Origin: an uncultured Prevotellaceae bacterium
GTDB lineage: Bacteria; Bacteroidota; Bacteroidia; Bacteroidales; Bacteroidaceae
Assembly (NCBI GenBank): GCA_946534585.1
Contig: CAMNCV010000137.1
Span: 1 to 64,000, forward strand
Reading direction: 5' to 3'
DNA length: 64,000 bases
Shown here: piece after piece, positions 1 through 64,000 of the stretch
Layout: each line of letters begins with the position of its first letter
Numbering within the stretch: position 1 is the first letter of the stretch
Program-made: the position numbers and the translations under genes
Notes under the pieces: model-generated
Told to the model about the DNA's origin: nothing
Seen by the model: only the letters and a program-made list of their open reading frames with translations
Databases searched by the model: none

Positions 1-216
1 TTGGTCTATCGCCAGTCCCTTGAACAGTTCTCGCTTACCTTGAAACAAAGCCTTGATTGTAGAGATAAGTAGCGACTTGCCGAAGCGACGCGGGCGTGAA
101 AGGAAGTAATAAGAACCCTCAGAGACGAGGCGATACACCTGCTCCGTCTTGTCAACGTAGAGATAACCGCCAGTGCGGATTTTCTCAAAGTCTTGTATGC
201 CAATAGGTAATTTCAT
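1..216 (-). CDS. AAA-ATPase-like / PD-(D/E)XK family protein, N-terminal fragment
   Basis: The reading frame opens with an ATG at 216 and is still open at base 1, so only the first 72 residues are seen. They read [23 protein letters not shown] and then RPRRFGKS, a P-loop-like motif. This is the signature of the large Bacteroidetes family with an AAA-ATPase-like N-terminus (PF09820) and usually a C-terminal PDDEXK nuclease-like domain. The listed 6..203 ORF is a shadow in another frame. The cellular role of the family is not established. The family assignment is confident; the C-terminal half cannot be judged because it lies outside the window. Confidence 0.85.
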
Positions 217-405
217 ATTGCAAAGTTACATATTTTCTGTGAAACAACAGCGTTTTTCTTCACAAAAAAACTTAATTGTATAAAAAAACTATGCAATGAA
301 AAATCTTATCACTGCATAGTTTTTTAATCATTATGGCCATACTCAGATTACGTGGCGAGACATATACTGATTAAAGCTGGAGGATTGTACACATCTGTAC
401 CACTT

Positions 406-513
406 GTAATAGCTATGCTTTTACTGTGTAATCCCTATGCTTTTACCATGTAATCCCTATGCGATTACTGGGTAATCATATAGCTTTCACGGTGTGATGG
501 CCATGAGATAGCA
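406..513. repeat. 22-nt dyad repeat array A
   Basis: Units begin at 406, 428, 450, 472 and, degenerate, 494, all exactly 22 nt apart. The clear units follow GTAA-N4-TAT or ATA-N4-TTAC-N3 (for example GTAATCCCTATGCTTTTAC). The array lies in the 387-nt gene-free stretch between the divergent AAA-ATPase-like gene and the substrate-binding lipoprotein gene. The same architecture recurs near 22.5, 28.8 and 48.7 kb. There is no spacer diversity of CRISPR type. The function is unknown. Confidence 0.85.
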
Positions 514-555
514 TATTTTCTTGTGAAAAACGGCTGATAGTTGCAAAAAATGTTG

Positions 556-563
556 TAACTTTG
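556..563 (+). promoter_or_regulatory. Bacteroidetes -7 promoter element
   Basis: TAACTTTG matches the Bacteroidetes -7 consensus TAnnTTTG and lies about 40 nt before the lipoprotein ATG at 604. No TTTG is seen at the ideal distance upstream, so the call rests on the -7 element and its position. Confidence 0.55.
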
Positions 564-603
564 CAGGGAAGTTTTATATAGCAAGCGAAAAAGATATCAA
601 TTG

Positions 604-1422
604 ATGAAAAGAATAATATATGCACTGTTTGCCGTCGGTTTGCTGATGGTGGGAGCAGGGTGCACGGGTGAAGAAAGTCAGCATCGCCTCACAAAGGCTG
701 AGCGCGACTCGCTGCGCCGCATTGATTCTGCTGCGCTGAAGATTGGCGTGTTGCCAGTTGAGGCTTGTCTGCCGATCGTCGTTGCGGAGCAGTTGCGCCT
801 GTATGATACGCTCGGTGTTACGGTACACCTGCGCCGCTACCATGCTCTCTCAGAGTGTCGCATTGCAGTGGAGAAAGCACTTGTAGAGGGTGCCGTATTG
901 GATACCGTGCTTATAGGCATACTGAATAAGAATACACCCGTGGCGTATGCAGCCACTGCGGTGCCCCTTGAGTGGAAACTCCTTACGGCAAAGAAGGCGC
1001 GAGTCACACGCCTTGACCAGTTAGTTGATAAGATGATTGCCGCTGACAGTCATGGCATTACGTATGCTCTGGCTATTCAGGTGCTTGATACCCTGCGCCG
1101 TAAGAAACAGCAGGCGTTCGTCATACAGGTAGAAGATTTGCGAGTGCGTGAGCAGATGCTCGTCACTGGCAACGTGGATGCTGCATTCCTGCCGGAGCCT
1201 TTTGCCTCAAGGGCAGAGAAGAGTGGGGCAAAGGTGCTAAAACTTGCTTCGCCGTCAAAAGGCGAGAGCAAGGCGGTCTGTCACATAGCATACCGCACGG
1301 AGGCCATGAAGGATGCCTCGCGACGACATCAGCAGCAGATGTTTGAGAAGGCGGTGGGCATAGCTGCCGACTCCATACGCCGCTATGGAAAAGAGAAATA
1401 CATGAACATGATGCAATGGTAA
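604..1422 (+). CDS. ABC-type substrate-binding lipoprotein (SsuA/THI5-like)
   Basis: The 272-residue product starts with a lipoprotein signal (MKRIIYALFAVGLLMVGAGC), so it should be anchored by Cys20. The body has features of the nitrate/sulfonate/taurine or NMT1/THI5-like periplasmic-binding class: KIGVLPVEACLPIVVAEQ near the start and NVDAAFLPEPFAS in the second lobe. The listed ORF begins at a TTG at 601; the ATG three bases later is the more natural start. The next gene begins 1 nt after the stop, so the two are probably cotranslated. No permease or ATPase gene is nearby, so the ligand and transport partner are unknown. Confidence 0.75.
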   Translation: MKRIIYALFAVGLLMVGAGCTGEESQHRLTKAERDSLRRIDSAALKIGVLPVEACLPIVVAEQLRLYDTLGVTVHLRRYHALSECRIAVEKALVEGAVLDTVLIGILNKNTPVAYAATAVPLEWKLLTAKKARVTRLDQLVDKMIAADSHGITYALAIQVLDTLRRKKQQAFVIQVEDLRVREQMLVTGNVDAAFLPEPFASRAEKSGAKVLKLASPSKGESKAVCHIAYRTEAMKDASRRHQQQMFEKAVGIAADSIRRYGKEKYMNMMQW

Positions 1423-1423
1423 T

Positions 1424-3505
1424 ATGATTACGCAGACCATAAACGACCTGCAGACTCGTGCGCAGGCTTATCCTACAGAGAATTTCAACGATCGCATAGA
1501 GGCTATAGCAACGGAGTTTCGCTATATGAGTGATTTCATGATGCGTAACGGTAACGACCCCGGACGCCACGAACTGTATGCCGAACTGAAAGCGCGTCTG
1601 CGCCACATAGCCTACGACCTCGATGTGCGTTCCACGCTGATGGAACAACCCTACATAAAGGCATGGCACAGACAACTGCTCAATGGTGATACCTCGGCGG
1701 AAACCTTGCAGTCGGCTCTGCTCGCTGATGCAACGCCGGAGCGTCATCATGAGTCGTTATATCTTGCCTTCATGGCTCTGCTTACCTCATATCATTGGGG
1801 CAGACAGCAGCAGGAGGAGTGGACGGTTTATCTGGTATCGCAGCAGGTGAGTGTCATAGATCGTGCAACACTCGTCAGCGCCCTGACGCTATCGGCCATT
1901 GAGCATTTCGACAAATATAAGGCAGCCTGTCTTGCCTCGGTGTATGCTAAGGCCACAGACCCCATGGTCAGGGAGCGTGCTTATGTCGGTTGTCTGTTGT
2001 CGCTGAACCGCATTTCGGATGATGAAATGACCGAGGTACGTAAGCCTGTGCTTGATATCTTGGGCACGGTAGAAGTCGCAGAACTGTTCATGCAGATGAT
2101 TTCGTGTACCAATGCTCTGGCTGATGCGCAGGAGATAAGGAAGGAATTGATACCTAACATCTTGCGTAATCAACCCTATGAGATAAAAGATGGTAAGATA
2201 ATAGAAAAGGGTGAGGGAGATGACAATGAGGCAGGGAAAGACTATGACCCTGACGAGGAAAATGCTTCGCTCGACGCAATGGAAGATAGCGTGAAGCGTA
2301 TGATTAAGATGCAGAAGAATGGGTCAGATATTTTCTTCGAGGGTTTTAGGCAGATGAAGCGTTTCCCGTTCTTCCAGAAGTTTGTTAACTGGTTTACTCC
2401 TTATTATAATGAGCACCCCGATATTCCGAAGTCGGAGGCTCTGGCTGAGAGTTCCAACTTCATAGAGCGCGTGACGACGTTAGGCCCTTTCTGCGAGTCT
2501 GATAAGTATTCTTTTGTCATAGCCATGACTGCAGTGCTGAAGAGTATGCCTGAGAACGTGAGAACGATGATGGAAAACGGCGAGATGGGACCGCTCGGTA
2601 TGCACCAATCTGATGACGATATGCTTGCGCCATCGTTACTTCGACTGCAGTATCTGCAGGATTTGTATCGTTTCTATAATATCTGTCCGTTGGCAGAGAA
2701 AATGTATAATCCTTTCAGCGAACTGAACAAATGCTACATAGGTGTGGCCACCGCCACGCATACTACTGACAAGGAAAAGCGCAACCTGTGTCTGTATCTG
2801 CTGAAAAAAGACAAGCAGATGCCCGTGCGCAATACTGTAGCGCGACTGCTTAACCGCTTCATCGACCGTGAGTCGTTCGACCGCCATTATTGTCATGCTG
2901 AACTGAAACTGCTTTCGGGAGACTATCCTGTGGCTGTTTCCTTATATAATAAGTGTCTTGAACTCAAGCCTGGCAACACGTCATGTCTGCGCTCTTTGGC
3001 AAAGGCTTACTACCTGGGTGGCGATTATGAGAAGGCTGCTTTCTATTATGATGCCTTGCATACGTTGCAGCCTGACCGCTTGTCGTATTCGCTCAACTTC
3101 GCCATGGCAATGACGATGGATGGAAAGGCGGATGAGGTAATCAACGAATTGTTTCGCTTGGACTTTGAGCATCCGGATAACTTAAGCATAATGAATACGC
3201 TTGTTTGGACACTGCTTCATGCAGGAAAGACAGAACAGGCTCTCAGCACAGCACAGCGAATGATGAAGAATAGTGGGGCTGTCGGTGATTTCTCAGTATG
3301 TCTTAATGCGGCCTATGCTCAGCTTGCAATGAATAATCCCGTTGATGCTGTGGAAACGTTGCGCTTGTATTACAATGCTATGCCATCAGATAAGCAGCAG
3401 GGCTTCATTGCTATGCTTATGCAAAGCATGAACGCCGATGCTGCATTGCTTGGCAAATACAGCATCGGCGAAGCCGAGATGAATGTCATAGCGAGTCAGA
3501 TATAA
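1424..3505 (+). CDS. Tetratricopeptide-repeat protein
   Basis: A 693-residue protein without a signal peptide, probably cytoplasmic. The N-terminal two thirds are helical and unrecognised; an acidic stretch occurs around residue 265 (KGEGDDNEAGKDYDPDEE). The C-terminal third contains TPR-like repeats, e.g. GDYPVAVSLYNKCLELKPGN followed by GGDYEKAAFYYDALHTLQPD. It starts 1 nt after the lipoprotein gene and is probably coexpressed. TPRs usually mediate protein contacts; the partner is unknown. It converges with the broken lipoprotein gene, whose stop lies only 8 nt away, and no clear terminator separates them. Confidence 0.7.
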   Translation: MITQTINDLQTRAQAYPTENFNDRIEAIATEFRYMSDFMMRNGNDPGRHELYAELKARLRHIAYDLDVRSTLMEQPYIKAWHRQLLNGDTSAETLQSALLADATPERHHESLYLAFMALLTSYHWGRQQQEEWTVYLVSQQVSVIDRATLVSALTLSAIEHFDKYKAACLASVYAKATDPMVRERAYVGCLLSLNRISDDEMTEVRKPVLDILGTVEVAELFMQMISCTNALADAQEIRKELIPNILRNQPYEIKDGKIIEKGEGDDNEAGKDYDPDEENASLDAMEDSVKRMIKMQKNGSDIFFEGFRQMKRFPFFQKFVNWFTPYYNEHPDIPKSEALAESSNFIERVTTLGPFCESDKYSFVIAMTAVLKSMPENVRTMMENGEMGPLGMHQSDDDMLAPSLLRLQYLQDLYRFYNICPLAEKMYNPFSELNKCYIGVATATHTTDKEKRNLCLYLLKKDKQMPVRNTVARLLNRFIDRESFDRHYCHAELKLLSGDYPVAVSLYNKCLELKPGNTSCLRSLAKAYYLGGDYEKAAFYYDALHTLQPDRLSYSLNFAMAMTMDGKADEVINELFRLDFEHPDNLSIMNTLVWTLLHAGKTEQALSTAQRMMKNSGAVGDFSVCLNAAYAQLAMNNPVDAVETLRLYYNAMPSDKQQGFIAMLMQSMNADAALLGKYSIGEAEMNVIASQI

Positions 3506-3513
3506 CCCCGCGT

Positions 3514-4020
3514 TTATTTCTTTTTTAAATCACGATACTCAAGAGACCCGTTGGGGGCATAGTAATATTCTCTATCATAGCTATAGCGGTCATAGCGCCA
3601 GTCACTTACCTTGTAAAAGTTAAATGTTGCAAGGTACTCTCCCGTGTCGTAGTCGATGAAGTCGCCACTGAAGCGGTTGTCCTTGAGTGTGTAGTTGCGT
3701 ATCACCACGCGTGTGCCGTCTTAGTAATTTAAGTAGATACGACCACTTTTTACGGAGAAGGTGAACTCACATTTTGTATAGTAATGGTTTGATTGATAGT
3801 CATACTCCACACCAGTGCCGCTTGCATAGCGAGAAGGGTCTGTATAGAAGTGTATATCTACGTACTGATAATCAGCAGTGTAATTACGATAAGTGAAATA
3901 CTCTGTTGCCACTTCGCCTTCCCAGATACCATCGAGGGTGCGTGCAATCTCATCATCTTCACATGATGTCACGGTCAGCGTCATCACTGCCGCAACGAAA
4001 TAGAATAATAGTCGTTTCAT
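3514..4020 (-). pseudogene. Lipoprotein gene interrupted by an in-frame stop
   Basis: The first part (99 residues) starts with a lipoprotein signal (MKRLLFYFVAAVMTLTVTSC) and ends at a TAA at 3721-3723 after GRIYLNY. Reading through that single stop, the same frame continues directly with DGTRVVIRNYTLKDNRFSGDF and runs to 3514, giving about 168 residues. No frameshift is needed. The YNYYT/FNFYK-rich beta-strand pattern looks like a small lipocalin-like or DUF-type Bacteroidetes lipoprotein. The ORF track lists the two halves separately, the second with a GTG pseudo-start. It lies 46 nt downstream of the GH43 gene and may belong to its transcript. Confidence 0.75.
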
Positions 4021-4066
4021 AGTTAAAGTTTACTTTTGTTTAAATTCTTCACAGAATTGGAAGTGA

Positions 4067-5794
4067 TTATTTTGTCACGTGGAACCAGTCAACATCTACC
4101 CAGCCTCGTACTTTCTTGCCAGCGGGCTCTGCGGCGCATATACCTATCTTGGCACCAATCCACTTGCCTTGACGCATGGTGAAGGCATCACCACATGATG
4201 TAAACTTCTTGCCATCCTTGGAATATGCGAATGTTACTCGGGCTTCGTGCTTGTTATCGCCAGACTTTGTCTTGCCGCCGATGTATTCTACGTTCAAACG
4301 CATATACATCTCGCAGTGAAGCGCAGGCTGATAATCTATCTTGTCTGCCGACGTGGGGTTAATTGTGGCAAGTACTTTAATATCTTCGGGTTTGCCTTTG
4401 TCTGCCTGCTTACAGGTTATCTGTTGCAGTTGAAACTCATTGCCCACTCGGCGCAGTACGATTGAGGAATAGTCCATACCCATGCAGATGATGCCGCCAT
4501 ACTGCCCTTCGTCTTTTGCTGATACGGTCAGCTTTGCAGTTGCAGTGAAATTGTCGGCTGGAGTTTTTTGCAGTAGCAGATTGCCAGCTTCCCACAGGTT
4601 TCTGAAGTCTTGGCTCTGGCGATGGCAGAATACTCGGAAGTAGCCGTAAGGCGTAGGCATACCAAAGGTTTGGTCGTAGTTGGCGTGCCACTGCCACTGT
4701 TTGCCCAGCGTCATAGTGTTAAACTCATCGCTTTCCACGGGGTTGCATACGGGATAGTCCTTGCCTACGTTAGGCTTCTTGTAGCGCAAAACAGGCTGTC
4801 CGCTATATTTCTCGGTCTTGCCATAGGCCTTTACCTTGCCTACGTTCTCACCCATTGTTGGCCAGTTATCTACCCATTTCACCGGCTCAAGCCATACTAC
4901 GCGACCGTAAGCTTCTTTGTCTTGAAAGTGCAAGAACCAATCCTCACCACTCTTCAGATGTATCCAGCCACCTTGGTGAGGTCCGTTGATGTCGGTCGTG
5001 CCCTGAGCAAGCACAATCTTGCTTTCGTATGGACCATAAGGAGAGCGAGAGCGCATAGCCAACTGATGTCCGATAGGCACGCCGCCAGCAGGACACATTA
5101 TCCAGTACCAGCCGTCGCGCTTGTAGAACTTAGGTCCTTCGGCAGTGCGGTCATTGGTGCCGTTACCGTCGAATACTATCACGGGGTCGCCTATCTGCTT
5201 CATACCATCAGCCGACATCTCGCGTACAGTAAGCACAGAATTGAACTGACAGCGTGAGTTTGCCCAACCGTTTACCAAGTAGCAACGACCGTCCTCGTCC
5301 CACAAAGGCGTGGTGTCAATCATTCCCTTGCCTGGTATTACGCACTGTGGCTCAGTCCATTCACCAGCAGGGTCTTTCGCTGTTACCACGAATACTCCGA
5401 GGTCAGGGTCGCCCCAATAAATGTAATATGTTTGGTTATACTCATTATAGCGTATTGACGGAGCCCATACACCATTGCCATGTTGTGGCGTAGCATAGCG
5501 CTCAAGTGGTGGCAGAGCCTTGATGGCATAGTTTATGATTTCCCAGTTTACGAGGTCTTTGGAGTGAAGTACTGGCAGACCAGGTATGCAGTTGAATGAT
5601 GAAGCGGTCAGATAGAAATCCTCACCGCTGGCTCCTACGCATACGTCGGGGTCGGAGTAGTCGGCATTGATTACGGGGTTAGTAAATGTGCCGTCGCCGT
5701 TGTCTGGTGACCACACTTCTGATTTGTAGTTGTCTGCCGCTACTGTAAGTGGCAGAGCGAGTAGAAACGTAAATAATTTCTTTGTCATTATCAT
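4067..5794 (-). CDS. Glycoside hydrolase family 43 (beta-xylosidase / alpha-L-arabinofuranosidase type)
   Basis: A 575-residue secreted protein with an N-terminal signal peptide (TKKLFTFLLALPLTVAA). The N-terminal five-bladed propeller carries the expected GH43 residues: the general base in ADYSDPDV (Asp48), the pKa-modulating Asp in MIDTTPLW (Asp160) and the acid Glu in TAEGPKFY (Glu219). HGNGVWAPSIRY is also typical. From about residue 350 a beta-sandwich resembling the GH43 C-terminal domain follows (SDEFNTMTLGKQWQWHAN, GGIICMGMDYSS). Likely substrates are xylan or arabinan side chains; the exact specificity cannot be read from the sequence. Two ATGs (5794 and 5788) are possible starts. 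Confidence 0.9.
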   Translation of the reverse strand: MIMTKKLFTFLLALPLTVAADNYKSEVWSPDNGDGTFTNPVINADYSDPDVCVGASGEDFYLTASSFNCIPGLPVLHSKDLVNWEIINYAIKALPPLERYATPQHGNGVWAPSIRYNEYNQTYYIYWGDPDLGVFVVTAKDPAGEWTEPQCVIPGKGMIDTTPLWDEDGRCYLVNGWANSRCQFNSVLTVREMSADGMKQIGDPVIVFDGNGTNDRTAEGPKFYKRDGWYWIMCPAGGVPIGHQLAMRSRSPYGPYESKIVLAQGTTDINGPHQGGWIHLKSGEDWFLHFQDKEAYGRVVWLEPVKWVDNWPTMGENVGKVKAYGKTEKYSGQPVLRYKKPNVGKDYPVCNPVESDEFNTMTLGKQWQWHANYDQTFGMPTPYGYFRVFCHRQSQDFRNLWEAGNLLLQKTPADNFTATAKLTVSAKDEGQYGGIICMGMDYSSIVLRRVGNEFQLQQITCKQADKGKPEDIKVLATINPTSADKIDYQPALHCEMYMRLNVEYIGGKTKSGDNKHEARVTFAYSKDGKKFTSCGDAFTMRQGKWIGAKIGICAAEPAGKKVRGWVDVDWFHVTK

Positions 5795-5855
5795 ATCTAT
5801 TAACTAAGTTAGCAAATTATATGCTTTCTTCTTGATGTTTGGGGAATTTCAACCA

Positions 5856-5863
5856 CAAAGTTA
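5856..5863 (-). promoter_or_regulatory. -7 promoter element proximal to GH43
   Basis: CAAAGTTA on the plus strand reads TAACTTTG on the minus strand, about 62 nt before the GH43 start. No good TTTG is seen at the usual spacing. Confidence 0.45.
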
Positions 5864-6008
5864 CAAAAAAATATATAATAGAATGCTTTCTTGCGTTAAT
5901 ATTTTCATATTGTACCATAGCTGCGACTTAAAAAGACGCTACTTTACGACCTGTGTGAAATAATTTTCTACCTTCACCATGATTGTCAATGACCATGTTT
6001 GATGGATT

Positions 6009-6038
6009 GTGGAGGTGTTACATGTCTGTAACGCCCTC
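6009..6038. repeat. Imperfect dyad, similar to one near 378
   Basis: GTTACA (6017-6022) and TGTAAC (6027-6032) form a perfect 6-bp inverted repeat with a 4-nt centre, flanked by GGAGG and CCCTC. A related string, TGGAGG followed by GTAC and TCTGTAC, occurs at about 378-400. The dyad lies in the 305-nt gap between the GH43 and ATP-grasp genes; apart from this and the two promoter elements nothing else is seen in that gap. Confidence 0.4.
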
Positions 6039-6067
6039 GTCTGTGGCATTATTGTTAAATACAGGTG

Positions 6068-6099
6068 CAAAGGTAGTACTTTTTTCTTATATGTACAAA
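6068..6099 (-). promoter_or_regulatory. Distal promoter directed at GH43
   Basis: On the minus strand TTTG (6099-6096), a 20-nt spacer and TACCTTTG (6075-6068) fit the Bacteroidetes -33/-7 consensus. It lies immediately downstream of the ATP-grasp stop codon and would give a leader of about 265 nt before the GH43 gene. Confidence 0.55.
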
Positions 6100-7164
6100 T
6101 TATTTTGCATTTTCTGTATTCGTAAGTTGCAAGTAGAAGTGTCCGTTAGCAATTATTGTTTGCATTACTCCGTGTTCACCTCGTTGTGAAAGCGCAAGAG
6201 CAACGTGACCCATTGTGCGGCGTAGGTTAATCTCTACACTGCTGTGTACGTGGTAGCCTGGTTCGTCATGTCGCGTAACGATCATCATATCTACTCCTAA
6301 TGGACCGATATATTTTTTGCCTATGATGTCAGTAAGATGCCTGCTTACTTCGCAAATTATCTTTTCAATGTCTTTTGATGAAACATATTTAGTGAGCATC
6401 AGCATCTTTTCCTCTTCTGATGCAAGGATATTGCCTGTGTATGTACCGCCGTTTGTACTGAATACTGACAAACCTTCATATTTTATGCTTCCATCAGCTT
6501 CGGCGGTAAGTTCTATTGCAAAATCAAGTATCTTGTCATATTTCCTTTCTACTGTGATGTACTCCTGCTGACGTATGACGTTGTTTATCCATTTACTTGT
6601 GGCATCGTCAATATGATTAACAAATCTCACACCTCTGCCGCTGCTGCTGTAAGGCGCTTTCACTACAATGTTTTTGTAGAGTTCAAGGTATTTATCTACT
6701 TCGTAAGTATGTCTGCACACCTCTGCAATACCCACTGTGCGTCCGACTGATTGCATTCGTGTTGACAGTTGTACGGCAGTTGTTCGTCCCATGAGTAGTC
6801 TAAGTTCCCGCAGTTTTTCCTCCGTAGGTAGCAACTCTGCTGGTACTCCTGCTTGTAGAAATTGCTCGCGCAGGGCCATATTCCATCCCCATGGATTGAT
6901 GCTGGCATTGGCTTGTATCTCAAGTGCAGTATCTTTCATCGTGATGAAACGTACATCAGTATGATGCTTTAGTGGTAGGGCAGCATAAGCTTGCTCCGCC
7001 TTTGCTTTGTTGTCAACAATTATTGCATCGCCTTTCTTTGCCCATAGTGCTGGCAGGAAAGCTAAGTCGCTTTTCATCTGGATAACGTTGCGTGAAGGAA
7101 TGAACTGCTTCACGTTCATAGCTAAGGCTATCTCGTGGTCAGGGTTGAATAATTCATAATTCAT
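6100..7164 (-). CDS. ATP-grasp-like protein of unknown substrate
   Basis: A 354-residue cytoplasmic protein with no signal peptide. The beginning (MNYELFNPDHEIALA) is distinctive. An ATP-grasp fold is suggested by VVKAPYSSSGRGVRF (about residues 167-181), which resembles the nucleotide-binding lysine and Gly-rich loop, and by GPLGVDMMI with VEINLRRTMGH (about 287-320), which resembles the metal-binding Asp/Glu/Asn set. ATP-grasp enzymes join a carboxylate to an amine or thiol through an acyl phosphate. No substrate can be proposed from the neighbours. The call is at fold level only. Confidence 0.6.
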   Translation of the reverse strand: MNYELFNPDHEIALAMNVKQFIPSRNVIQMKSDLAFLPALWAKKGDAIIVDNKAKAEQAYAALPLKHHTDVRFITMKDTALEIQANASINPWGWNMALREQFLQAGVPAELLPTEEKLRELRLLMGRTTAVQLSTRMQSVGRTVGIAEVCRHTYEVDKYLELYKNIVVKAPYSSSGRGVRFVNHIDDATSKWINNVIRQQEYITVERKYDKILDFAIELTAEADGSIKYEGLSVFSTNGGTYTGNILASEEEKMLMLTKYVSSKDIEKIICEVSRHLTDIIGKKYIGPLGVDMMIVTRHDEPGYHVHSSVEINLRRTMGHVALALSQRGEHGVMQTIIANGHFYLQLTNTENAK

Positions 7165-7271
7165 GATGTATAATTCATAATGAGTGATTTGCTATGTGTG
7201 ATATTCTGTGTATAATTCAAATTGCAGTATGCAGTGATATCATCGCCGCCATGTCTTTACAAGTGACAACC

Positions 7272-7307
7272 TAAAAAATCTCCCCTCGCCGTCGCAGCGA
7301 GAGGAGA
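7272..7307 (-). terminator. Intrinsic terminator of the rnf operon
   Basis: On the minus strand TCTCCTCTCGC pairs with GCGAGGGGAGA around a 7-nt loop (one mismatch) and is followed by TTTTTT. It lies about 60 nt after the rnfA stop. Confidence 0.85.
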
Positions 7308-7369
7308 CAACAACACAAACACAAATATGCCCGTGACATTTGTGCACAGGCACTTTTATCAAAATAAAT

Positions 7370-7969
7370 TTATATTCCAAACAACTGCTTGAGACCTCCA
7401 TCAACGCCGCTGAAGCCCATGAATGCTAATGATAGCAGTGAGGCTGTAATGAGAGTGATGGATACTCCCTTCATACCCTTGGGTACGTTGGCAAACTCCA
7501 GTTGCTCGCGCAGGCCTGCAAAAAGTATGAGTGCCAAGCCGAAACCAAGTGCAGAAGCCAATGCATAATCGAGTGACATAAGCAGATTGTAATCCTTCTG
7601 TACCACGAGAATCGCTACGCCGAGTACGGCGCAGTTAGTGGTGATAAGAGGCAGGAATACGCCAAGAGCCTGATAAAGTGGGGGGGAGACTTTTTTTAGT
7701 ATTATCTCCACCATCTGTACCAGTGATGCTATGACGAGAATGAAAGCCAATGTCTGAAGGAATTGTAAACCGAATGGTTCGAGTACGAACATCTGTATGC
7801 ACCACGTAACGAGTGTTGCCAGCACCATGACGAATGCCACGGCTGCCGACATTCCAAGTGATGTGCTAACCTTCTGGCTCACGCCGAGGAAGGGGCATAT
7901 GCCAAGGAATTGGCTCAAGACGATATTGTTGACGAATATCGCTGCTATAAATATCAATAGGTATTCCAT
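7370..7969 (-). CDS. rnfA: Rnf electron transport complex subunit A
   Basis: A 199-residue integral membrane protein with about six hydrophobic segments, e.g. MEYLLIFIAAIFVNNIVLSQFLGICPFLG at the N-terminus. The Rnf complex moves electrons between reduced ferredoxin and NAD while translocating Na+ or H+. RnfA and RnfE are homologous inverted membrane subunits that share a buried Fe-S site; LSQFLGICPFLGVS is the expected cysteine-bearing segment. It is the last gene of the operon, 23 nt after rnfE and upstream of the terminator. Confidence 0.95.
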   Translation of the reverse strand: MEYLLIFIAAIFVNNIVLSQFLGICPFLGVSQKVSTSLGMSAAVAFVMVLATLVTWCIQMFVLEPFGLQFLQTLAFILVIASLVQMVEIILKKVSPPLYQALGVFLPLITTNCAVLGVAILVVQKDYNLLMSLDYALASALGFGLALILFAGLREQLEFANVPKGMKGVSITLITASLLSLAFMGFSGVDGGLKQLFGI

Positions 7970-7992
7970 AGTCTGTATGATTTATCCAAAGT

Positions 7993-8577
7993 TTATGCTT
8001 TCTTGAAACGATTGATTATTGCAATGATGAAGCCTAATGTCATGAAGGCTCCTGGTGGCAGGATAAAGAGAAGCATGCCGAAGTCCTCTGGTATCAGACG
8101 TATGTCAAATACGGTGCCGTTACCCAACAGTTCGCGGCAGATGCCTAATAATGTCAGACCAAGTGTGAAACCAAGTCCGATGCCGATGCCGTCAAGGGCA
8201 GAGTCAAGTGGGTTGTTCTTGCCTGCGAAAGACTCTGCGCGACCAAGGATAATACAGTTTACTACGATGAGTGGTATGAACAAGCCGAGTGACTTGTTTA
8301 CCTCTGGCATGTATGCAGCCATGCAAAACTGCACAATAGTCACGAGTGTTGCAATCACTACAATATATACAGGTATATGTACCATGTCGGGAGTAAGGTT
8401 CTTGATGGCAGAGATAATAATATTAGAGAATATCAGTACCGCCATGGTTGCCAATCCCATCATCAGTCCGTTAGTTGCGCTGGTTGTGGTTGCCAACGTC
8501 GGACACATACCGAGCATCAGTGCAAAGGTAGGATTCTCCTTTATGATGCCGTTCATTATAATTCCGAATTTACTCAT
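7993..8577 (-). CDS. rnfE: Rnf electron transport complex subunit E
   Basis: A 194-residue membrane protein of the RnfE/NqrD type. The start MSKFGIIMNGIIKENPTFALMLGMCPTLATTTSA carries the conserved cysteine near the first membrane helix, and several hydrophobic segments follow. NCIILGRAESFAGKNNPLDSALDGIG is typical of the family. The start is 23 nt from the rnfG stop. The large plus-strand ORF opposite (8003-8665) is a shadow. Confidence 0.95.
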   Translation of the reverse strand: MSKFGIIMNGIIKENPTFALMLGMCPTLATTTSATNGLMMGLATMAVLIFSNIIISAIKNLTPDMVHIPVYIVVIATLVTIVQFCMAAYMPEVNKSLGLFIPLIVVNCIILGRAESFAGKNNPLDSALDGIGIGLGFTLGLTLLGICRELLGNGTVFDIRLIPEDFGMLLFILPPGAFMTLGFIIAIINRFKKA

Positions 8578-8600
8578 AATTGTTGATTCCTCCTTTCTGA

Positions 8601-9185
8601 TTATTTCTTGTCTTTGTAAACGTTGTATGCTTGCTGTACTGCGCGCAGGAATGAGCGTGACGTAATGGTAGATGCCGTGATAGCATCAATCTCTCCACCA
8701 TCCTTGGATACAGTGAGGTTTGCCGTACCGGGATTCTTACCTATAATGCTTGAGTTGGCAGTGCCACCGCCATTCTCTTGCGTTTGGAACCATTTGTCGG
8801 CTTTTGCACCAAGTCCAGGCGTCTCAGTTGTCTCAAGTATGGTGTACCCCAAAATATCACCCGCCTCGTTGAAACCTACAAGTACAGTGAGATTTCCACC
8901 GAAACCGTTAGGGTCTGTTGATTGTATGGCAGTGCCCTTATCAGTTTTGTATGCTATGTATGCTAGTTCCTTGCCATCAACTACGCGTTTGATAGTGTCT
9001 GTATTCTCAATCTTGCACTTGCCGCACATCACCTGCTCAATACCAGCATTTAATGCTTGGTCTGCAGCCTGCTGACGCGGAGCGGCTGTGAGATTGTTGA
9101 CATAAGCGAGGATACCACCGCAAAGTACTGCCACTGTAGTCAGTACTCCTACCATGTTAGGCAGGTTGGATTTCAATTTCTGCAT
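8601..9185 (-). CDS. rnfG: Rnf electron transport complex subunit G (FMN-binding)
   Basis: The listed ORF starts at 9272, but the ATG at 9185 (MQKLKSNLPNMVGVLTTVAV) is preceded by a GGGAGGA sequence and avoids overlap with rnfD, giving 194 residues. One membrane helix near the N-terminus anchors a periplasmic FMN-binding domain. DAITASTITS matches the flavinylation motif, whose Thr carries FMN through a phosphoester bond, and GLGAKADKWF is also characteristic. It transfers electrons across the membrane with RnfD. Confidence 0.93.
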   Translation of the reverse strand: MQKLKSNLPNMVGVLTTVAVLCGGILAYVNNLTAAPRQQAADQALNAGIEQVMCGKCKIENTDTIKRVVDGKELAYIAYKTDKGTAIQSTDPNGFGGNLTVLVGFNEAGDILGYTILETTETPGLGAKADKWFQTQENGGGTANSSIIGKNPGTANLTVSKDGGEIDAITASTITSRSFLRAVQQAYNVYKDKK

Positions 9186-9204
9186 ATCTGTTGTCCTCCC
9201 TTGA

Positions 9205-10206
9205 TTATTTTGCAAGCACCTCGCCGAAGCGCTTTGGTTTAACGTAAGTGTTGATGAGTGGCGTAAACGCATTCATTATAAGTATGGCGAATGACATGCC
9301 TTCTGGATAAGCGCCCCAGTTACGGATGATAATGGTCAGTACACCGATACTCACGCCGTAGATAATCTGACCTTTATGAGTCATAGGCGATGTCACGTAG
9401 TCAGTAGCCATGAAGATGGCACCAAGCATCAGACCGCCAGACAGAATAACCTGTACAGGGTTGGCATATACGGGATTTGCAAGGTGCATAATTCCAGATA
9501 TCACAAACACTGTGGCGATGATGCTTACAGGAATGTGCCATGTGATTATCTTCTTCCAGAGCATGAAGCATAAACCCAGTAACAGAGCTATGGCGCATAC
9601 TTCGCCGATTGTGCCTGCACCCATATTGTTTACGTTGGTCACTCCGAAAAGCATATCCATTGCAGAAGGCATCTTTTCAAGTACAGATGCATCTCCGCTT
9701 TTTATTGCCTGCTTCATTATGGCAAGCGGGGTTGCGCCAGTAGTGGCATCTGTATATGCTGTCAACTGTCCTTCTATTGGCCATGAGGTCATAGCTGTAG
9801 GAAAGCTGACAAGTAGGAAACAACGTCCTACAAGCGCAGGGTTGAAAGGATTCTGACCGATACCTCCGAATGTCATCTTGCCTACGCCGATTGCTATCAA
9901 TGCACCTACAATTATCATCCACAAAGGGAAGTTAGATGGAAGGTTCATTCCGAGCAACAGACCAGTTACGATGGCAGAGCCGTCAAGCAATGTAGGCTCG
10001 CGCTTCAACAGAGCCTTGCATATAGCCCACTCGAAAAAGACGCAGGCTGCCACACTCATCAGACAGACGATGAACGAGCCGAGTCCGAAGAAGTAGAACG
10101 ACGCGAGCAATGCTGGCAGCAATGCGATAACTACGCCGTACATGTTCTTCTCCACAGAGTCGGTGCCGTGAGCGTGGGGTGATTGAGAAACAATTAGATT
10201 TCCCAT
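9205..10206 (-). CDS. rnfD: Rnf electron transport complex subunit D (FMN-binding)
   Basis: A 333-residue membrane protein of the NqrB/RnfD family. The N-terminus (MGNLIVSQSPHAHGTDSVEKNMYGVVIALLPA) is typical. DATTGATPLA is the motif whose Thr normally carries covalent FMN. Multiple hydrophobic helices follow and GGIGQNPFNPALVGRCFLL is conserved in the family. There are 99 nt between rnfC and rnfD, longer than the other gaps in the operon, with no clear terminator or promoter. Confidence 0.95.
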   Translation of the reverse strand: MGNLIVSQSPHAHGTDSVEKNMYGVVIALLPALLASFYFFGLGSFIVCLMSVAACVFFEWAICKALLKREPTLLDGSAIVTGLLLGMNLPSNFPLWMIIVGALIAIGVGKMTFGGIGQNPFNPALVGRCFLLVSFPTAMTSWPIEGQLTAYTDATTGATPLAIMKQAIKSGDASVLEKMPSAMDMLFGVTNVNNMGAGTIGEVCAIALLLGLCFMLWKKIITWHIPVSIIATVFVISGIMHLANPVYANPVQVILSGGLMLGAIFMATDYVTSPMTHKGQIIYGVSIGVLTIIIRNWGAYPEGMSFAILIMNAFTPLINTYVKPKRFGEVLAK

Positions 10207-10305
10207 GATTTCTATTTTATGAATTATGTGTATTATTTTTATTAACTGATTGCAAGATATGTGTTCTGATTACGCATATCAGGCATTGTAACTTGACCTT
10301 TCGTG

Positions 10306-11871
10306 TTATTTTGGCCATCCTGCTGGTATGACGGCAGGCTTAGGACCTGTGATTATCTCTGGTATTGGATTTTGCTTTGGTCCAGAGAAATCAATGTCAG
10401 TAGGCTCAATGAAAGGCTTCGGTGCTGTCCACATAGGTTTCTTGTCACCACTCTTTTCAGCTGACGCATTGCTCTTTGCAGGTGCTGCGGCTGGCTTGGC
10501 TGCAGCAGGCGCTGGAGCCGTACGACTACGGATAATGCCCATTACCGTAGCTTTGCCCTTGCGTATGTCGTCAAGCAGTGGACGATGAGCAGGACAGGTG
10601 AACTGGCATGAACCGCACTCTATGCATGTGGTGATGTCCTCTTTCTCCATTAAGTCCCACTTTTCCATTATCGTGCCCTTTGCAAGTAGGAAAGGTTCAA
10701 GTCCCATTGGACATACGCTGACGCATTTTGCACAACGTATGCAAGGCTGAGGTTCTTTGCGCTTGGCATCGTCACCACTGAGTATTGTGATTGAGTTTTG
10801 TCCTTTTCCCACAGTGACTTCAAGCGATGGTACTGCACGTCCCATCATAGGACCGCCGGCCAATACCTTGTTGTCGCCCTCAGGCAATCCACCGCAGAGG
10901 TTTATCAGTTCACCAAAAGAGGTGCCCATACGCACAAGATAGTTGCTTGGCTTTGTCAGCTTTTTGCCAGTTACCGTTGTGTAACGTTCAAACAGAGGCT
11001 TGCGCTTCATTACAGCCTCGTAGATAGCCACAGCCGTGCCTGCATTCTGTACTACAGCACCTACACTGATAGGCAATGCTGGTGGTGCTGGTACCTGACG
11101 CCCGATTACTGCGTCAATGAGTTGCTTTTCTCCGCCTTGTGGATATTTCTTCTGCAATGGTACCACTTCGATGTTAGTGATACCACGACGCTGCAGTTTT
11201 TCTGTGATTGTCTTTATGGCCTCAGGCTTGTTATCTTCAATGCCGATGTAACCCTTGTTGACTTTTACTGCGGCCATAACAAGTTTCAGACCCTCAATCA
11301 GTTCGTTTGGCTTCTCCATCATCAGACGATAGTCGGAGGTGATATATGGCTCACATTCTACACCATTGATGATGACGCACTCTGCCTTAGAGCCAGGAGG
11401 AGGCATCAGTTTTACGTGGGTTGGGAAACATGCGCCACCCATACCTACAATGCCGGCATATTTTATGCGGTTGATAATCTCATCAGGTGACAGTTCTGGG
11501 TGTTCTTCCAAACGCTCCAGTTTCTCGGAACGGTCAATGCTTTCTTCCCATATATTGCCTTCGCCTTCGCGCTGAACGATGATGCCAGGCTTCATGGCAC
11601 CTGATACGTCAAGCACGTCGCCGACTTTTATTACTGTACCTGATATTGATGAGAATATGTTGGCTGATACGAAACCGCCAGCCTCTGCAATCATCGTGCC
11701 CACCTTTACCTTGTCGCCTTCTTTGACGATGGCTTTGGCAGGTGCTCCGATGTGCTGGCTGAGAGAATACACAGCCTGCTTAGGTAATGGCGCAGGTCGC
11801 GTGACGGCATCGTTGCTCAGCTTGTTCTCATCAGGGTGAATACCACCTATTCTGAATGTTTTTGTTTTCAT
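10306..11871 (-). CDS. rnfC: Rnf electron transport complex subunit C with an added tail
   Basis: A 521-residue peripheral subunit. The order is an N-terminal barrel-sandwich region, a flavin/NADH-binding region of the complex I 51-kDa type (GVVGMGGACFPTHVKL, VIINGVECEPYITSDYRL), an SLBB region, and two [4Fe-4S] motifs, CIRCAKCVSVCP (about 376) and CIECGSCQFTCP (about 417). It would take electrons to or from NAD. After an Ala/Pro/Lys-rich linker it ends in a tail containing IDFSGPKQNPIPEI and GPKPAVIP. The same tail ends RnfB, 47 nt upstream of this gene. Typical RnfC proteins do not, to my knowledge, share a tail with RnfB. Confidence 0.95.
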   Translation of the reverse strand: MKTKTFRIGGIHPDENKLSNDAVTRPAPLPKQAVYSLSQHIGAPAKAIVKEGDKVKVGTMIAEAGGFVSANIFSSISGTVIKVGDVLDVSGAMKPGIIVQREGEGNIWEESIDRSEKLERLEEHPELSPDEIINRIKYAGIVGMGGACFPTHVKLMPPPGSKAECVIINGVECEPYITSDYRLMMEKPNELIEGLKLVMAAVKVNKGYIGIEDNKPEAIKTITEKLQRRGITNIEVVPLQKKYPQGGEKQLIDAVIGRQVPAPPALPISVGAVVQNAGTAVAIYEAVMKRKPLFERYTTVTGKKLTKPSNYLVRMGTSFGELINLCGGLPEGDNKVLAGGPMMGRAVPSLEVTVGKGQNSITILSGDDAKRKEPQPCIRCAKCVSVCPMGLEPFLLAKGTIMEKWDLMEKEDITTCIECGSCQFTCPAHRPLLDDIRKGKATVMGIIRSRTAPAPAAAKPAAAPAKSNASAEKSGDKKPMWTAPKPFIEPTDIDFSGPKQNPIPEIITGPKPAVIPAGWPK

Positions 11872-11918
11872 TTGTATTGATTGAAAAGTTGTTTCTTTTG
11901 TTGAATAGTATCGGCTCT

Positions 11919-12422
11919 TTATGCCTTTGCCCAGTTCGTGGGTATGATAGCAGGCTTAGGTCCGTGCTTTATTTCAGGCACAGGATTCTGTTTCGGACCA
12001 GAGAAGTCGATGTTTGGTGTGACGAAAGGTTTTGGGTCAGTAGTCATAGGCTTCAACACCGCAGGCGCTGCAGGCTTTTTTTCTGATTTAGCAGGTGCCG
12101 ATGATGAAGTTTCCGCAGGTGCATCGTTGCCTCCAGCAGCAAGGATTGCAGTAATCTGATCCATTACTTCGGCACCTCCTACAGGACAACTTAGTCCGTC
12201 TGTGGTTCCCTTTTCTGTAGCGGCCTTTACCAGTGCAGCAGCGAAACCAGGGCAACCTGGGAAACCGCAGCCGCCACAATTGGCTTGAGGCAGAATTGCA
12301 GCAATCTGTCCGATGCGTGGATCTTCTTCTACAGCAAATTTCTGAGCGCAGAAATAAAGTATCAGTGATGCCACGACTGCAATGATGCCAAGGGTAATTA
12401 CTGATGATAATATTAAGCTCAT
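11919..12422 (-). CDS. rnfB: Rnf electron transport complex subunit B, short form
   Basis: A 167-residue protein with an N-terminal membrane helix and the first Fe-S domain (Cys49, Cys52, Cys57 in ANCGGCGFPGCPGF, and Cys79 in CPVGG). RnfB proteins normally continue with at least two ferredoxin-type [4Fe-4S] motifs; none is present here. An Ala/Pro/Lys linker instead leads to a tail (about 131-167) with NIDFSGPKQNPVPEI and GPKPAIIP, nearly identical to the RnfC tail. The stop is clean, no ferredoxin motif is visible in the 47 nt before rnfC, and nothing suggests a frameshift. It would normally be the entry point for ferredoxin electrons. Confidence 0.9.
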   Translation of the reverse strand: MSLILSSVITLGIIAVVASLILYFCAQKFAVEEDPRIGQIAAILPQANCGGCGFPGCPGFAAALVKAATEKGTTDGLSCPVGGAEVMDQITAILAAGGNDAPAETSSSAPAKSEKKPAAPAVLKPMTTDPKPFVTPNIDFSGPKQNPVPEIKHGPKPAIIPTNWAKA

Positions 12423-12475
12423 AATGAAATAATTAGTTATTTAGTTTTGTAATATTTGTTGTTTTGTAGTTCAGT

Positions 12476-12886
12476 TTATTCCAGATAGAAAGTCAGTTCT
12501 CGTTCTATTCTCGACCTCATCACATACAATAAAATATAATAAGGTATGAGTATGGCTACTCCAGCGAGTGCGCTGGTCAGTTCATTGTTTGTTATCTTCA
12601 GCGTGATAGCAATGGTGATGAGTATCAGTGCCAGTGGTATCACAAATGCCATCAATACGGCTTTCATGCCTACGGATTGTGCAGCCATTACGGTAACTTC
12701 GTTGCCTACTTGTCTTGCTATACCGTCTGTGCAATGCACGTCAATAATTTTCTCCTTGCTTTCAGCCGAACTGCAGTAGGATGCGACCTTACAACTTGAA
12801 CACGCACTATGTTGGACGATGCGTACGCGCACCATCTCCCCGTCGATGCTGTCTATGACACCAGTATGCGTTATGATTTCGCTCAT
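12476..12886 (-). CDS. RseC/SoxR-reducing-system family protein
   Basis: The listed ORF runs from 13060, but the homologous part starts at the ATG at 12886 (MSEIITHTGVIDSIDGEMVRVRIVQ), giving 136 residues. A cysteine cluster HSACSSCKVASYC precedes two membrane helices (VLMAFVIPLALILITIAITL and ALAGVAILIPYYILLYVM). This is the RseC-type architecture often found with rnf/rsx genes. It is the first gene of the operon, 53 nt upstream of rnfB. A role in assembly or redox maintenance of the complex is an inference. Confidence 0.85.
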   Translation of the reverse strand: MSEIITHTGVIDSIDGEMVRVRIVQHSACSSCKVASYCSSAESKEKIIDVHCTDGIARQVGNEVTVMAAQSVGMKAVLMAFVIPLALILITIAITLKITNNELTSALAGVAILIPYYILLYVMRSRIERELTFYLE

Positions 12887-13005
12887 AGTATTCCAGTTAA
12901 GGAAACAAGGTTTGTGTCCCTCAATGCCGGACTTAGGTCTTCTTCTTCTTGGATTTGTATTGCTTGTGCAACTGACACATAATTGTAATGTGGAGATTGC
13001 AATTG

Positions 13006-13037
13006 CAAAAGTAACAATATATTTTGGAAAAAACAAA
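13006..13037 (-). promoter_or_regulatory. Promoter of the rseC-rnfBCDGEA operon
   Basis: On the minus strand TTTG (13037-13034), a 20-nt spacer and TACTTTTG (13013-13006) fit the Bacteroidetes consensus. Transcription would start about 115 nt before the RseC-family ATG. The pyk promoter faces the other way about 60 nt further on. Confidence 0.65.
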
Positions 13038-13094
13038 ATTATTCGTAAAAAAACAATCATAAATATTAAAATTTCGCATATTTTAGCAAATTAT

Positions 13095-13126
13095 TTTGTT
13101 TTTTGCAGGAAAAAAATGTATCTTTG
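13095..13126 (+). promoter_or_regulatory. Promoter of pyk
   Basis: TTTG at 13095-13098, a 20-nt spacer and TATCTTTG at 13119-13126, about 40 nt before the pyk ATG. This matches the -33/-7 consensus well. Confidence 0.75.
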
Positions 13127-13165
13127 CATCCAAATTGCATCTAATAAGGAAAAACAAAAACATTT

Positions 13166-14599
13166 ATGAAACAGACGAAGATAGTAGCATCAGTTAGTGA
13201 CCTGCGTTGTGAGGTTGATTTTATCAAACAATTGTATGAGGCTGGCGTAAATGTGATACGCATGAATACTGCCCACGCTACGCCTGAAGGATTGAAGAAG
13301 ATAATAAACAACGTACGCGCGGTTTCGCCACACCTTGGTATTCTTATTGATACGAAGGGACCTGAGGTTCGTACTACTGGTGCTGAAGCCCCGATAGATT
13401 ATAAGACGGGTGAGAAAGTCTGTATCATTGGTAAGCCAGAACAAGATACGGCGCATGATGTGATATGCCTGTCGTATGGTGATATCTGTAAGGATGTAAA
13501 GGTGGGGGATGATATTCTATTTGATGATGGCGAACTCGATATGCGTGTCATAGGCAATGATGGCGAGAAACTTACCGTGGAGGTGATGAACGATGGCAAG
13601 TTGGGTTCGCATAAGTCTGTGAATGTTCCGGGGGAGCATATAGACCTGCCAGCGTTGACAGAAAAAGACAAGCGCAACATATTGCTTGCGATAGAAGAGG
13701 ATATTGACTTCATAGCACACTCTTTCGTGCGCTCGAAGGAAGACCTTATGGAGGTGCAGAAAATACTTGACGAGCATAATTCTGATATTAAGATTATCTC
13801 AAAGATTGAGAATCAGGAGGGTGTAGATAATATAGATGAGATACTTGATCACTGCTATGGTATAATGGTGGCTCGTGGAGATTTGGGCATAGAGATTCCT
13901 GCAGAAAAGATACCCGGCATACAGCGCATGATAATCAAGAAGTGCGTGTTCAGGAAGAAGCCTGTCATCGTTGCTACCCAGATGCTGCATACTATGATTA
14001 AGAACCCGCGTCCTACGCGTGCGGAGGTCAGTGATATCGCAAGTGCAGTATTCCATAATACTGATGCCCTGATGCTTTCAGGTGAGACAGCAAGCGGTGC
14101 ATACCCAATAGAGGCCGTAAAGACTATGGCTAAGATAGCAGAGCAGGCAGAGGCAGACCGCCGCTTGCACCTGCCAAAGGTTGACGTTGACGGTGCAGAC
14201 ACCAATCTGCGTGACTTCCTTTGTAAGGCAGCGATAGAGACGACGGCGAAACTTGGCGTAAAGTGTATCCTTACCGATTCTGGTACGGGCGATGATGCTC
14301 GCACGCTTGCCGCTTACCGCGGACCACAACCTATCGTTGCCATCTGCAAGAGGGAGAAACTGCAACGCTGGCTTGCCTTGTCGTATGGAGTCATTGCTAC
14401 TTATCCTAAGCAGGACGAACTGGAGCGTATGTTCTACAACGTGGTAAAAGACCTTCATAAGAAGGGCATGGTGTCACTTGACGATAAGGTGACCTATCTC
14501 TCTGGTCACATGAATATAGGTATATCTGATAAGTCGGCAGGCGTATCAATGCTTGAGGTCAACACCGTGAGTGAGGTGTTTGCTAATTATGAGAACTAA
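13166..14599 (+). CDS. pyk: Pyruvate kinase
   Basis: A 477-residue glycolytic enzyme that makes pyruvate and ATP from phosphoenolpyruvate and ADP. The N-terminal barrel shows VIRMNTAHATPE, LIDTKGPEVRT, KIISKIENQEGVDN with the catalytic Lys, and GIMVARGDLGIEIP, the metal/active-site signature. PVIVATQMLHTM and MLSGETASGAYP follow, then a C-terminal regulatory-type domain ending in NTVSEVFANYEN. Length and motifs are normal. It has its own promoter and is followed 42 nt later by an rluA-family gene. Confidence 0.97.
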   Translation: MKQTKIVASVSDLRCEVDFIKQLYEAGVNVIRMNTAHATPEGLKKIINNVRAVSPHLGILIDTKGPEVRTTGAEAPIDYKTGEKVCIIGKPEQDTAHDVICLSYGDICKDVKVGDDILFDDGELDMRVIGNDGEKLTVEVMNDGKLGSHKSVNVPGEHIDLPALTEKDKRNILLAIEEDIDFIAHSFVRSKEDLMEVQKILDEHNSDIKIISKIENQEGVDNIDEILDHCYGIMVARGDLGIEIPAEKIPGIQRMIIKKCVFRKKPVIVATQMLHTMIKNPRPTRAEVSDIASAVFHNTDALMLSGETASGAYPIEAVKTMAKIAEQAEADRRLHLPKVDVDGADTNLRDFLCKAAIETTAKLGVKCILTDSGTGDDARTLAAYRGPQPIVAICKREKLQRWLALSYGVIATYPKQDELERMFYNVVKDLHKKGMVSLDDKVTYLSGHMNIGISDKSAGVSMLEVNTVSEVFANYEN

Positions 14600-14641
14600 A
14601 AAGAATGCTTCGGAACACAGATTGTAGATATATTATAAATA

Positions 14642-15538
14642 ATGTATAATCCGAGACTCAGGGAATATAAACAATACGAAGTTGACAGAGATGTGCCACT
14701 GTTGGAATATCTCCTGACTACGTTGCCTGGTAGCCGCAGTAAGATTAAGAGCACCTTGCAGGGACGCGGCATCAAGGTCAATGGTAAGATGGTGACGCAG
14801 TTTGATTATGAACTGCATAAGGGAGACAAGGTCAGCGTGAGTCAGTCAAAGCAGAATGATACGTTCAAGAGCCGCTATGTCAGCATCGTATATGAAGACC
14901 AGTATATAATAGTAATAGAGAAAAAGCCCGGTATATTATCGATGGCTGCGGGTCATTCGTCGTTAAACGTAAAGACCGTGCTTGACGAGTATTTCAGGAG
15001 AACACGCCAGTCGTGTCGCGCTCATGTAGTGCATCGTCTTGACCGAGATACAAGTGGCTTGATGATTTATGCAAAGGATATTGAGACTGAGCAGATACTG
15101 GAACACGAATGGCATGATATAGTTTTTGATCGCCGCTATGTTGCATTATGTTCAGGAGAATATGAGGAACAGACAGGAACTGTGGCAAACTGGCTGAAAG
15201 ATAATAAGTCATACGTGACGTATTCATCGCCCGTGGATAATGGTGGCAAATATGCCGTTACTCATTATTGGGTGCTTGACAGTTCGCTGGAACATAGTCT
15301 CGTGGAGTTTAAACTTGAGACGGGACGTAAGAACCAGATACGCGTACACTCTGCCGATATGGGGCATCCCGTGTGTGGCGATGTGAAGTATGGCAATGGC
15401 GACAGCCCGTTGCATCGTCTGTGCCTACATGCTTATGTGCTGTGTTTCTACCACCCCGTAACGCATAGGCCAATGGAGTTTTCATTGCCTATCCCTCCAC
15501 AGTTTAAGGAAGTAATAAACAAAGAAAAGAAGAAATGA
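14642..15538 (+). CDS. RluA-family RNA pseudouridine synthase
   Basis: A 298-residue protein. An S4 RNA-binding domain is seen at about residues 17-68 (VPLLEYLLTTLPGSRSKIKS, GIKVNGKMV). The catalytic domain contains HRLDRDTSGLMIYAKD with the catalytic Asp (about Asp135), and ETGRKNQIRVH and GHPVCGDVKYG near the end. It converts uridine to pseudouridine in rRNA or tRNA; which position is modified cannot be read here. The last bases overlap the start of the small membrane protein gene (ATGA). Confidence 0.93.
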   Translation: MYNPRLREYKQYEVDRDVPLLEYLLTTLPGSRSKIKSTLQGRGIKVNGKMVTQFDYELHKGDKVSVSQSKQNDTFKSRYVSIVYEDQYIIVIEKKPGILSMAAGHSSLNVKTVLDEYFRRTRQSCRAHVVHRLDRDTSGLMIYAKDIETEQILEHEWHDIVFDRRYVALCSGEYEEQTGTVANWLKDNKSYVTYSSPVDNGGKYAVTHYWVLDSSLEHSLVEFKLETGRKNQIRVHSADMGHPVCGDVKYGNGDSPLHRLCLHAYVLCFYHPVTHRPMEFSLPIPPQFKEVINKEKKK

Positions 15539-15693
15539 ACGAACTGACTTACTATGCTTTGGCCATAGTGGCCATAATAATTGCTGTCATCCTGCTGAAA
15601 CGCTTTGTAGGATGCCTTTTCCGTATTATAGTAACGGTAGTACTTATGGCAATATTGGGTGCTATATATTATTATGTGAAATTTGGAAATTAA
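15535..15693 (+). CDS. Small membrane protein (52 residues)
   Basis: An ORF too short for the supplied track. It starts with an ATG inside the rluA-family stop (ATGA overlap, a sign of translational coupling) and ends with TAA at 15691-15693. The sequence MNELTYYALAIVAIIIAVIL followed by a short basic link and a second hydrophobic stretch (VTVVLMAILGAIYYY) predicts two membrane helices. It fills the gap between two tightly packed genes, which supports its being real. No family is recognised. Confidence 0.65.
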   Translation: MNELTYYALAIVAIIIAVILLKRFVGCLFRIIVTVVLMAILGAIYYYVKFGN

Positions 15694-15701
15694 ATGAAAA
15701 T

Positions 15702-16358
15702 ATGAAAAAGTTATTTATAATACTGTTTGCACTTTGTGGCATACTCACAGTGAATGCACAGGGCAAATATACCAAACCTCAGGATATGACAGTACAGGAT
15801 GAGAAGCCTCGTCGTGGATTGTTCGATAAGGATAAAACTCCTATTGACAAGAAGTATCTTGAGGGAGCATGTCCTATGGTCGGCAATAGGATCGTATGGC
15901 AGAAATACTTCTATGCGGATGATCTGACTGCTAAGGAGATATATGACATTATATTGCCGTTTTTACAGAGAATGGCAAAGGAGAAAGGACAGACGGAGAA
16001 GAGTAAAGTGGCTGTGGTAAATGAAGAGGAACATCAGATAGGTGCGCGCTTCGTAGAGAAGCTTGTCTTTCAGAATAGTCCACTGTCGCTTGACCAGGCG
16101 GAGTTCGCTTATCAACTGCTCGTGTACTGTATAGACGGACGTTGTGAGGTCGTAATGACCAATATGAGTTATATCTATGAGGCAGACCGCGCAGGCGGCG
16201 GACAATTTCCTGCAGAGGATATGCTTTCTGATGATAACGCACTTAACAAGAAGAAAGATGGCTTTCACGTAGGTGGATACAAGAAATTCCGTATGAAGAC
16301 CATAGACCGTAAGGATGAAATATTCCGTAATATTGCTAATGCTCTTAAAAAAGAATAA
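15702..16358 (+). CDS. Secreted DUF4468-like protein
   Basis: The track extends this ORF upstream to 15612, but the ATG at 15702 begins a clear signal peptide (MKKLFIILFALCGILTVNAQ), giving 218 residues, 8 nt after the small membrane protein. The body has alternating strands and helices (IVWQKYFYADDLTAKEIYD, GARFVEKLVFQNSPLSLDQAEFAYQLLVYC), resembling the DUF4468/TBP-like secreted proteins of Bacteroidetes. The function is unknown; envelope location is inferred from the signal peptide. Confidence 0.65.
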   Translation: MKKLFIILFALCGILTVNAQGKYTKPQDMTVQDEKPRRGLFDKDKTPIDKKYLEGACPMVGNRIVWQKYFYADDLTAKEIYDIILPFLQRMAKEKGQTEKSKVAVVNEEEHQIGARFVEKLVFQNSPLSLDQAEFAYQLLVYCIDGRCEVVMTNMSYIYEADRAGGGQFPAEDMLSDDNALNKKKDGFHVGGYKKFRMKTIDRKDEIFRNIANALKKE

Positions 16359-16376
16359 TGCCAACGATACGCAGTC

Positions 16377-16634
16377 ATGGTAGTAGAAGAAGGAACAATA
16401 GAGGTGCGTCATCGCCGCAGATATGGTAAGGATGACGAACCACAGGACATAGTATTTAAGATACGTCAGATACTCAACTGGACTTTTATCATAGTGGGTA
16501 TCATCGGTATAGCACTTTACACGTATGGCGTGTGGTACAGAAGTAATACCCGGTTTGAAATGATGGGCATTGTGGTAGTGGTCATCGCTGTGGTGGTTAA
16601 GATGTCAGAGTGTATGCTTCGATTGAAAAAGTAG
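16377..16634 (+). CDS. Small membrane protein (85 residues)
   Basis: A basic N-terminus (EVRHRRRYGKDDE) is followed by two hydrophobic segments, WTFIIVGIIGIALYTYGVW and MGIVVVVIAVVVKM. The gene is 18 nt after the DUF4468-like gene and about 50 nt before the porin gene in the same direction, so it is likely part of the same transcript. No functional family is recognised. Confidence 0.65.
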   Translation: MVVEEGTIEVRHRRRYGKDDEPQDIVFKIRQILNWTFIIVGIIGIALYTYGVWYRSNTRFEMMGIVVVVIAVVVKMSECMLRLKK

Positions 16635-16685
16635 TAAGTAATAACAGATAATACAATAACAACGAGGAGAACAATCCCGCTTTAG

Positions 16686-18995
16686 ATGAGAGTAAGATTT
16701 TCAATTCTCATGTTTACCCTGTTTGTCTGTATGATGACATATGGACAAATAAGTGATTACGACGACGGCTTCACCGTCGTCGATAATTCGTTTAACCCCA
16801 ATCGTGCTCTTGATTCCCTTAAGACGAAGGATAAAGAAGTGCCTAAGGGTATGTATGTGTGGACAATAGATGATTTGTTCGGAGATCGCACAGACCAACC
16901 GCTTGACACTGTGCAACACTTGTTTATGAACTCTATATTTACCACAGGACGCTATGGTGAATATAATACAACGGGCAACCTCGGTGCACCTCGTATATCA
17001 CGTATCGCAACAGACCGAGACTTCACTGCTCCATTCCCATTTACAGAGCCATACGGGTATTTTATAACGCAACCTTCAGAGTTACGCTACACCAACACAT
17101 TGTCGCCTGTGACCAACCTTTCTTTTAATAGTTGTGGTGATAAAACTAATGGTGAAGACCACCTGAAGGCTCTCTTTGCTACAAATATCAACAAGCAGGC
17201 AGGCATAGGGTTTAAGTTTGACTATCTTTATGGACGAGGCTATTATCAGAACCAATCAACTGCTTTGTTTGACTACACTGTGTGGGGCTCATATATTGGT
17301 GAGCGTTATCAGGCACATCTCTCCATGTCGTTTGACCACATGAAAACGACAGAGAATGGTGGCATAACTGATGATGACCTCATAAAACACCCAGAAGCCA
17401 CTAAAGAAACTTATTCCGAGGGTGAAATCCCTGTGTTGCTCTCTAAGAACTGGAACCGCAATGATGCCTTCCACCTGAACCTGTCACACCGATATAACGT
17501 TGGTTTTTATCGCAAAGTACCAATGACGGAAGCAGAAAAGGAGGCAAAGCGTTTTGCCTTGAGAGCGGAGAAGGAAAAGCAAGAGAAGGAGACAGAAAAG
17601 AATGTCAAACAGGATAAGAAGCAGAATGTGTCTGCTGTAAGATTTGCTGGTAGGCCTGATGATGCTAAGGTCATGGGTGACCTGGATAATGACTCCATCA
17701 AGGATATGATAAAGAAAATGGCTGAGCAGAAGCGACGCCTCGAGGATAGCCTGCGTGCCAATCGTGATACGGTAGTTGCTGATACGTCATGGACTAAGGA
17801 AGAGTATGTGCCAGTGACGAGTTTCATACATACTATGCACCTCGACAATTACAAGCGCACCTACATAGCTTATGCCTCTCCTGCTAACATGTATCTCAAC
17901 CGTTATGCTGTGCCAGAGGATGGAGCACCTGGTGACTCGCTGTATGATAAGACATCATATTTCAATCTGAGAAATGTTTTTGCCGTCGGCTTGCTTGAGG
18001 GATTTAATAAGTACGTGCCTATGGGTGCAAAGGTGTTTATAGCTAATGACCTGCGCCACTTCTCTTTGCCAGAATTGGGTACGGGACGAATGCAGTCATA
18101 TAATGAAAATGCTGTAAACATAGGTGGCGAGATTTCACGCACTGCAGGCAAGGTGTTAAATTACAAACTGCAAGGAGAATTTGGAGTTATTGGCGATGAT
18201 TTTGGTGATATTATGCTTGATGGAAGTGGAGACCTTAAACTACGCTTATCTAAGCGTGACTCCGTAACAGTAGGGTTGAAGGCATTTTATCACCTTACTG
18301 CCCCCACTTTCTATCAGATACACTATCACTCCAAGTTCTTCTGGTGGGACGAAGACAACCTCAGCAAGCAGATGCAAACGCATCTTGAAGGTGAGTTCTC
18401 GCTTAGCCGTACTCATACCACGATACGTTTTGCGTATGATAATTTTCAGAATCTGACATATACGGGAGTAACTTACAACCGTGATGCCAACAATAAGATT
18501 ACGGGCTTCACTGCAGGTGTGCGTCAGACTTCAAAGAATATAAGTCTGTTGACACTGGCGTTGCATCAGGATTTTCGTGTCGGCATACTTAACTGGGAAA
18601 ATCGTATTACTTTCCAAAAGAGCACTGATGACGATATTCTGCCTGTGCCAACGCTAAATATCTGGTCAAACCTATATTTGAATTTCCGTATAGCACGCGT
18701 GCTTCATGTGCACTTTGGTGCTGACGTACGTTATTTTACGGAGTACAAAGCCATGGAGTATGTACCTCAGTTGTCACAATATGCTGTACAGGAGAACGGT
18801 GATGTGAAGACCAAGGTAGGTAACTACCCGATAGTTGATGTATATGCAAACTTTAAATTGCGCCATTGTCGTTTCTTCGTGATGATGAGTCACATAAATG
18901 CTGGTAGCGGTACACCAAACTATTTCCTTACACCTCACTATCCGCTCAACGAGCGTATTCTGCGCCTTGGACTTAGTTGGACGTTCTTCAATTAG
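16686..18995 (+). CDS. Putative outer-membrane porin (Porin_10-like)
   Basis: A 769-residue secreted protein with signal peptide MRVRFSILMFTLFVCMMTYGQ. The many amphipathic strands and the C-terminal aromatic ending (LRLGLSWTFFN) are those of an outer-membrane beta-barrel. The long Bacteroidetes putative porin family (PF14121) fits the overall pattern, including VDNSFNPNRALDSL near the start and YNTTGNLGAPRISRI. A charged, Lys/Glu-rich insertion at about residues 280-360 is predicted coiled coil-like (EAEKEAKRFALRAEKEKQEK). The solute is unknown. Confidence 0.75.
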   Translation: MRVRFSILMFTLFVCMMTYGQISDYDDGFTVVDNSFNPNRALDSLKTKDKEVPKGMYVWTIDDLFGDRTDQPLDTVQHLFMNSIFTTGRYGEYNTTGNLGAPRISRIATDRDFTAPFPFTEPYGYFITQPSELRYTNTLSPVTNLSFNSCGDKTNGEDHLKALFATNINKQAGIGFKFDYLYGRGYYQNQSTALFDYTVWGSYIGERYQAHLSMSFDHMKTTENGGITDDDLIKHPEATKETYSEGEIPVLLSKNWNRNDAFHLNLSHRYNVGFYRKVPMTEAEKEAKRFALRAEKEKQEKETEKNVKQDKKQNVSAVRFAGRPDDAKVMGDLDNDSIKDMIKKMAEQKRRLEDSLRANRDTVVADTSWTKEEYVPVTSFIHTMHLDNYKRTYIAYASPANMYLNRYAVPEDGAPGDSLYDKTSYFNLRNVFAVGLLEGFNKYVPMGAKVFIANDLRHFSLPELGTGRMQSYNENAVNIGGEISRTAGKVLNYKLQGEFGVIGDDFGDIMLDGSGDLKLRLSKRDSVTVGLKAFYHLTAPTFYQIHYHSKFFWWDEDNLSKQMQTHLEGEFSLSRTHTTIRFAYDNFQNLTYTGVTYNRDANNKITGFTAGVRQTSKNISLLTLALHQDFRVGILNWENRITFQKSTDDDILPVPTLNIWSNLYLNFRIARVLHVHFGADVRYFTEYKAMEYVPQLSQYAVQENGDVKTKVGNYPIVDVYANFKLRHCRFFVMMSHINAGSGTPNYFLTPHYPLNERILRLGLSWTFFN

Positions 18996-19061
18996 TGTGA
19001 ATAGATAGACATTACGGTGGTAACTAATAGAACTCCACTTTCATTCAATACAAACATACAC

Positions 19062-19718
19062 ATGGAAAAAGATTCAATACTTATCTATAGCGGTGGTATG
19101 GATTCTACTACTATGCTATATGAATACCACGAGCGTATCGCCATAGCACTCAGTTTTGATTATGGCAGTAAGCATAATGCCAAGGAACTGGAATGTGCCA
19201 GATATCATTGTGGAAAACTTGGCATCAGTCATGTAGTGATACCACTTGCTTTCATGCAGCAGTATTTTAAATCATCGCTACTCATTGGTGGTGAAGACAT
19301 CCCCGAGGGAAACTACGATGATGAGAATATGAAATCTACCGTAGTGCCATTCCGTAACGGCATCATGCTTGCCATAGCCGCAGGTCTGGCAGAGAGCAAC
19401 GGCTTGCTGCACGTGATGATGGCAAACCACGGTGGCGACCACGCCATCTATCCTGACTGCCGTCCGGAGTTCGTAAGCAGTATGAGCGAGGCTATTAGCA
19501 ACGGAACTTACGAACACCTCACTATCCTTGCGCCATATACAGACATAACAAAGAGCGATATCGCCATTCGTGGTAAGCGTTTAGGGATAGACTACGCACA
19601 TACATGGTCATGCTACAAGGGCGGAGATAAGCACTGTGGCAAGTGCGGCACGTGTACGGAACGAAAACAGGCACTGCAAGATGCAGGGATAATTGATGAT
19701 ACAGAATATGAAGGATAG
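19062..19718 (+). CDS. queC: 7-cyano-7-deazaguanine synthase
   Basis: The ORF track starts at a GTG at 19017; the ATG at 19062 (MEKDSILIYSGGMDSTTMLY) fits the family and gives 218 residues. SGGMDS is the PP-loop for ATP pyrophosphatase chemistry, and CYKGGDKHCGKCGTC supplies the zinc-binding cysteines. QueC turns 7-carboxy-7-deazaguanine into preQ0 in queuosine synthesis. No other queuosine genes are in the window. It is followed by a terminator hairpin. Confidence 0.95.
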   Translation: MEKDSILIYSGGMDSTTMLYEYHERIAIALSFDYGSKHNAKELECARYHCGKLGISHVVIPLAFMQQYFKSSLLIGGEDIPEGNYDDENMKSTVVPFRNGIMLAIAAGLAESNGLLHVMMANHGGDHAIYPDCRPEFVSSMSEAISNGTYEHLTILAPYTDITKSDIAIRGKRLGIDYAHTWSCYKGGDKHCGKCGTCTERKQALQDAGIIDDTEYEG

Positions 19719-19780
19719 TACATATTTTTCGTTCAAATAGGCTGCACGTTGTTATAAATCAAGAAGAAATACGAAAACTT

Positions 19781-19822
19781 AAAAAGATGATATAAGTTTT
19801 ATTCTTGTATCATCTTTTTTTT
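19781..19822 (+). terminator. Intrinsic terminator after queC
   Basis: AAAAAGATGATA pairs perfectly with TATCATCTTTTT, separated by 15 nt, and runs into further T residues. The A-tract on the other side would allow it to work in both directions. Confidence 0.7.
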
Positions 19823-19823
19823 G

Positions 19824-19831
19824 TAAATTTG
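19824..19831 (+). promoter_or_regulatory. -7 element upstream of the DUF5686 gene
   Basis: TAAATTTG directly after the terminator T-tract and about 42 nt before the next ATG matches TAnnTTTG. The upstream element is not clear. Confidence 0.55.
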
Positions 19832-19872
19832 CATATATTTTTAGTAATTAGATATTTTAGCAAAGCAAAGAT

Positions 19873-22431
19873 ATGGTTAAAAGGTTGTATCTGTCAATGA
19901 TTTTGATGCTCATGACGCTTGTGATAAGTGCTCAGGAGATAACGGGCGTGGTAGTAGATGCCGATACGGGTGATAGTATTTCCTTCGCCAGTGTGACGTA
20001 TCGTGGTCACCACGTTTCCGTGATAAGCGATGGTTGGGGCAAATTCTCAATCAGTCGCCATATAGGTTGGAACCTTACCATTTCGGCAGTGGGCTATAAG
20101 GCAAAAACATATGCTGTGACCGACCGCACACTGAAGCACCTGATAGTGAAGCTAAAGCCTGACACGAAGAACCTTGATGAGGTCATAGTGAAGGCTAAGA
20201 AATCGAAATACTCGCGCAAGGACAATCCAGCTGTCGAGCTGATGAAACGTGTAATTGCCGCTAAGCAGCAGACAAAACTTGAGAATAAGGACTACTTCCA
20301 GTATCGTAACTACGAGAAGATGACCATCTCGCTCAATGATATTTCAGAGAGGCAGATGACCGAAGGCGCGTATGCAAAGAAGGAATGGCTGAAAAACCAG
20401 CTTGAGGTTAACCCCATGACGGGCAAGTCCGTTTTGCCAGTGATAACCAACGAGAAGGTATTCCATCGCTACTACCGTAAGGAACCGGCTAAAGAGCGCA
20501 TCTACATAGATGCAGAGCACAGCAAGGGCGTTAACGACCTGTTGCAGACTGGCGACATCTTCACTGCTTTAGCAAAAGAAGTTTTTACCGAGGTCGATGT
20601 CTATGATGACCAGATGCGCTTGCTGCAATATCCCTTTACGTCGCCTATTGGCAAGGATGCTATAGGTTTCTATCGCTTTTATATCGTAGATACGCTTGAA
20701 GTAGATCGCGACTCCTGCATTCAGGTGTCGTTCGTTCCAAATAATCAGCAGGACTTTGGCTTCCGTGGTGATTTATGGATTCTGAAAGACTCCACGCTCC
20801 ACGTGAAGAAAGTACACCTCAGCATACCTAAGCGTTCCGACGTGAATTTCGTGAGAAATATGTCGATTGACCAGGAATACCTGCGTCTGCCGAGTGGCGA
20901 CTGGGTACTGAGCAATAATGATATGCTCGTTGAGATGTCACTCGTGGGACAGTCGGGTAATTTCCTTATTACGCGTACCAGCCGTCGTGGCGACTACTCT
21001 TTTGACCCTATCGACGACAAAATCTTCCGTGGAAAGGCTCTGGAGAAGCGCGACCCATATTCAGAGATGCGCGATGCTCAATACTGGGATATCAACCGTG
21101 AGGTGGAACTGACCCACGGCGAGGAGGGCATGGACAATTTCCTGCAAGGCATGAAGAGTACCAAGGGCTTTGGCTGGTTGCTCATAGGACTTAAGGCTGT
21201 GATGGAAAACTATGTGGAAACCACCAAAAGCGCCAATCCAAGCAAGGTTGATATAGGACCTATCAACTCTATGCTGTCGTCTAACGATATTGATGGTTTC
21301 CGCTTGCGCGTGTCGGCGCAGACTACCGCCAACTTCAATCCTCATTTCTTCCTGAAGGGTTATGTGGCACGCGGATGGCGCAGCAAGAATAACTATTACA
21401 GCGGCACGCTGACCTACTCATTCAATAAAAAAGCCTACTCGCCTGACGAGTTCCCTATGCGTAACATCTCGTTTACGTCAACTTACGATATCTGTTCGCC
21501 ATCGGATAAGTTCCTTAATGTCGATAAGGATAACGTGTTTGCAGCCATAAAGTGGACAAAGGTGATGAACCAGGCTTTCTACAAGCGTCAGACGCTCGAC
21601 TTCGTTCGTGAAGAAGACTGGGGGTTCGCTGTCAGTGGCGGATTGAAATTTGAAGAGGATGAGGCTGCAGGCCATCTCTATTTTCGCCGACTCAACGAGC
21701 CGGAGCTCGCTAACGGCGTGCATGGCAAGTATCGCTTCAGTGAGGTTTGGGTACAGCTGCTGTATTCTCCTGGTCAGACCTACGTGAATTCCAAGCAAAA
21801 GCGTACGCCTGTTAACCGCGATGCCCCAATATTCAAACTGAAACATACCATCGGTATCAAAGGCTTTATGGGCGGACAATATAACTACCACGTGACCGAA
21901 GCGAGCATCTATTACCGCCAGTGGCTCAAGTCGTGGGGTAAGCTCGATACATGGGTGAAGGGTGGACTGCAATGGAATCAGGTGCCATTCCCTCTGCTCA
22001 TTGCGCCTGCCGCCAACGTGTCATATATCTGGCAGCGTGAGACCTTCGAGCTTATCAATAATATGGAGTTCCTCAATGATCGCTATGTCTCCGTGCAGTT
22101 GGAGTGGGACCTCAACGGAAAACTCTTCAACCGCATCCCCCTGCTCAAGAAATTGCAGTGGCGCGAGCTTATCGGCTTCAATGTGTTGTATGGCGGACTG
22201 TCAGACAAGAATAATCCATTCCTTGATGAAAATGCCGGCAACGGTCGCCTGATGTTCTTCCCTTCGTGCGCCTCTATCATGGATCCTCATGAACCATATA
22301 TGGAGTTCCGCCTTGGAATACACAACATATTGAAGATGCTCAGCGTGGAGTACGTACATCGTCTTAACTACCACCAGTTGCCCACGGCAACAAAGAACGG
22401 CGTGCGCTTTGGCTTCCGCTTTACGTTCTGA
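19873..22431 (+). CDS. DUF5686 / carboxypeptidase-like regulatory domain outer-membrane protein
   Basis: An 852-residue protein with signal peptide MVKRLYLSMILMLMTLVISAQ. Residues about 22-95 form a CarboxypepD_reg-like beta-sandwich (ITGVVVDADTGDSISFASV), followed by LDEVIVKAKK and then the long DUF5686 region ending in a barrel-like C-terminus (NGVRFGFRFTF). This family is common in Bacteroidetes and resembles TonB-dependent receptor relatives without a plug. The substrate is unknown. It has its own promoter element, and array B with its hairpin follows downstream. Confidence 0.85.
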   Translation: MVKRLYLSMILMLMTLVISAQEITGVVVDADTGDSISFASVTYRGHHVSVISDGWGKFSISRHIGWNLTISAVGYKAKTYAVTDRTLKHLIVKLKPDTKNLDEVIVKAKKSKYSRKDNPAVELMKRVIAAKQQTKLENKDYFQYRNYEKMTISLNDISERQMTEGAYAKKEWLKNQLEVNPMTGKSVLPVITNEKVFHRYYRKEPAKERIYIDAEHSKGVNDLLQTGDIFTALAKEVFTEVDVYDDQMRLLQYPFTSPIGKDAIGFYRFYIVDTLEVDRDSCIQVSFVPNNQQDFGFRGDLWILKDSTLHVKKVHLSIPKRSDVNFVRNMSIDQEYLRLPSGDWVLSNNDMLVEMSLVGQSGNFLITRTSRRGDYSFDPIDDKIFRGKALEKRDPYSEMRDAQYWDINREVELTHGEEGMDNFLQGMKSTKGFGWLLIGLKAVMENYVETTKSANPSKVDIGPINSMLSSNDIDGFRLRVSAQTTANFNPHFFLKGYVARGWRSKNNYYSGTLTYSFNKKAYSPDEFPMRNISFTSTYDICSPSDKFLNVDKDNVFAAIKWTKVMNQAFYKRQTLDFVREEDWGFAVSGGLKFEEDEAAGHLYFRRLNEPELANGVHGKYRFSEVWVQLLYSPGQTYVNSKQKRTPVNRDAPIFKLKHTIGIKGFMGGQYNYHVTEASIYYRQWLKSWGKLDTWVKGGLQWNQVPFPLLIAPAANVSYIWQRETFELINNMEFLNDRYVSVQLEWDLNGKLFNRIPLLKKLQWRELIGFNVLYGGLSDKNNPFLDENAGNGRLMFFPSCASIMDPHEPYMEFRLGIHNILKMLSVEYVHRLNYHQLPTATKNGVRFGFRFTF

Positions 22432-22456
22432 TTTCTCGACACTTATCCATAGCATC

Positions 22457-22566
22457 ACAATCGCTATCTGATTACCGTGTAATCGCTATCATATTACCAT
22501 GTAATCGCTATGCTTTTACCATGTAATCTCTATCTGATTACGACATGGTTGCTATCCAGTTGAATT
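22457..22566. repeat. 22-nt dyad repeat array B
   Basis: Units at 22457, 22479, 22501 and 22523, with a degenerate fifth at 22545, are exactly 22 nt apart. The right half of units 1 and 4 (CTGATTAC) is the reverse complement of GTAATCAG, which is the left half of a unit in array D, so half-units are used in both orientations. The final degenerate unit is one arm of the adjoining hairpin. The array lies in the 461-nt gap before YigZ. Confidence 0.85.
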
Positions 22567-22592
22567 TTAGCTGGATAGCAACCATGTTTTTT
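22543..22592 (+). terminator. Long hairpin with T-tract ending array B
   Basis: ACATGGTTGCTATCCAG (22543-22559) pairs perfectly over 17 bp with CTGGATAGCAACCATGT (22571-22587) around an 11-nt loop, followed by TTTTTT including the last stem base. It is suited to terminate the DUF5686 transcript. The left arm is in 22-nt register with array B, which is unusual for a simple terminator. Confidence 0.75.
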
Positions 22593-22696
22593 CTGCTGTG
22601 TACTCAATATCAGTGCAGACAGGCAGATATCCAATTTTAAGTGGTCTATTGTTGTTTTTTAACAGATATGAAGCGGAATTATTAAAAAGAAATGTG

Positions 22697-22704
22697 TACC
22701 TTTG
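22697..22704 (+). promoter_or_regulatory. -7 element upstream of YigZ and a small ORF
   Basis: TACCTTTG fits TAnnTTTG. It lies about 30 nt before a 13-codon ORF at 22731 and about 190 nt before YigZ. Confidence 0.6.
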
Positions 22705-22730
22705 CAGGTAATAATGCTGTTTATAATACT

Positions 22731-22881
22731 ATGAATAAACTGATTCAAACCGCTTTTGTGGCTATCACCTGAGATGTGGAAACTGCTGGATACCAGTCTC
22801 GTCACTACAGACTATATACGTGTGGCTCCTAAGAAATACTATAGCCGTATGCGCCCATACATAGAAACATTGATGAAATAA
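22731..22881 (+). other. Two tiny overlapping ORFs in the YigZ leader
   Basis: ATG at 22731 opens 13 codons (MNKLIQTAFVAIT). One base after its stop a second ATG opens 35 codons (MWKLLDTSLVTTDYIRVAPK...). The second ends 11 nt before the YigZ ATG, and both follow a good -7 element. They could be leader peptides or the remains of a decayed gene; no homology is recognised. Treated as unproven. Confidence 0.25.
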
Positions 22882-22892
22882 TATGGTTAGAA

Positions 22893-23477
22893 ATGAATGA
22901 TATTTATACAACGATAGAAGGAACTGCCGAGGGATATTATACAGAGAAGAGAAGTAAATTCTATGCCTTTGCACATCACGTCACTACGGCTGACGAGGTG
23001 CGTGAACTCAATCAGATGTATCGTAAGAAATACTACGATGCCCGACACGTGTGTTATGCTTATCGACTTGGAGCTGAAGGAAAGGAATATCGAGCAAATG
23101 ACGATGGGGAACCCTCAAGCACGGCTGGAAAACCTATACTTGGAGTATTGTTAAGTGCGGATGTTTCGGATGTCGTAATCTTCGTGATACGCTATTATGG
23201 AGGAGTTAATCTCGGAACGGGCGGTCTCATAGTGGCTTACCGTGAGGCAGCACACGATGCCATGGAACATGCAGCGAAGGTGGAGCGTCAGGTAGAAGAG
23301 AGCATAATATGGAACTTCGCTTATCCACAGATGAATGCCGTAATGCGAGTGGTGAAGGACATGGACGCACGTATCGTGGCACAGGATTTCCAAACCTCAT
23401 GTTCGATAACGCTTTCGATAAGACGCTCGCTGATGCCTCAACTGAAACAGAGGCTGGAAGCAATAAATTTTTCTTGA
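22893..23477 (+). CDS. YigZ/IMPACT family protein
   Basis: A 194-residue protein. The N-terminal IMPACT domain shows YTEKRSKFYAFAHHV, DARHVCYAYRLG, DDGEPSSTAGKPIL and YYGGVNLGTGGLIVAYREAA, all hallmarks of the family. A shorter C-terminal ferredoxin-fold region follows. The family is linked to stress or translation in other organisms, but the bacterial role is not settled. It is separated from the upstream gene by array B and a hairpin. Confidence 0.93.
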   Translation: MNDIYTTIEGTAEGYYTEKRSKFYAFAHHVTTADEVRELNQMYRKKYYDARHVCYAYRLGAEGKEYRANDDGEPSSTAGKPILGVLLSADVSDVVIFVIRYYGGVNLGTGGLIVAYREAAHDAMEHAAKVERQVEESIIWNFAYPQMNAVMRVVKDMDARIVAQDFQTSCSITLSIRRSLMPQLKQRLEAINFS

Positions 23478-23575
23478 GAAACCGTTATGTGACTTTCTTC
23501 TTAGAATTGAAACCATCGGGAACTGTATTCTTGATATATTAGCAAAGCGGTGTTGCGCCTTTTTCGTGTGATTTC

Positions 23576-23606
23576 TTTGATATGTCAGAAAAAAGTATTA
23601 ACTTTG
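23576..23606 (+). promoter_or_regulatory. Promoter of hisE
   Basis: TTTG (23576-23579), a 19-nt spacer and TAACTTTG (23599-23606), about 35 nt before the hisE ATG. It is an excellent match to the consensus. Confidence 0.75.
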
Positions 23607-23641
23607 CACAACGAAATAAAACATAACAAGATAACATACTA

Positions 23642-23956
23642 ATGGAAGAGAAAAATCCGTTGCTGTTCCTTAGCGAACTGCAAGACTTTATTGAGAAGCG
23701 TCATGAAGAAATGCCAGAAGGTTCATACACTACATCTTTGTTTAAGGATGGATTGAACCGTATGGCACAGAAAGTGGGCGAGGAAGCCCTTGAACTCGTT
23801 ATAGAAGCTACTAATGGAACTAACGACCGTTTAATCTATGAGGGGTCAGATATGCTCTATCACCTCATTGTATTGCTTACATCGAAGGGATTGCGCATAG
23901 AAGATCTTGCAGCAGAATTGGCGGAACGCCATAATCCTGGTTGGAAGAAGCACTGA
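23642..23956 (+). CDS. hisE: Phosphoribosyl-ATP pyrophosphatase (stand-alone)
   Basis: A 104-residue all-helical MazG-like NTP pyrophosphatase domain: FLSELQDFIEKRHEEMPEGSYT, QKVGEEALELVIEA with the metal-binding acidic residues, and YEGSDMLYHLIVLL. It hydrolyses phosphoribosyl-ATP in histidine synthesis. Many Bacteroidetes carry a HisI-HisE fusion; here only the HisE half is present and no other his gene is nearby. It has its own promoter. Confidence 0.9.
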   Translation: MEEKNPLLFLSELQDFIEKRHEEMPEGSYTTSLFKDGLNRMAQKVGEEALELVIEATNGTNDRLIYEGSDMLYHLIVLLTSKGLRIEDLAAELAERHNPGWKKH

Positions 23957-24030
23957 TTCTGGCATATAGTTGATAGAACAGAATTATATGTACCTCATAC
24001 AACCGATGATAAACTCCAAAACGACCATCC

Positions 24031-24693
24031 ATGTTAATAAATTACAAGAACGTAAATATCAGTCATTACGATGAAGAGACTGTACTCAAAGGTGTTAACT
24101 TCAAGGTCAACGCTGGTGAGTTTATATACATCATCGGTAAAGTAGGCTCTGGTAAGAGTTCACTTTTGCGTACTGTGTATGGCGAATTGGATATTGACAG
24201 TGCATTCACTGCCAACGTGCTCGGGCGTGATATGATGCGCATAAGGCGCAGTGAGGTACAGTCGTTGCGCCGTGAATTGGGAATAGTATTTCAGGACTTC
24301 AAGTTACTTACCGACCGTTCTGTACGACGAAATCTTGAGTTCGTATTGCGTGCAACTGGTTGGAAAGATGCATATGATATAGACAAGCGCATATCTGAGG
24401 TGCTGAAGTCTGTCGGTATGGAAGGGTATGATGAGCGTATGCCTCATGAACTTTCGGGTGGAGAGCAACAGCGTATTGCCATAGCGCGTGCCTTGCTAAA
24501 CTCTCCGAAACTGATATTAGCTGATGAACCTACGGGAAATCTTGACCCGGAAACGGCTGAGAGTATCGTTGGATTATTTCGAGATATATCGTCAACGGGT
24601 ACTGCTGTAGTTATAACAACACACAATATGACGCTGCTTGAGAAATTTCCCGGCATAGTATATAAATGCGAAGACGGAAAACTTATCAATTGA
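24031..24693 (+). CDS. FtsE-like ABC ATPase
   Basis: A 220-residue ABC ATPase with Walker A GKVGSGKSS, Q-loop VFQDFKLL, signature LSGGEQQR, Walker B LILADEPTG and H-loop TTHN. Length and sequence fit the FtsE class, which works with FtsX in divisome and cell-wall hydrolase control. No ftsX is next to it, and the similar LolD class cannot be fully excluded. It lies between hisE and yebC on the same strand. Confidence 0.85.
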   Translation: MLINYKNVNISHYDEETVLKGVNFKVNAGEFIYIIGKVGSGKSSLLRTVYGELDIDSAFTANVLGRDMMRIRRSEVQSLRRELGIVFQDFKLLTDRSVRRNLEFVLRATGWKDAYDIDKRISEVLKSVGMEGYDERMPHELSGGEQQRIAIARALLNSPKLILADEPTGNLDPETAESIVGLFRDISSTGTAVVITTHNMTLLEKFPGIVYKCEDGKLIN

Positions 24694-24749
24694 ATTGCAG
24701 AGGAATAAAATAGTAATAATAACACAAAACAACATACACATAAACAAAA

Positions 24750-25490
24750 ATGGGAAGAGCATTTGAATATCGTAAGGCCACCAAGTTGAAGCGTTGGGGG
24801 CACATGGCAAAGACATTCACACGTCTGGGTAAGCAGATTGCAATAGCTGTGAAGGCAAGCGGTCCAGATCCAGACACTAATCCTACGCTGCGTTCTATCA
24901 TAGCAACATGTAAGCGTGAGAACATGCCTAAGGATAACATAGAGCGTGCAATCAAGAATGCTATGGGTAAGGACCAGTCTGACTACAAGGAGGTGACATA
25001 CGAGGGATACGGTCCTCATGGAATCGCTGTCTTTGTAGATACACTGACAGATAATACTACACGTACTGTAGCTGACGTTCGTTCTGTATTTAATAAGTTC
25101 TCTGGCAACCTTGGCACTACGGGTTCGCTGTCTTTCCTGTTCGATCACAAGTGCGTGTTTACTTTCAAGAAACCTGCCGACCTTGATATGGATGACTTGA
25201 TTCTCGAACTCATAGACTTTAATGTAGATGATGAGTTTGATGAAAACTATGACGAGGAGAAGGATGAGACGACAATCTCTATCTATGGTGATCCGAAGTC
25301 GTATGCTGCCATACAAAAATTCCTTGAGGAAAAGGGCTTTGAGGAAATCGGTGGTGAATTCACTTACATTCCAAATGACCTGAAAGACGTAGATGAGGAG
25401 CAACGTGCTACTATCGATAAGATGGTAGAGAAACTCGAAGAGTTTGATGACGTGCAGACTGTCTATACCAATATGAAGCCTGAGGAGTAA
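24750..25490 (+). CDS. yebC: YebC/PmpR family protein
   Basis: A 246-residue protein beginning MGRAFEYRKATKLKRWGHMAKTFTRLGKQIAIA, the typical YebC start. RENMPKDNIERAIKNA, YGPHGIAVFVDTLTDN and NLGTTGSLSFLFD are also characteristic. Family members have been described as transcriptional regulators and more recently as translation factors that help ribosomes through proline-rich stretches. The last base overlaps the next gene. Confidence 0.95.
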   Translation: MGRAFEYRKATKLKRWGHMAKTFTRLGKQIAIAVKASGPDPDTNPTLRSIIATCKRENMPKDNIERAIKNAMGKDQSDYKEVTYEGYGPHGIAVFVDTLTDNTTRTVADVRSVFNKFSGNLGTTGSLSFLFDHKCVFTFKKPADLDMDDLILELIDFNVDDEFDENYDEEKDETTISIYGDPKSYAAIQKFLEEKGFEEIGGEFTYIPNDLKDVDEEQRATIDKMVEKLEEFDDVQTVYTNMKPEE

Positions 25491-26155
25491 TGCAATTACC
25501 CGTATATAACAGTGCTGGACTGGCGGAACTCGTTAACGAACTTGGTTTCCTTCCATTGCTTGACAGTGGCATTGCAGGTTTTTCTGCAGAGGAAATGGTG
25601 GACGATGATTGCCGTTACGTGACCTTTCCCGAAGGTGGTTGGGACTGGCCTTTGTGGAAGTGGAAAGGTAGTGTAATCACTGAAGGTGGCTGTGTATATG
25701 GGAAGTTCTTCGCAGGTAAGGCTGGCTTCATAAGTCGTGAGTGGTGGCCAGACTTCTGTAATTATCGCAGAAGCACCCATTCGGAACCGCAAGAAGGCTC
25801 CATTGAGCAGGCAATTTTGCTTACATTGCAAGAGCAGGGGAGTATGATAACGCGTGAATTGCGTGCGGCTTGTGGCTTTACCGGACCGAAGATGCGAAGT
25901 CGTTTTGATGCTTTTGTAACTCGATTGCAGATGGATTGCTGCATAGTGACGGAGGATTTTGTATATCCTCATGACCGTCATGGCAAGGAGTATGGCTGGG
26001 GATGGTCACTGCTTACAACCCCAGAGCAACTCTATGGTGCGGCTTTCTGCCATGCTGACAGAACTCCTGATGAGTCATATAGCAGGATGACCGCGCAGTT
26101 GAAGGCTATATGCCCACAGGCTACAGAAAAACAGATACAGAGGTTGTTGAAATAG
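25490..26155 (+). CDS. AlkZ-related / winged-helix protein
   Basis: A 221-residue cytoplasmic protein that overlaps the yebC stop by one base, so it is probably coupled. The pattern NELGFLPLLDSGIAGFSAEE, WPLWKWKGSVI and YGKFFAGKAGFISREWWPDFCNYRR, followed by ITRELRAACGF and MRSRFDAFVTRLQMDCCIV, resembles the short AlkZ-related proteins of Bacteroidetes, relatives of the HTH_42 DNA glycosylase family. A role in DNA binding or repair is an inference; no glycosylase activity can be claimed. Confidence 0.6.
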   Translation: MQLPVYNSAGLAELVNELGFLPLLDSGIAGFSAEEMVDDDCRYVTFPEGGWDWPLWKWKGSVITEGGCVYGKFFAGKAGFISREWWPDFCNYRRSTHSEPQEGSIEQAILLTLQEQGSMITRELRAACGFTGPKMRSRFDAFVTRLQMDCCIVTEDFVYPHDRHGKEYGWGWSLLTTPEQLYGAAFCHADRTPDESYSRMTAQLKAICPQATEKQIQRLLK

Positions 26156-26168
26156 ATAACAATGATTA

Positions 26169-26336
26169 TAAGTAGGTGTACATAATTATTTATACAATCC
26201 TTGCATCATCTGACAATGCATCTTCAGCACCTGCTAACGGTTGAGTAGGAGTTACTACACGCCCTAATATCATGTACTGAACCTACGTCATCATGCAGTT
26301 CAAACATTATAAAAAATAATTATGCACACCTGCTTA
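26169..26336. repeat. 168-bp element with terminal inverted repeats
   Basis: The left end reads TAAGTAGGTGTACATAATTA (from 26169); the right end, on the opposite strand, reads TAAGCAGGTGTGCATAATTA (from 26336). Homology extends to about 25 bp per arm, continued by weaker symmetry around TGCATCATCTGAC and TGCATGATGAC. No ORF of use lies inside and no target duplication is obvious. The layout fits a MITE-like non-autonomous element or a structured non-coding region. Confidence 0.55.
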
Positions 26337-26346
26337 GTTTGAAAAG

Positions 26347-26385
26347 AATAATCCCTCGCTGCAACTTGCAGCGAGGGATTATTTT
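26347..26385. terminator. Bidirectional terminator
   Basis: A perfect 37-nt palindrome, AATAATCCCTCGCTGCAA around a central C, flanked by AAAAG on one side and TTTT on the other. It lies between the convergent AlkZ-related and CobW genes and serves both; its right edge touches the CobW stop codon. Confidence 0.9.
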
Positions 26386-27670
26386 ATGCTTCAGTCCAGT
26401 CAACCAGACAACTGTCGAGTTCGGCTGTGATTGCCTTGCGGTCAAGATGCTGTCCGATGAATACAAGCTTCTGTTGGCGGTCGCCATAGCGGTCATCCCA
26501 ATCGCGATTGACACCAGGATTGTCCTTGCGGAATTGCTCTAATTCGTCGGCAGGCATTGTTGCATACCACTGTCCTGCATTCTGTAGCTGCACTTGACGG
26601 CCCGCCTGCTCGAAGATATAACACAGATGCGGTTGGTCTTCAAACCAACATAATCCCTTGGCACGTATTATGCTCTTAGGCCAGCGACGCGCCACAAAGT
26701 CATCGAATAGATTGATGTTAAACGGACGGCGCGCATAATATACGAACGTACCAATGCCATATTCTTCAGCTTCGCCCTCATCGTGATGATGGTGGTGGTG
26801 ATGATGGTGGCAAGTACATTCTCCACCGTGATGTGATTCGCAATGTTCATGATGATGTTCATGCTCGTGTTCATCGTCGTGTTCATGATGATGGTGATGC
26901 TCATGCTCGTGCTCATCATCGTGTTCATCATCGCTCTGATAGTTCTCGATTTCACTTATCCAAGCGGCAGAGGTAGCTACATCGTCGAAATTGAAACGAC
27001 CTGTTCCAAGTATCTTTTCAAAATCTACGTTTCCGTAATCACAGTCTATTATCTCGGCCTTTGGTTGTATGGCTCGTACAATCTGGCGTACTCGCTCCAA
27101 TTCTTCTGGTGACACCTCTGAGGCCTTGTTGAGTAATATTATATTGCAGAACTCAATCTGTTGTATCACAAGATTTTCAATATCTTCCTCGTTACGCTTT
27201 GCGCCAAGCAATGACTTACCGCATCCGAACTCGTCTTTCATGCGCAGTGCATCGACCACGGTCACGATGCAGTCAAGTCGAGGAGTGCCTCCTTCGTTGT
27301 ACTGAGCGCCCATCTGTGGTATTGAACAGATAGTCTGTGCGATAGGAGCAGGTTCGCAGATGCCGCTTGCCTCAATGACGATATAGTCAAACTTCTGCAT
27401 TTTCACGATGTCGCTGAGTTGCTGTACGAGATCCATCTTTAGCGTACAGCAGATACATCCGTTCTGCAGGGCAACGAGAGAGTCATCCTGCTGTCCTACG
27501 ACACCACCTTGCTGTATGAGGTCTGCATCGATGTTGACCTCGCCTATGTCATTGACTATCACTGCGAACTTTATTCCCTTCTCGTTGTTGAGTATGCGAT
27601 TGAGAAGTGTGGTCTTTCCGCTGCCTAAATAACCCGTAAGCAGCAGGACGGGAATCTCTTGTGAGTTCAT
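26384..27670 (-). CDS. CobW/ZNG1-like metallochaperone GTPase
   Basis: A 428-residue G3E GTPase. Walker A GYLGSGKTT is near the start and NGCICCTL is the metal-binding CxCC motif of the COG0523 family. A very long His/Asp/Glu-rich linker (EHEHHHHHEHDDEHEHEHHH, then nine His in a row) precedes the CobW C-terminal domain. A CESHHGGECTCHHH cluster adds cysteines. Such proteins deliver metals, often zinc, to client enzymes; the metal is not defined here. It is the end of a minus-strand run. Confidence 0.9.
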   Translation of the reverse strand: MNSQEIPVLLLTGYLGSGKTTLLNRILNNEKGIKFAVIVNDIGEVNIDADLIQQGGVVGQQDDSLVALQNGCICCTLKMDLVQQLSDIVKMQKFDYIVIEASGICEPAPIAQTICSIPQMGAQYNEGGTPRLDCIVTVVDALRMKDEFGCGKSLLGAKRNEEDIENLVIQQIEFCNIILLNKASEVSPEELERVRQIVRAIQPKAEIIDCDYGNVDFEKILGTGRFNFDDVATSAAWISEIENYQSDDEHDDEHEHEHHHHHEHDDEHEHEHHHEHCESHHGGECTCHHHHHHHHHDEGEAEEYGIGTFVYYARRPFNINLFDDFVARRWPKSIIRAKGLCWFEDQPHLCYIFEQAGRQVQLQNAGQWYATMPADELEQFRKDNPGVNRDWDDRYGDRQQKLVFIGQHLDRKAITAELDSCLVDWTEA

Positions 27671-27672
27671 TG

Positions 27673-28047
27673 TTATTGTCTGTTTTGTTTTATTAGTGAA
27701 TTCTTTTTTCCGCTGCGGTATAGTAACAGTCCGATCGCCAGTGGAATTAGCGCAACGACTATTATTACCAATGCTATCAGCCCGCCGAAGAGTGTGGCAA
27801 AGCCCCCTTGTCGGATGATAGGCCGCGGATATTGTGCGTCAATGATAGAGTCTGGCACGCCTACCTCCATCAGAGAATCTATCGTAGTGAGATGATTGTT
27901 GTATTCTTCCCATTGAGCATGATTCTTCTTGCCTGCATCAACATCGGCTGTATAGCATGCCACGGCGAAAAAAATGCCACAGACTATCATCATTGCACCG
28001 ATGACAGCGAGAAGGCATCCGCCTGCTTTTTTCAATCCTGCGCTCAT
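27673..28047 (-). CDS. Small membrane protein with two predicted helices
   Basis: The track extends to 28137, overlapping trmD, but the ATG at 28047 (MSAGLKKAGGCLLAVIGAMM) avoids the overlap, giving 124 residues. Hydrophobic segments LLAVIGAMMIVCGIFFAVAC and FGGLIALVIIVVALIPLAIGLLL flank an external acidic loop. The C-terminus is basic. No family is recognised. The stop is 2 nt from the CobW start, so the two genes are likely cotranscribed. Confidence 0.55.
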   Translation of the reverse strand: MSAGLKKAGGCLLAVIGAMMIVCGIFFAVACYTADVDAGKKNHAQWEEYNNHLTTIDSLMEVGVPDSIIDAQYPRPIIRQGGFATLFGGLIALVIIVVALIPLAIGLLLYRSGKKNSLIKQNRQ

Positions 28048-28073
28048 ACGTTGCGTTGTTTTTGCTTGTCGCT

Positions 28074-28751
28074 TCAGTTTTTCAAGAGGTCTGGTCTGAG
28101 CCTTTTCGTGCGCTCCAGAGCCTGCTCCATCTCCCATTCCTTTATCTTTGCCTCGTGTCCGGAGAGCAGAATGTCAGGCACGCGCCATCCTTTGTATTCA
28201 GCAGGGCGTGTATAGATAGGAGCCGACAGCAGGTCGTCCTGAAAACAGTCACTAAGTGCACTCTGCTCATCTCCTATCACACCTGGGATTATACGCACGA
28301 TGGCATCAGCCATGACCGCTGCAGCGAGTTCGCCACCCGTTAGCACAAAGTCGCCTATGCTTATTTCCCTTGTTATGAGATGATCACGCACTCGCTGGTC
28401 AATCCCCTTGTAATGGCCACACAGTATTATTATGTTTCCTTTCAGTGAGAGGTCGTTTGCAATATGTTGGTCAAACTTCTCACCATCGGGCGAGGTATAT
28501 ATAACCTCGTCGTAGTTGCGCTCAGTCTTCAATGCACTGATGCAACGGTCGATAGGCTCACACTGCATCACCATGCCTGCGAAACCACCGTAGGGATAAT
28601 CATCAACGCGTTTCCACTTGTCGAGAGTGTAGTCGCGCAGGTTGTGCAGATGTATCTCTGCCAGACCTTTTTTCTGTGCACGTGCCAGAATCGACTCGTT
28701 GAAAAATCCCTCAAGCATCTCTGGCAATACGGTTATAATATCTATGCGCAT
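28074..28751 (-). CDS. trmD: tRNA (guanine-N1)-methyltransferase
   Basis: A 225-residue SPOUT-class enzyme that methylates G37 of tRNAs and prevents frameshifting. [51 protein letters not shown] and [21 protein letters not shown] are diagnostic, the last two forming the SAM-binding knot. Length is normal. Array C lies between its start and the glmM stop. No clear promoter was found directly upstream. Confidence 0.97.
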
Positions 28752-28815
28752 ATAATGTCGTGCGGTTTTCTTGTTTGTTTTACAACTTCAGTATCAGGAC
28801 GTTACGTTTACTACT

Positions 28816-28903
28816 GTAAAAGCATACATATTACCATGTAATCGCTATGCTTTTACACAGTAATCTGTATGCTTTTACAGTGTAATCGCTATGCTTTTAC
28901 AAA
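28816..28903. repeat. 22-nt dyad repeat array C
   Basis: Four units at 28816, 28838, 28860 and 28882, exactly 22 nt apart. Three share GTAATCGCTATGCTTTTAC or a one-block variant. The first (GTAAAAGCATACATATTAC) has the ATA core, and its left half is the reverse complement of the usual right half (GCTTTTAC). The array fills most of the 168-nt gap between trmD and glmM. Confidence 0.9.
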
Positions 28904-28919
28904 GCCATTTGTTTGCATA

Positions 28920-30308
28920 TCACTGCATATCGTAAACCACCTGCATGATTTTCTTGCCGAGGGCATCTGCCTCATCCATGCTGTGCGCCTCGCTGTAAAC
29001 GCGGATTATCGGCTCGGTGTTTGACTTGCGCAGGTGTACCCACTTGTCGGGGAAATCAATCTTCACACCGTCAATGTCGTTTACCTGTGCATCCGACTGT
29101 GCACTGTACATTTCTTTTACCTTGCTTAGTATGGCATCAACGTCGGTTTCTGGCGTGAGGTCAATGCGGTTTTTGGCAATGAAATACTCAGGGAAGGTCT
29201 TGCGCAGTTCGCTGACCTTACACTCCTTCTGTGCTAAAGAGCTGAGGAATAAGGCAATGCCTACGAGTGCGTCGCGACCGTAGTGGCTCTCGGGGTAAAT
29301 CACTCCTCCGTTGCCTTCGCCGCCGATAACGGCACCCACCTCGCGCATCTTGGTCGTTACGTTTACCTCGCCCACGGCGGCTGCACTGTATTTGCCTCCA
29401 TGCTTCTCCGTCACGTCGCGCAGTGCGCGGGTGCTTGACAGATTGCTTACCGTAGCACCAGGAGTATGTGACAGCACATAGTCGGCCACGCTGACCAGCG
29501 TATATTCCTCGCCAAACATCGTGCCATCTTCACATATAAATGCCAGTCTGTCAACATCAGGGTCAACTACGATACCGAGATCATAGTTACCATTGCGCAG
29601 GGCATCCATAATGCCGCTGAGGTTTTTCTCCAAAGGTTCGGGATTATGGGCAAAATCTCCGTTTGCTTCGCCGTTGAGGAATGTGTAGGTCACACCGAGA
29701 CGGTCGAGTAGTGGAGGGAGTATTATGCCGCCTACGCTGTTGATAGAATCGACGACGACACGGAAATGTGCTTTCTTGACAGCCTCCTCATCAACCATTT
29801 TCAGTGCCATCACTGCGTCAATGTGGCGCTCGTCGAAGCTTTCTTCGGTGTAATGACCTATGTTATCTACGTCGGCATATACGAAGTCCTCTGCTTCTGC
29901 CGTGGCGAGTACCTCGGCACCATCCTGCGCAGTGAGGAATTCACCACGGTTGTTTAGCAGTTTCAGCGCGTTCCAATGGCGTGGATTGTGAGAAGCTGTG
30001 ATTATAATACCGCCGTCAGCACCTGCCATGGTGACAGCGAGCTCGGTGGTAGGAGTAGAGGCCAGTCCGATGTTTACTACGTCGAAGCCCATGCCGAGCA
30101 GTGTGCCACAGACGACATTCTTCACCATCTCGCCAGAGATGCGTGCGTCACGACCCACTACAATCTTGCCGCTGCCGTTTGGATAGGTCTTGCGTATGAA
30201 AGTGGCATATGCCGAAGTGAATTTTACTATGTCGAGCGGATTGAGGGTGTCGCCTGCAGGTCCGCCTATTGTACCGCGTATGCCGGATATTGATTTTATT
30301 AAAGACAT
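28920..30308 (-). CDS. glmM: Phosphoglucosamine mutase / alpha-D-phosphohexomutase
   Basis: A 462-residue phosphohexomutase. IITASHNPRHWNALK holds the phosphorylated active-site serine, DPDVDRLAF is the Mg-binding motif, and RKSNTEPIIRVYSEA near the end binds the substrate phosphate. The N-terminus MSLIKSISGIRGTIGG is typical of the Bacteroidetes GlmM group, which supplies glucosamine-1-phosphate for peptidoglycan and LPS. A broader phosphomannomutase/phosphoglucomutase specificity cannot be excluded from the sequence. Confidence 0.87.
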   Translation of the reverse strand: MSLIKSISGIRGTIGGPAGDTLNPLDIVKFTSAYATFIRKTYPNGSGKIVVGRDARISGEMVKNVVCGTLLGMGFDVVNIGLASTPTTELAVTMAGADGGIIITASHNPRHWNALKLLNNRGEFLTAQDGAEVLATAEAEDFVYADVDNIGHYTEESFDERHIDAVMALKMVDEEAVKKAHFRVVVDSINSVGGIILPPLLDRLGVTYTFLNGEANGDFAHNPEPLEKNLSGIMDALRNGNYDLGIVVDPDVDRLAFICEDGTMFGEEYTLVSVADYVLSHTPGATVSNLSSTRALRDVTEKHGGKYSAAAVGEVNVTTKMREVGAVIGGEGNGGVIYPESHYGRDALVGIALFLSSLAQKECKVSELRKTFPEYFIAKNRIDLTPETDVDAILSKVKEMYSAQSDAQVNDIDGVKIDFPDKWVHLRKSNTEPIIRVYSEAHSMDEADALGKKIMQVVYDMQ

Positions 30309-30356
30309 GGTTTATTAAAGTTCTAAATTTTTAGTCATGTGTTGGGTAAAACCCCG

Positions 30357-31013
30357 TTATTGTCCTCTTTCGTATGTTATGTCGTAATAGCAAGCGTACA
30401 CACTGCTTGTCGCGTATGCCTGCCCTTGGCCGTGAGGAACGATGAGTCTTACGTGTGCGATACGCTCATCAGCACTTGCAGGGCGGCCGAGATTGATGTA
30501 TGTGAGTGGTATAAGCCATCCCGATGGCACAGAAGCACTGCTGTAACAGTTATACATCAGTCCTTCGCTAAATGATGCGCTGAATGTGCCAGAGGAGTTG
30601 CGTACGCTCATTTTATCTACCCATGTTGAGTAGAGAAACGAACCTCTGTTTGACAGTTGCAGCGAATCACCGTTGATGTTGTATTCCGTAAATCTGCACA
30701 GTACATCGGCACTCTCACCGTTTTTCAGCTTTTCACCGCAACCTTTGTCTATTATCTGCATATAGACACCGGTGGAACTGAACAGTACGTATTCATTCTT
30801 TGCCGTATCAGTCGTTTCGCCCTGTGCCTTGAAGTCAGCCTCGCTTATTACCTTGATGGCTCGTGTGTTAACATTACTGTTGCCTGCAAGAAAGCGGCTG
30901 ATGCAACTGTTTTCATACTCTTTCTGCTCAGCGTAGGTCTGTGTATCGTCGCATGAAGCGAATATAGCCACTATTGCGGTAAGCACAACCAGCGTGTGAA
31001 GAATTTCTTTCAT
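30357..31013 (-). CDS. DUF4827 lipoprotein
   Basis: A 218-residue lipoprotein with signal MKEILHTLVVLTAIVAIFASC and a body of the Bacteroidetes DUF4827 family (SCISRFLAGN, GVYMQIIDKGCGEKLKNGE), which resembles FKBP-type prolyl isomerases in fold. A folding role in the periplasm is only an inference. It lies 13 nt after the DHH phosphoesterase gene. Confidence 0.8.
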   Translation of the reverse strand: MKEILHTLVVLTAIVAIFASCDDTQTYAEQKEYENSCISRFLAGNSNVNTRAIKVISEADFKAQGETTDTAKNEYVLFSSTGVYMQIIDKGCGEKLKNGESADVLCRFTEYNINGDSLQLSNRGSFLYSTWVDKMSVRNSSGTFSASFSEGLMYNCYSSASVPSGWLIPLTYINLGRPASADERIAHVRLIVPHGQGQAYATSSVYACYYDITYERGQ

Positions 31014-31026
31014 AATCTATTATCTC

Positions 31027-32067
31027 TTATTTCAATTTGTCTGCGTAAGCATCGATGGCTTTTTTTACTATCTCCACGGCCTCGCTGAGGGAACATTCCA
31101 GCCTGCCTCCTGCGGCATTCTTGTGACCTCCGCCATTGAAGAATTGCTTAGCCATCTCGTCGCAGGGGAAATCATCAACGGAGCGTGTGCTTATCCACAC
31201 CAGTCTCTCTTTCTCAGTGTCCTCGCGTAGTGATATTGAAAGTTTGTGTTTCAGTATCTTCAGCGGTACGTTTACTAATCCCTCGGCATCTCCTTTCTTG
31301 AAGTTGTACTTCTTCATATCTTCTTTTGAGATGGTGAAGTATGAAGCGTGTTTCGGAGGATAGAGTACCTTTAGGTTTCTGTTGAGCACATGTCCCCATA
31401 GTCTAAGGCGATCTACACTATATACATGGTACACATTGCGATAGATCTTGTCCTTGTCTATGCCCTTTGCCAGTAACTGCGAGATGATGAAGTAAATCTC
31501 AGGTTGTGTGCTGTTGTATGTGAATGCTCCCGTATCAGTCATCATACCACAGTATATATCTGTAGCCATGTCGCGTGTTATTGCGTCATATCCTCCCAGT
31601 TGCCAAATCAGTCGGAATACCATTTCCGAGGTGCTTGACATTTCAGGGTGCGACACCATTATGTCTGCTTTAATCTCTGGCTCCTCATGATGGTCGATGA
31701 GTATGACTTTCCCCTTGTAATTTTCAAGTGCAGCAGGCATCTCATGACCTGTTCTTGAGATTGTGTTGAGGTCGAGATAGCACAGCAAGTCGGCTTCATT
31801 CAGCAGTTGTTGTGCTTGTTCTTTCTTCTTGTCGTAGCGCAGAGACTGCTGCGTGCCAGGTATCCACTGCAGGTAATCTGGGTACATATCTGGCACGATG
31901 ACCGTTGCTTCCTTGCCCTGCTGGCGCAGATATTCTGCCCAGCTCAGTGACGAACCGAGTGCATCGCCGTCGGCGTTCATATGGCATACCAGTGCCACCT
32001 TGGTAGAACTGGCGATGAGGCTGCGCAGTCTGTCAGCCTCGTCGTCAGTCAGTAGGTTGATGTCCAT
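31027..32067 (-). CDS. DHH/DHHA1 phosphoesterase (NrnA-like)
   Basis: A 346-residue enzyme. CHMNADGDALGSSL, CYLDLNTISR and LIDHHEEPEI are the DHH metal-binding motifs, and FNGGGHKNAAGGRLE is the DHHA1 substrate motif. NrnA-type proteins degrade nano-RNAs and pAp. It begins 3 nt after the nucleotidyltransferase stop, indicating an operon with the nucleotidyltransferase and DUF4827. Confidence 0.92.
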   Translation of the reverse strand: MDINLLTDDEADRLRSLIASSTKVALVCHMNADGDALGSSLSWAEYLRQQGKEATVIVPDMYPDYLQWIPGTQQSLRYDKKKEQAQQLLNEADLLCYLDLNTISRTGHEMPAALENYKGKVILIDHHEEPEIKADIMVSHPEMSSTSEMVFRLIWQLGGYDAITRDMATDIYCGMMTDTGAFTYNSTQPEIYFIISQLLAKGIDKDKIYRNVYHVYSVDRLRLWGHVLNRNLKVLYPPKHASYFTISKEDMKKYNFKKGDAEGLVNVPLKILKHKLSISLREDTEKERLVWISTRSVDDFPCDEMAKQFFNGGGHKNAAGGRLECSLSEAVEIVKKAIDAYADKLK

Positions 32068-32070
32068 CGC

Positions 32071-32991
32071 CTAAAACAATTTGTTTGGGTAAACGCCCTC
32101 TTCTACAAGTTTGGCTATTCGAGCCACGGTGTCAGGACGATCCTCAGAGTATGTAACACCAAACCACTTGCTCGTGGTGTCGAGTACTTTGCACGTAGCA
32201 GTACCCTCGTTGATGAGTTTGTTGACCATCAGTGGGATAAAGAACTCTGATTTCAGGTTTTCAATGTTCGCTTTATCGCTTAGGAACTCCTTGAAATACT
32301 CCTCGCTGTATTGGAAGTAGTCAGGAGTGAAGCCCCACATGTTCATTGATACAGGTGCGTTCTCGTCGATATAAACCCACTCGCCGTCTTCTTTATTGTC
32401 AGCACGATAAGCCACTTTGCCGTCAACTCGTGCTATCTTGGTGCGTTCTACACATGTAGTCAGACATCCGTTGTCGTCCTTGGCGCATACGCCACGGCTT
32501 ACCGTTCCGTTCTCTGAGAGTGTGTTACCTACGCGGAAACCTACCATGGCATACTGTCCTTTAGCGCCTTCTGGCAGTTCGCTGAGGAACTTACCCATAA
32601 CCATGAATGCGTCGCGGTTGTAGAAATCATCGCAGTTGATTACGCAGAAGGGTTCGTTTATCACGTCCTTACCCATCAGTACGGCATGGTTTGTGCCCCA
32701 AGGCTTCTGTCGCCCTTCTGGAACGCTGAAACCCTCAGGCAGGGCATCGATAGACTGGAAACACAGTTCGCACTGTACTTTGCCTTCGTATTTTGCAAGA
32801 ATTTGTGTACGGAACTGCTCTTCGAAGTCCTTACGTATTACCCATACAATCTTGCCGAAACCGGCCTGTATAGCGTCGTAGATACTGTAGTCCATGATTG
32901 TCTCGCCATTTGGTCCGAGACCGTCGAGCTGCTTCAGTCCGCCGTAGCGGCTGCCCATGCCAGCAGCGAGCAGGAAAAGTGTTGGTTTCAT
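32071..32991 (-). CDS. Sugar-1-phosphate nucleotidyltransferase-like protein
   Basis: A 306-residue protein with the nucleotidyltransferase start LFLLAAGMGSRYGGLKQLDGLGPNGE, the GTNHAVLMGKD element and VINCDDFYN with the metal-binding acids. It should couple an NTP to a sugar phosphate. The sugar and nucleotide are not identifiable. It shares its operon with the NrnA-like gene. The small ORFs on the opposite strand are shadows. Confidence 0.88.
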   Translation of the reverse strand: MKPTLFLLAAGMGSRYGGLKQLDGLGPNGETIMDYSIYDAIQAGFGKIVWVIRKDFEEQFRTQILAKYEGKVQCELCFQSIDALPEGFSVPEGRQKPWGTNHAVLMGKDVINEPFCVINCDDFYNRDAFMVMGKFLSELPEGAKGQYAMVGFRVGNTLSENGTVSRGVCAKDDNGCLTTCVERTKIARVDGKVAYRADNKEDGEWVYIDENAPVSMNMWGFTPDYFQYSEEYFKEFLSDKANIENLKSEFFIPLMVNKLINEGTATCKVLDTTSKWFGVTYSEDRPDTVARIAKLVEEGVYPNKLF

Positions 32992-33073
32992 TTGTTTTTA
33001 TGTGATTTTATTGTTTGTTTAAGCTCTGATACTCCACTGTCCATGGTGAGCAGAGGGTTTGTTGTTGCATCCT

Positions 33074-34405
33074 TTAGTTCCCGTCAGGCTTGCGGTTGTC
33101 GTTGAAGATAGACTCCGGCCAAGGGAAGAACTGCTGTACTTCGGGTGCTGGTAATATGTCAGACGTGGGTTTAATGTCAGGATTGGCAGGCGAGAAATCC
33201 TTCCAGTCGCTGACGATATACTGCGTCAGTGGCGACTGCAATTCCTTCAGTCCCATAACGATAAGCTTTGAGATTTCGTAAGCTCCGAAAGGGTTGAAGT
33301 GTGTGTTGTCAGCAAAAGCCTTTTCCTGCCAAGGGAAAGTGCCGGCAGGGTAGTGTACTAACAGATTGCGGCAACCGTTTTCACCCATTGTCTCAAATAA
33401 TGTCTTCGTTGATGCGTTAAGGTCAATGTACGGTACATTCTCGCGCTCAGCGACGGCTTTCATTGCTGCAGGGAAGTCACCATGAGTGTTGTTCAGGGTA
33501 CCGTCTTTCTTGAAAGAGCGACGCTGTGTTGGAGTACAGAAAATGACATTGCCACCACGTTCGCGCACACGGTCAACGAAAGTCTTCAGTGCTACCGAGT
33601 AATGATACCATGCGCCACGACCAGGTCCCTTTTCCTTTTCGTCGTTATGACCGAACTCGCAGAATACATAGTCACCCTTTTTGAGTTCGCTAAGTATCTT
33701 GTCGAGACGCAGTTGTGCGAGGAATGACGTGGCAGTCAGGCCGCTTTCCCCATAATTAGCCACGCAGACCTTGTCGTTGAACCATCGAGGGAACATCTGT
33801 CCCCACGATGCCCATGGCTCACGTCCTTGGTCAACCACGGTGCTATTGCCGCATAGAAACAGAGTTACGGCGGTGGTGTCAGGCTCTATCGTTATACTCT
33901 GCACAGCAGGAGCCTTACCGCAAAATTCCAATGTCAGCTTGTCATCCCACGTCAGCGAACCAACCTCGCCAGGCTTAATCTTGACCTTTTGCGGTGCGGT
34001 GGCATTGCCAGCGTTGATTATGGTATTACGCTTGTTTACAACAAACGACACAGTGCGCAGTTCCCCCCTCTTCGTCTTACAGCCTTCCACCATCAGTCTG
34101 CGGCTCTCAGCGCGCACCCATGTCTCGGCCGCACGTTTCTTGCTGCCCAGAACGAGTGTTATGCGGTAGTTGCCGTCAGGCACATTTACGGAGTAGTATA
34201 TAGGCTCATTGGGCAGGGTCTTGGCTTGTCCGTTGAGTATGGAACCCATGACAGGAGAGTTGGTGAAGTCCAATCCGTAGCCTTGGTCTTCGTTATATAG
34301 CCCCATTGGGCGGTCAGTAGTGAATGTAGCAGGTAGGTTCACACCACCAAATGCTGCCACTGAAGATGTGGCAACGCACAAGGAAATTATGAAATGTCGT
34401 AGCAT
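33074..34405 (-). CDS. Rhamnogalacturonan acetylesterase-like SGNH hydrolase (CE12)
   Basis: A 443-residue secreted protein with signal peptide MLRHFIISLCVATSSVAA. Residues about 20-170 form a beta-rich accessory domain with a DFTNSPVMGSIL pattern. The SGNH domain follows: CGNSTVVDQGREPWASWGQM holds the nucleophile Ser, EFGHND is block III, and FADNTHFNPFGAYEISKLI is the catalytic Asp/His block. The nucleophile block reads GNS rather than GDS. CE12 enzymes remove acetyl groups from pectin rhamnogalacturonan, which fits the PL11 lyase elsewhere in the window. Confidence 0.87.
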   Translation of the reverse strand: MLRHFIISLCVATSSVAAFGGVNLPATFTTDRPMGLYNEDQGYGLDFTNSPVMGSILNGQAKTLPNEPIYYSVNVPDGNYRITLVLGSKKRAAETWVRAESRRLMVEGCKTKRGELRTVSFVVNKRNTIINAGNATAPQKVKIKPGEVGSLTWDDKLTLEFCGKAPAVQSITIEPDTTAVTLFLCGNSTVVDQGREPWASWGQMFPRWFNDKVCVANYGESGLTATSFLAQLRLDKILSELKKGDYVFCEFGHNDEKEKGPGRGAWYHYSVALKTFVDRVRERGGNVIFCTPTQRRSFKKDGTLNNTHGDFPAAMKAVAERENVPYIDLNASTKTLFETMGENGCRNLLVHYPAGTFPWQEKAFADNTHFNPFGAYEISKLIVMGLKELQSPLTQYIVSDWKDFSPANPDIKPTSDILPAPEVQQFFPWPESIFNDNRKPDGN

Positions 34406-34431
34406 TAAACTCGTGTTTTTAAATTACGGCG

Positions 34432-34439
34432 CAAAGGTA
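34432..34439 (-). promoter_or_regulatory. -7 element of the esterase gene
   Basis: CAAAGGTA on the plus strand is TACCTTTG on the minus strand, about 27 nt before the CE12 ATG. It lies divergent to the sppA promoter. Confidence 0.6.
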
Positions 34440-34511
34440 AGAAAAAAAATCAAAATCCAGACAAGTATAAATGTTTTTTATGTATTATTATATAAATAAA
34501 GTGTAAATTTA

Positions 34512-34542
34512 TTTGTAAACTGAAAGATTTTTTGTATTTTTG
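34512..34542 (+). promoter_or_regulatory. Promoter of sppA
   Basis: TTTG (34512-34515), a 19-nt spacer and TATTTTTG (34535-34542). The ATG is only about 10 nt after the -7 element, implying a very short leader. Confidence 0.65.
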
Positions 34543-34552
34543 CAGTTGATTT

Positions 34553-36445
34553 ATGAAAGATTTCTGGAAATACGTTTTTGCCACTGTTATTGGCATTTTA
34601 CTGACTGCAACGCTGTGGCTACTCCTTAGTTTGTGTATCCTTGCTTGCTCCATAACTGGAGGCAGCAAGGGCAAAAGCGTGGTACCGAAGGATGGCTCGG
34701 TACTCGTTGTCAAGTTGTCAGGGCAGATTGTAGAACATGTAGAGAGTGATGCCTTCAGCGACTTGCTTGGCGGCAGTGGGGTGGAGCAACAGGGGCTTGA
34801 CGAAATCGTTATGGCTATAGATAAGGCAGCATTATGCCCCGAGATACGTGGAATATATATAGAGGCAGGAATGCTTGACGCTGACTATGCTTCGCTTCAA
34901 GAGATACGCAATGCTTTGTTGCGCTTCAAGTCTGCAGGCTTGAGCAAACAGGCTTCGGGGAAGCGTGGCGCATGGAAGGCTGAGAGCCAGGCTGGAAAGC
35001 GTAAGTTCGTGGTGGCGTATGCTGACGAATATATGCAGGGAGCATACTATGTTTGTTCGGCAGCCGATGCCGTTTGGACTAATCCTCAGGGTATGGTTGA
35101 TCTCCATGGCTTGAGCGCCCAGCCAGTATATATCAAGGATTTGCTTGAGAAGTTCGGCGTAAAGATGACCGTCGTGAAGGTGGGTAAGTACAAGAGTGCA
35201 ACGGAGCAATACACAGAGACGCAGATGTCGGCAGAAAACCGCGAACAGACCAGTCGCTATATAGAGAACCTGTGGCATGAGATAGTGTTGGCAATAAGCC
35301 AGAGTCGTGGCATACCAGCTGACGACCTTAACCGATATGCTGATGAGATGACAGCCTTGCAGGATACGCATTGGCTTTCAACCACCACGGGGTTAGTTGA
35401 CGAACTGATGTATGCCGATGATGTAAAAGGCGAGATTAAGAAACTATTAGGCTTGAATCAGTTAGAGACAGTGCCTCAGGTATCGTGTGGCGAGATGTGT
35501 GGCTACCTTGTTTCAGCAAAGCAGATGAAAAGTCAGGTGGACTACCTCGGAGTGAATGTGGCTGATGATAAGATTGCCGTATATTACTGTGACGGCACAA
35601 TAGCGCAAAATAGTGCTACGGGAACGATAATGGGTGGTGCAGGCATCATCAGCAAAACGATGGTCGATGACCTCGATGCTCTGGCGCAGAATGACGATGT
35701 AAAGGCTGTGGTGATACGTATTAACTCTGGCGGTGGCGATGCCTTCGCCTCGGAAGAGATATGGCATTCAGTAGTAAAACTGCGTGAGAAGAAACCAGTG
35801 GTGGTGTCAATGGGCGGCATGGCTGCATCGGGTGCCTACTATCTCAGTGCTGGAGCATCATGGATAGTGGCACAGCCTACCACGCTGACAGGCTCTATCG
35901 GCATCTTCGGATGCTTCCCGAATATTGGTGGACTGATGCAGGAGAAACTCGGACTGCATTATGACAATGTAAAGACGAATAAGCACGCAGACTTTGATAT
36001 GACGCAGCGCGCACGACCGTTTGACGCTGAAGAGCAGCGCGCTCTGCAACGTTATATCGACCGTGGTTATGATTTGTTCTGCAAGCGTGTGGCTGATGGA
36101 CGGCGTTTGTCTGTCGATTCGGTGAAGGCTATAGCGCAGGGTAGGGTATGGACTGGTGCCGATGCCAAGCAGATAGGACTTGTTGACCAGCTCGGAGGAT
36201 TACCAGAGGCTGTGCGCAGGGCAGCTGCGCTTGCGAAGTTGTCGAGATATGAGTTGATTACGTTGCCGTTGCCAGCAAGCTGGACCGACCAGTTGTTTGA
36301 AACGGTGAAAGGTAATGGCAATAATCTCGATGAGCAGTTGCGTCTGATGCTTGGTACATTCTATGAACCATTCTGTACTGTCAGAAGCATAGAACAGCAG
36401 AGCTATGTGCAGGCTCGCTGTGAATATGTCATAATAAAGAATTGA
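34553..36445 (+). CDS. sppA: Signal peptide peptidase SppA, 67-kDa type
   Basis: A 630-residue membrane-anchored serine protease with an N-terminal helix (FATVIGILLTATLWLLLSLCILAC) and tandem S49 domains. The catalytic Lys is in GKYKSATEQYT (Lys214) and the Ser in MAASGAYYLSAG (Ser426), matching the Lys/Ser dyad of long SppA enzymes. It removes residual signal peptides in the membrane. Its leader is very short. Confidence 0.95.
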   Translation: MKDFWKYVFATVIGILLTATLWLLLSLCILACSITGGSKGKSVVPKDGSVLVVKLSGQIVEHVESDAFSDLLGGSGVEQQGLDEIVMAIDKAALCPEIRGIYIEAGMLDADYASLQEIRNALLRFKSAGLSKQASGKRGAWKAESQAGKRKFVVAYADEYMQGAYYVCSAADAVWTNPQGMVDLHGLSAQPVYIKDLLEKFGVKMTVVKVGKYKSATEQYTETQMSAENREQTSRYIENLWHEIVLAISQSRGIPADDLNRYADEMTALQDTHWLSTTTGLVDELMYADDVKGEIKKLLGLNQLETVPQVSCGEMCGYLVSAKQMKSQVDYLGVNVADDKIAVYYCDGTIAQNSATGTIMGGAGIISKTMVDDLDALAQNDDVKAVVIRINSGGGDAFASEEIWHSVVKLREKKPVVVSMGGMAASGAYYLSAGASWIVAQPTTLTGSIGIFGCFPNIGGLMQEKLGLHYDNVKTNKHADFDMTQRARPFDAEEQRALQRYIDRGYDLFCKRVADGRRLSVDSVKAIAQGRVWTGADAKQIGLVDQLGGLPEAVRRAAALAKLSRYELITLPLPASWTDQLFETVKGNGNNLDEQLRLMLGTFYEPFCTVRSIEQQSYVQARCEYVIIKN

Positions 36446-36549
36446 TATAGCGACGTAACCACTATCAGAGCGTAATGTTGTTGGAAATAATGATTGTGGG
36501 AAAACTACAGACTAAGAATAATACATCATACACAAAATAAGGCAAAACC

Positions 36550-37734
36550 TTGGAGGGTGATTTCATAAAAATAAACAAATGGCTGATGCCGCTGTCGTGG
36601 TTGTACGGCGTTGGCGTTGGCGTAAGAAATGCAATGTTCGATAATGGGTTGCTGAAATCGCGAGAGTTCGACATTCCTGTTATATCCGTAGGCAATATAA
36701 CCGTGGGTGGTTCAGGTAAGACACCACACTCAGAGTACCTTGTTGACTTGCTCCGCAAGGAGTTTAAGGTGGCTGTGCTCAGTCGCGGATATAAGCGAAA
36801 GACGCGTGGCTATCGCGTGGCTGGTGCTGAGACCACGATGCCACAGATAGGCGATGAACCTTACCAGATGCACCGCAAGTTTCCAGATGCCTACGTAGCC
36901 GTTGATGCCAATCGTTGCCATGGAATCGAACGATTGACAAATGACGAAGCAACGAAAGACGTGCAGGTCATCGTGCTTGACGATGCCTTTCAGCATCGGT
37001 ATGTTAAACCAGGACTGAACATACTGCTCGTTGACTATCATCGGCTGATTATCTACGACAAATTGCTGCCGGCAGGCCGCCTGCGCGAACCATTGAAAGG
37101 AAAGGATAGGGCTGACATCGTTATAGTCACCAAGTGCCCGAAGGAAACAACGCCTATGGGCTACCGCGTACTTCAGCGTGCCATGAACCTCTATCCCTAT
37201 CAGCAGTTGTATTTCACTACGATGAAGCAACTGCCACTTGTGCCTATGTTTCCAGAATGTAAAACGCTGGAACATGACGGATTGTTGCCTAATGTATTAC
37301 TGATTAGTGGCATAGCATCGCCAGAACAGATAATGGAGGATATGAAGGATAAATGCGCCAGTATAACGCCGATGCACTTCCGTGACCACCACCAGTTTAC
37401 GAAGTCTGATGCCGAGGCTATCAATACGCAGTTTCGTATGATGCCAAAGCCTGCCGTTATCATAACAACGGAGAAGGATGCTACGCGACTGGAACTGCTC
37501 ACTAACCTCTCTGATGAAGTCCGTCAGTCAATATATGTGCAGCCGATAAGGGTGTCGTTCATACAGGGCGATGAAGAAGTGTTTAACGAAAAAATCATAA
37601 GCTATGTACGAAAAAATCAAAGAAACGGCGCAGTTCCTGCGTCAGCAGTTACAAAGCCTGTCGGCACTGCAAGCAGACCAACTGCCAACAACAGCGATAG
37701 TACTGGGAACAGGCCTCGGACAATTAGCTTCTGA
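36550..37734 (+). CDS. lpxK: Tetraacyldisaccharide 4'-kinase
   Basis: A 394-residue lipid A enzyme that phosphorylates the tetraacyldisaccharide at 4'. SVGNITVGGSGKTPHSEYLV is the P-loop region, and LSRGYKRKTRGYRV and VIVLDDAFQHR are typical. The family start MEGDFIKINKWLMPLSWLYG is matched only if translation begins at the TTG at 36550; the first in-frame ATG lies 12 codons further on, inside that conserved block. Its 3' end overlaps the next gene by 131 nt in another frame, so the last about 44 residues are a Pro/Thr/Arg-rich tail of doubtful function. Confidence 0.9.
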   Translation: MEGDFIKINKWLMPLSWLYGVGVGVRNAMFDNGLLKSREFDIPVISVGNITVGGSGKTPHSEYLVDLLRKEFKVAVLSRGYKRKTRGYRVAGAETTMPQIGDEPYQMHRKFPDAYVAVDANRCHGIERLTNDEATKDVQVIVLDDAFQHRYVKPGLNILLVDYHRLIIYDKLLPAGRLREPLKGKDRADIVIVTKCPKETTPMGYRVLQRAMNLYPYQQLYFTTMKQLPLVPMFPECKTLEHDGLLPNVLLISGIASPEQIMEDMKDKCASITPMHFRDHHQFTKSDAEAINTQFRMMPKPAVIITTEKDATRLELLTNLSDEVRQSIYVQPIRVSFIQGDEEVFNEKIISYVRKNQRNGAVPASAVTKPVGTASRPTANNSDSTGNRPRTISF

Positions 37735-38443
37735 AATTGACATCGTGTGGCAGATGTCATACGCTGATATTCCCAATTTCCCGGTTTCAACAGTTGAGGG
37801 ACATGACGGACGCCTCATCGTGGGACGTCTTGGCAACAGCATGGTGCTGGCTATGAAGGGGCGCTTTCATTACTATGAGGGTTACTCCATGCAACAGGTC
37901 ACGTTTCCCGTGCGCGTGATGTATGAACTGGGCATACGCACACTCTTCGTCAGCAATGCCGCCGGAGGTGTCAATGAGAATTTCCGCGTGGGCGACATGA
38001 TGGTCATCACTGACCATATCAATTTCTTCCCAGAGCATCCTCTGCGTGGAAAGAATTTACCAACAGGACCACGATTTCCTGATATGCACGAGCCTTACGA
38101 CCATAAACTCATTGCTCTTGCTGACAAGATTGCGGCTGATAAGGACATACGCCTTGTGCATGGTACGTATATAGGCGTACAGGGACCGAGTTACGAGACA
38201 CCTGCCGAATACCGCGCCTATCACACTCTTGGGGCTGATGCCGTAGGCATGAGCACGGTGCCAGAGGTTATCGTGGCTCGGCATTGTGGCATTCGTGTGT
38301 TCGGTATAAGTATAATTACGAATATCTACATCAGCGATTCGCCCGTTGAGGCTACTCATGAAGAGGTACAGGAGGCGGCTAACAGCGCTCAACCGTTGAT
38401 GACTGAGATATTTAAAGAAATGATAAAGAATGGAGATTGCTAA
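37604..38443 (+). CDS. Purine nucleoside phosphorylase
   Basis: A 279-residue enzyme of the trimeric PNP/MTAP family that splits inosine or guanosine with phosphate. AIVLGTGLGQLASEI, GHDGRLIVGRL, GRFHYYEGYSM, FVSNAAGGVNENFRVGDMMVI and GPSYETPAEYRAYHTLGADAVGMSTVPEV are diagnostic. The ATG at 37604 lies inside the 3' end of lpxK, an unusually long overlap, but the N-terminus fits the family. The stop overlaps thiL by 14 nt. Confidence 0.95.
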   Translation: MYEKIKETAQFLRQQLQSLSALQADQLPTTAIVLGTGLGQLASEIDIVWQMSYADIPNFPVSTVEGHDGRLIVGRLGNSMVLAMKGRFHYYEGYSMQQVTFPVRVMYELGIRTLFVSNAAGGVNENFRVGDMMVITDHINFFPEHPLRGKNLPTGPRFPDMHEPYDHKLIALADKIAADKDIRLVHGTYIGVQGPSYETPAEYRAYHTLGADAVGMSTVPEVIVARHCGIRVFGISIITNIYISDSPVEATHEEVQEAANSAQPLMTEIFKEMIKNGDC

Positions 38444-39530
38444 ACTTGGTGAGTTTGGACTCATCGAACATCTTACTAAGGAGATTAAACCTAAGAACTC
38501 GTCCACCGTCAAAGGAATAGGTGATGACTGCGCAGTGCTTCACTATGGTGCTTCCCTCGAAACCCTCGTTACTACTGATATGCTTATGGAGGGCGTTCAC
38601 TTTGACCTTACGTATGTTGACCTGCGCCACCTCGGATATAAATCGGCAATGGTCAATATCAGCGATATCTTTGCCATGGGCGGCACACCACGTCAGATGA
38701 CCGTGAGCATTGCCCTGTCAAAGCGCTTTCAGGTGGAGGATCTGGAGGAGTTCTATGACGGAATGCGAATGGCATGTGAGAAATGGCATGTGGATATAAT
38801 AGGTGGCGACACTACGTCGTCGCTTACAGGACTTGCCATCAGCATCACTTGCATAGGTGAAGCAAAAAAGGAGGATATAGTATATCGCAACGGCGCTCGT
38901 GATACCGACCTTGTATGTGTCAGCGGTGACCTCGGTGCTGCATATATGGGTCTGCAGCTCCTTGAGCGCGAGAAAATGGTGTATTACGAGCAGGTACGTA
39001 AGATACAAGCAAAGATGAAAGAAACCAAGGATGCTAAGGCTTTGGAGGCTCTGCGTAAGCAACTCGATGAAGCATGGCAACCTGATTTCGCAGGACGTGA
39101 GTACTTGATTCAACGACAGCTACAGACAGAAGCACGTGGAGATATCATTCAACAACTGCGTTCTGCCAACATCCACCCCACGGCAATGATGGATATTTCG
39201 GATGGTCTCTCGTCTGAACTTCATCATATATGTAAACAGTCGGGCGTTGGTTGCCGCATCTATGAGAAATTCCTGCCTATCGACTACCAGACTGCAGTGA
39301 TGGCAGAGGAACTGAATATGAACGTAACAACCTGTGCCCTTAACGGAGGTGAGGACTATGAACTGCTCTTTACATGCCCCATAGGCGACAACGACACCCT
39401 GCAACAGATGGAAGGCATCAAGGTCATCGGGCATATCACACGTCCTGAATTAGGACTGAAACTCATCAGTCGCGACGGCGGTGAGTTTGACCTCCTTGCC
39501 CAAGGGTGGAATCCTCTGGAGAAATCGTAG
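38430..39530 (+). CDS. thiL: Thiamine-monophosphate kinase
   Basis: A 366-residue enzyme that makes thiamine diphosphate from thiamine monophosphate and ATP. GEFGLIEHLT, GIGDDCAVLHYG, VTTDMLMEGVHFDL and YKSAMVNISDIFAMGG are typical, as are GGDTTSSLTGLAISITCIG and MMDISDGLSSELHHIC. An unusual Lys/Glu-rich helical insertion around residues 180-225 (REKMVYYEQVRKIQAK) interrupts the middle. It overlaps the PNP gene. Confidence 0.93.
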   Translation: MEIAKLGEFGLIEHLTKEIKPKNSSTVKGIGDDCAVLHYGASLETLVTTDMLMEGVHFDLTYVDLRHLGYKSAMVNISDIFAMGGTPRQMTVSIALSKRFQVEDLEEFYDGMRMACEKWHVDIIGGDTTSSLTGLAISITCIGEAKKEDIVYRNGARDTDLVCVSGDLGAAYMGLQLLEREKMVYYEQVRKIQAKMKETKDAKALEALRKQLDEAWQPDFAGREYLIQRQLQTEARGDIIQQLRSANIHPTAMMDISDGLSSELHHICKQSGVGCRIYEKFLPIDYQTAVMAEELNMNVTTCALNGGEDYELLFTCPIGDNDTLQQMEGIKVIGHITRPELGLKLISRDGGEFDLLAQGWNPLEKS

Positions 39531-39583
39531 CTTGCAGTGATATTATTGCAACTTCGTTAGCATAACAACAAAACAATATAATA

Positions 39584-42500
39584 ATGAAAAAACTAACTAC
39601 TTTTCTACTCTTGACGCTATTCGTTCTGACGATGCAGGCGCAGCGTGTCATTGACAATCTTGACCGTGGCGTCGTTGCTGTCAAGACCACTGGTGGCGTA
39701 TTCGTCAGCTGGCGTATTCAGTCTGATGAATACTATGATGTCACCTACAATCTTTATCGTGATGGTTCTCTCATTGCGGAGAATCTGAAAGTGTCTAACT
39801 TTACCGATGCCTCAGGCTCGACCTCAAGCAAATATACTGTTGCGGCAGTCGTCAACGGTGTAGTTCAGAAGCAGAGCCAGCCTGTCGCTGTATGGGCACA
39901 GGATTACATGGAAATTACTCCAAAGCATCCTGAAGAACTCAAGGCAACCTATGTCCCTAACGATGCCTGTGCTGCCGATGTTGACGGTGACGGCGAAGTG
40001 GAACTGCTGATGAAGTACAACAACTCACAGGAGATGTCAAACTCTTTCCCCGTTAATGGCTGGTTTAAAGAGCATACTCTGTTTGAGGTGACAAAGCTCG
40101 ATGGCTCTGTGCTTTGGTGGGTCAACTGCGGACCAAACATGGGTGACTTCCAGAACAATGAACAGAATATCGTAGGCTATGACTGGGATCAGGATGGCAG
40201 TGCAGAGGTACTCATGCGTCTTGAGGAAGGTTCAAGCATACACATGTTTGACGGCTCAGTTTATACTATCGGTGCCGATGGTAAGAATGGTACCGCATGG
40301 ACTAATTACCGCAGTCAGGGCTGGGTTTCTCCTGCTGGTGCGACTGCAGCGATTGAGACTGGTCTGTCATCTGCAGCGACGGCAAGCTGTCCAGCGGATT
40401 GGGTAACCTTAAGTATTGTTGATGGCGTGGTTTACGCTACCGCAGTAAAGAATGGAGATCCGAAGGAAAATCCGAACGTGACTACTACCGCACGTAGCAC
40501 TACAATTACTGTTGTTGACAATGGCGTGACTAAGAAATTCGGTTTCGGTCAGAATTATTACAGAGACGGAAAGGAAATCTCAGGTCAGTACTTTACCCAC
40601 TATGGCAAGGAGTTCCTCGTTTATTGTAATGGTGAGACAGGACAGATATACGACATTATTGACTTCCCTTGCGCACGTTTTGAATCAGGTGAGTCAAACC
40701 TCGAAGCTGCCTGGGGTGACGGCTATGGACACCGTTCAAGCAAGTTCTTCTACGGCGCACCTTACCTTGACGGACGTAATCCAAGCATCTTTATTGGTCG
40801 TGGTATCTACACCCGTCATAAGTTCGTGGCTTTGAATGTTGACAAGAACACCCACAAGCTCTCTGAACGTTGGCGTTGGATGAACAATCAGAAGGGTTCT
40901 CCATGGTATGGTCAGGGTTATCATAACTATGGCATTGCCGATGTTGACTGGGACGGTCGTGACGAAATCGTGTTCGGTGGTCTCGTAATCGATGATAATG
41001 GTATGGGTCTCTCTACCGCAGGATTCGGTCATGGCGATGCTCAGCATCATGGTGACTTCAACCCTTATATCCACGGACACGAGGGATGGTTCTGTAATGA
41101 GGAGCAGCCAAGCAACCACTATCGTGACCTTACTACGGCTAAGCTGTATTATCGTCTTGCAGGAGGTAGTGACGACGGACGTGCCATCGCCGGTAACTTC
41201 TGTAATACTGTGCCTGGTGCATTTGCATCATCTTCCAGAGATTCTGATAATCCAATCAGTCTCGTAACCAATGAACATGTAGCTGGTTATGATACCAATG
41301 GAATGGCACAGAACTTCAACTGTTACTGGGATGGTGACCTTTGCGAGGAAACATATAATGCTGACGGAACTAACTATGATAACAAACCAGGCGCTATCTA
41401 TAAATATGGAAGAGGTAAGATAAAGACGTTCGAGGGTTCGTTGGCAAACAACTGGACTAAGGCTACTCCTTGCTTCATGGGCGACATCCTCGGTGACTGG
41501 CGTCATGAGTTTGTAATGCGTACTGCTGACAACAAGATACGCATCTACACCACTACCATCGAAACACCATGGCGCGTTTACTCTATGTGGTACGACCACC
41601 AGCAGCGTAACGCTATGGTATGGCAGATGTGTGGATACAACCAGCCACCTCATACCTCTTACTTCCTCGGTGAGATGGAAGGCATCACTGCCGCTCCGCC
41701 TGCACTTACCATGAAAGGACGCACAGAGGTGAAGAACAATGGAACTATCAGCAATAACGGCGAGTCTGTCATCACTTGCGAGACAAACGACATGACCGTC
41801 AATGTCGCTGACGGTGCTACACCTTATATATATATAGACAACGCTCCGTCGTTGGTATCTGGTTCTGCTCCTTCCGAGGCTACTGCAAAGGAGTATCCTA
41901 TCACTTATAAATATTATACACACACCCTCACAGGCGGTGCCTTCGCTGGTGATATGCGTCTCGTGAAGCAGGGTGACGGTGCGCTGACTCTCCCTGATGT
42001 AGTGCAGACATATACTGGCCAGACCGATGTGTGGGCTGGTACGCTTAACTTCAACGGTACCTTGCAGAACTCACGCCTCTGGCTCAACCGCTTTGCAGAA
42101 CTCAACTCTGATGGCGGAACGTTTGCTAAGGGCATACAGGCAGAATATGCTGCCATCATCCGTCCTGGTGGTAAGGAGGCTAAGGCTTCTACCATAACCA
42201 CTGACTCGCTTATCCTTGATTTCGGCTCTGTCGTTGAACTCGATATCTACAGTGATGGCTTAAAGGCAGATAACCTCAATGCAAGCGTGCTGAAGATAGA
42301 GAAAAAGAACTGGACTAATGGTCCTCAGTACCTCGCGCCTATATTCCGCATCAATGCACATCCGGCAACAGGAGCGGCTGCTATCGCCGACGGCATTTAT
42401 TGCCTTGGTACAATAGGAGAAGTCAATGGCAGCCTCGATGATATAATCATTGAGAACCTCCCGGGAGCAAGAACGGTGTTGTCGCATGAAGACGGAAAAC

Positions 42501-44443
42501 TATATCTTGAGATAACCAACTATAGTGCAAAAGATCTTGTATGGATTGGTGATGAAAGCTCTGTATGGGAAAATGACGGAGCGGAAAACTTCAAGACGGC
42601 TGATGAAGGAGAGAAGAGTAAGTTCTATCATGGTTCAGAGGTTACATTTAATAATGATGCAGTAAAAACATCCGTAGAGATAAATGGACCGGTAAGTGTT
42701 AGGGCTCTTAATTTCGAAGGAACAAAATCCTTTACGCTATCTGGTGATAGCATTGTCGGAAATCCTGATGTGTACAAGACTGGAACTGGTAGTATAACTC
42801 TCAATAATGTTAACCATACGGGTAATACGACAATTGAGGGAGGATACATATTCGCTGGTTCTCTTGCTAATGAAATAGGTACAGAGTATGGTTCCCTTGG
42901 TTCTGTTGATAAGAGCATCACTCTTGTCAATAATGGTAAGTTAGGTGTCAACTCAACCATGACATCAGGACAGACTATTTACGTTGCTGAAGGTAACGGT
43001 ACATTAAATGTAGGTAGTAATGCAACATTCTCTCAGTCTGCAGACATTATAAGTGTAGGTGGAAACGCATTATATAAGGCAGGTGCAGGTACTCTTAATA
43101 TGCCAAGAAGATTCGGTGTTGATAAACTTGTTATTTCTTCGGGTAATGTCAATGGCGTAGATGATACTTTCTCTGATGATGTTACACTACCTAAGACGGT
43201 AGAGATTAGAAATGCTACGTACACTGATACTAACTCTGAAGGATCTAGTAGCATTAATCCTATCAATTGGCTTGTGCCGTCTGGATATACAGCAACATTG
43301 ATTATTGACCCAAGATGTAATTATACTGGTAAGCTTTCTGGTGCTGGTACCTTTGTGGTTACCGCATCGGGTGTACGTAGCTACCTACAGGGTGACTGGA
43401 GTGGTTTCGAAGGTGAGATTGACGCTCGTACCACTAAGCGCGGCAGTTATAATCCTATCTTCTGCTGGGATAATAACTATGGTTTGCCAAAGGCTGTGCT
43501 GAATGTGGGTTCTGGCTATACCTTCAATACAAATGGCAAGAATATAAATCTGCTTGCCTTTAAGGATGATGCTACCGGTACAATAACAGGTGGTGGCAAA
43601 ATAACTGTAGGTGCAGGGTACGATGCTAATATTTCATGTGCTAATGTCCTTGGTACTGCCGTTGTTTATGCTGGTGAACCTGACAGGCAGATTATATTCG
43701 CCAATGCTAATTGTGAGAATGTAAAGGCAAACTTCACAGTTCAGTCTGGTACATTGTATATACAAGGTACGAGCCGCGTTGCCAATCGGTTGACATTTAA
43801 TCCTTCATACATCACGACTGTAACAGGTAGTGGAATGATGTGTGGTCCGTATATGAAATTCGGTAATGTTGCAGTTTCAAATGGTGGTGTCTTGTCTATT
43901 ACAGGTGCTAATGATGCCTGGACTACTGCCACGGCTACATCCATACTTAATATCAGAAGTGGTGGTGTGCTGGATATGAAGATCACAAGTAACACACAGT
44001 GCTCAAAACTCAACTCAAGTAGCACACTTACTTTTTGGAATGGTTCAAAATTGAAGGTACGTCTTGCAGACGGCGTTACTCTTGCTAAAGGTAATACTTT
44101 TAAGCTTTGGGAAGTAGCTACAATATCTGGTAACGATACCAAGTGTACGGTGGAATTACCAGAGTTGCCTGATGGTCTTATTTGGGATAAGTCTGGTCTA
44201 TGGAATACCACAGGTGTTATAACAGTGATTGAAGATCCTACGTTTATATATGAGAATCTTGCGGATGACGTAGAGTTGACCGCAGATGTGTACTCACTTG
44301 ACGGTATAGCGTACGGACGTATTGTTACGACGAAGGCTGGTGTGCATGAGAGCGTCAGAAAACTCGTATCACAGCAAGGTAACTATGTCGTGAAATTCTC
44401 TAAAGGCACAATAACAGACAACATAATAGTTTCCGTTAAATAA
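39584..44443 (+). CDS. Giant PL11-like rhamnogalacturonan lyase with autotransporter-like repeats
   Basis: A 1619-residue secreted protein, signal MKKLTTFLLLTLFVLTMQAQ. About residues 20-690 form a PL11 rhamnogalacturonan lyase: VIDNLDRGVVAVK, calcium-binding ADVDGDGEVELLM, YDWDQDGSAEVLM and ADVDWDGRDEIVFGG, and QMCGYNQPPHTSYF near its end. PL11 enzymes cut the pectin rhamnogalacturonan I backbone. Typical PL11 enzymes have about 600-700 residues; here about 900 are added. The extension has passenger-type repeats (LVKQGDGALTLPD at about 792, KTGTGSITLNNVNHTGNTTI at about 1064, YKAGAGTLNMP at about 1164). It ends in a domain (YSLDGIAYGRIV, GNYVVKFSKG, VSVK) that resembles a C-terminal sorting domain. 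Confidence 0.88.
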   Translation: MKKLTTFLLLTLFVLTMQAQRVIDNLDRGVVAVKTTGGVFVSWRIQSDEYYDVTYNLYRDGSLIAENLKVSNFTDASGSTSSKYTVAAVVNGVVQKQSQPVAVWAQDYMEITPKHPEELKATYVPNDACAADVDGDGEVELLMKYNNSQEMSNSFPVNGWFKEHTLFEVTKLDGSVLWWVNCGPNMGDFQNNEQNIVGYDWDQDGSAEVLMRLEEGSSIHMFDGSVYTIGADGKNGTAWTNYRSQGWVSPAGATAAIETGLSSAATASCPADWVTLSIVDGVVYATAVKNGDPKENPNVTTTARSTTITVVDNGVTKKFGFGQNYYRDGKEISGQYFTHYGKEFLVYCNGETGQIYDIIDFPCARFESGESNLEAAWGDGYGHRSSKFFYGAPYLDGRNPSIFIGRGIYTRHKFVALNVDKNTHKLSERWRWMNNQKGSPWYGQGYHNYGIADVDWDGRDEIVFGGLVIDDNGMGLSTAGFGHGDAQHHGDFNPYIHGHEGWFCNEEQPSNHYRDLTTAKLYYRLAGGSDDGRAIAGNFCNTVPGAFASSSRDSDNPISLVTNEHVAGYDTNGMAQNFNCYWDGDLCEETYNADGTNYDNKPGAIYKYGRGKIKTFEGSLANNWTKATPCFMGDILGDWRHEFVMRTADNKIRIYTTTIETPWRVYSMWYDHQQRNAMVWQMCGYNQPPHTSYFLGEMEGITAAPPALTMKGRTEVKNNGTISNNGESVITCETNDMTVNVADGATPYIYIDNAPSLVSGSAPSEATAKEYPITYKYYTHTLTGGAFAGDMRLVKQGDGALTLPDVVQTYTGQTDVWAGTLNFNGTLQNSRLWLNRFAELNSDGGTFAKGIQAEYAAIIRPGGKEAKASTITTDSLILDFGSVVELDIYSDGLKADNLNASVLKIEKKNWTNGPQYLAPIFRINAHPATGAAAIADGIYCLGTIGEVNGSLDDIIIENLPGARTVLSHEDGKLYLEITNYSAKDLVWIGDESSVWENDGAENFKTADEGEKSKFYHGSEVTFNNDAVKTSVEINGPVSVRALNFEGTKSFTLSGDSIVGNPDVYKTGTGSITLNNVNHTGNTTIEGGYIFAGSLANEIGTEYGSLGSVDKSITLVNNGKLGVNSTMTSGQTIYVAEGNGTLNVGSNATFSQSADIISVGGNALYKAGAGTLNMPRRFGVDKLVISSGNVNGVDDTFSDDVTLPKTVEIRNATYTDTNSEGSSSINPINWLVPSGYTATLIIDPRCNYTGKLSGAGTFVVTASGVRSYLQGDWSGFEGEIDARTTKRGSYNPIFCWDNNYGLPKAVLNVGSGYTFNTNGKNINLLAFKDDATGTITGGGKITVGAGYDANISCANVLGTAVVYAGEPDRQIIFANANCENVKANFTVQSGTLYIQGTSRVANRLTFNPSYITTVTGSGMMCGPYMKFGNVAVSNGGVLSITGANDAWTTATATSILNIRSGGVLDMKITSNTQCSKLNSSSTLTFWNGSKLKVRLADGVTLAKGNTFKLWEVATISGNDTKCTVELPELPDGLIWDKSGLWNTTGVITVIEDPTFIYENLADDVELTADVYSLDGIAYGRIVTTKAGVHESVRKLVSQQGNYVVKFSKGTITDNIIVSVK

Positions 44444-44470
44444 CGAGTACAGAACGAAATAATAATGCAT

Positions 44471-44517
44471 AAAGAAAAGGTATGTTTGCTGACACTTGCT
44501 AACATACCTTTTTCTTT
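44471..44517 (+). terminator. Terminator after the PL11 gene
   Basis: AAAGAAAAGGTATGTT and AACATACCTTTTTCTTT pair around a 14-nt loop that has its own AGC/GCT complementarity. It is within 75 nt of the PL11 stop. The region to 44620 otherwise holds only A/T-rich tracts. Confidence 0.7.
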
Positions 44518-44629
44518 GCTCTATTACTATGAAATGGCGCAGAAACATGTATTATGAGCATAAAACCATGGATTTTTCAATGATTGCTCTTTTTTTTTGC
44601 GAAAAAAAAGTTTTTTTTGCAGAAAATAT

Positions 44630-44660
44630 TTTGTTAGAAAAAAAAAAATATGTAAATTTG
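44630..44660 (+). promoter_or_regulatory. Promoter of the dockerin-protein gene
   Basis: TTTG (44630-44633), a 19-nt spacer and TAAATTTG (44653-44660) match the consensus exactly. The leader is about 70 nt and A-rich near the ATG. Confidence 0.75.
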
Positions 44661-44735
44661 CAAAATGAAATAGATATAATACCTAAAAGGAATTTTAAAA
44701 AACATAATTAAAATATTAACTAACAACAAACAATT

Positions 44736-47642
44736 ATGATTAAACGATTACTTTCTGGTGCAATGTTGGTTATGTGCACGTTGGGTGCGTTTGCTGACGA
44801 GTATCCTATTGGGACGCTCGTGTACTCAAGTGATGCGTGTTTCCGAATTGCTGGAGACAACCTTTTGTCGAATAGTGATTTTGCATCTGGTTTGACGGCG
44901 AATTGGACATCTATTAATGAGACGTCTTTGGACGAGGTGTTCAATGTTGAAGAAGGTGCTGGTCCAAGTGGAGAAAAAGCTATTGTTGCAAAAGGTGCTT
45001 CTTCAAATGGTTGTTATCAGGCTATACCTGTTGAAACAGCAGGAACCTATGTGCTTGTTCTGCAGATGAAAGGTTCTTCTGCGGGCTTTACACAAGCTTC
45101 AAGAAATGGTACGGCTCCTTTTGAGGCTGGTCAGAACTACATCAATCTTATTTTTAATAGTGATGGTTCTCCTGCCGGTACAACTGATCGTGTAGAGTTA
45201 CCTATAGGTGAGGGTGGCTCTTATGGTACTGATGGATGGACAACGATTTGTTTGCCACTCACTGTAAGCGGTGATGAAGTTCAGGGATATGTCATACCTG
45301 AGATTGCAGCGTTAGCAGAAGGCGTGCAGGTTACTAACGTAGAATTGCACGTCGCAACAAACGTGTTCGATACTCGTACTGCGCAGAATTTCAAAGACTA
45401 CTGTCAGACAATATATGACGGGTATTCATGGGCTAATGATCCAGTTTATGAAGCAGAAGCTGGTGCGCCTCGTGTGCAGATTTCTGAATTCCAGACAGCG
45501 TTGTCTGATTTGCAGTCAGCTATTGATGCAAATGAGGGCGTAGAAGGAAAAGTAGCTTCTCTGCAGACTGCTCTCAAAGCATTCCTTGTTGAGAATGCAG
45601 ATGAGATGTTGCAGTATTATGTAGAAGGAGATGGTGATGACGGATCACTGTCTTGGCAGTATTGGACTGGTAAGTTCAATAAATGTCAAACAGAGATGAC
45701 GGGCGGTCATGCTAATGCTTATTGGAACTTTAATACTGATCGTTGGTGCCATAAGGGTGGCGCAGCAAATACGGATTTGGGCGTTCAGTGGCAGACTAGA
45801 GCAAGTGGTGACTGGGATAATATCGCTACAGCTACAGTAAAACTTGAAAAGGGTACATATTTCTTCGGTTTTGAAGGAGATGGCGGTCGCGGTACAGCAA
45901 ACAAGAGTGATTGGCAACGTTCTAAGGCTGTCAAGGCAGCTTGGTTTCAATATTGGTTCAACGGAGATACTGTTGCAGCTCAGCCTCTTGATCCAGCATT
46001 GCGTATGCGCTTTATTCATGGATTTACTGTTGAAAGTGATACAACCGTGACTTTTGGTATCCGTTGTAATAATACAGAACCAACAGATCCTAATAACTGG
46101 AAGTCGGTCGGTTCTACAGGTATGTTTACTTCTTTCTATGCTCCTGTTCTCTATAAGGTGTATATCCCAGGTCTGTTTACAGAGGAAGAAAAGGCATATC
46201 TGCGTAAAGCGAAAAAGGAGACAACTACTCTTGCTTCTCTTCTGGAAACGTCTGATAAAGACTTGAAGGAGGATGCTTCTCGTCCATGGGGTAAGGATGA
46301 ATATCAGATTGGCTATAATGAAGTTAAGGGTTTGTATGATACTTGGATGGCACTCTCTGATGAGGATATTATTGCAGAGTTTAAGGATAATGACATGACT
46401 TTGGCTGATACTGTTAAAACAAAAGCACAAAAACCTATCAACTCATATAGAAATAATTGGCTAAATCTGAATAAGCCATTCACAAATCTTGTTGACTCTA
46501 TTGCTTATGCTAAGGGTATCTATGAGGATGCAACATGTGAGCTCTATCCTAACCGCGTAGCCTTGAATAGTGCCATAGAGGCTTCGCAGAAGGTATATAA
46601 TGATATTATTGGTGCTTCTACGTCGGAGTTCGTTCAGGCTGATTCCCTTTCTCTCGCAGAGGCTGCACACAATGTAATTGTTGCAGTTGACGACTTTAAG
46701 GCATGGCTCGCTGGTGAGGCAATCCTTGATATTGACTTTGAAAATGCTCCGGTTCAGAATGATGACGAAACTTATACCATAACTGGTGCTGTGGGTCAGA
46801 TGGACTTCCCAACTGCTTTCAGTACATTTGCAGAGGGTGCTGGAGCTGATGCAACAACTAACTTTGCCGTTGGTTATTGGAATGGCTCTGAAACACTGAC
46901 TCCTGGTATTCTTCGCGTAGGTAAGGGTACAGCTACAGCAGTTATTGCTGATGATAAGTTACCTGTAGTTGCTACTGCTGATACAGAGATTGGTTCTACA
47001 GTTGACCTCGTGAACGTAAGCTTCGACCTTTGGTATGGTAATTTTAATGGTGGTTTGACAACGTTCTCTCTTGTGGATACAGATGGTGAGGAAATCGTAG
47101 GTGGTACGTATGGTTGGGGAACACAGGTTGACCCACTTGGAATCGCATCAAAGATTAAGTGCGGTGGCGGTAGTGGTGTTAACAATAACCAGATCTGTGT
47201 TAACGCTTATAAGACACACATGGAGATCACTCTGAACTATGGCTCTCAGACAATGAGTTGCGCTGTATCAAATGGCACTAATGGTTCAATGACTGTTACT
47301 GATGTTCCAATGGCTTCTCCAAAGGCTCTGAAGACTTTCTCTCTCAGTTCTAACTTTGGTAATAGCGGTCGTCGCTCATGGTTCGATAACCTCAAGGTTA
47401 CTGTTGTAAGAGGTGGCGTGAAGGTAACAAACGTTCCTGGTGCAGAAGCTGCTTCAGGCGACGTAAACGGTGATGAATCAGTTACTATGTCTGACGCTAA
47501 CGCTATCGTGAACTACTACCTCGCTGAGGATAAGACAACCGTTACAGGCTTCAACGCTGATGCTGCTGACATGAACGGTGACGGAGATGTTACCATGTCT
47601 GATGCTAACGCAGTAGTTAATATGTACCTCGGTCAGGAGTAA
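44736..47642 (+). CDS. Large secreted protein with C-terminal dockerin-type domain
   Basis: A 968-residue protein, signal MIKRLLSGAMLVMCTLGAFA. The first part is a beta-sandwich resembling a carbohydrate-binding module (NLLSNSDFASGLTANWTS). The middle has no recognised family and includes helical stretches. Near the C-terminus are a jelly-roll-like stretch and SFDLWYGNFNG. The last 60 residues have two dockerin-type calcium motifs, GDVNGDESVTMSDANAIVNYYL and DMNGDGDVTMSDANAVVNMYL. Dockerins normally bind cohesins. A dockerin in a Prevotella-like genome is notable. No catalytic residues are recognised. Confidence 0.75.
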   Translation: MIKRLLSGAMLVMCTLGAFADEYPIGTLVYSSDACFRIAGDNLLSNSDFASGLTANWTSINETSLDEVFNVEEGAGPSGEKAIVAKGASSNGCYQAIPVETAGTYVLVLQMKGSSAGFTQASRNGTAPFEAGQNYINLIFNSDGSPAGTTDRVELPIGEGGSYGTDGWTTICLPLTVSGDEVQGYVIPEIAALAEGVQVTNVELHVATNVFDTRTAQNFKDYCQTIYDGYSWANDPVYEAEAGAPRVQISEFQTALSDLQSAIDANEGVEGKVASLQTALKAFLVENADEMLQYYVEGDGDDGSLSWQYWTGKFNKCQTEMTGGHANAYWNFNTDRWCHKGGAANTDLGVQWQTRASGDWDNIATATVKLEKGTYFFGFEGDGGRGTANKSDWQRSKAVKAAWFQYWFNGDTVAAQPLDPALRMRFIHGFTVESDTTVTFGIRCNNTEPTDPNNWKSVGSTGMFTSFYAPVLYKVYIPGLFTEEEKAYLRKAKKETTTLASLLETSDKDLKEDASRPWGKDEYQIGYNEVKGLYDTWMALSDEDIIAEFKDNDMTLADTVKTKAQKPINSYRNNWLNLNKPFTNLVDSIAYAKGIYEDATCELYPNRVALNSAIEASQKVYNDIIGASTSEFVQADSLSLAEAAHNVIVAVDDFKAWLAGEAILDIDFENAPVQNDDETYTITGAVGQMDFPTAFSTFAEGAGADATTNFAVGYWNGSETLTPGILRVGKGTATAVIADDKLPVVATADTEIGSTVDLVNVSFDLWYGNFNGGLTTFSLVDTDGEEIVGGTYGWGTQVDPLGIASKIKCGGGSGVNNNQICVNAYKTHMEITLNYGSQTMSCAVSNGTNGSMTVTDVPMASPKALKTFSLSSNFGNSGRRSWFDNLKVTVVRGGVKVTNVPGAEAASGDVNGDESVTMSDANAIVNYYLAEDKTTVTGFNADAADMNGDGDVTMSDANAVVNMYLGQE

Positions 47643-47680
47643 TTTCTTGAACAAGTAAAAAAAAATGTAAATCATAATAA

Positions 47681-47728
47681 CTCTCTGGTGGTGGCATAGC
47701 CACTCCAGTTATGACCATCGCTAGAGAG
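47681..47728 (+). other. Hairpin between the dockerin-protein and small secreted-protein genes
   Basis: GTGGC pairs with GCCAC over a 3-nt loop inside CTGG/CCAG, enclosed by CTCTCT/AGAGAG. Only a short T run follows, so it may be a weak terminator or a leader structure for the next gene. Confidence 0.35.
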
Positions 47729-47792
47729 CATTTTATAACAGAACAGTGTGAATAACTTATTTATTAATTGTACAATTTAAAATCTTAAGATT

Positions 47793-48464
47793 ATGAAAAA
47801 AATTTACTCTATGATTGCAATGGCAGCTTTTGCTCTTGCTGCTAATGCAGAGATTACTACGGATGTAAGTACATTTAAGAATTATATGTATCTTTCTGTA
47901 GATGGCGACGTTAAAGCTGGTGAGGATAATACCTTCTATTTGAATATCGTACAGGATGGTGCAGGACAGACTATCGGTTGTGATAAAATTTCTTTCCCAG
48001 CAGGTTATGAAATTAAAAAATTTGTTGCAGTAAAGGATATATGGGCTCAAGACCCTGATACAGAAGAGTATTACCTTACTTTAAAACCTGCGACTATTTC
48101 TGGTAATACTTGTAAAATTGGTATTTTAGGTGGTGGAGCTGCTTCAAATTATACTGCGAAAGAAGGTAAGATCGCTAAGTTTACAGTAGCTGTTCCTGCT
48201 AATGCTGATGCTGTTTGTAATGCTACAATGGAGGGTGCAGAAGTATCTGTTTTAGAGTCATATCAGGCGGCACAAGGACTTCCCTATAATTATGAAAAGC
48301 ATGATGTAGCAATGACGTTCAATGTTACTGCTGCTGATGCTATTGAGACTGTAGCTGCTGATGGTACACAGGCTGCTGCTCCAGCAAAGAAGGTCGTTGA
48401 CGGTCAGCTCGTAATCGAGACTGCTAACGGTACTTTCACTGCTGCTGGCGCACAGGTAAAGTAA
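47793..48464 (+). CDS. Small secreted protein with possible cohesin-like fold
   Basis: A 223-residue protein, signal MKKIYSMIAMAAFALAANA. The strand pattern LSVDGDVKAGEDNTFYLNIV, CDKISFPAGYEIKKFVAV and KEGKIAKFTVAVPANAD resembles a cohesin-like beta-sandwich. The C-terminus (VVDGQLVIETANG...AGAQVK) looks like endings common in Bacteroidetes surface proteins. It lies directly downstream of the dockerin protein. The cohesin idea is an inference from pattern only and needs a profile search. No lipobox is present. Confidence 0.55.
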   Translation: MKKIYSMIAMAAFALAANAEITTDVSTFKNYMYLSVDGDVKAGEDNTFYLNIVQDGAGQTIGCDKISFPAGYEIKKFVAVKDIWAQDPDTEEYYLTLKPATISGNTCKIGILGGGAASNYTAKEGKIAKFTVAVPANADAVCNATMEGAEVSVLESYQAAQGLPYNYEKHDVAMTFNVTAADAIETVAADGTQAAAPAKKVVDGQLVIETANGTFTAAGAQVK

Positions 48465-48481
48465 ATAATATCTAATATGTT

Positions 48482-48520
48482 TTTTGCCCCCTCCCGGTTA
48501 CGAGAGGGGGCAAAATTTTT
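48482..48520 (+). terminator. Strong intrinsic terminator
   Basis: TTTTGCCCCCTC pairs with GAGGGGGCAAAA around a 10-nt loop and is followed by ATTTTT. It ends the dockerin/small secreted-protein unit. Confidence 0.92.
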
Positions 48521-48664
48521 ATATATGCTGTATCCATGGCGAGTTTAGTATAGTGAAAACAGAGACTAATGTTATCTCATATATAATGTACAAAAGGAAG
48601 GAATAGTACTATGAGTCTTGCAACGGAAGAAAGGAAGGTAAAATTCATTTTAACGGAAAACAAA

Positions 48665-48774
48665 GTAATAAGATAGCTATTACATGGTAATCGGATAGCT
48701 TTTACATAGTAATCAGATAGCTTTTACGGTGTAATCGCATTGCGATTATGCGACAATCAGATAGCGATAACGTT
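48665..48774. repeat. 22-nt dyad repeat array D
   Basis: Units at 48665, 48687, 48709, 48731 and 48753 are exactly 22 nt apart. Here the core is mostly ATA rather than TAT (for example GTAATCAGATAGCTTTTAC), that is, the opposite orientation of the TAT core of arrays A and B. The last unit is degenerate (CAATCAGATAGCGA). It lies in the 531-nt gap before the fasciclin/SusC locus, upstream of a promoter. Confidence 0.85.
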
Positions 48775-48851
48775 GTACCTAATATAAAAGGCGCAACTTT
48801 TTTTGTTTTTATAACTTTTTTTGCAATTTTCAAAGTTTTTGTGTTAAAAAG

Positions 48852-48882
48852 TTGCATAATTAAAGAAATTTTAGTTACTTTG
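48852..48882 (+). promoter_or_regulatory. Promoter of the fasciclin/SusC/SusD operon
   Basis: TTG (48852-48854) and TTACTTTG (48875-48882), spaced 20 nt, resemble the consensus with one mismatch in the -7 element. The leader to the ATG at 48996 is about 105 nt. Confidence 0.5.
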
Positions 48883-48995
48883 CATAATCAAAAAGCCGTT
48901 CGAGTGCACCAATGATGTACTTGACGGCCGTTGATGCATATACTAACACTTTGACAATAAATAAAATAAAAATAAAACTAACTACTTCAATCTTT

Positions 48996-51887
48996 ATGAA
49001 AAAACTCATTTTATGGGTGTCGATGGTCAGTGTGGCTTTCGTTTCTTGTACAAAAGATTTATTAGTACCGGAGGAGGAAAAACCAGAATGGCTTGGTGGC
49101 ACAATCTATGAGGAGTTGCAAAATCCTGATCAACGAAAACTCACAGGTACGTTTAATACGTATCTTAGATTAGTTGATGATTTGGGATATGCAGAAGTCC
49201 TAGGACGTACGGGTAGTATGACTGCTTTCCCCGCTAACGATGAGGCTTTTAACCGCTTCTTTAATTCTGACAATGCTTTCGGTGTCAGTTCGTATGAACA
49301 GCTGACAACACCGCAAAAGAAGTTGTTACTTAATTCAAGTTTGCTTAAGAATGCATTGCTGACTTCGATGCTTTCAAACATTCCGCAGGGTGACAATAAT
49401 GTTAGTCGCGGACAGGCAGTAAAACATGAAACGAATGTCAGTGTTATTGACGATATTCAGTTCTTGTCAAACCGTGGAGTCATGCCTCAAGGGAATTCTT
49501 ATTGGGATGCACATGGTAAGACGGGGATCAATTGTGTATTTGATGCTACGGTACCAATGCTGTTTCACTTAACACGTGAGCAGATGCTCAACAATTATAT
49601 TACTACAGTGGGTACAGACTGCGATTTCGGAATATTGCGTGGGGAACCAGTTGGATATAATGTTGATAATGCTGACACTGCTTATGTTTTCCAGAATAAG
49701 ATACTGAACCAGGATGTAGTATGTCAGAATGGATACATACACCAGTTGACAAATGTGCTGGTTCCTCCTGGCAATTTAGGACAGGTGCTCAGGACAGAGT
49801 CCAATGCAAAATTATTCTCACGCATGCTGGATTATCATTGTGCGCCATATTATGATGCCACTACAACGAATAACTATAATTCATGGGCTCGTCAAAATGG
49901 TGCTCCGATACTTGATTCTATTTTCCAGGTTCGTTATTTCAGTACAAAATCTCAAGGTGGTGTAGGTAATACTACTGATCCTGACGGTTCAGGCGTAGCG
50001 TCAAATATGCGCCTTGATTGGGATCCAGGATGGAATCAGTACTACTCGTCATCTACTGCGGCAAACAGCCTTAATGATTTCGGCGCTATCTTTGTTCCTT
50101 CGGATGATGCCGTCATCGACTATTTTGTAAATGGCAGTGGTTCTGATTTCGTATCGTATTATGGTGTCAAGGGATTACCTAACACTCCGGAGAATCTTCC
50201 ACAGCATCTTGATTCTATTTTCGTTAACGGTAATGGTGTGATTACAAGTATTGTCAATAATCACATGAAGAGTTCCTTCGTAGCTTCTGTTCCAAGCAAG
50301 TTCCATACGCTGACAGATATCGGCTCTGGAGAGTTTATGGAAATCTCTGCAGCTAATCATTTGTTGCAGGTAGATGGACATTATGACGTTAAGATTGCAA
50401 ACAACGGTGTAATCTACAAACTCAATAAATTATTTGCCCCAGACGAGTTCCGTTCCGTTATAGGAGGAGCTTTGACACTTCCGAATTTCGATATTATGAA
50501 TTATTTCCTTTCTGATAAGAAGAAAGGAAGTGTGAACTCTGTTTTCGGTGCAGATATGTACTATTATCTCATGGCGATGAAATCTCATTATGCGTTCTTT
50601 ACAATGCATGATAATGATTATGCTAATCCTATAATTGATCCGGTATCGTTGGGATGGTCACAGCCAAGAGCATTGTCTTTCTATACATATCTTGAGCCAC
50701 AGATAAATAAAAAGACTGGTGAGATATTCCGCTATGATCGAAAGTATGCCTTGAAGGCTTATCCTTTCAACCCTAAAACGGGTGTTATCAATTATTCACG
50801 TTCAAATGATTTAGGACAGATTGCTGTAAACGGTAATACCAGCTTTGCTTCTCAGGTATGTGATTATTTGGATTATCAAACAGTTGTGCTTGAAAGCAAC
50901 AGTTTCTATGGAGAAGGTAATAATAATCACTATTATCTGACAAAGAACGGTGGCGCAATATATGTCACAGGTGCTGGTTCAGAAAGTGATTGCGTAGGCA
51001 GAGTCTATGGTGGTGCTCAGTTGGCACATCCAGATAATCTGCCTGCTTCAAAGATCAAAGAACGTTCGCTTAAGGAAAACGGTTTCTCACTTGTTCTGGA
51101 TAGGCCAATACAGACGGCTTATGGAAGTGTGTATTCTTTCCTAAATAATAATAAAGACAAGTTCTCTGAATTCCTTGAACTATGTGCCGCGGTTAGTAGC
51201 ACGACCTATTTGAATTGGGTACGTATCAAGGATACGGCTCCTTCAAAGCAGAATTCTTATCGTATATGGAATGATACGCTTGCTATACAAGGTGATGCGA
51301 ATGTACGTTTCTTTAATGGTTATAATTATACATTGTATGCACCAGACAATGAAGCGGTAGAAAAAGCATATGCAATGGGACTGCCTACGCCTGCACAACT
51401 GGAAGCTGTTATAAATGGTGATTATTCTAGTTCGGAGTTAAAGGCTGCGCGTGAATTGGCTGCTGACATGATTGAACAGATGCGTGCATTCATACGTTAT
51501 CATTTCCAAAACAATTCTGTTTTTGCAGATAATTATCTTCCTGCAACATCTTATCAGTCTATGTATTCGTCAGATTTGGGTATAGCCTCAAATATACGAG
51601 TGTCAAGTCGCAATGGAGTGCTATCTGTTACGGATGTATATCGCGCTTCTCAGGGCTTGAGTCCTCTGACAATTACGGCAGAAAACTTGAATGATGCCAC
51701 GAAGGCAACAGAAAAAATCGTAAATAAGATGACACGTGATATTCAGTATAATGTTGATGCCAAGAGCGCCACATCATTACTTAGTTCGTCATTTGCGGTT
51801 ATTCATCAGATTAGCACTCCGCTCTGTTATTCCGCAAGTGGACGCTATGACGAAATAAAGTGCCCTTCTTCAAATCGAGATGATTAA
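48996..51887 (+). CDS. Fasciclin-domain lipoprotein (large)
   Basis: The track starts at 48912, but the ATG at 48996 begins a lipoprotein signal (MKKLILWVSMVSVAFVSC), giving 963 residues. Several FAS1-like modules are visible: LVDDLGYAEVLG...MTAFPANDEAFNRFF, GAIFVPSDDAVIDYFVNG, and NGYNYTLYAPDNEAVEKAY. Between them are NGYIHQL-type strands. FAS1 domains are adhesion or glycan-contact modules. It is the first gene of a surface operon leading into SusC and is probably exposed as a lipoprotein. Confidence 0.8.
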   Translation: MKKLILWVSMVSVAFVSCTKDLLVPEEEKPEWLGGTIYEELQNPDQRKLTGTFNTYLRLVDDLGYAEVLGRTGSMTAFPANDEAFNRFFNSDNAFGVSSYEQLTTPQKKLLLNSSLLKNALLTSMLSNIPQGDNNVSRGQAVKHETNVSVIDDIQFLSNRGVMPQGNSYWDAHGKTGINCVFDATVPMLFHLTREQMLNNYITTVGTDCDFGILRGEPVGYNVDNADTAYVFQNKILNQDVVCQNGYIHQLTNVLVPPGNLGQVLRTESNAKLFSRMLDYHCAPYYDATTTNNYNSWARQNGAPILDSIFQVRYFSTKSQGGVGNTTDPDGSGVASNMRLDWDPGWNQYYSSSTAANSLNDFGAIFVPSDDAVIDYFVNGSGSDFVSYYGVKGLPNTPENLPQHLDSIFVNGNGVITSIVNNHMKSSFVASVPSKFHTLTDIGSGEFMEISAANHLLQVDGHYDVKIANNGVIYKLNKLFAPDEFRSVIGGALTLPNFDIMNYFLSDKKKGSVNSVFGADMYYYLMAMKSHYAFFTMHDNDYANPIIDPVSLGWSQPRALSFYTYLEPQINKKTGEIFRYDRKYALKAYPFNPKTGVINYSRSNDLGQIAVNGNTSFASQVCDYLDYQTVVLESNSFYGEGNNNHYYLTKNGGAIYVTGAGSESDCVGRVYGGAQLAHPDNLPASKIKERSLKENGFSLVLDRPIQTAYGSVYSFLNNNKDKFSEFLELCAAVSSTTYLNWVRIKDTAPSKQNSYRIWNDTLAIQGDANVRFFNGYNYTLYAPDNEAVEKAYAMGLPTPAQLEAVINGDYSSSELKAARELAADMIEQMRAFIRYHFQNNSVFADNYLPATSYQSMYSSDLGIASNIRVSSRNGVLSVTDVYRASQGLSPLTITAENLNDATKATEKIVNKMTRDIQYNVDAKSATSLLSSSFAVIHQISTPLCYSASGRYDEIKCPSSNRDD

Positions 51888-51935
51888 GGCATAATGCTAC
51901 GTATTTAATAGTAATATAATAAAGTATATTCAATT

Positions 51936-54900
51936 ATGTCAAGAATAAAGATTTTTCTGATGCTGATACTATGCGTGTTCGCTCAATTTGTGATGGCGCA
52001 GGGTACGGTGATATCTGGTACTGTGGAGGATGCCATGGGACCGGTTATGATGGCTAACGTCACGGAGCGCGATGGCAATGACCGTATCGTCAATGCTACG
52101 CAGACGGATATGATGGGTAACTTCTCGATGGAAATCAAGAATACCAAGAACAAACTCGTCGTTTCTTTCGTAGGTAGTAAGACCTGGAAACAGGTAATCG
52201 GAGAACAAACTACCTTCGCAATCAAACTGGAGGATGAGAAAACTACTCTTAATGAAGTGACTGTGCGCGGACGTCGTACGGGTTCTGGTGGTTTGAATAT
52301 TCCAAAAAATGAGGTGACGGTATCTCAGCAGACTTTCAACCTCTCTGACGTGGAAGGTATGGCATTCACATCAGCCGACGAGGCATTGCAGGGTGAGATT
52401 GCCGGTCTTGATATCGTAAGTAACTCAGGAAACCTTGGTTCCGGTACGACTATGCGTTTGCGTGGTGTAACAACCATTAATGGTAATGCAGAACCACTTA
52501 TTGTCGTAGATGATAAGATATTTGATAACCCAGACGCATCTTTTGATTTTACAAATGCTACTGAAGAAGAATATTCTTCATTACTGTCTGTAAATGTGGA
52601 GGATATAGCAAAGATTGATGTCCTTAAAGATGCAGCGGCAACAGCAGTATGGGGTTCCAAGGGTGCCAACGGTGTCATCATGATTACCACGAAGCGTGGT
52701 TCAAGAGGAAAACCACGCGTGAACTTTTCGTACAAGTTAACAGGCACTTGGCAGCCGGAAGGCTATAAACTTCTTAACGGTGATGAATACACCATGCTGA
52801 TTAAGGAGGAGTACTATAACCCTAATCAGTCTTCTACTGCAACCTCTAACATCCGTGAGGTGAACTATGATAAGTCATGGGCTGACTATGAGAACTGGAA
52901 TAACAACACTGATTGGGTAGATGCAGTCAAGCAGTTTGGTGCTATGCACTCATGGAACCTCAATGTCTCTGGTGGTGGTCAGAAGGCCCAGTTCCGTATC
53001 TCTGGCGGTTATGACCATCAGACGGGTTCTATAATAAAGCAGAAACTTGATAGATTATCTACGCGTCTGGTGCTTGACTATAATGTCAGTGACCGTATCA
53101 GGTTCTCAACAAATTTTGCTCTTACATATACGAACAATGTACAAAACTATACAGGTTTGCTTGGTATAGCACAGAAGCTTGCGCCAAATATGTCAATATA
53201 TAGACAGACAGCAGACGGTCAGGATACAGGTGATTACTATATTATGAATCCAGAGGGTACATTAAATGCCAAGACACCATATGTGGGAAACTATTCTTCG
53301 TATGAGTTGCGGGCTATACGTAATCTTGGAAACCCTATAGCTTATGCTAATATGTCTTGGAAGAAAGACCAGACATATCGTATCACTCCTGATTTCAATA
53401 TCAAGTATGAGTTACTTGGAACTGATGTAGGTCAGCATCGTTTGACATTTAATGGACGTGTAGATTTTGATATATATGCACGTTCAGTACCTTCATTCTG
53501 TTCTGCTGGTATTTCAACGATTACTTGGAATGACATGAATTCCTATAATTCTGTTGACAATACAGAATCAAATCGTCTCAAGATTGGTGCTCGAGCAGAA
53601 TTGATTTTTACACCTTATTTCAAGAATGAGGATTTGAGCTTGACTATGCTGGCACGCTATGAAATGAGTACACAACGTAGTAATTCACAGTACATACGTC
53701 AATACTCACTGCCTAATGGTATCACATCACCTACCGTTGATGCTGCGTTATATTACAAGGATGGTACACATGACGGTTTGTCAAGTGGCAATAGCCGTGC
53801 AAATTCACAAAACTGGATATATAATGCCCACTTCTCATACAAGGGACGTTATAATGTAGGTTTCTCTTTGCGTGCTGATGGTGACTCAAAGTTCGGACCT
53901 ATGCAAAAATGGGCATATTTCCCAGGTGTTTCTTTGCGATATAATGTAAGTGACGAGAAATTCTTTGAGCCTGTGAAGAAATACGTATCTATGCTTGGAT
54001 TACGTGCTTCTTGGGGCATCGTAGGTAAAGCACCAGATTCAGACTATCTTTTCTATAACACGTACGTTACGGGAGCAAGTGGCGCTTACGGCAACTACGC
54101 TTATATGGATGGCTTGAAACTTGATAATCTGCGCTGGGAGAAGACTACGTCATACAACCTTGGTTTCAACCTCGGATTGCTCAATGATATGATAGAGATA
54201 GACTTTGACTACTATCATAAGGATACTAAAGACTTGTTGATGCAAAAAGTAGGAATACCTTCTACTGTCGGCTATCCGACACTGGCATACCTAAATGTTG
54301 GTGCGATGAAGAATGATGGATGGGAAATCAACGTTAATGCAAGAAAGTTCATCAAGATTGGAAAATTCTCCGTTTCTGCTGGGTTTAATTTAGCACAGAA
54401 TTACAATGAGATTACAGAAATGGATCAGCGTGTGCTTGATGTCATCAATACAGACTGGTCTGCCACCGTGCGTGGATATACAAAGAATGAAACAGGCTCT
54501 ACATCTTTCTTAAATCATATACAGACAGGTAATCCTTTGGGTTCTATCTATGGTTTCCGATTCAAGGGAGTATATCAATATACATACGACTACTTGAAGA
54601 ACTATAAGACTGAGAATGGACTTTCAGATGCAGCCTTTGAGACTTGGCTTAATAACGAGGTGGCTTCAGGCAAGACCTTCCCCGTTGTGCTTGGTACAGA
54701 TGGAAAGGTAATCATGCAGCCAAATGGTATGCCACAGCGTATGGTATATAATTATAAAAATGGTAAAAGTACATACGAATTCCAAGGTGGAGATGCTATA
54801 TATGAAGACATTAACCATGATGGTCAGATTAACGATTTGGATATTGTTTATCTTGGTAATTCTATGCCGAAATTAAGTGGAGGTTTCAATTTCACGTTCA

Positions 54901-55367
54901 ACTATGGAAACTGGAGTGTTAAAACTCGTTTCATGTTCCGTTGGGGCAATAAGATTATTAATGCTGCACGTATGAATCTTGAATCTATGTCAACAGCTTA
55001 TAATCAAACATCAACCGTAAATTGGAGATGGCGTAAGGACGGCGATGTGACATCGATACCACGTGCTATCTATGTATATGGCGATAATTCTGCTTACAAT
55101 TTCCAAGGATCAGATCGCTTCGTTGAGGATGGTGCTTTCTTGCGTTTCCAAAACTTGCAGATTTCATATAATTTCCCCAAGAAGCAAATAAAGAAGTGGG
55201 GATTGAACCAATTGCAGATTTATGGTTCAATGAACAATCTGTTCTGCTGGACCAAATATTCAGGTGTGGATCCTGAGATTGCCACAGGTGGATGGGGACT
55301 TGCAATTGATAACTCATCTACACCGCGTGCTAAGTCGTTTACGGCAACCATTTCTGTTGGTTTTTAA
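51936..55367 (+). CDS. SusC/RagA-family TonB-dependent receptor
   Basis: A 1143-residue outer-membrane receptor with signal MSRIKIFLMLILCVFAQFVMAQ. A CarboxypepD_reg-like domain (ISGTVEDAMGPVMMANV) precedes the plug (DEALQGEIAGLDIVSNSGNLGSGTTMRLRG and AAATAVWGSKGANGVIMITTKRG). A barrel follows, ending in TATISVGF. It imports oligosaccharides with SusD using TonB energy. It begins 48 nt after the fasciclin lipoprotein and is followed at once by susD. Confidence 0.95.
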   Translation: MSRIKIFLMLILCVFAQFVMAQGTVISGTVEDAMGPVMMANVTERDGNDRIVNATQTDMMGNFSMEIKNTKNKLVVSFVGSKTWKQVIGEQTTFAIKLEDEKTTLNEVTVRGRRTGSGGLNIPKNEVTVSQQTFNLSDVEGMAFTSADEALQGEIAGLDIVSNSGNLGSGTTMRLRGVTTINGNAEPLIVVDDKIFDNPDASFDFTNATEEEYSSLLSVNVEDIAKIDVLKDAAATAVWGSKGANGVIMITTKRGSRGKPRVNFSYKLTGTWQPEGYKLLNGDEYTMLIKEEYYNPNQSSTATSNIREVNYDKSWADYENWNNNTDWVDAVKQFGAMHSWNLNVSGGGQKAQFRISGGYDHQTGSIIKQKLDRLSTRLVLDYNVSDRIRFSTNFALTYTNNVQNYTGLLGIAQKLAPNMSIYRQTADGQDTGDYYIMNPEGTLNAKTPYVGNYSSYELRAIRNLGNPIAYANMSWKKDQTYRITPDFNIKYELLGTDVGQHRLTFNGRVDFDIYARSVPSFCSAGISTITWNDMNSYNSVDNTESNRLKIGARAELIFTPYFKNEDLSLTMLARYEMSTQRSNSQYIRQYSLPNGITSPTVDAALYYKDGTHDGLSSGNSRANSQNWIYNAHFSYKGRYNVGFSLRADGDSKFGPMQKWAYFPGVSLRYNVSDEKFFEPVKKYVSMLGLRASWGIVGKAPDSDYLFYNTYVTGASGAYGNYAYMDGLKLDNLRWEKTTSYNLGFNLGLLNDMIEIDFDYYHKDTKDLLMQKVGIPSTVGYPTLAYLNVGAMKNDGWEINVNARKFIKIGKFSVSAGFNLAQNYNEITEMDQRVLDVINTDWSATVRGYTKNETGSTSFLNHIQTGNPLGSIYGFRFKGVYQYTYDYLKNYKTENGLSDAAFETWLNNEVASGKTFPVVLGTDGKVIMQPNGMPQRMVYNYKNGKSTYEFQGGDAIYEDINHDGQINDLDIVYLGNSMPKLSGGFNFTFNYGNWSVKTRFMFRWGNKIINAARMNLESMSTAYNQTSTVNWRWRKDGDVTSIPRAIYVYGDNSAYNFQGSDRFVEDGAFLRFQNLQISYNFPKKQIKKWGLNQLQIYGSMNNLFCWTKYSGVDPEIATGGWGLAIDNSSTPRAKSFTATISVGF

Positions 55368-55387
55368 ATTAAAATGCTTTCACAACA

Positions 55388-57289
55388 ATGAAAAAGATAC
55401 TAACAATAATATTTTCGGCTTTTACACTTGCATCATGTGTTGATACTATTATCTTACCAGACGATAAAACCGTCGAGGAAGATTTCTGGAAGACACAAAA
55501 TGATGTGGAAAAGATGGTGAATGGAGCATATACGGCTTTCGCCTGTCAGGGTGTGCAGGAACGTTTAATCGTTTGGAATTCTCGTTCTGACGAGTACACG
55601 GTAAATACTATGCTGCAAAACTCAAATCTTAATCAGATTTATACAGCTGATATGCAGACTGATAACGGATATAATAGCTGGGGAGATTTTTATACTTGTA
55701 TTAATAGGTGTAATCAAGTGATACAGAAATCGCCCAATGTTATGAAGTTAGATCCAAACTATCTTGAGGGTATTCATAATAATTATGTAGGACAGATGTA
55801 TGCCTTGCGTGCAATGTGTTATTTCTACCTAATTAGAGCATTTCATGATGTCCCGTTGATACTTCAGCCATATAATGAAGCATCTCAGGAAATGAATGTA
55901 GAACAGGTTGCTCCTGGTGTCGTCCTTACTCAGATTATCAATGATCTTGAACAGGCAAGGAACATGGTTATTAGTTCGCAGGATCAGTCGTTGTCCAGCA
56001 TGGAACGTGCTTGCTTCTTTACACAAGATGCAGTACTTGCACTTCTTGCAGATGTGTATTTGTGGAAAGCTTCTGTGTATAGGGATATGCAAGCATATAC
56101 GCGTTGTGTGGAACTGTGTGAGCAGATTCATGTTAATCGTAAGAATGCACACGGTCCACGTATAGGTGATATATACATGGCAGAAGACGACGATTACTTT
56201 TTATACAAGTATAATCGTTACTATAATGTGTTTAGTGCAATAAATGATGAGACAATATTTGCACTGGCATATGATGACAACGTGGGATTGCGTAATTCGT
56301 ACTATACAACAGAGAAGAACAAGGCTGAAAAGCAATATTTCTATACTAATACAGTGTATTCTGTAACAGGTGAAACTCCTGCAAGTGGCTATGCGTTCTT
56401 GAAAGATAAAGACGGAAACCTTACGGATGTCCGTTGTTTTGAGAGTGTTTTCTCTTACGGAGCGGCAACGGAAAAAATAGGTATTCGTAAGTATGTGGCA
56501 GAACAAGGACTACTTTATCAGAACCAGGCTGAAAAAGGTACTTCTCGTGACTTCTCTCCATATGCGGTGGACTTTAATATCTATCGTATAACTGATATTA
56601 TGACAATGCATGCAGAAGCATTGGTGCAGCAAGGACGTTTGATTCTTGAAGACGATGCAGAACTCATAGATGCATTGGATGCAGCTACGACGCTTGAAGA
56701 TTCTTTGACTATTGCGAAGAAAATACGTGAAACGAATGATATAGTGTCAAAGAAATATGTAAAGGCGGCTCATCTTGCACAGATTGTAAGTGAACGTGCT
56801 AGTACAAGTGGTAAGGCATCAAATGGTATAGATTCAACAAAGGTGGCAGTTTCTGGTGGCAATTTAAAAGAAGAGCCTACTGATGAAGAGAAACGCGCAT
56901 ACATAAGCACACAAGTTTCTAATCATAACACTTTACTTGTTCCAACTGCAACAAAAGACCTTGAGTTGCTTATAATGGCAGAGCGAGCTAGGGAATTGTG
57001 CTTTGAGGGTAAACGCTGGTATGACATGATGCGATATAATTATCGACATACGGAGATGCCTGCTAATTATGATGCTACTCTCTTTTCTCAGCCTGCATTG
57101 AAAAATAATGATGTTTTTCTTTCATACATTAAGAAAAAATATTCTGGTAATGCGGGTGTCACTGTGACTATGCGTTTGGCAACAGAGCCATATTTGTATA
57201 TGCCTATATATAAGAATGAGATGGATGTTAACTCACTGCTCATACAGAATCCTGTATATAAAGATAATGAGACATCTTCAAAGAACTAA
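55388..57289 (+). CDS. SusD/RagB-family nutrient-binding lipoprotein
   Basis: A 633-residue lipoprotein, signal MKKILTIIFSAFTLASC. The early region LPDDKTVEEDFWKTQNDVEKMVNGAY and the mid-region MYALRAMCYFYLIRAFHDVPLI are typical SusD helices, and AERARELCFEGKRWYDMMRY is the conserved late motif. It caps the SusC barrel and captures glycans. It lies 20 nt after susC and 13 nt before another fasciclin gene. Confidence 0.95.
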   Translation: MKKILTIIFSAFTLASCVDTIILPDDKTVEEDFWKTQNDVEKMVNGAYTAFACQGVQERLIVWNSRSDEYTVNTMLQNSNLNQIYTADMQTDNGYNSWGDFYTCINRCNQVIQKSPNVMKLDPNYLEGIHNNYVGQMYALRAMCYFYLIRAFHDVPLILQPYNEASQEMNVEQVAPGVVLTQIINDLEQARNMVISSQDQSLSSMERACFFTQDAVLALLADVYLWKASVYRDMQAYTRCVELCEQIHVNRKNAHGPRIGDIYMAEDDDYFLYKYNRYYNVFSAINDETIFALAYDDNVGLRNSYYTTEKNKAEKQYFYTNTVYSVTGETPASGYAFLKDKDGNLTDVRCFESVFSYGAATEKIGIRKYVAEQGLLYQNQAEKGTSRDFSPYAVDFNIYRITDIMTMHAEALVQQGRLILEDDAELIDALDAATTLEDSLTIAKKIRETNDIVSKKYVKAAHLAQIVSERASTSGKASNGIDSTKVAVSGGNLKEEPTDEEKRAYISTQVSNHNTLLVPTATKDLELLIMAERARELCFEGKRWYDMMRYNYRHTEMPANYDATLFSQPALKNNDVFLSYIKKKYSGNAGVTVTMRLATEPYLYMPIYKNEMDVNSLLIQNPVYKDNETSSKN

Positions 57290-57302
57290 TAAATAGTAAA
57301 CT

Positions 57303-59507
57303 ATGAATAAGAATATTATAAAAACGGTGTTATGTTTGGCATGTTTAGCGATATTATCGTTGACATCTTGCAATAAAGAGCCAGATGAGTCCAATCTATA
57401 TACTTTCACAGGCCAGACGGTCATGGATTATCTTGAGGCCAATGACAGCATATATCATAGTTTTAATGTGATTTTACATCGTTCAGGCTATGATCGTATG
57501 CTTGATACATATGGTCAATATACCTGCTATGTGCCAAGTGACGAAGGAATAGTAAAGTATATAGACTCTCTCTACAATGACCCAACAGCAGTTTTACCGC
57601 ATAATGGACTCACTGAAAATTCTCTTGATGGTTTGACAGATTCTATGTGCGTGGTTTTGTCAAGGTATCATATCTCTAATATGATATATACATATTTGGA
57701 AGATTTGAGTGATGCTAAATCAAAGACAATAACGACAGCTCTAAACATCTCTTTCCTCGCTAACGCAGATAAGGATGGTATTGTGCGTTTCAACGGAGTT
57801 TCTGCTTTGGATTTACAAAAGCATGACATAGAGTTGACCAATGGTTATGTACAGTGTATAGATAAGGTGATACCGTTGGAGTCAAAGACTATAGTTGACA
57901 AGATGAGCACCATGGATGAGTTCAGCATCTTCTACGATGCTATAAAACTTTGTGGTTTGGATAAGATCCTTTCTGTGAAAGAGAAACCTGGAACATACAC
58001 TGTCAGCTCTTTGGCAGGACGTCCTGGTGGTTCGTGGAATGGTCCTTATTATTATCCTACAGAATGTAAGGTGAAATATACAATATTTGCAGAATCGGAT
58101 GAAGTGTTCCAAGCAAATGGTATTAATTCTCTGGAGGATTTAAAGGCGAAGTGTAATGAATGGTATGCTAATGCTGATGATGAAAATTCAGGATGGTACG
58201 AGCATCCGGTGAAGGATCCGTCAAAGGATAAGGTAAGTACGGGTGATGATTACGAAAATACATATAATACACTGAATATGTTTATTCGTTATCATATCTT
58301 GGCGGCAGGTATGACTGTTTCTAAATTATTGTATGAGCGTAAGGCTAATACTAATAATGTAAACTGGAACTATGCTTTCGGCGGTGAGCCATATGATTAC
58401 TATGAAACATTATTGCCACATACTTTGATGAAGATATGGCAACCTTTATACAGTAATCCTAACAATGGTGATAAAATATGGATAAACCAGTATCACCCTC
58501 TTAATACCTTGACCGATGAGATTGGTACATTTGGTAAGGATTTCCCAGAAGGAATACATAGTATGGCTAATGGAGGCTTTGAAGGCGTGTTGATCGACAG
58601 TGAGAATTCTAATATCAATTCGACAAATGGATATATACATCGTATAAATAAACCATTGATATATACTCGAGACGTTAATGAAAAAGTCCTCAATGAGCGC
58701 TTGCGTATTGATATGTCAACAATCCTCTATGAGATGATTAATAACGACATTCGTTTCGCTACGGGAGTAGAGATTGGTGCCCGTAATCAGAATGGTAACG
58801 ATGGTAACATGGCATTGATACCGAATAACTATTGTGATAATATAGTTGTTTACAATTCAAAGACAAAGATGTCATTCTATGTTCAGGGAGCATGGCGCGC
58901 ATGGGAGTCTGATCAGATTTCTTTCTGGGATGAATATGATTTCGCCTTCCGTCTGCCACCAGTTCCAACAGGCACGTATGAATTGCGTATAATCTTCCCT
59001 GTTACAGATTTTGGTGGGTATATGCAGTATTACATAGGTACGTCAAAGGCAACAAGTAGTATGCAACCTTTGGGTATCCCTGTGGATGCAAGTTATCCTA
59101 ATGTGGATAATGAGGATGACCGAATGAACACTGGCTATTATAAGATTGACGAGGTTGACGACTATGGAGTTGCGAGTGACCTTGTAATGCGTAATCATGG
59201 TTATATGCGTTGTCCTGCGAGCTTTACACGTGGTACATGGAATTCTGTTAAGGAACCTGCTACATCAGTTGAGGACTTTAAAAATGCTTCAAATGGATGG
59301 GATGCCTCGTCACGTTTCTCTAATGCAGGTGGAACGTTATTGCGTAAGATTCTTGGCACAGTGCATCTAAAGCAAGGTGATGAACATTGGATTCGTATTA
59401 AGAATATGATGACAGGATACGATGCATTAGGTGGATCTACAGATTTCATAGAACTCGTTCCGATAAATATTGTAAATAGTCAGGACTATAGTGAAGATTG
59501 GTATTAA
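57303..59507 (+). CDS. Fasciclin-like lipoprotein with C-terminal beta-sandwich
   Basis: A 734-residue lipoprotein, signal MNKNIIKTVLCLACLAILSLTSC. The first FAS1-like module shows FNVILHRSGYDRMLDTYGQYTCYVPSDEGIVKYI and a second ILSVKEKPGTYTVSS...YTIFAESDEVFQ. NGYIHRINKPLIY precedes a C-terminal jelly-roll-like region (FAFRLPPVPTGTYELRIIFP). The latter resembles a glycan-binding domain. The exact ligand is unknown. It belongs to the SusC/SusD operon. Confidence 0.75.
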   Translation: MNKNIIKTVLCLACLAILSLTSCNKEPDESNLYTFTGQTVMDYLEANDSIYHSFNVILHRSGYDRMLDTYGQYTCYVPSDEGIVKYIDSLYNDPTAVLPHNGLTENSLDGLTDSMCVVLSRYHISNMIYTYLEDLSDAKSKTITTALNISFLANADKDGIVRFNGVSALDLQKHDIELTNGYVQCIDKVIPLESKTIVDKMSTMDEFSIFYDAIKLCGLDKILSVKEKPGTYTVSSLAGRPGGSWNGPYYYPTECKVKYTIFAESDEVFQANGINSLEDLKAKCNEWYANADDENSGWYEHPVKDPSKDKVSTGDDYENTYNTLNMFIRYHILAAGMTVSKLLYERKANTNNVNWNYAFGGEPYDYYETLLPHTLMKIWQPLYSNPNNGDKIWINQYHPLNTLTDEIGTFGKDFPEGIHSMANGGFEGVLIDSENSNINSTNGYIHRINKPLIYTRDVNEKVLNERLRIDMSTILYEMINNDIRFATGVEIGARNQNGNDGNMALIPNNYCDNIVVYNSKTKMSFYVQGAWRAWESDQISFWDEYDFAFRLPPVPTGTYELRIIFPVTDFGGYMQYYIGTSKATSSMQPLGIPVDASYPNVDNEDDRMNTGYYKIDEVDDYGVASDLVMRNHGYMRCPASFTRGTWNSVKEPATSVEDFKNASNGWDASSRFSNAGGTLLRKILGTVHLKQGDEHWIRIKNMMTGYDALGGSTDFIELVPINIVNSQDYSEDWY

Positions 59508-59531
59508 TATAGAATAAAAAAGTTGTATATT

Positions 59532-61433
59532 ATGAAATATAGAAATAAAATAAGAGCAATGTTATTGACGGCCTTAACGCTGGTTGTGACATCTTGCTCA
59601 GATTTCAACGACTACAACACTATTCCAGAATTAGGCAATGCACAGGCAACGCAGACGCTTTGGCAAAACATCCAAACGGATGTGAGACTGTCTGATTTTG
59701 CTTCAGTGTTGAAGCGTGTAGGGTATGATAAAGTATTGGATATGCCGCAAGCATATACTGTATGGGCACCAGTTAATGGCGCTATAAATATGGATTCCCT
59801 TGCTAAAGTGAAGGATGATAAAGTTTTAAAGGAATTCGTAAAAAATCATATAGCTAGCTATGTGCATAGAGAAGGTGATGTAAACGATAGCATTATTTAT
59901 ATGCTCAACGGTAAGTTGCAAAAGTTTAATAATAAAAATACTGGTAATCTTACTTTTGCAGGACAGAGAGTAAATTTAAATAATGATATTACGACTGAAT
60001 CAGTGTATAATCATCCGAGTACCAATGGATTGTTATATTCTATATCTTCACCAGCGGTTTTTCGCATGAATCTTTATGATTTTATGTATGAATTGAAAAA
60101 TATATCCGATTCTTTGGCAGACGTGGTTACGAAGTATGATAGAAAATTTCTTGATGAGCAGAATTCCATTAAAGGTGCTATTGTTGATGGAATACAGACC
60201 TATGATGACGAGGTTTATGTATATGGTAACGAATTGTTCTGTAACTATAAGCTTAATGGCTATACTCATCGTAGTCGATATGGATGTACACTCAATGATG
60301 AGGACAGTGCTTATATGATGATTATACCGACTAATGAGGCATGGAAAATAGCTAGAGATAAGATGTCACAGTATTATAAATATGCGGCAAAAACTAATTA
60401 TCAAAACTTATCAAATAGCAATGTAACAGGTCAGAGTGGTTCTCTTGCATCAGGAAAGAATAGTGCTAAAGTTAGACCTGCAAATAGTGGAAGTGAAACA
60501 CTCACTCTTACAGCTAACGCTGTAGATGTGGCTGCATATTGGCAGGATAGTCTTGTAACACGCTTCCTTACTCGTGATTTGGTATATAGTCTTAACAATA
60601 AACGCTATAACAACAAGTTGCAAGAAGGTTCCACTGAAATTGGAAATGATAGTATTATAAATACTACGAATGTATATCATACGGGGATAGATAGTCTGCG
60701 AAAAGCTACAGATGAAATAGTAACACTTAGTAATGGTTATGCTCGTATAGTACATGATTTCCCATTCCGCTCGTGGGAAAGCAGTTCGTTTGCTCCTGAG
60801 ATTAAAGTTCTAAATTTGGGACGTTGTTATCCTGCAGGCTATTATGAGACAAAGTCATACCGCAGAAGTCTGGTTAATCCAGCAATTTGTACGCTAGATG
60901 AAGGCGAAAACTATCTGAATTACTATAAGCAGAAACCTAAAAATGCAGATAATGCAACTCCTATAGAGTTTGATTTCTATTTGGACGACGTGTTATCTAC
61001 GGCTTATAATGTATATATTGTTACGGTGCCAGAGTGTTTTGAAAATCCAAAAGTTGAGAATAAGAGAAAGTATAGCCTCTTTGTTGATATAAATTACATA
61101 GATGACTCTGGTAAGCAGATAGCTGGTCGTTTTAATCCTGTGACCAATGAAATCGCTACAACTCCTGCGAAGATGAAAAAAATAGATCCAATACTATGTT
61201 CCGAAGAGAAAGTAGATACGGTCTTCCTTGGAACAGTAAAGTTCGGAACCTGTTATAAGGGATTACGTACAAGCGATAAGAAAAGTGTTGCGCCAAACAT
61301 ACAAATTATGCATACGACGAAGACTTTCAAAAGCGATCCTACAGCAAATGAGTATGATAATATATTACGAGTTGCAAATGTAATACTTCGCCCAGTGGAG
61401 TATGACGAATACAAATCCTCAAAAAAACAATAA
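59532..61433 (+). CDS. Fasciclin-like lipoprotein
   Basis: The listed ORF opens with TTG at 59523; the ATG at 59532 (MKYRNKIRAMLLTALTLVVTSC) is the more natural start of a lipoprotein signal, giving 633 residues. FAS1-like parts include FASVLKRVGYDKVLDMPQAYTVWAPVNGAI and a second YMMIIPTNEAWKIARDKM. Later parts are poorly characterised. It lies 3 nt before the second SusC gene, so all five surface genes probably share one transcript. Confidence 0.72.
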   Translation: MKYRNKIRAMLLTALTLVVTSCSDFNDYNTIPELGNAQATQTLWQNIQTDVRLSDFASVLKRVGYDKVLDMPQAYTVWAPVNGAINMDSLAKVKDDKVLKEFVKNHIASYVHREGDVNDSIIYMLNGKLQKFNNKNTGNLTFAGQRVNLNNDITTESVYNHPSTNGLLYSISSPAVFRMNLYDFMYELKNISDSLADVVTKYDRKFLDEQNSIKGAIVDGIQTYDDEVYVYGNELFCNYKLNGYTHRSRYGCTLNDEDSAYMMIIPTNEAWKIARDKMSQYYKYAAKTNYQNLSNSNVTGQSGSLASGKNSAKVRPANSGSETLTLTANAVDVAAYWQDSLVTRFLTRDLVYSLNNKRYNNKLQEGSTEIGNDSIINTTNVYHTGIDSLRKATDEIVTLSNGYARIVHDFPFRSWESSSFAPEIKVLNLGRCYPAGYYETKSYRRSLVNPAICTLDEGENYLNYYKQKPKNADNATPIEFDFYLDDVLSTAYNVYIVTVPECFENPKVENKRKYSLFVDINYIDDSGKQIAGRFNPVTNEIATTPAKMKKIDPILCSEEKVDTVFLGTVKFGTCYKGLRTSDKKSVAPNIQIMHTTKTFKSDPTANEYDNILRVANVILRPVEYDEYKSSKKQ

Positions 61434-61436
61434 GCG

Positions 61437-64000
61437 ATGAAGAGTAAGATATTCGATATAATACAAACAGGGACATATAGATGTGTTCTTAGTGTGGCGG
61501 CTCTGTGCCTTTCTGTAAACGCTTATGCACAAGACGAATTGGACGAGGTTGAAAATGAACAGTCGGTAGATATTAAAGCTCCTAAGCGTAAAGATGTGAA
61601 GGATGAAAATCCGCTTATGACTGTAGAAGGTACTGTCGTTGATTATGCTACAAAAATGCCAGTGGCAGGCGTGCGTGTGATGGCTTTGGGTAATGAAAGA
61701 TATACCTCAATGACAGATGCACAGGGTAAGTTTACACTTACGACTCCGACTTTTACTACCTCAATCTATGTGACAGCGCCAAGGTATGCTGCACAACAGG
61801 TTGCAATTTATCCTAATAATGAGAAGCAAAATATTAACGTTTCTCTTTTGAGTGCTAAGTTTCGTACTATGTACACTGATGGTACAGACTATACAGCTAA
61901 AAGATCAACTGAAATAAAGGAGGGTACAATCGTCGTGGATGATGCCATACAGAGTAATCTTGGCGCGGATGTTCGTTCTGTTAATCGTTCAGGAGCAATA
62001 GATGGTGGTAATGTCATGTTTATTCGTGGTTTGAATTCCCTTAACGTTAATTCTCAGCCATTGGTTATTATTGATGGCGTAGAGTATGATATGCAACGAA
62101 ACAGGGATGCCCTCCATATTGGAAATAACCAAAATATATTGGCAAATTTCTCACCAGAGGATATCGCAAAAGTGACAGTGCTGAAGAATGCTACAGCACT
62201 TTATGGCTCACGAGGAGGAAATGGTGTTATACTTATTGATACAAAGCGTGGTCATTCTATGGCTACCCGTATTGATGCAAATATTTCTGCAGGTGTGATG
62301 CTGAAACCTACTACATTGAAGTTGATGGATGCTTCTCAATACCGTAATTATGCCACAGCAATGATTGGCACCATCAGTGATACATATAAAACGGAAAATC
62401 GAGGTTTGACCTTTAACTTCTTAAATGATGATCCTTCATATGTAAATTATCCAGTGTACCACAATAATACCAATTGGTATGATGAGGTGTATCGTACAGC
62501 TATAACTCAAAACTATAGCATTAATGTACAGGGTGGTGATGATATAGGTATGTATAATCTATCTGTTGGGTATGTTGATTCAGACAGTCCTATCAAGGAG
62601 AGTTATTTCAATAGATTGAATGTACGTTTTAATACAGACATACAGTTGCTGTGGAATTTCTCTACAAAGTTTGATATGTCTTTCTCTCGTACAAATAATG
62701 CGCTTTTTGATGATGGCTTTGCTCAGAATATATCATCTACCGTTGTTACGTCTCCAACAAATTTGGCACAGATAAAGTCTCCTTTGATAGCGCCTTATCA
62801 GTATAATCGTTATGTTAATGGTTTTACGGAATTGTTGTCAGACTATGATCAACTTTATAGTGCATTAAGTCAGGCACAATATGGGAATGATTACTATTAT
62901 TCATTGGCCAATCCAACTGCTATAATAGAGAATGGTAATGGTGATAACAAAAATAAGGTAGAGAATACATTCTTCAATGTGCATGTCCAACCTACTTATG
63001 AGTTTAATCAGCATTTAAAGTTGACAACGCTCTTTAGTTATGTGTTGAATCGTAATTCACAGCGTTATTATCGTCCTGCAAAAGGAGTACCACCATTCAT
63101 GGTAGAAGGTCTCGGTACGGTTTATAACCAGCCATCTTCACTTTTTGCCAAGCAAACAAATGTGTTAAGTAATACACATATTGATTGGCAGAACATTTAT
63201 GGTGCAAATACAGTATCAATAGTTGGCGGTTTCCGTTACAATTATTTCTCATTTGACTATAGTGATGCGACTTCACAATATCGTAGTTCGCAGGATGATA
63301 AAAATCCAACATTGACTGCTAATCCCAATAGCGCATTTTCAAATCTGGCTGGTACAAGTGATGTTTGGAAGAATATGCAGTGGTATATAAATTCGGATTA
63401 CAACTATGCCAACAAGTATTTCCTTACACTTTCCTTGTTGGGTGAGGGTAATAGCCGTTTTGGAAAGAATATATCTGAAAAAACGGGTATAAAGATAGGA
63501 GGGGTACGTTGGGTGCTCTATCCAAGCATACAAGCGGGTTGGGTCGCAAGTAATGAGTCTTGGTTCCCTAAATCATCAGTAGTCAACTATCTTAAGTTCT
63601 ATGCAGGTTTTGATGTAAGTGGTAATGATGACATAAATAACTATGCAGCTTATACAGCCTTTTCTACTGTACGTTATAACAATACGGCAATAGGTATGCA
63701 AATGACCAATGTTGGAAATGATGAGATAAAAGCCGAAACTGTACAGAAATGGAATTTTGGCGTTCAGGCGAATATGTTTAATAACCGTTTGATGATTGGT
63801 GCAGATTTTTATCAACACAAAACTAAAGATTTGTTGACCATAGCTTCATTTGATAGTCCTTTGGGTGGTATTGATAACTATTGGACAAACAATGGTTCTT
63901 TAACAAATATGGGATTGGAATTGTTTGTAACAGGTAAGCCTGTGGTGACAAAAAATTGGTCGTTAGAAATTGGAGCTTCAATGGGCCACAATAAGAATAA
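61437..64000 (+). CDS. Second SusC/RagA-family receptor, cut by the window end
   Basis: Absent from the ORF track because no stop is reached. The ATG at 61437 opens MKSKIFDIIQTGTYRCVLSV, a signal sequence ending near NAYAQ. An acidic/basic stretch (DELDEVENEQSVDIKAPKRK) precedes a CarboxypepD_reg-like domain (VEGTVVDYATKMPVAGVRVM), the plug (GGNVMFIRGLNSLNVNSQPLVIIDGVEYD, ALYGSRGGNGVILIDTKRG) and part of the barrel. The frame is open through 854 codons. It probably has a partner SusD outside the window. Confidence 0.93.
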   Translation, partial: MKSKIFDIIQTGTYRCVLSVAALCLSVNAYAQDELDEVENEQSVDIKAPKRKDVKDENPLMTVEGTVVDYATKMPVAGVRVMALGNERYTSMTDAQGKFTLTTPTFTTSIYVTAPRYAAQQVAIYPNNEKQNINVSLLSAKFRTMYTDGTDYTAKRSTEIKEGTIVVDDAIQSNLGADVRSVNRSGAIDGGNVMFIRGLNSLNVNSQPLVIIDGVEYDMQRNRDALHIGNNQNILANFSPEDIAKVTVLKNATALYGSRGGNGVILIDTKRGHSMATRIDANISAGVMLKPTTLKLMDASQYRNYATAMIGTISDTYKTENRGLTFNFLNDDPSYVNYPVYHNNTNWYDEVYRTAITQNYSINVQGGDDIGMYNLSVGYVDSDSPIKESYFNRLNVRFNTDIQLLWNFSTKFDMSFSRTNNALFDDGFAQNISSTVVTSPTNLAQIKSPLIAPYQYNRYVNGFTELLSDYDQLYSALSQAQYGNDYYYSLANPTAIIENGNGDNKNKVENTFFNVHVQPTYEFNQHLKLTTLFSYVLNRNSQRYYRPAKGVPPFMVEGLGTVYNQPSSLFAKQTNVLSNTHIDWQNIYGANTVSIVGGFRYNYFSFDYSDATSQYRSSQDDKNPTLTANPNSAFSNLAGTSDVWKNMQWYINSDYNYANKYFLTLSLLGEGNSRFGKNISEKTGIKIGGVRWVLYPSIQAGWVASNESWFPKSSVVNYLKFYAGFDVSGNDDINNYAAYTAFSTVRYNNTAIGMQMTNVGNDEIKAETVQKWNFGVQANMFNNRLMIGADFYQHKTKDLLTIASFDSPLGGIDNYWTNNGSLTNMGLELFVTGKPVVTKNWSLEIGASMGHNKN

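Follow-up and report, generated by a model that had tools for sequence, protein, structure and literature searches.

Dispersed 22-nt dyad arrays in Prevotella genomes share a geometry and differ by species in their words

Introduction

Positions 28816-28900 of the window, a 64,000-nt stretch of DNA from an uncultured Prevotellaceae bacterium that was analysed as a whole, hold a short intergenic run of dyad units repeated at exact 22-nt steps. This locus raises the question of what such arrays are, how they spread, and what, if anything, binds them. A sequence-only reading of the window had described four arrays in a common 22-nt register; the observation was confirmed and proved to be larger than that reading had said. 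Prevotella genomes carry dozens of short intergenic arrays each, mostly just past gene ends, in which the 22-base geometry is kept and the spelling varies by species. This constant geometry with changing spelling suggests landing sites for a putative DNA-binding protein, spread partly by small mobile elements.

Results

Arrays in the window and its genome

The arrays of the window and one associated feature are as follows.

406..512, no strand: array A, three perfect units at 406-468 and degenerate units to about 512
22457..22541, no strand: array B, one degenerate unit (22457-22475) and three perfect units
22542..22588, + strand: terminator-like hairpin directly after array B, stem GGTTGCTATCCAG/CTGGATAGCAACC
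28816..28900, no strand: array C, units at 28816-28834, 28838-28856, 28860-28878 and 28882-28900
48665..48771, no strand: array D, three perfect units at 48665-48727 and degenerate units to 48771

Array C is composed of four perfect GTAA-N4-WWW-N4-TTAC units in register at 22-nt steps, separated by the spacers CAT, ACA and AGT. It follows the stop codon of a 462-aa ORF (28920-30308, - strand) at a distance of 19 nt and precedes an ORF at 28074-28751 (- strand) by 64 nt. Array A lies 91 nt ahead of ORF 601-1422 (+), and array D 140 nt ahead of ORF 48912-51887 (+). Array B begins 25 nt past the stop codon at 22431, between that codon and the terminator-like hairpin of the same gene, the stem of which looks like array units; array and hairpin together are repeated at another locus (L159:6042, 92% over 59 bp). 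The extent given earlier for array C was accurate, whereas A, B and D run further outward with degenerate units.

The comparison with shuffled sequence that the sequence-only reading had proposed was made with dinucleotide shuffles: the four arrays of the window hold 13 perfect units, whereas the shuffles gave a mean of 0.28 and none of the 100 reached 13. The whole draft genome of the window (G000; 2.86 Mb, 180 contigs) gave 97 two-unit matches to the GTAA-N11-TTAC-N3 pattern and none to the reversed, uncomplemented pattern. Within 419 kb of G000, GTAA-N11-TTAC occurred 87 times, compared with a mean of 8.0 at other gap lengths; unit spacings of up to 110 bp were 22, 44, 66 and 88 only, and solitary perfect units were nearly absent (4). 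The unit centre was TAT or ATA in all 13 window units and in 100 of 115 G000 units (30 arrays), with AAT or ATT in another 12. The TTAC-CAT-GTAA junction had been described as frequent; CAT/ATG spacers are indeed common in the window but account for only 12 of about 85 spacers in the genome sample.

Interior words and half-sites

Among the 115 units from 30 arrays of G000, the half-sites were mostly AAGC, TCGC and TCAG, each in both orientations. Half-sites are thus swapped and recombined in both orientations within one genome, as had been proposed from the window. Across the GTAA-type genomes, the outer GTAA/TTAC is kept and the interior words change by species:

Window genome G000: AAGC/TCGC/TCAG
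G027: AACATTATATT
G035: ATCAAATTGAA
SUG57: TCGCGACGCCG
Candidatus Prevotella equi: TCGTGCCACTT
Hallella multisaccharivorax: AGGCAATGCGA
RGIG1502: TTTGGGCCTGA

The TAT/ATA core and the set of N4 blocks described earlier hold in G000 but are particular to the window species and a few relatives.

The two halves of one unit were identical in 3 of 115 units in G000, where independent drawing predicts 16.3, and in 1 of 68 in Hallella, where it predicts 23.8. Identity between adjacent half-sites is thus rarer than chance predicts, and the dyads are systematically imperfect. Part of this deficit comes from tandem duplication of an asymmetric unit, clearly in Hallella and more weakly in G000. The interior identity of units from the same array compared with units from different arrays was 0.62 versus 0.49 in G000 and 0.57 versus 0.51 in G429, and the more tandem-like arrays of Hallella gave 0.86 versus 0.66. 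In G000 and G429 the units of one array thus resemble each other only a little more than units of different arrays do, so that the vocabulary is imposed genome-wide and is not just the product of local duplication. Neighbouring units were also less complementary than random unit pairs (0.42 versus 0.49 in G000; 0.53 versus 0.66 in Hallella).

Genomic placement

Placement was analysed with simple ORF-based gene calls, so that the following figures are approximate. In 820 kb from three genomes, 55 of 57 arrays were intergenic, though approximately 0.89 of the sequence was called coding; the other two overlapped a predicted ORF by more than half their length. The arrays are nearly, not strictly, intergenic, which corrects the earlier statement that they are only so. 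Relative to the same intergenic space, convergent intervals were enriched (14 arrays, 6.4 expected) and divergent intervals depleted (7 arrays, 16.4 expected; p=0.004). Of the arrays in co-directional intervals, 23 of 29 were closer to the stop than to the start (p=0.001), and the median distance to a stop was 54 nt, compared with 263 for random placement. The arrays thus favour gene 3' ends. Among 561 neighbouring ORFs, no regulator, replication (Rep) gene or gene family of an obvious pathway recurred next to the arrays. The sole gene that recurs at a fixed distance from them is a tyrosine-recombinase-like gene of Hallella.

Distribution across genomes

Three-unit arrays of the looser GTA-N13-TAC form were present in 29 of 398 genomes of the genus; as the other 369 lack them, the GTAA type, at least, is dispensable. 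The isolate Hallella multisaccharivorax DSM 17128 has 94 two-unit matches. The search across Prevotella and other Bacteroidales that had been suggested for the pattern was carried out on one genome per species (approximately 85,000) and yielded at least 113 stretches; among the matches listed, nearly all came from Prevotella, Hallella, Xylanibacter and unclassified Prevotellaceae. Of 396 genomes sampled across the phylum, G000 itself carried three-unit GTAA arrays and the other 395 did not. Strict-pattern matches outside Bacteroidales (L031, L032, L089 and L117) were taken as sporadic, L089 being a different sort of repeat, with almost identical units in tandem. BLAST against plasmid records returned one match, a degenerate array in the isolate Prevotella sp. 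oral taxon 299 (NC_022111.1), and phage records returned none. Three IMG/VR matches have other words. Two IMG/VR viral contigs (L119 997-1103 and L120 561-667) carry GTAAACCCCCCATGTTTAC-ttt arrays at the same 22-nt pitch.

The same frame with other outer letters

The reversed-pattern control of the genus scan matched some genomes, and these matches represent a second array type. G248 and G207 contain 22-nt arrays of the form CATTYTG-N5-CRAAATG-N3 (CATT...AATG), G201 contains 22-nt arrays of CATATAA...TTATATG, and CAT/ATG matches peak in G093 with 118 per strand.

L263-L292, in G248, G207, G093 and G201: CATT...AATG / CATATAA...TTATATG array loci

Of the eight genomes searched for these other-letter arrays, seven gave 0 matches to the reversed-pattern control, and the remaining one, G196, bears GTAA arrays as well. 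Further 19+3 skeletons were found in G016, G024, G085, Hallella and G429. In random 100-kb samples of four complete GTAA-free genomes, no repeat period between 19 and 30 was commoner than 22 in three of them; the period-22 cases numbered six, three, three and none and again consisted of a 19-nt interrupted palindrome with a further 3 nt. Across all sampled sets, long ORFs contained none of the 73 period-22 arrays but often contained tandem repeats of 13-20 nt. Outside the genus, a few period-22 and period-21 repeats were seen. Consensus units gave modest dyad z-scores (approximately 1.1 in GTAA-free Prevotella, 0.2 in G000 and 1.9 in Hallella), and the case for a dyad in the non-GTAA types accordingly comes from few arrays.

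The GTAA/TTAC pattern is real in G000, but it is not the defining feature that the first description had made of it, because related genomes share the 19+3 architecture with other outer letters. Second period-22 families also occur within GTAA-bearing genomes (L175 19006-19085, L171 18786-18847 and L188 17269-17343), for example ACTCCGGCACGTGCCGGAG-cat in Hallella and CTTGTAACCACGTTACAAG-ccg in TS_PREV2_1.

Mobility of array copies

Several genomes hold 1-12 copies each of a TGACA-type element, TGACAAAATGAAAG-[four units]-...TTAAC-N4-GTTAAG...GTGTCA, in which the four units and the ends are kept across genomes and the interior adopts the words of the host genome. In G000 and Tb.RUG.131 this element is enclosed by a MITE whose inverted ends, GGCAATGATATAGCAGT..., measure 25 bp (GGCAATGATAT...); Tb.RUG.131 has several copies. 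The G000 copy (L362, 319 bp) is bounded at both ends by an exact 8-bp target duplication, ATTATGAA. Since a MITE carries some of the copies, transposition accounts for part of the dispersal. No parent transposase of the MITE ends was seen, and most G000 arrays have unique flanks around which the inverted ends were not found.

The interval between tRNA and pgm carries an array in Tb.RUG.131 and none in RGIG1502. RGIG1502 has one decaying TGACA copy that retains the older words and has a Tb.RUG.131 locus as its orthologue; this single case is consistent with turnover of words. For orthologous-site comparison of the Hallella arrays the available relatives were too distant; there were few flank matches, and those examined have no array.

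A tyrosine-recombinase-like gene, identified as such by its sequence, lies at a distance of 275 bp from an array in two Hallella species. The loci are:

L183 8047-9557: Hallella recombinase locus
L079 1198-2702: Hallella recombinase locus
L171 8088-9522: Hallella recombinase locus

These three loci have differing neighbour genes and a common end sequence, ...TTTTCGTTGATTAGTTAC / ...CGTTGATTAGTTAC, that merges into the array. They look like copies of an integrative element with arrays as its target.

Comparison with known repeat systems

BrickBuilt is a MITE of Porphyromonas gingivalis reported in P. gingivalis and P. gulae only (Klein et al. 2015, PMC4596501). It resembles the present arrays in its occurrence in Bacteroidales, its short tandem units without spacer DNA, its intergenic position, a copy number of about 20, the proximity of many copies to terminators and a predicted dyad symmetry (PMC4596501). 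In contrast, the BrickBuilt unit is 23 nt long, compared with exactly 22 here, and the element has a leader, a tail and IS5-type ends GAGACC... (PMC4596501). Its IS5-type terminal repeats GAGACCnTTGCA had 0 matches in 370 loci. BrickBuilt is thus set apart by unit length and ends, its unit sequence being shown only in a figure of PMC4596501.

REP sequences and BIMEs are likewise palindromic, intergenic, mostly in convergent or co-directional intervals, near 3' ends, present in tens to hundreds of copies and species-specific in sequence (PMC3733652, PMC2817692). The present arrays differ in their strict 22-nt pitch, in showing no hairpin selection and in lacking a GTAG/CGTC tag beside a stem-loop; their outer letters, GTAA/TTAC or CATT/AATG, lie within the palindrome. 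Ownership by a RAYT/REP system was rejected: RAYT (Y1 transposase) genes do not track with the arrays, PF01797 being absent from nine array-bearing genomes and present in many array-free ones, although several genomes are incomplete. RAYT genes in Prevotella genomes are flanked by their own, different REPs of the CCCTGAAAGGGC/CCCAGGGC type; at loci L196-L201 and L218, the flanking REPs are of the types GCTTTTGCCCTTTCAGGGCG and CCCAGGGCGNTGCCCTGGGCT.

The dRS3 repeats of neisserial intergenic mosaic elements, ATTCCC-N8-GGGAAT, are a phage integration target and share with the present units a length of approximately 20 bp, conserved inverted arms, a variable core and occurrence in intergenic arrays (PMC3898611). 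However, dRS3 does not form a head-to-tail 22-nt array, and its motif had no match in any locus searched. The 22-bp iterons of plasmid R6K are direct repeats about two helical turns apart that are bound cooperatively on one face of the DNA. Iterons form a single array by a replication gene, whereas here dozens of arrays occur per genome and no Rep gene recurs. Rfam had no model at gathering score on the window, with only sub-threshold miRNA hairpin models at array C, and no paper on these arrays was found in the open-licence PMC literature. No named family was thus found for the arrays, in line with the earlier reading, which knew of no named element like them.

Discussion

The strict two-turn pitch, the dyad units, the swapped half-sites and the genome-wide vocabulary are what the dimer sites of a lattice-forming protein would show. 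Each 19-nt interrupted palindrome would serve as an operator-like site occupied by a single dimer of this DNA-binding protein, and the 3-nt spacer would bring the pitch to 22 bp, about two helical turns, so that 3 to 8 dimers could lie on one face and may bind cooperatively. Placement at 3' ends with no single pathway would make a chromosome-level job most likely, like that of E. coli BIMEs, rather than control of a regulon; candidates are local supercoiling and the insulation of transcript ends. The specificity of the protein may drift between species under an unchanged dimer and lattice geometry, so that the words would be replaced within a constant 22-nt frame. Array copies spread partly inside MITEs. 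A two-turn, one-face protein array stays the best reading of what was first described. We put at roughly 0.42 the probability that the arrays are dimer sites for a putative lineage-specific DNA-binding protein with a BIME-like job at gene ends. Against it, no DNA-binding protein was found that tracks with the arrays, none recurs among the 561 neighbouring ORFs, and 369 of 398 genomes of the genus do without three-unit GTAA arrays.

The main rival, which we regard as a serious possibility, is that the arrays are selfish: minisatellite-bearing, MITE-like elements similar to BrickBuilt that insert behind stops and terminators, where they are least harmful, have words produced by each lineage's own amplification, and serve no host function. 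The MITE-borne subset, with its 25-bp ends, its 8-bp duplication in G000 and its several Tb.RUG.131 copies, fits a purely selfish element, as does gain or loss at the tRNA-pgm site; array B has a paralogous copy that includes the terminator, and a 3'-end bias is the expected remainder of insertion and selection. Against this, the flanks of most G000 arrays are unique and without inverted ends, each array mixes words of a genome-wide set and does not consist of recent duplicates, and the pitch is free of indels. Simple amplification also leaves unexplained why arrays of unrelated sequence in other species keep to the same 22-nt pitch. The dimer-site and selfish readings can both hold, with mobile copies of a site that is bound by a host protein.

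It is improbable that the arrays act as RNA, transcribed behind genes and forming hairpins for termination or mRNA 3'-end stability. Their position at 3' ends, that of array B between stop codon and terminator, and mean fold z-scores of -3.7 to -6.4 per genome would suit such a role, but a symmetric skeleton alone gives low fold energies, 7 arrays lie between divergent genes and no Rfam family was found. Moreover, half-identity and unit complementarity are both below chance, the opposite of hairpin selection, which is thus unsupported. Still less probable is a general role as attachment sites for integrative elements with tyrosine recombinases, comparable to dRS3 for a Neisseria phage: two Hallella species with the recombinase-like gene at 275 bp from an array, and three loci where the TTTTCGTTGATTAGTTAC end runs into the array, point that way, but they concern 3 of approximately 190 arrays and leave the other arrays, the pitch and the vocabulary unexplained.

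In bacteria that abound in the gut and rumen, the arrays represent a compact system of noncoding DNA, with a shared geometry and species-specific words that could serve as genome markers, for example in metagenome binning. If a protein binds them, Bacteroidales would have a new class of DNA organiser that acts genome-wide; if none does, the arrays would be a repeat family conserved in pitch, not in sequence. A broader and more doubtful proposal is that Prevotella, and perhaps the wider Bacteroidales, possess lineage-wide dispersed 22-bp dyad arrays with fast-evolving, lattice-forming putative binders, in which geometry is conserved, words turn over and binder and site co-evolve.

A further repeat in the window

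A 168-bp repeat at 26169-26336 of the window has 23-nt inverted ends that are 91% complementary. Its relatives occur in many copies in G327 and in several copies in G422 and G423, and it is probably a separate MITE family.
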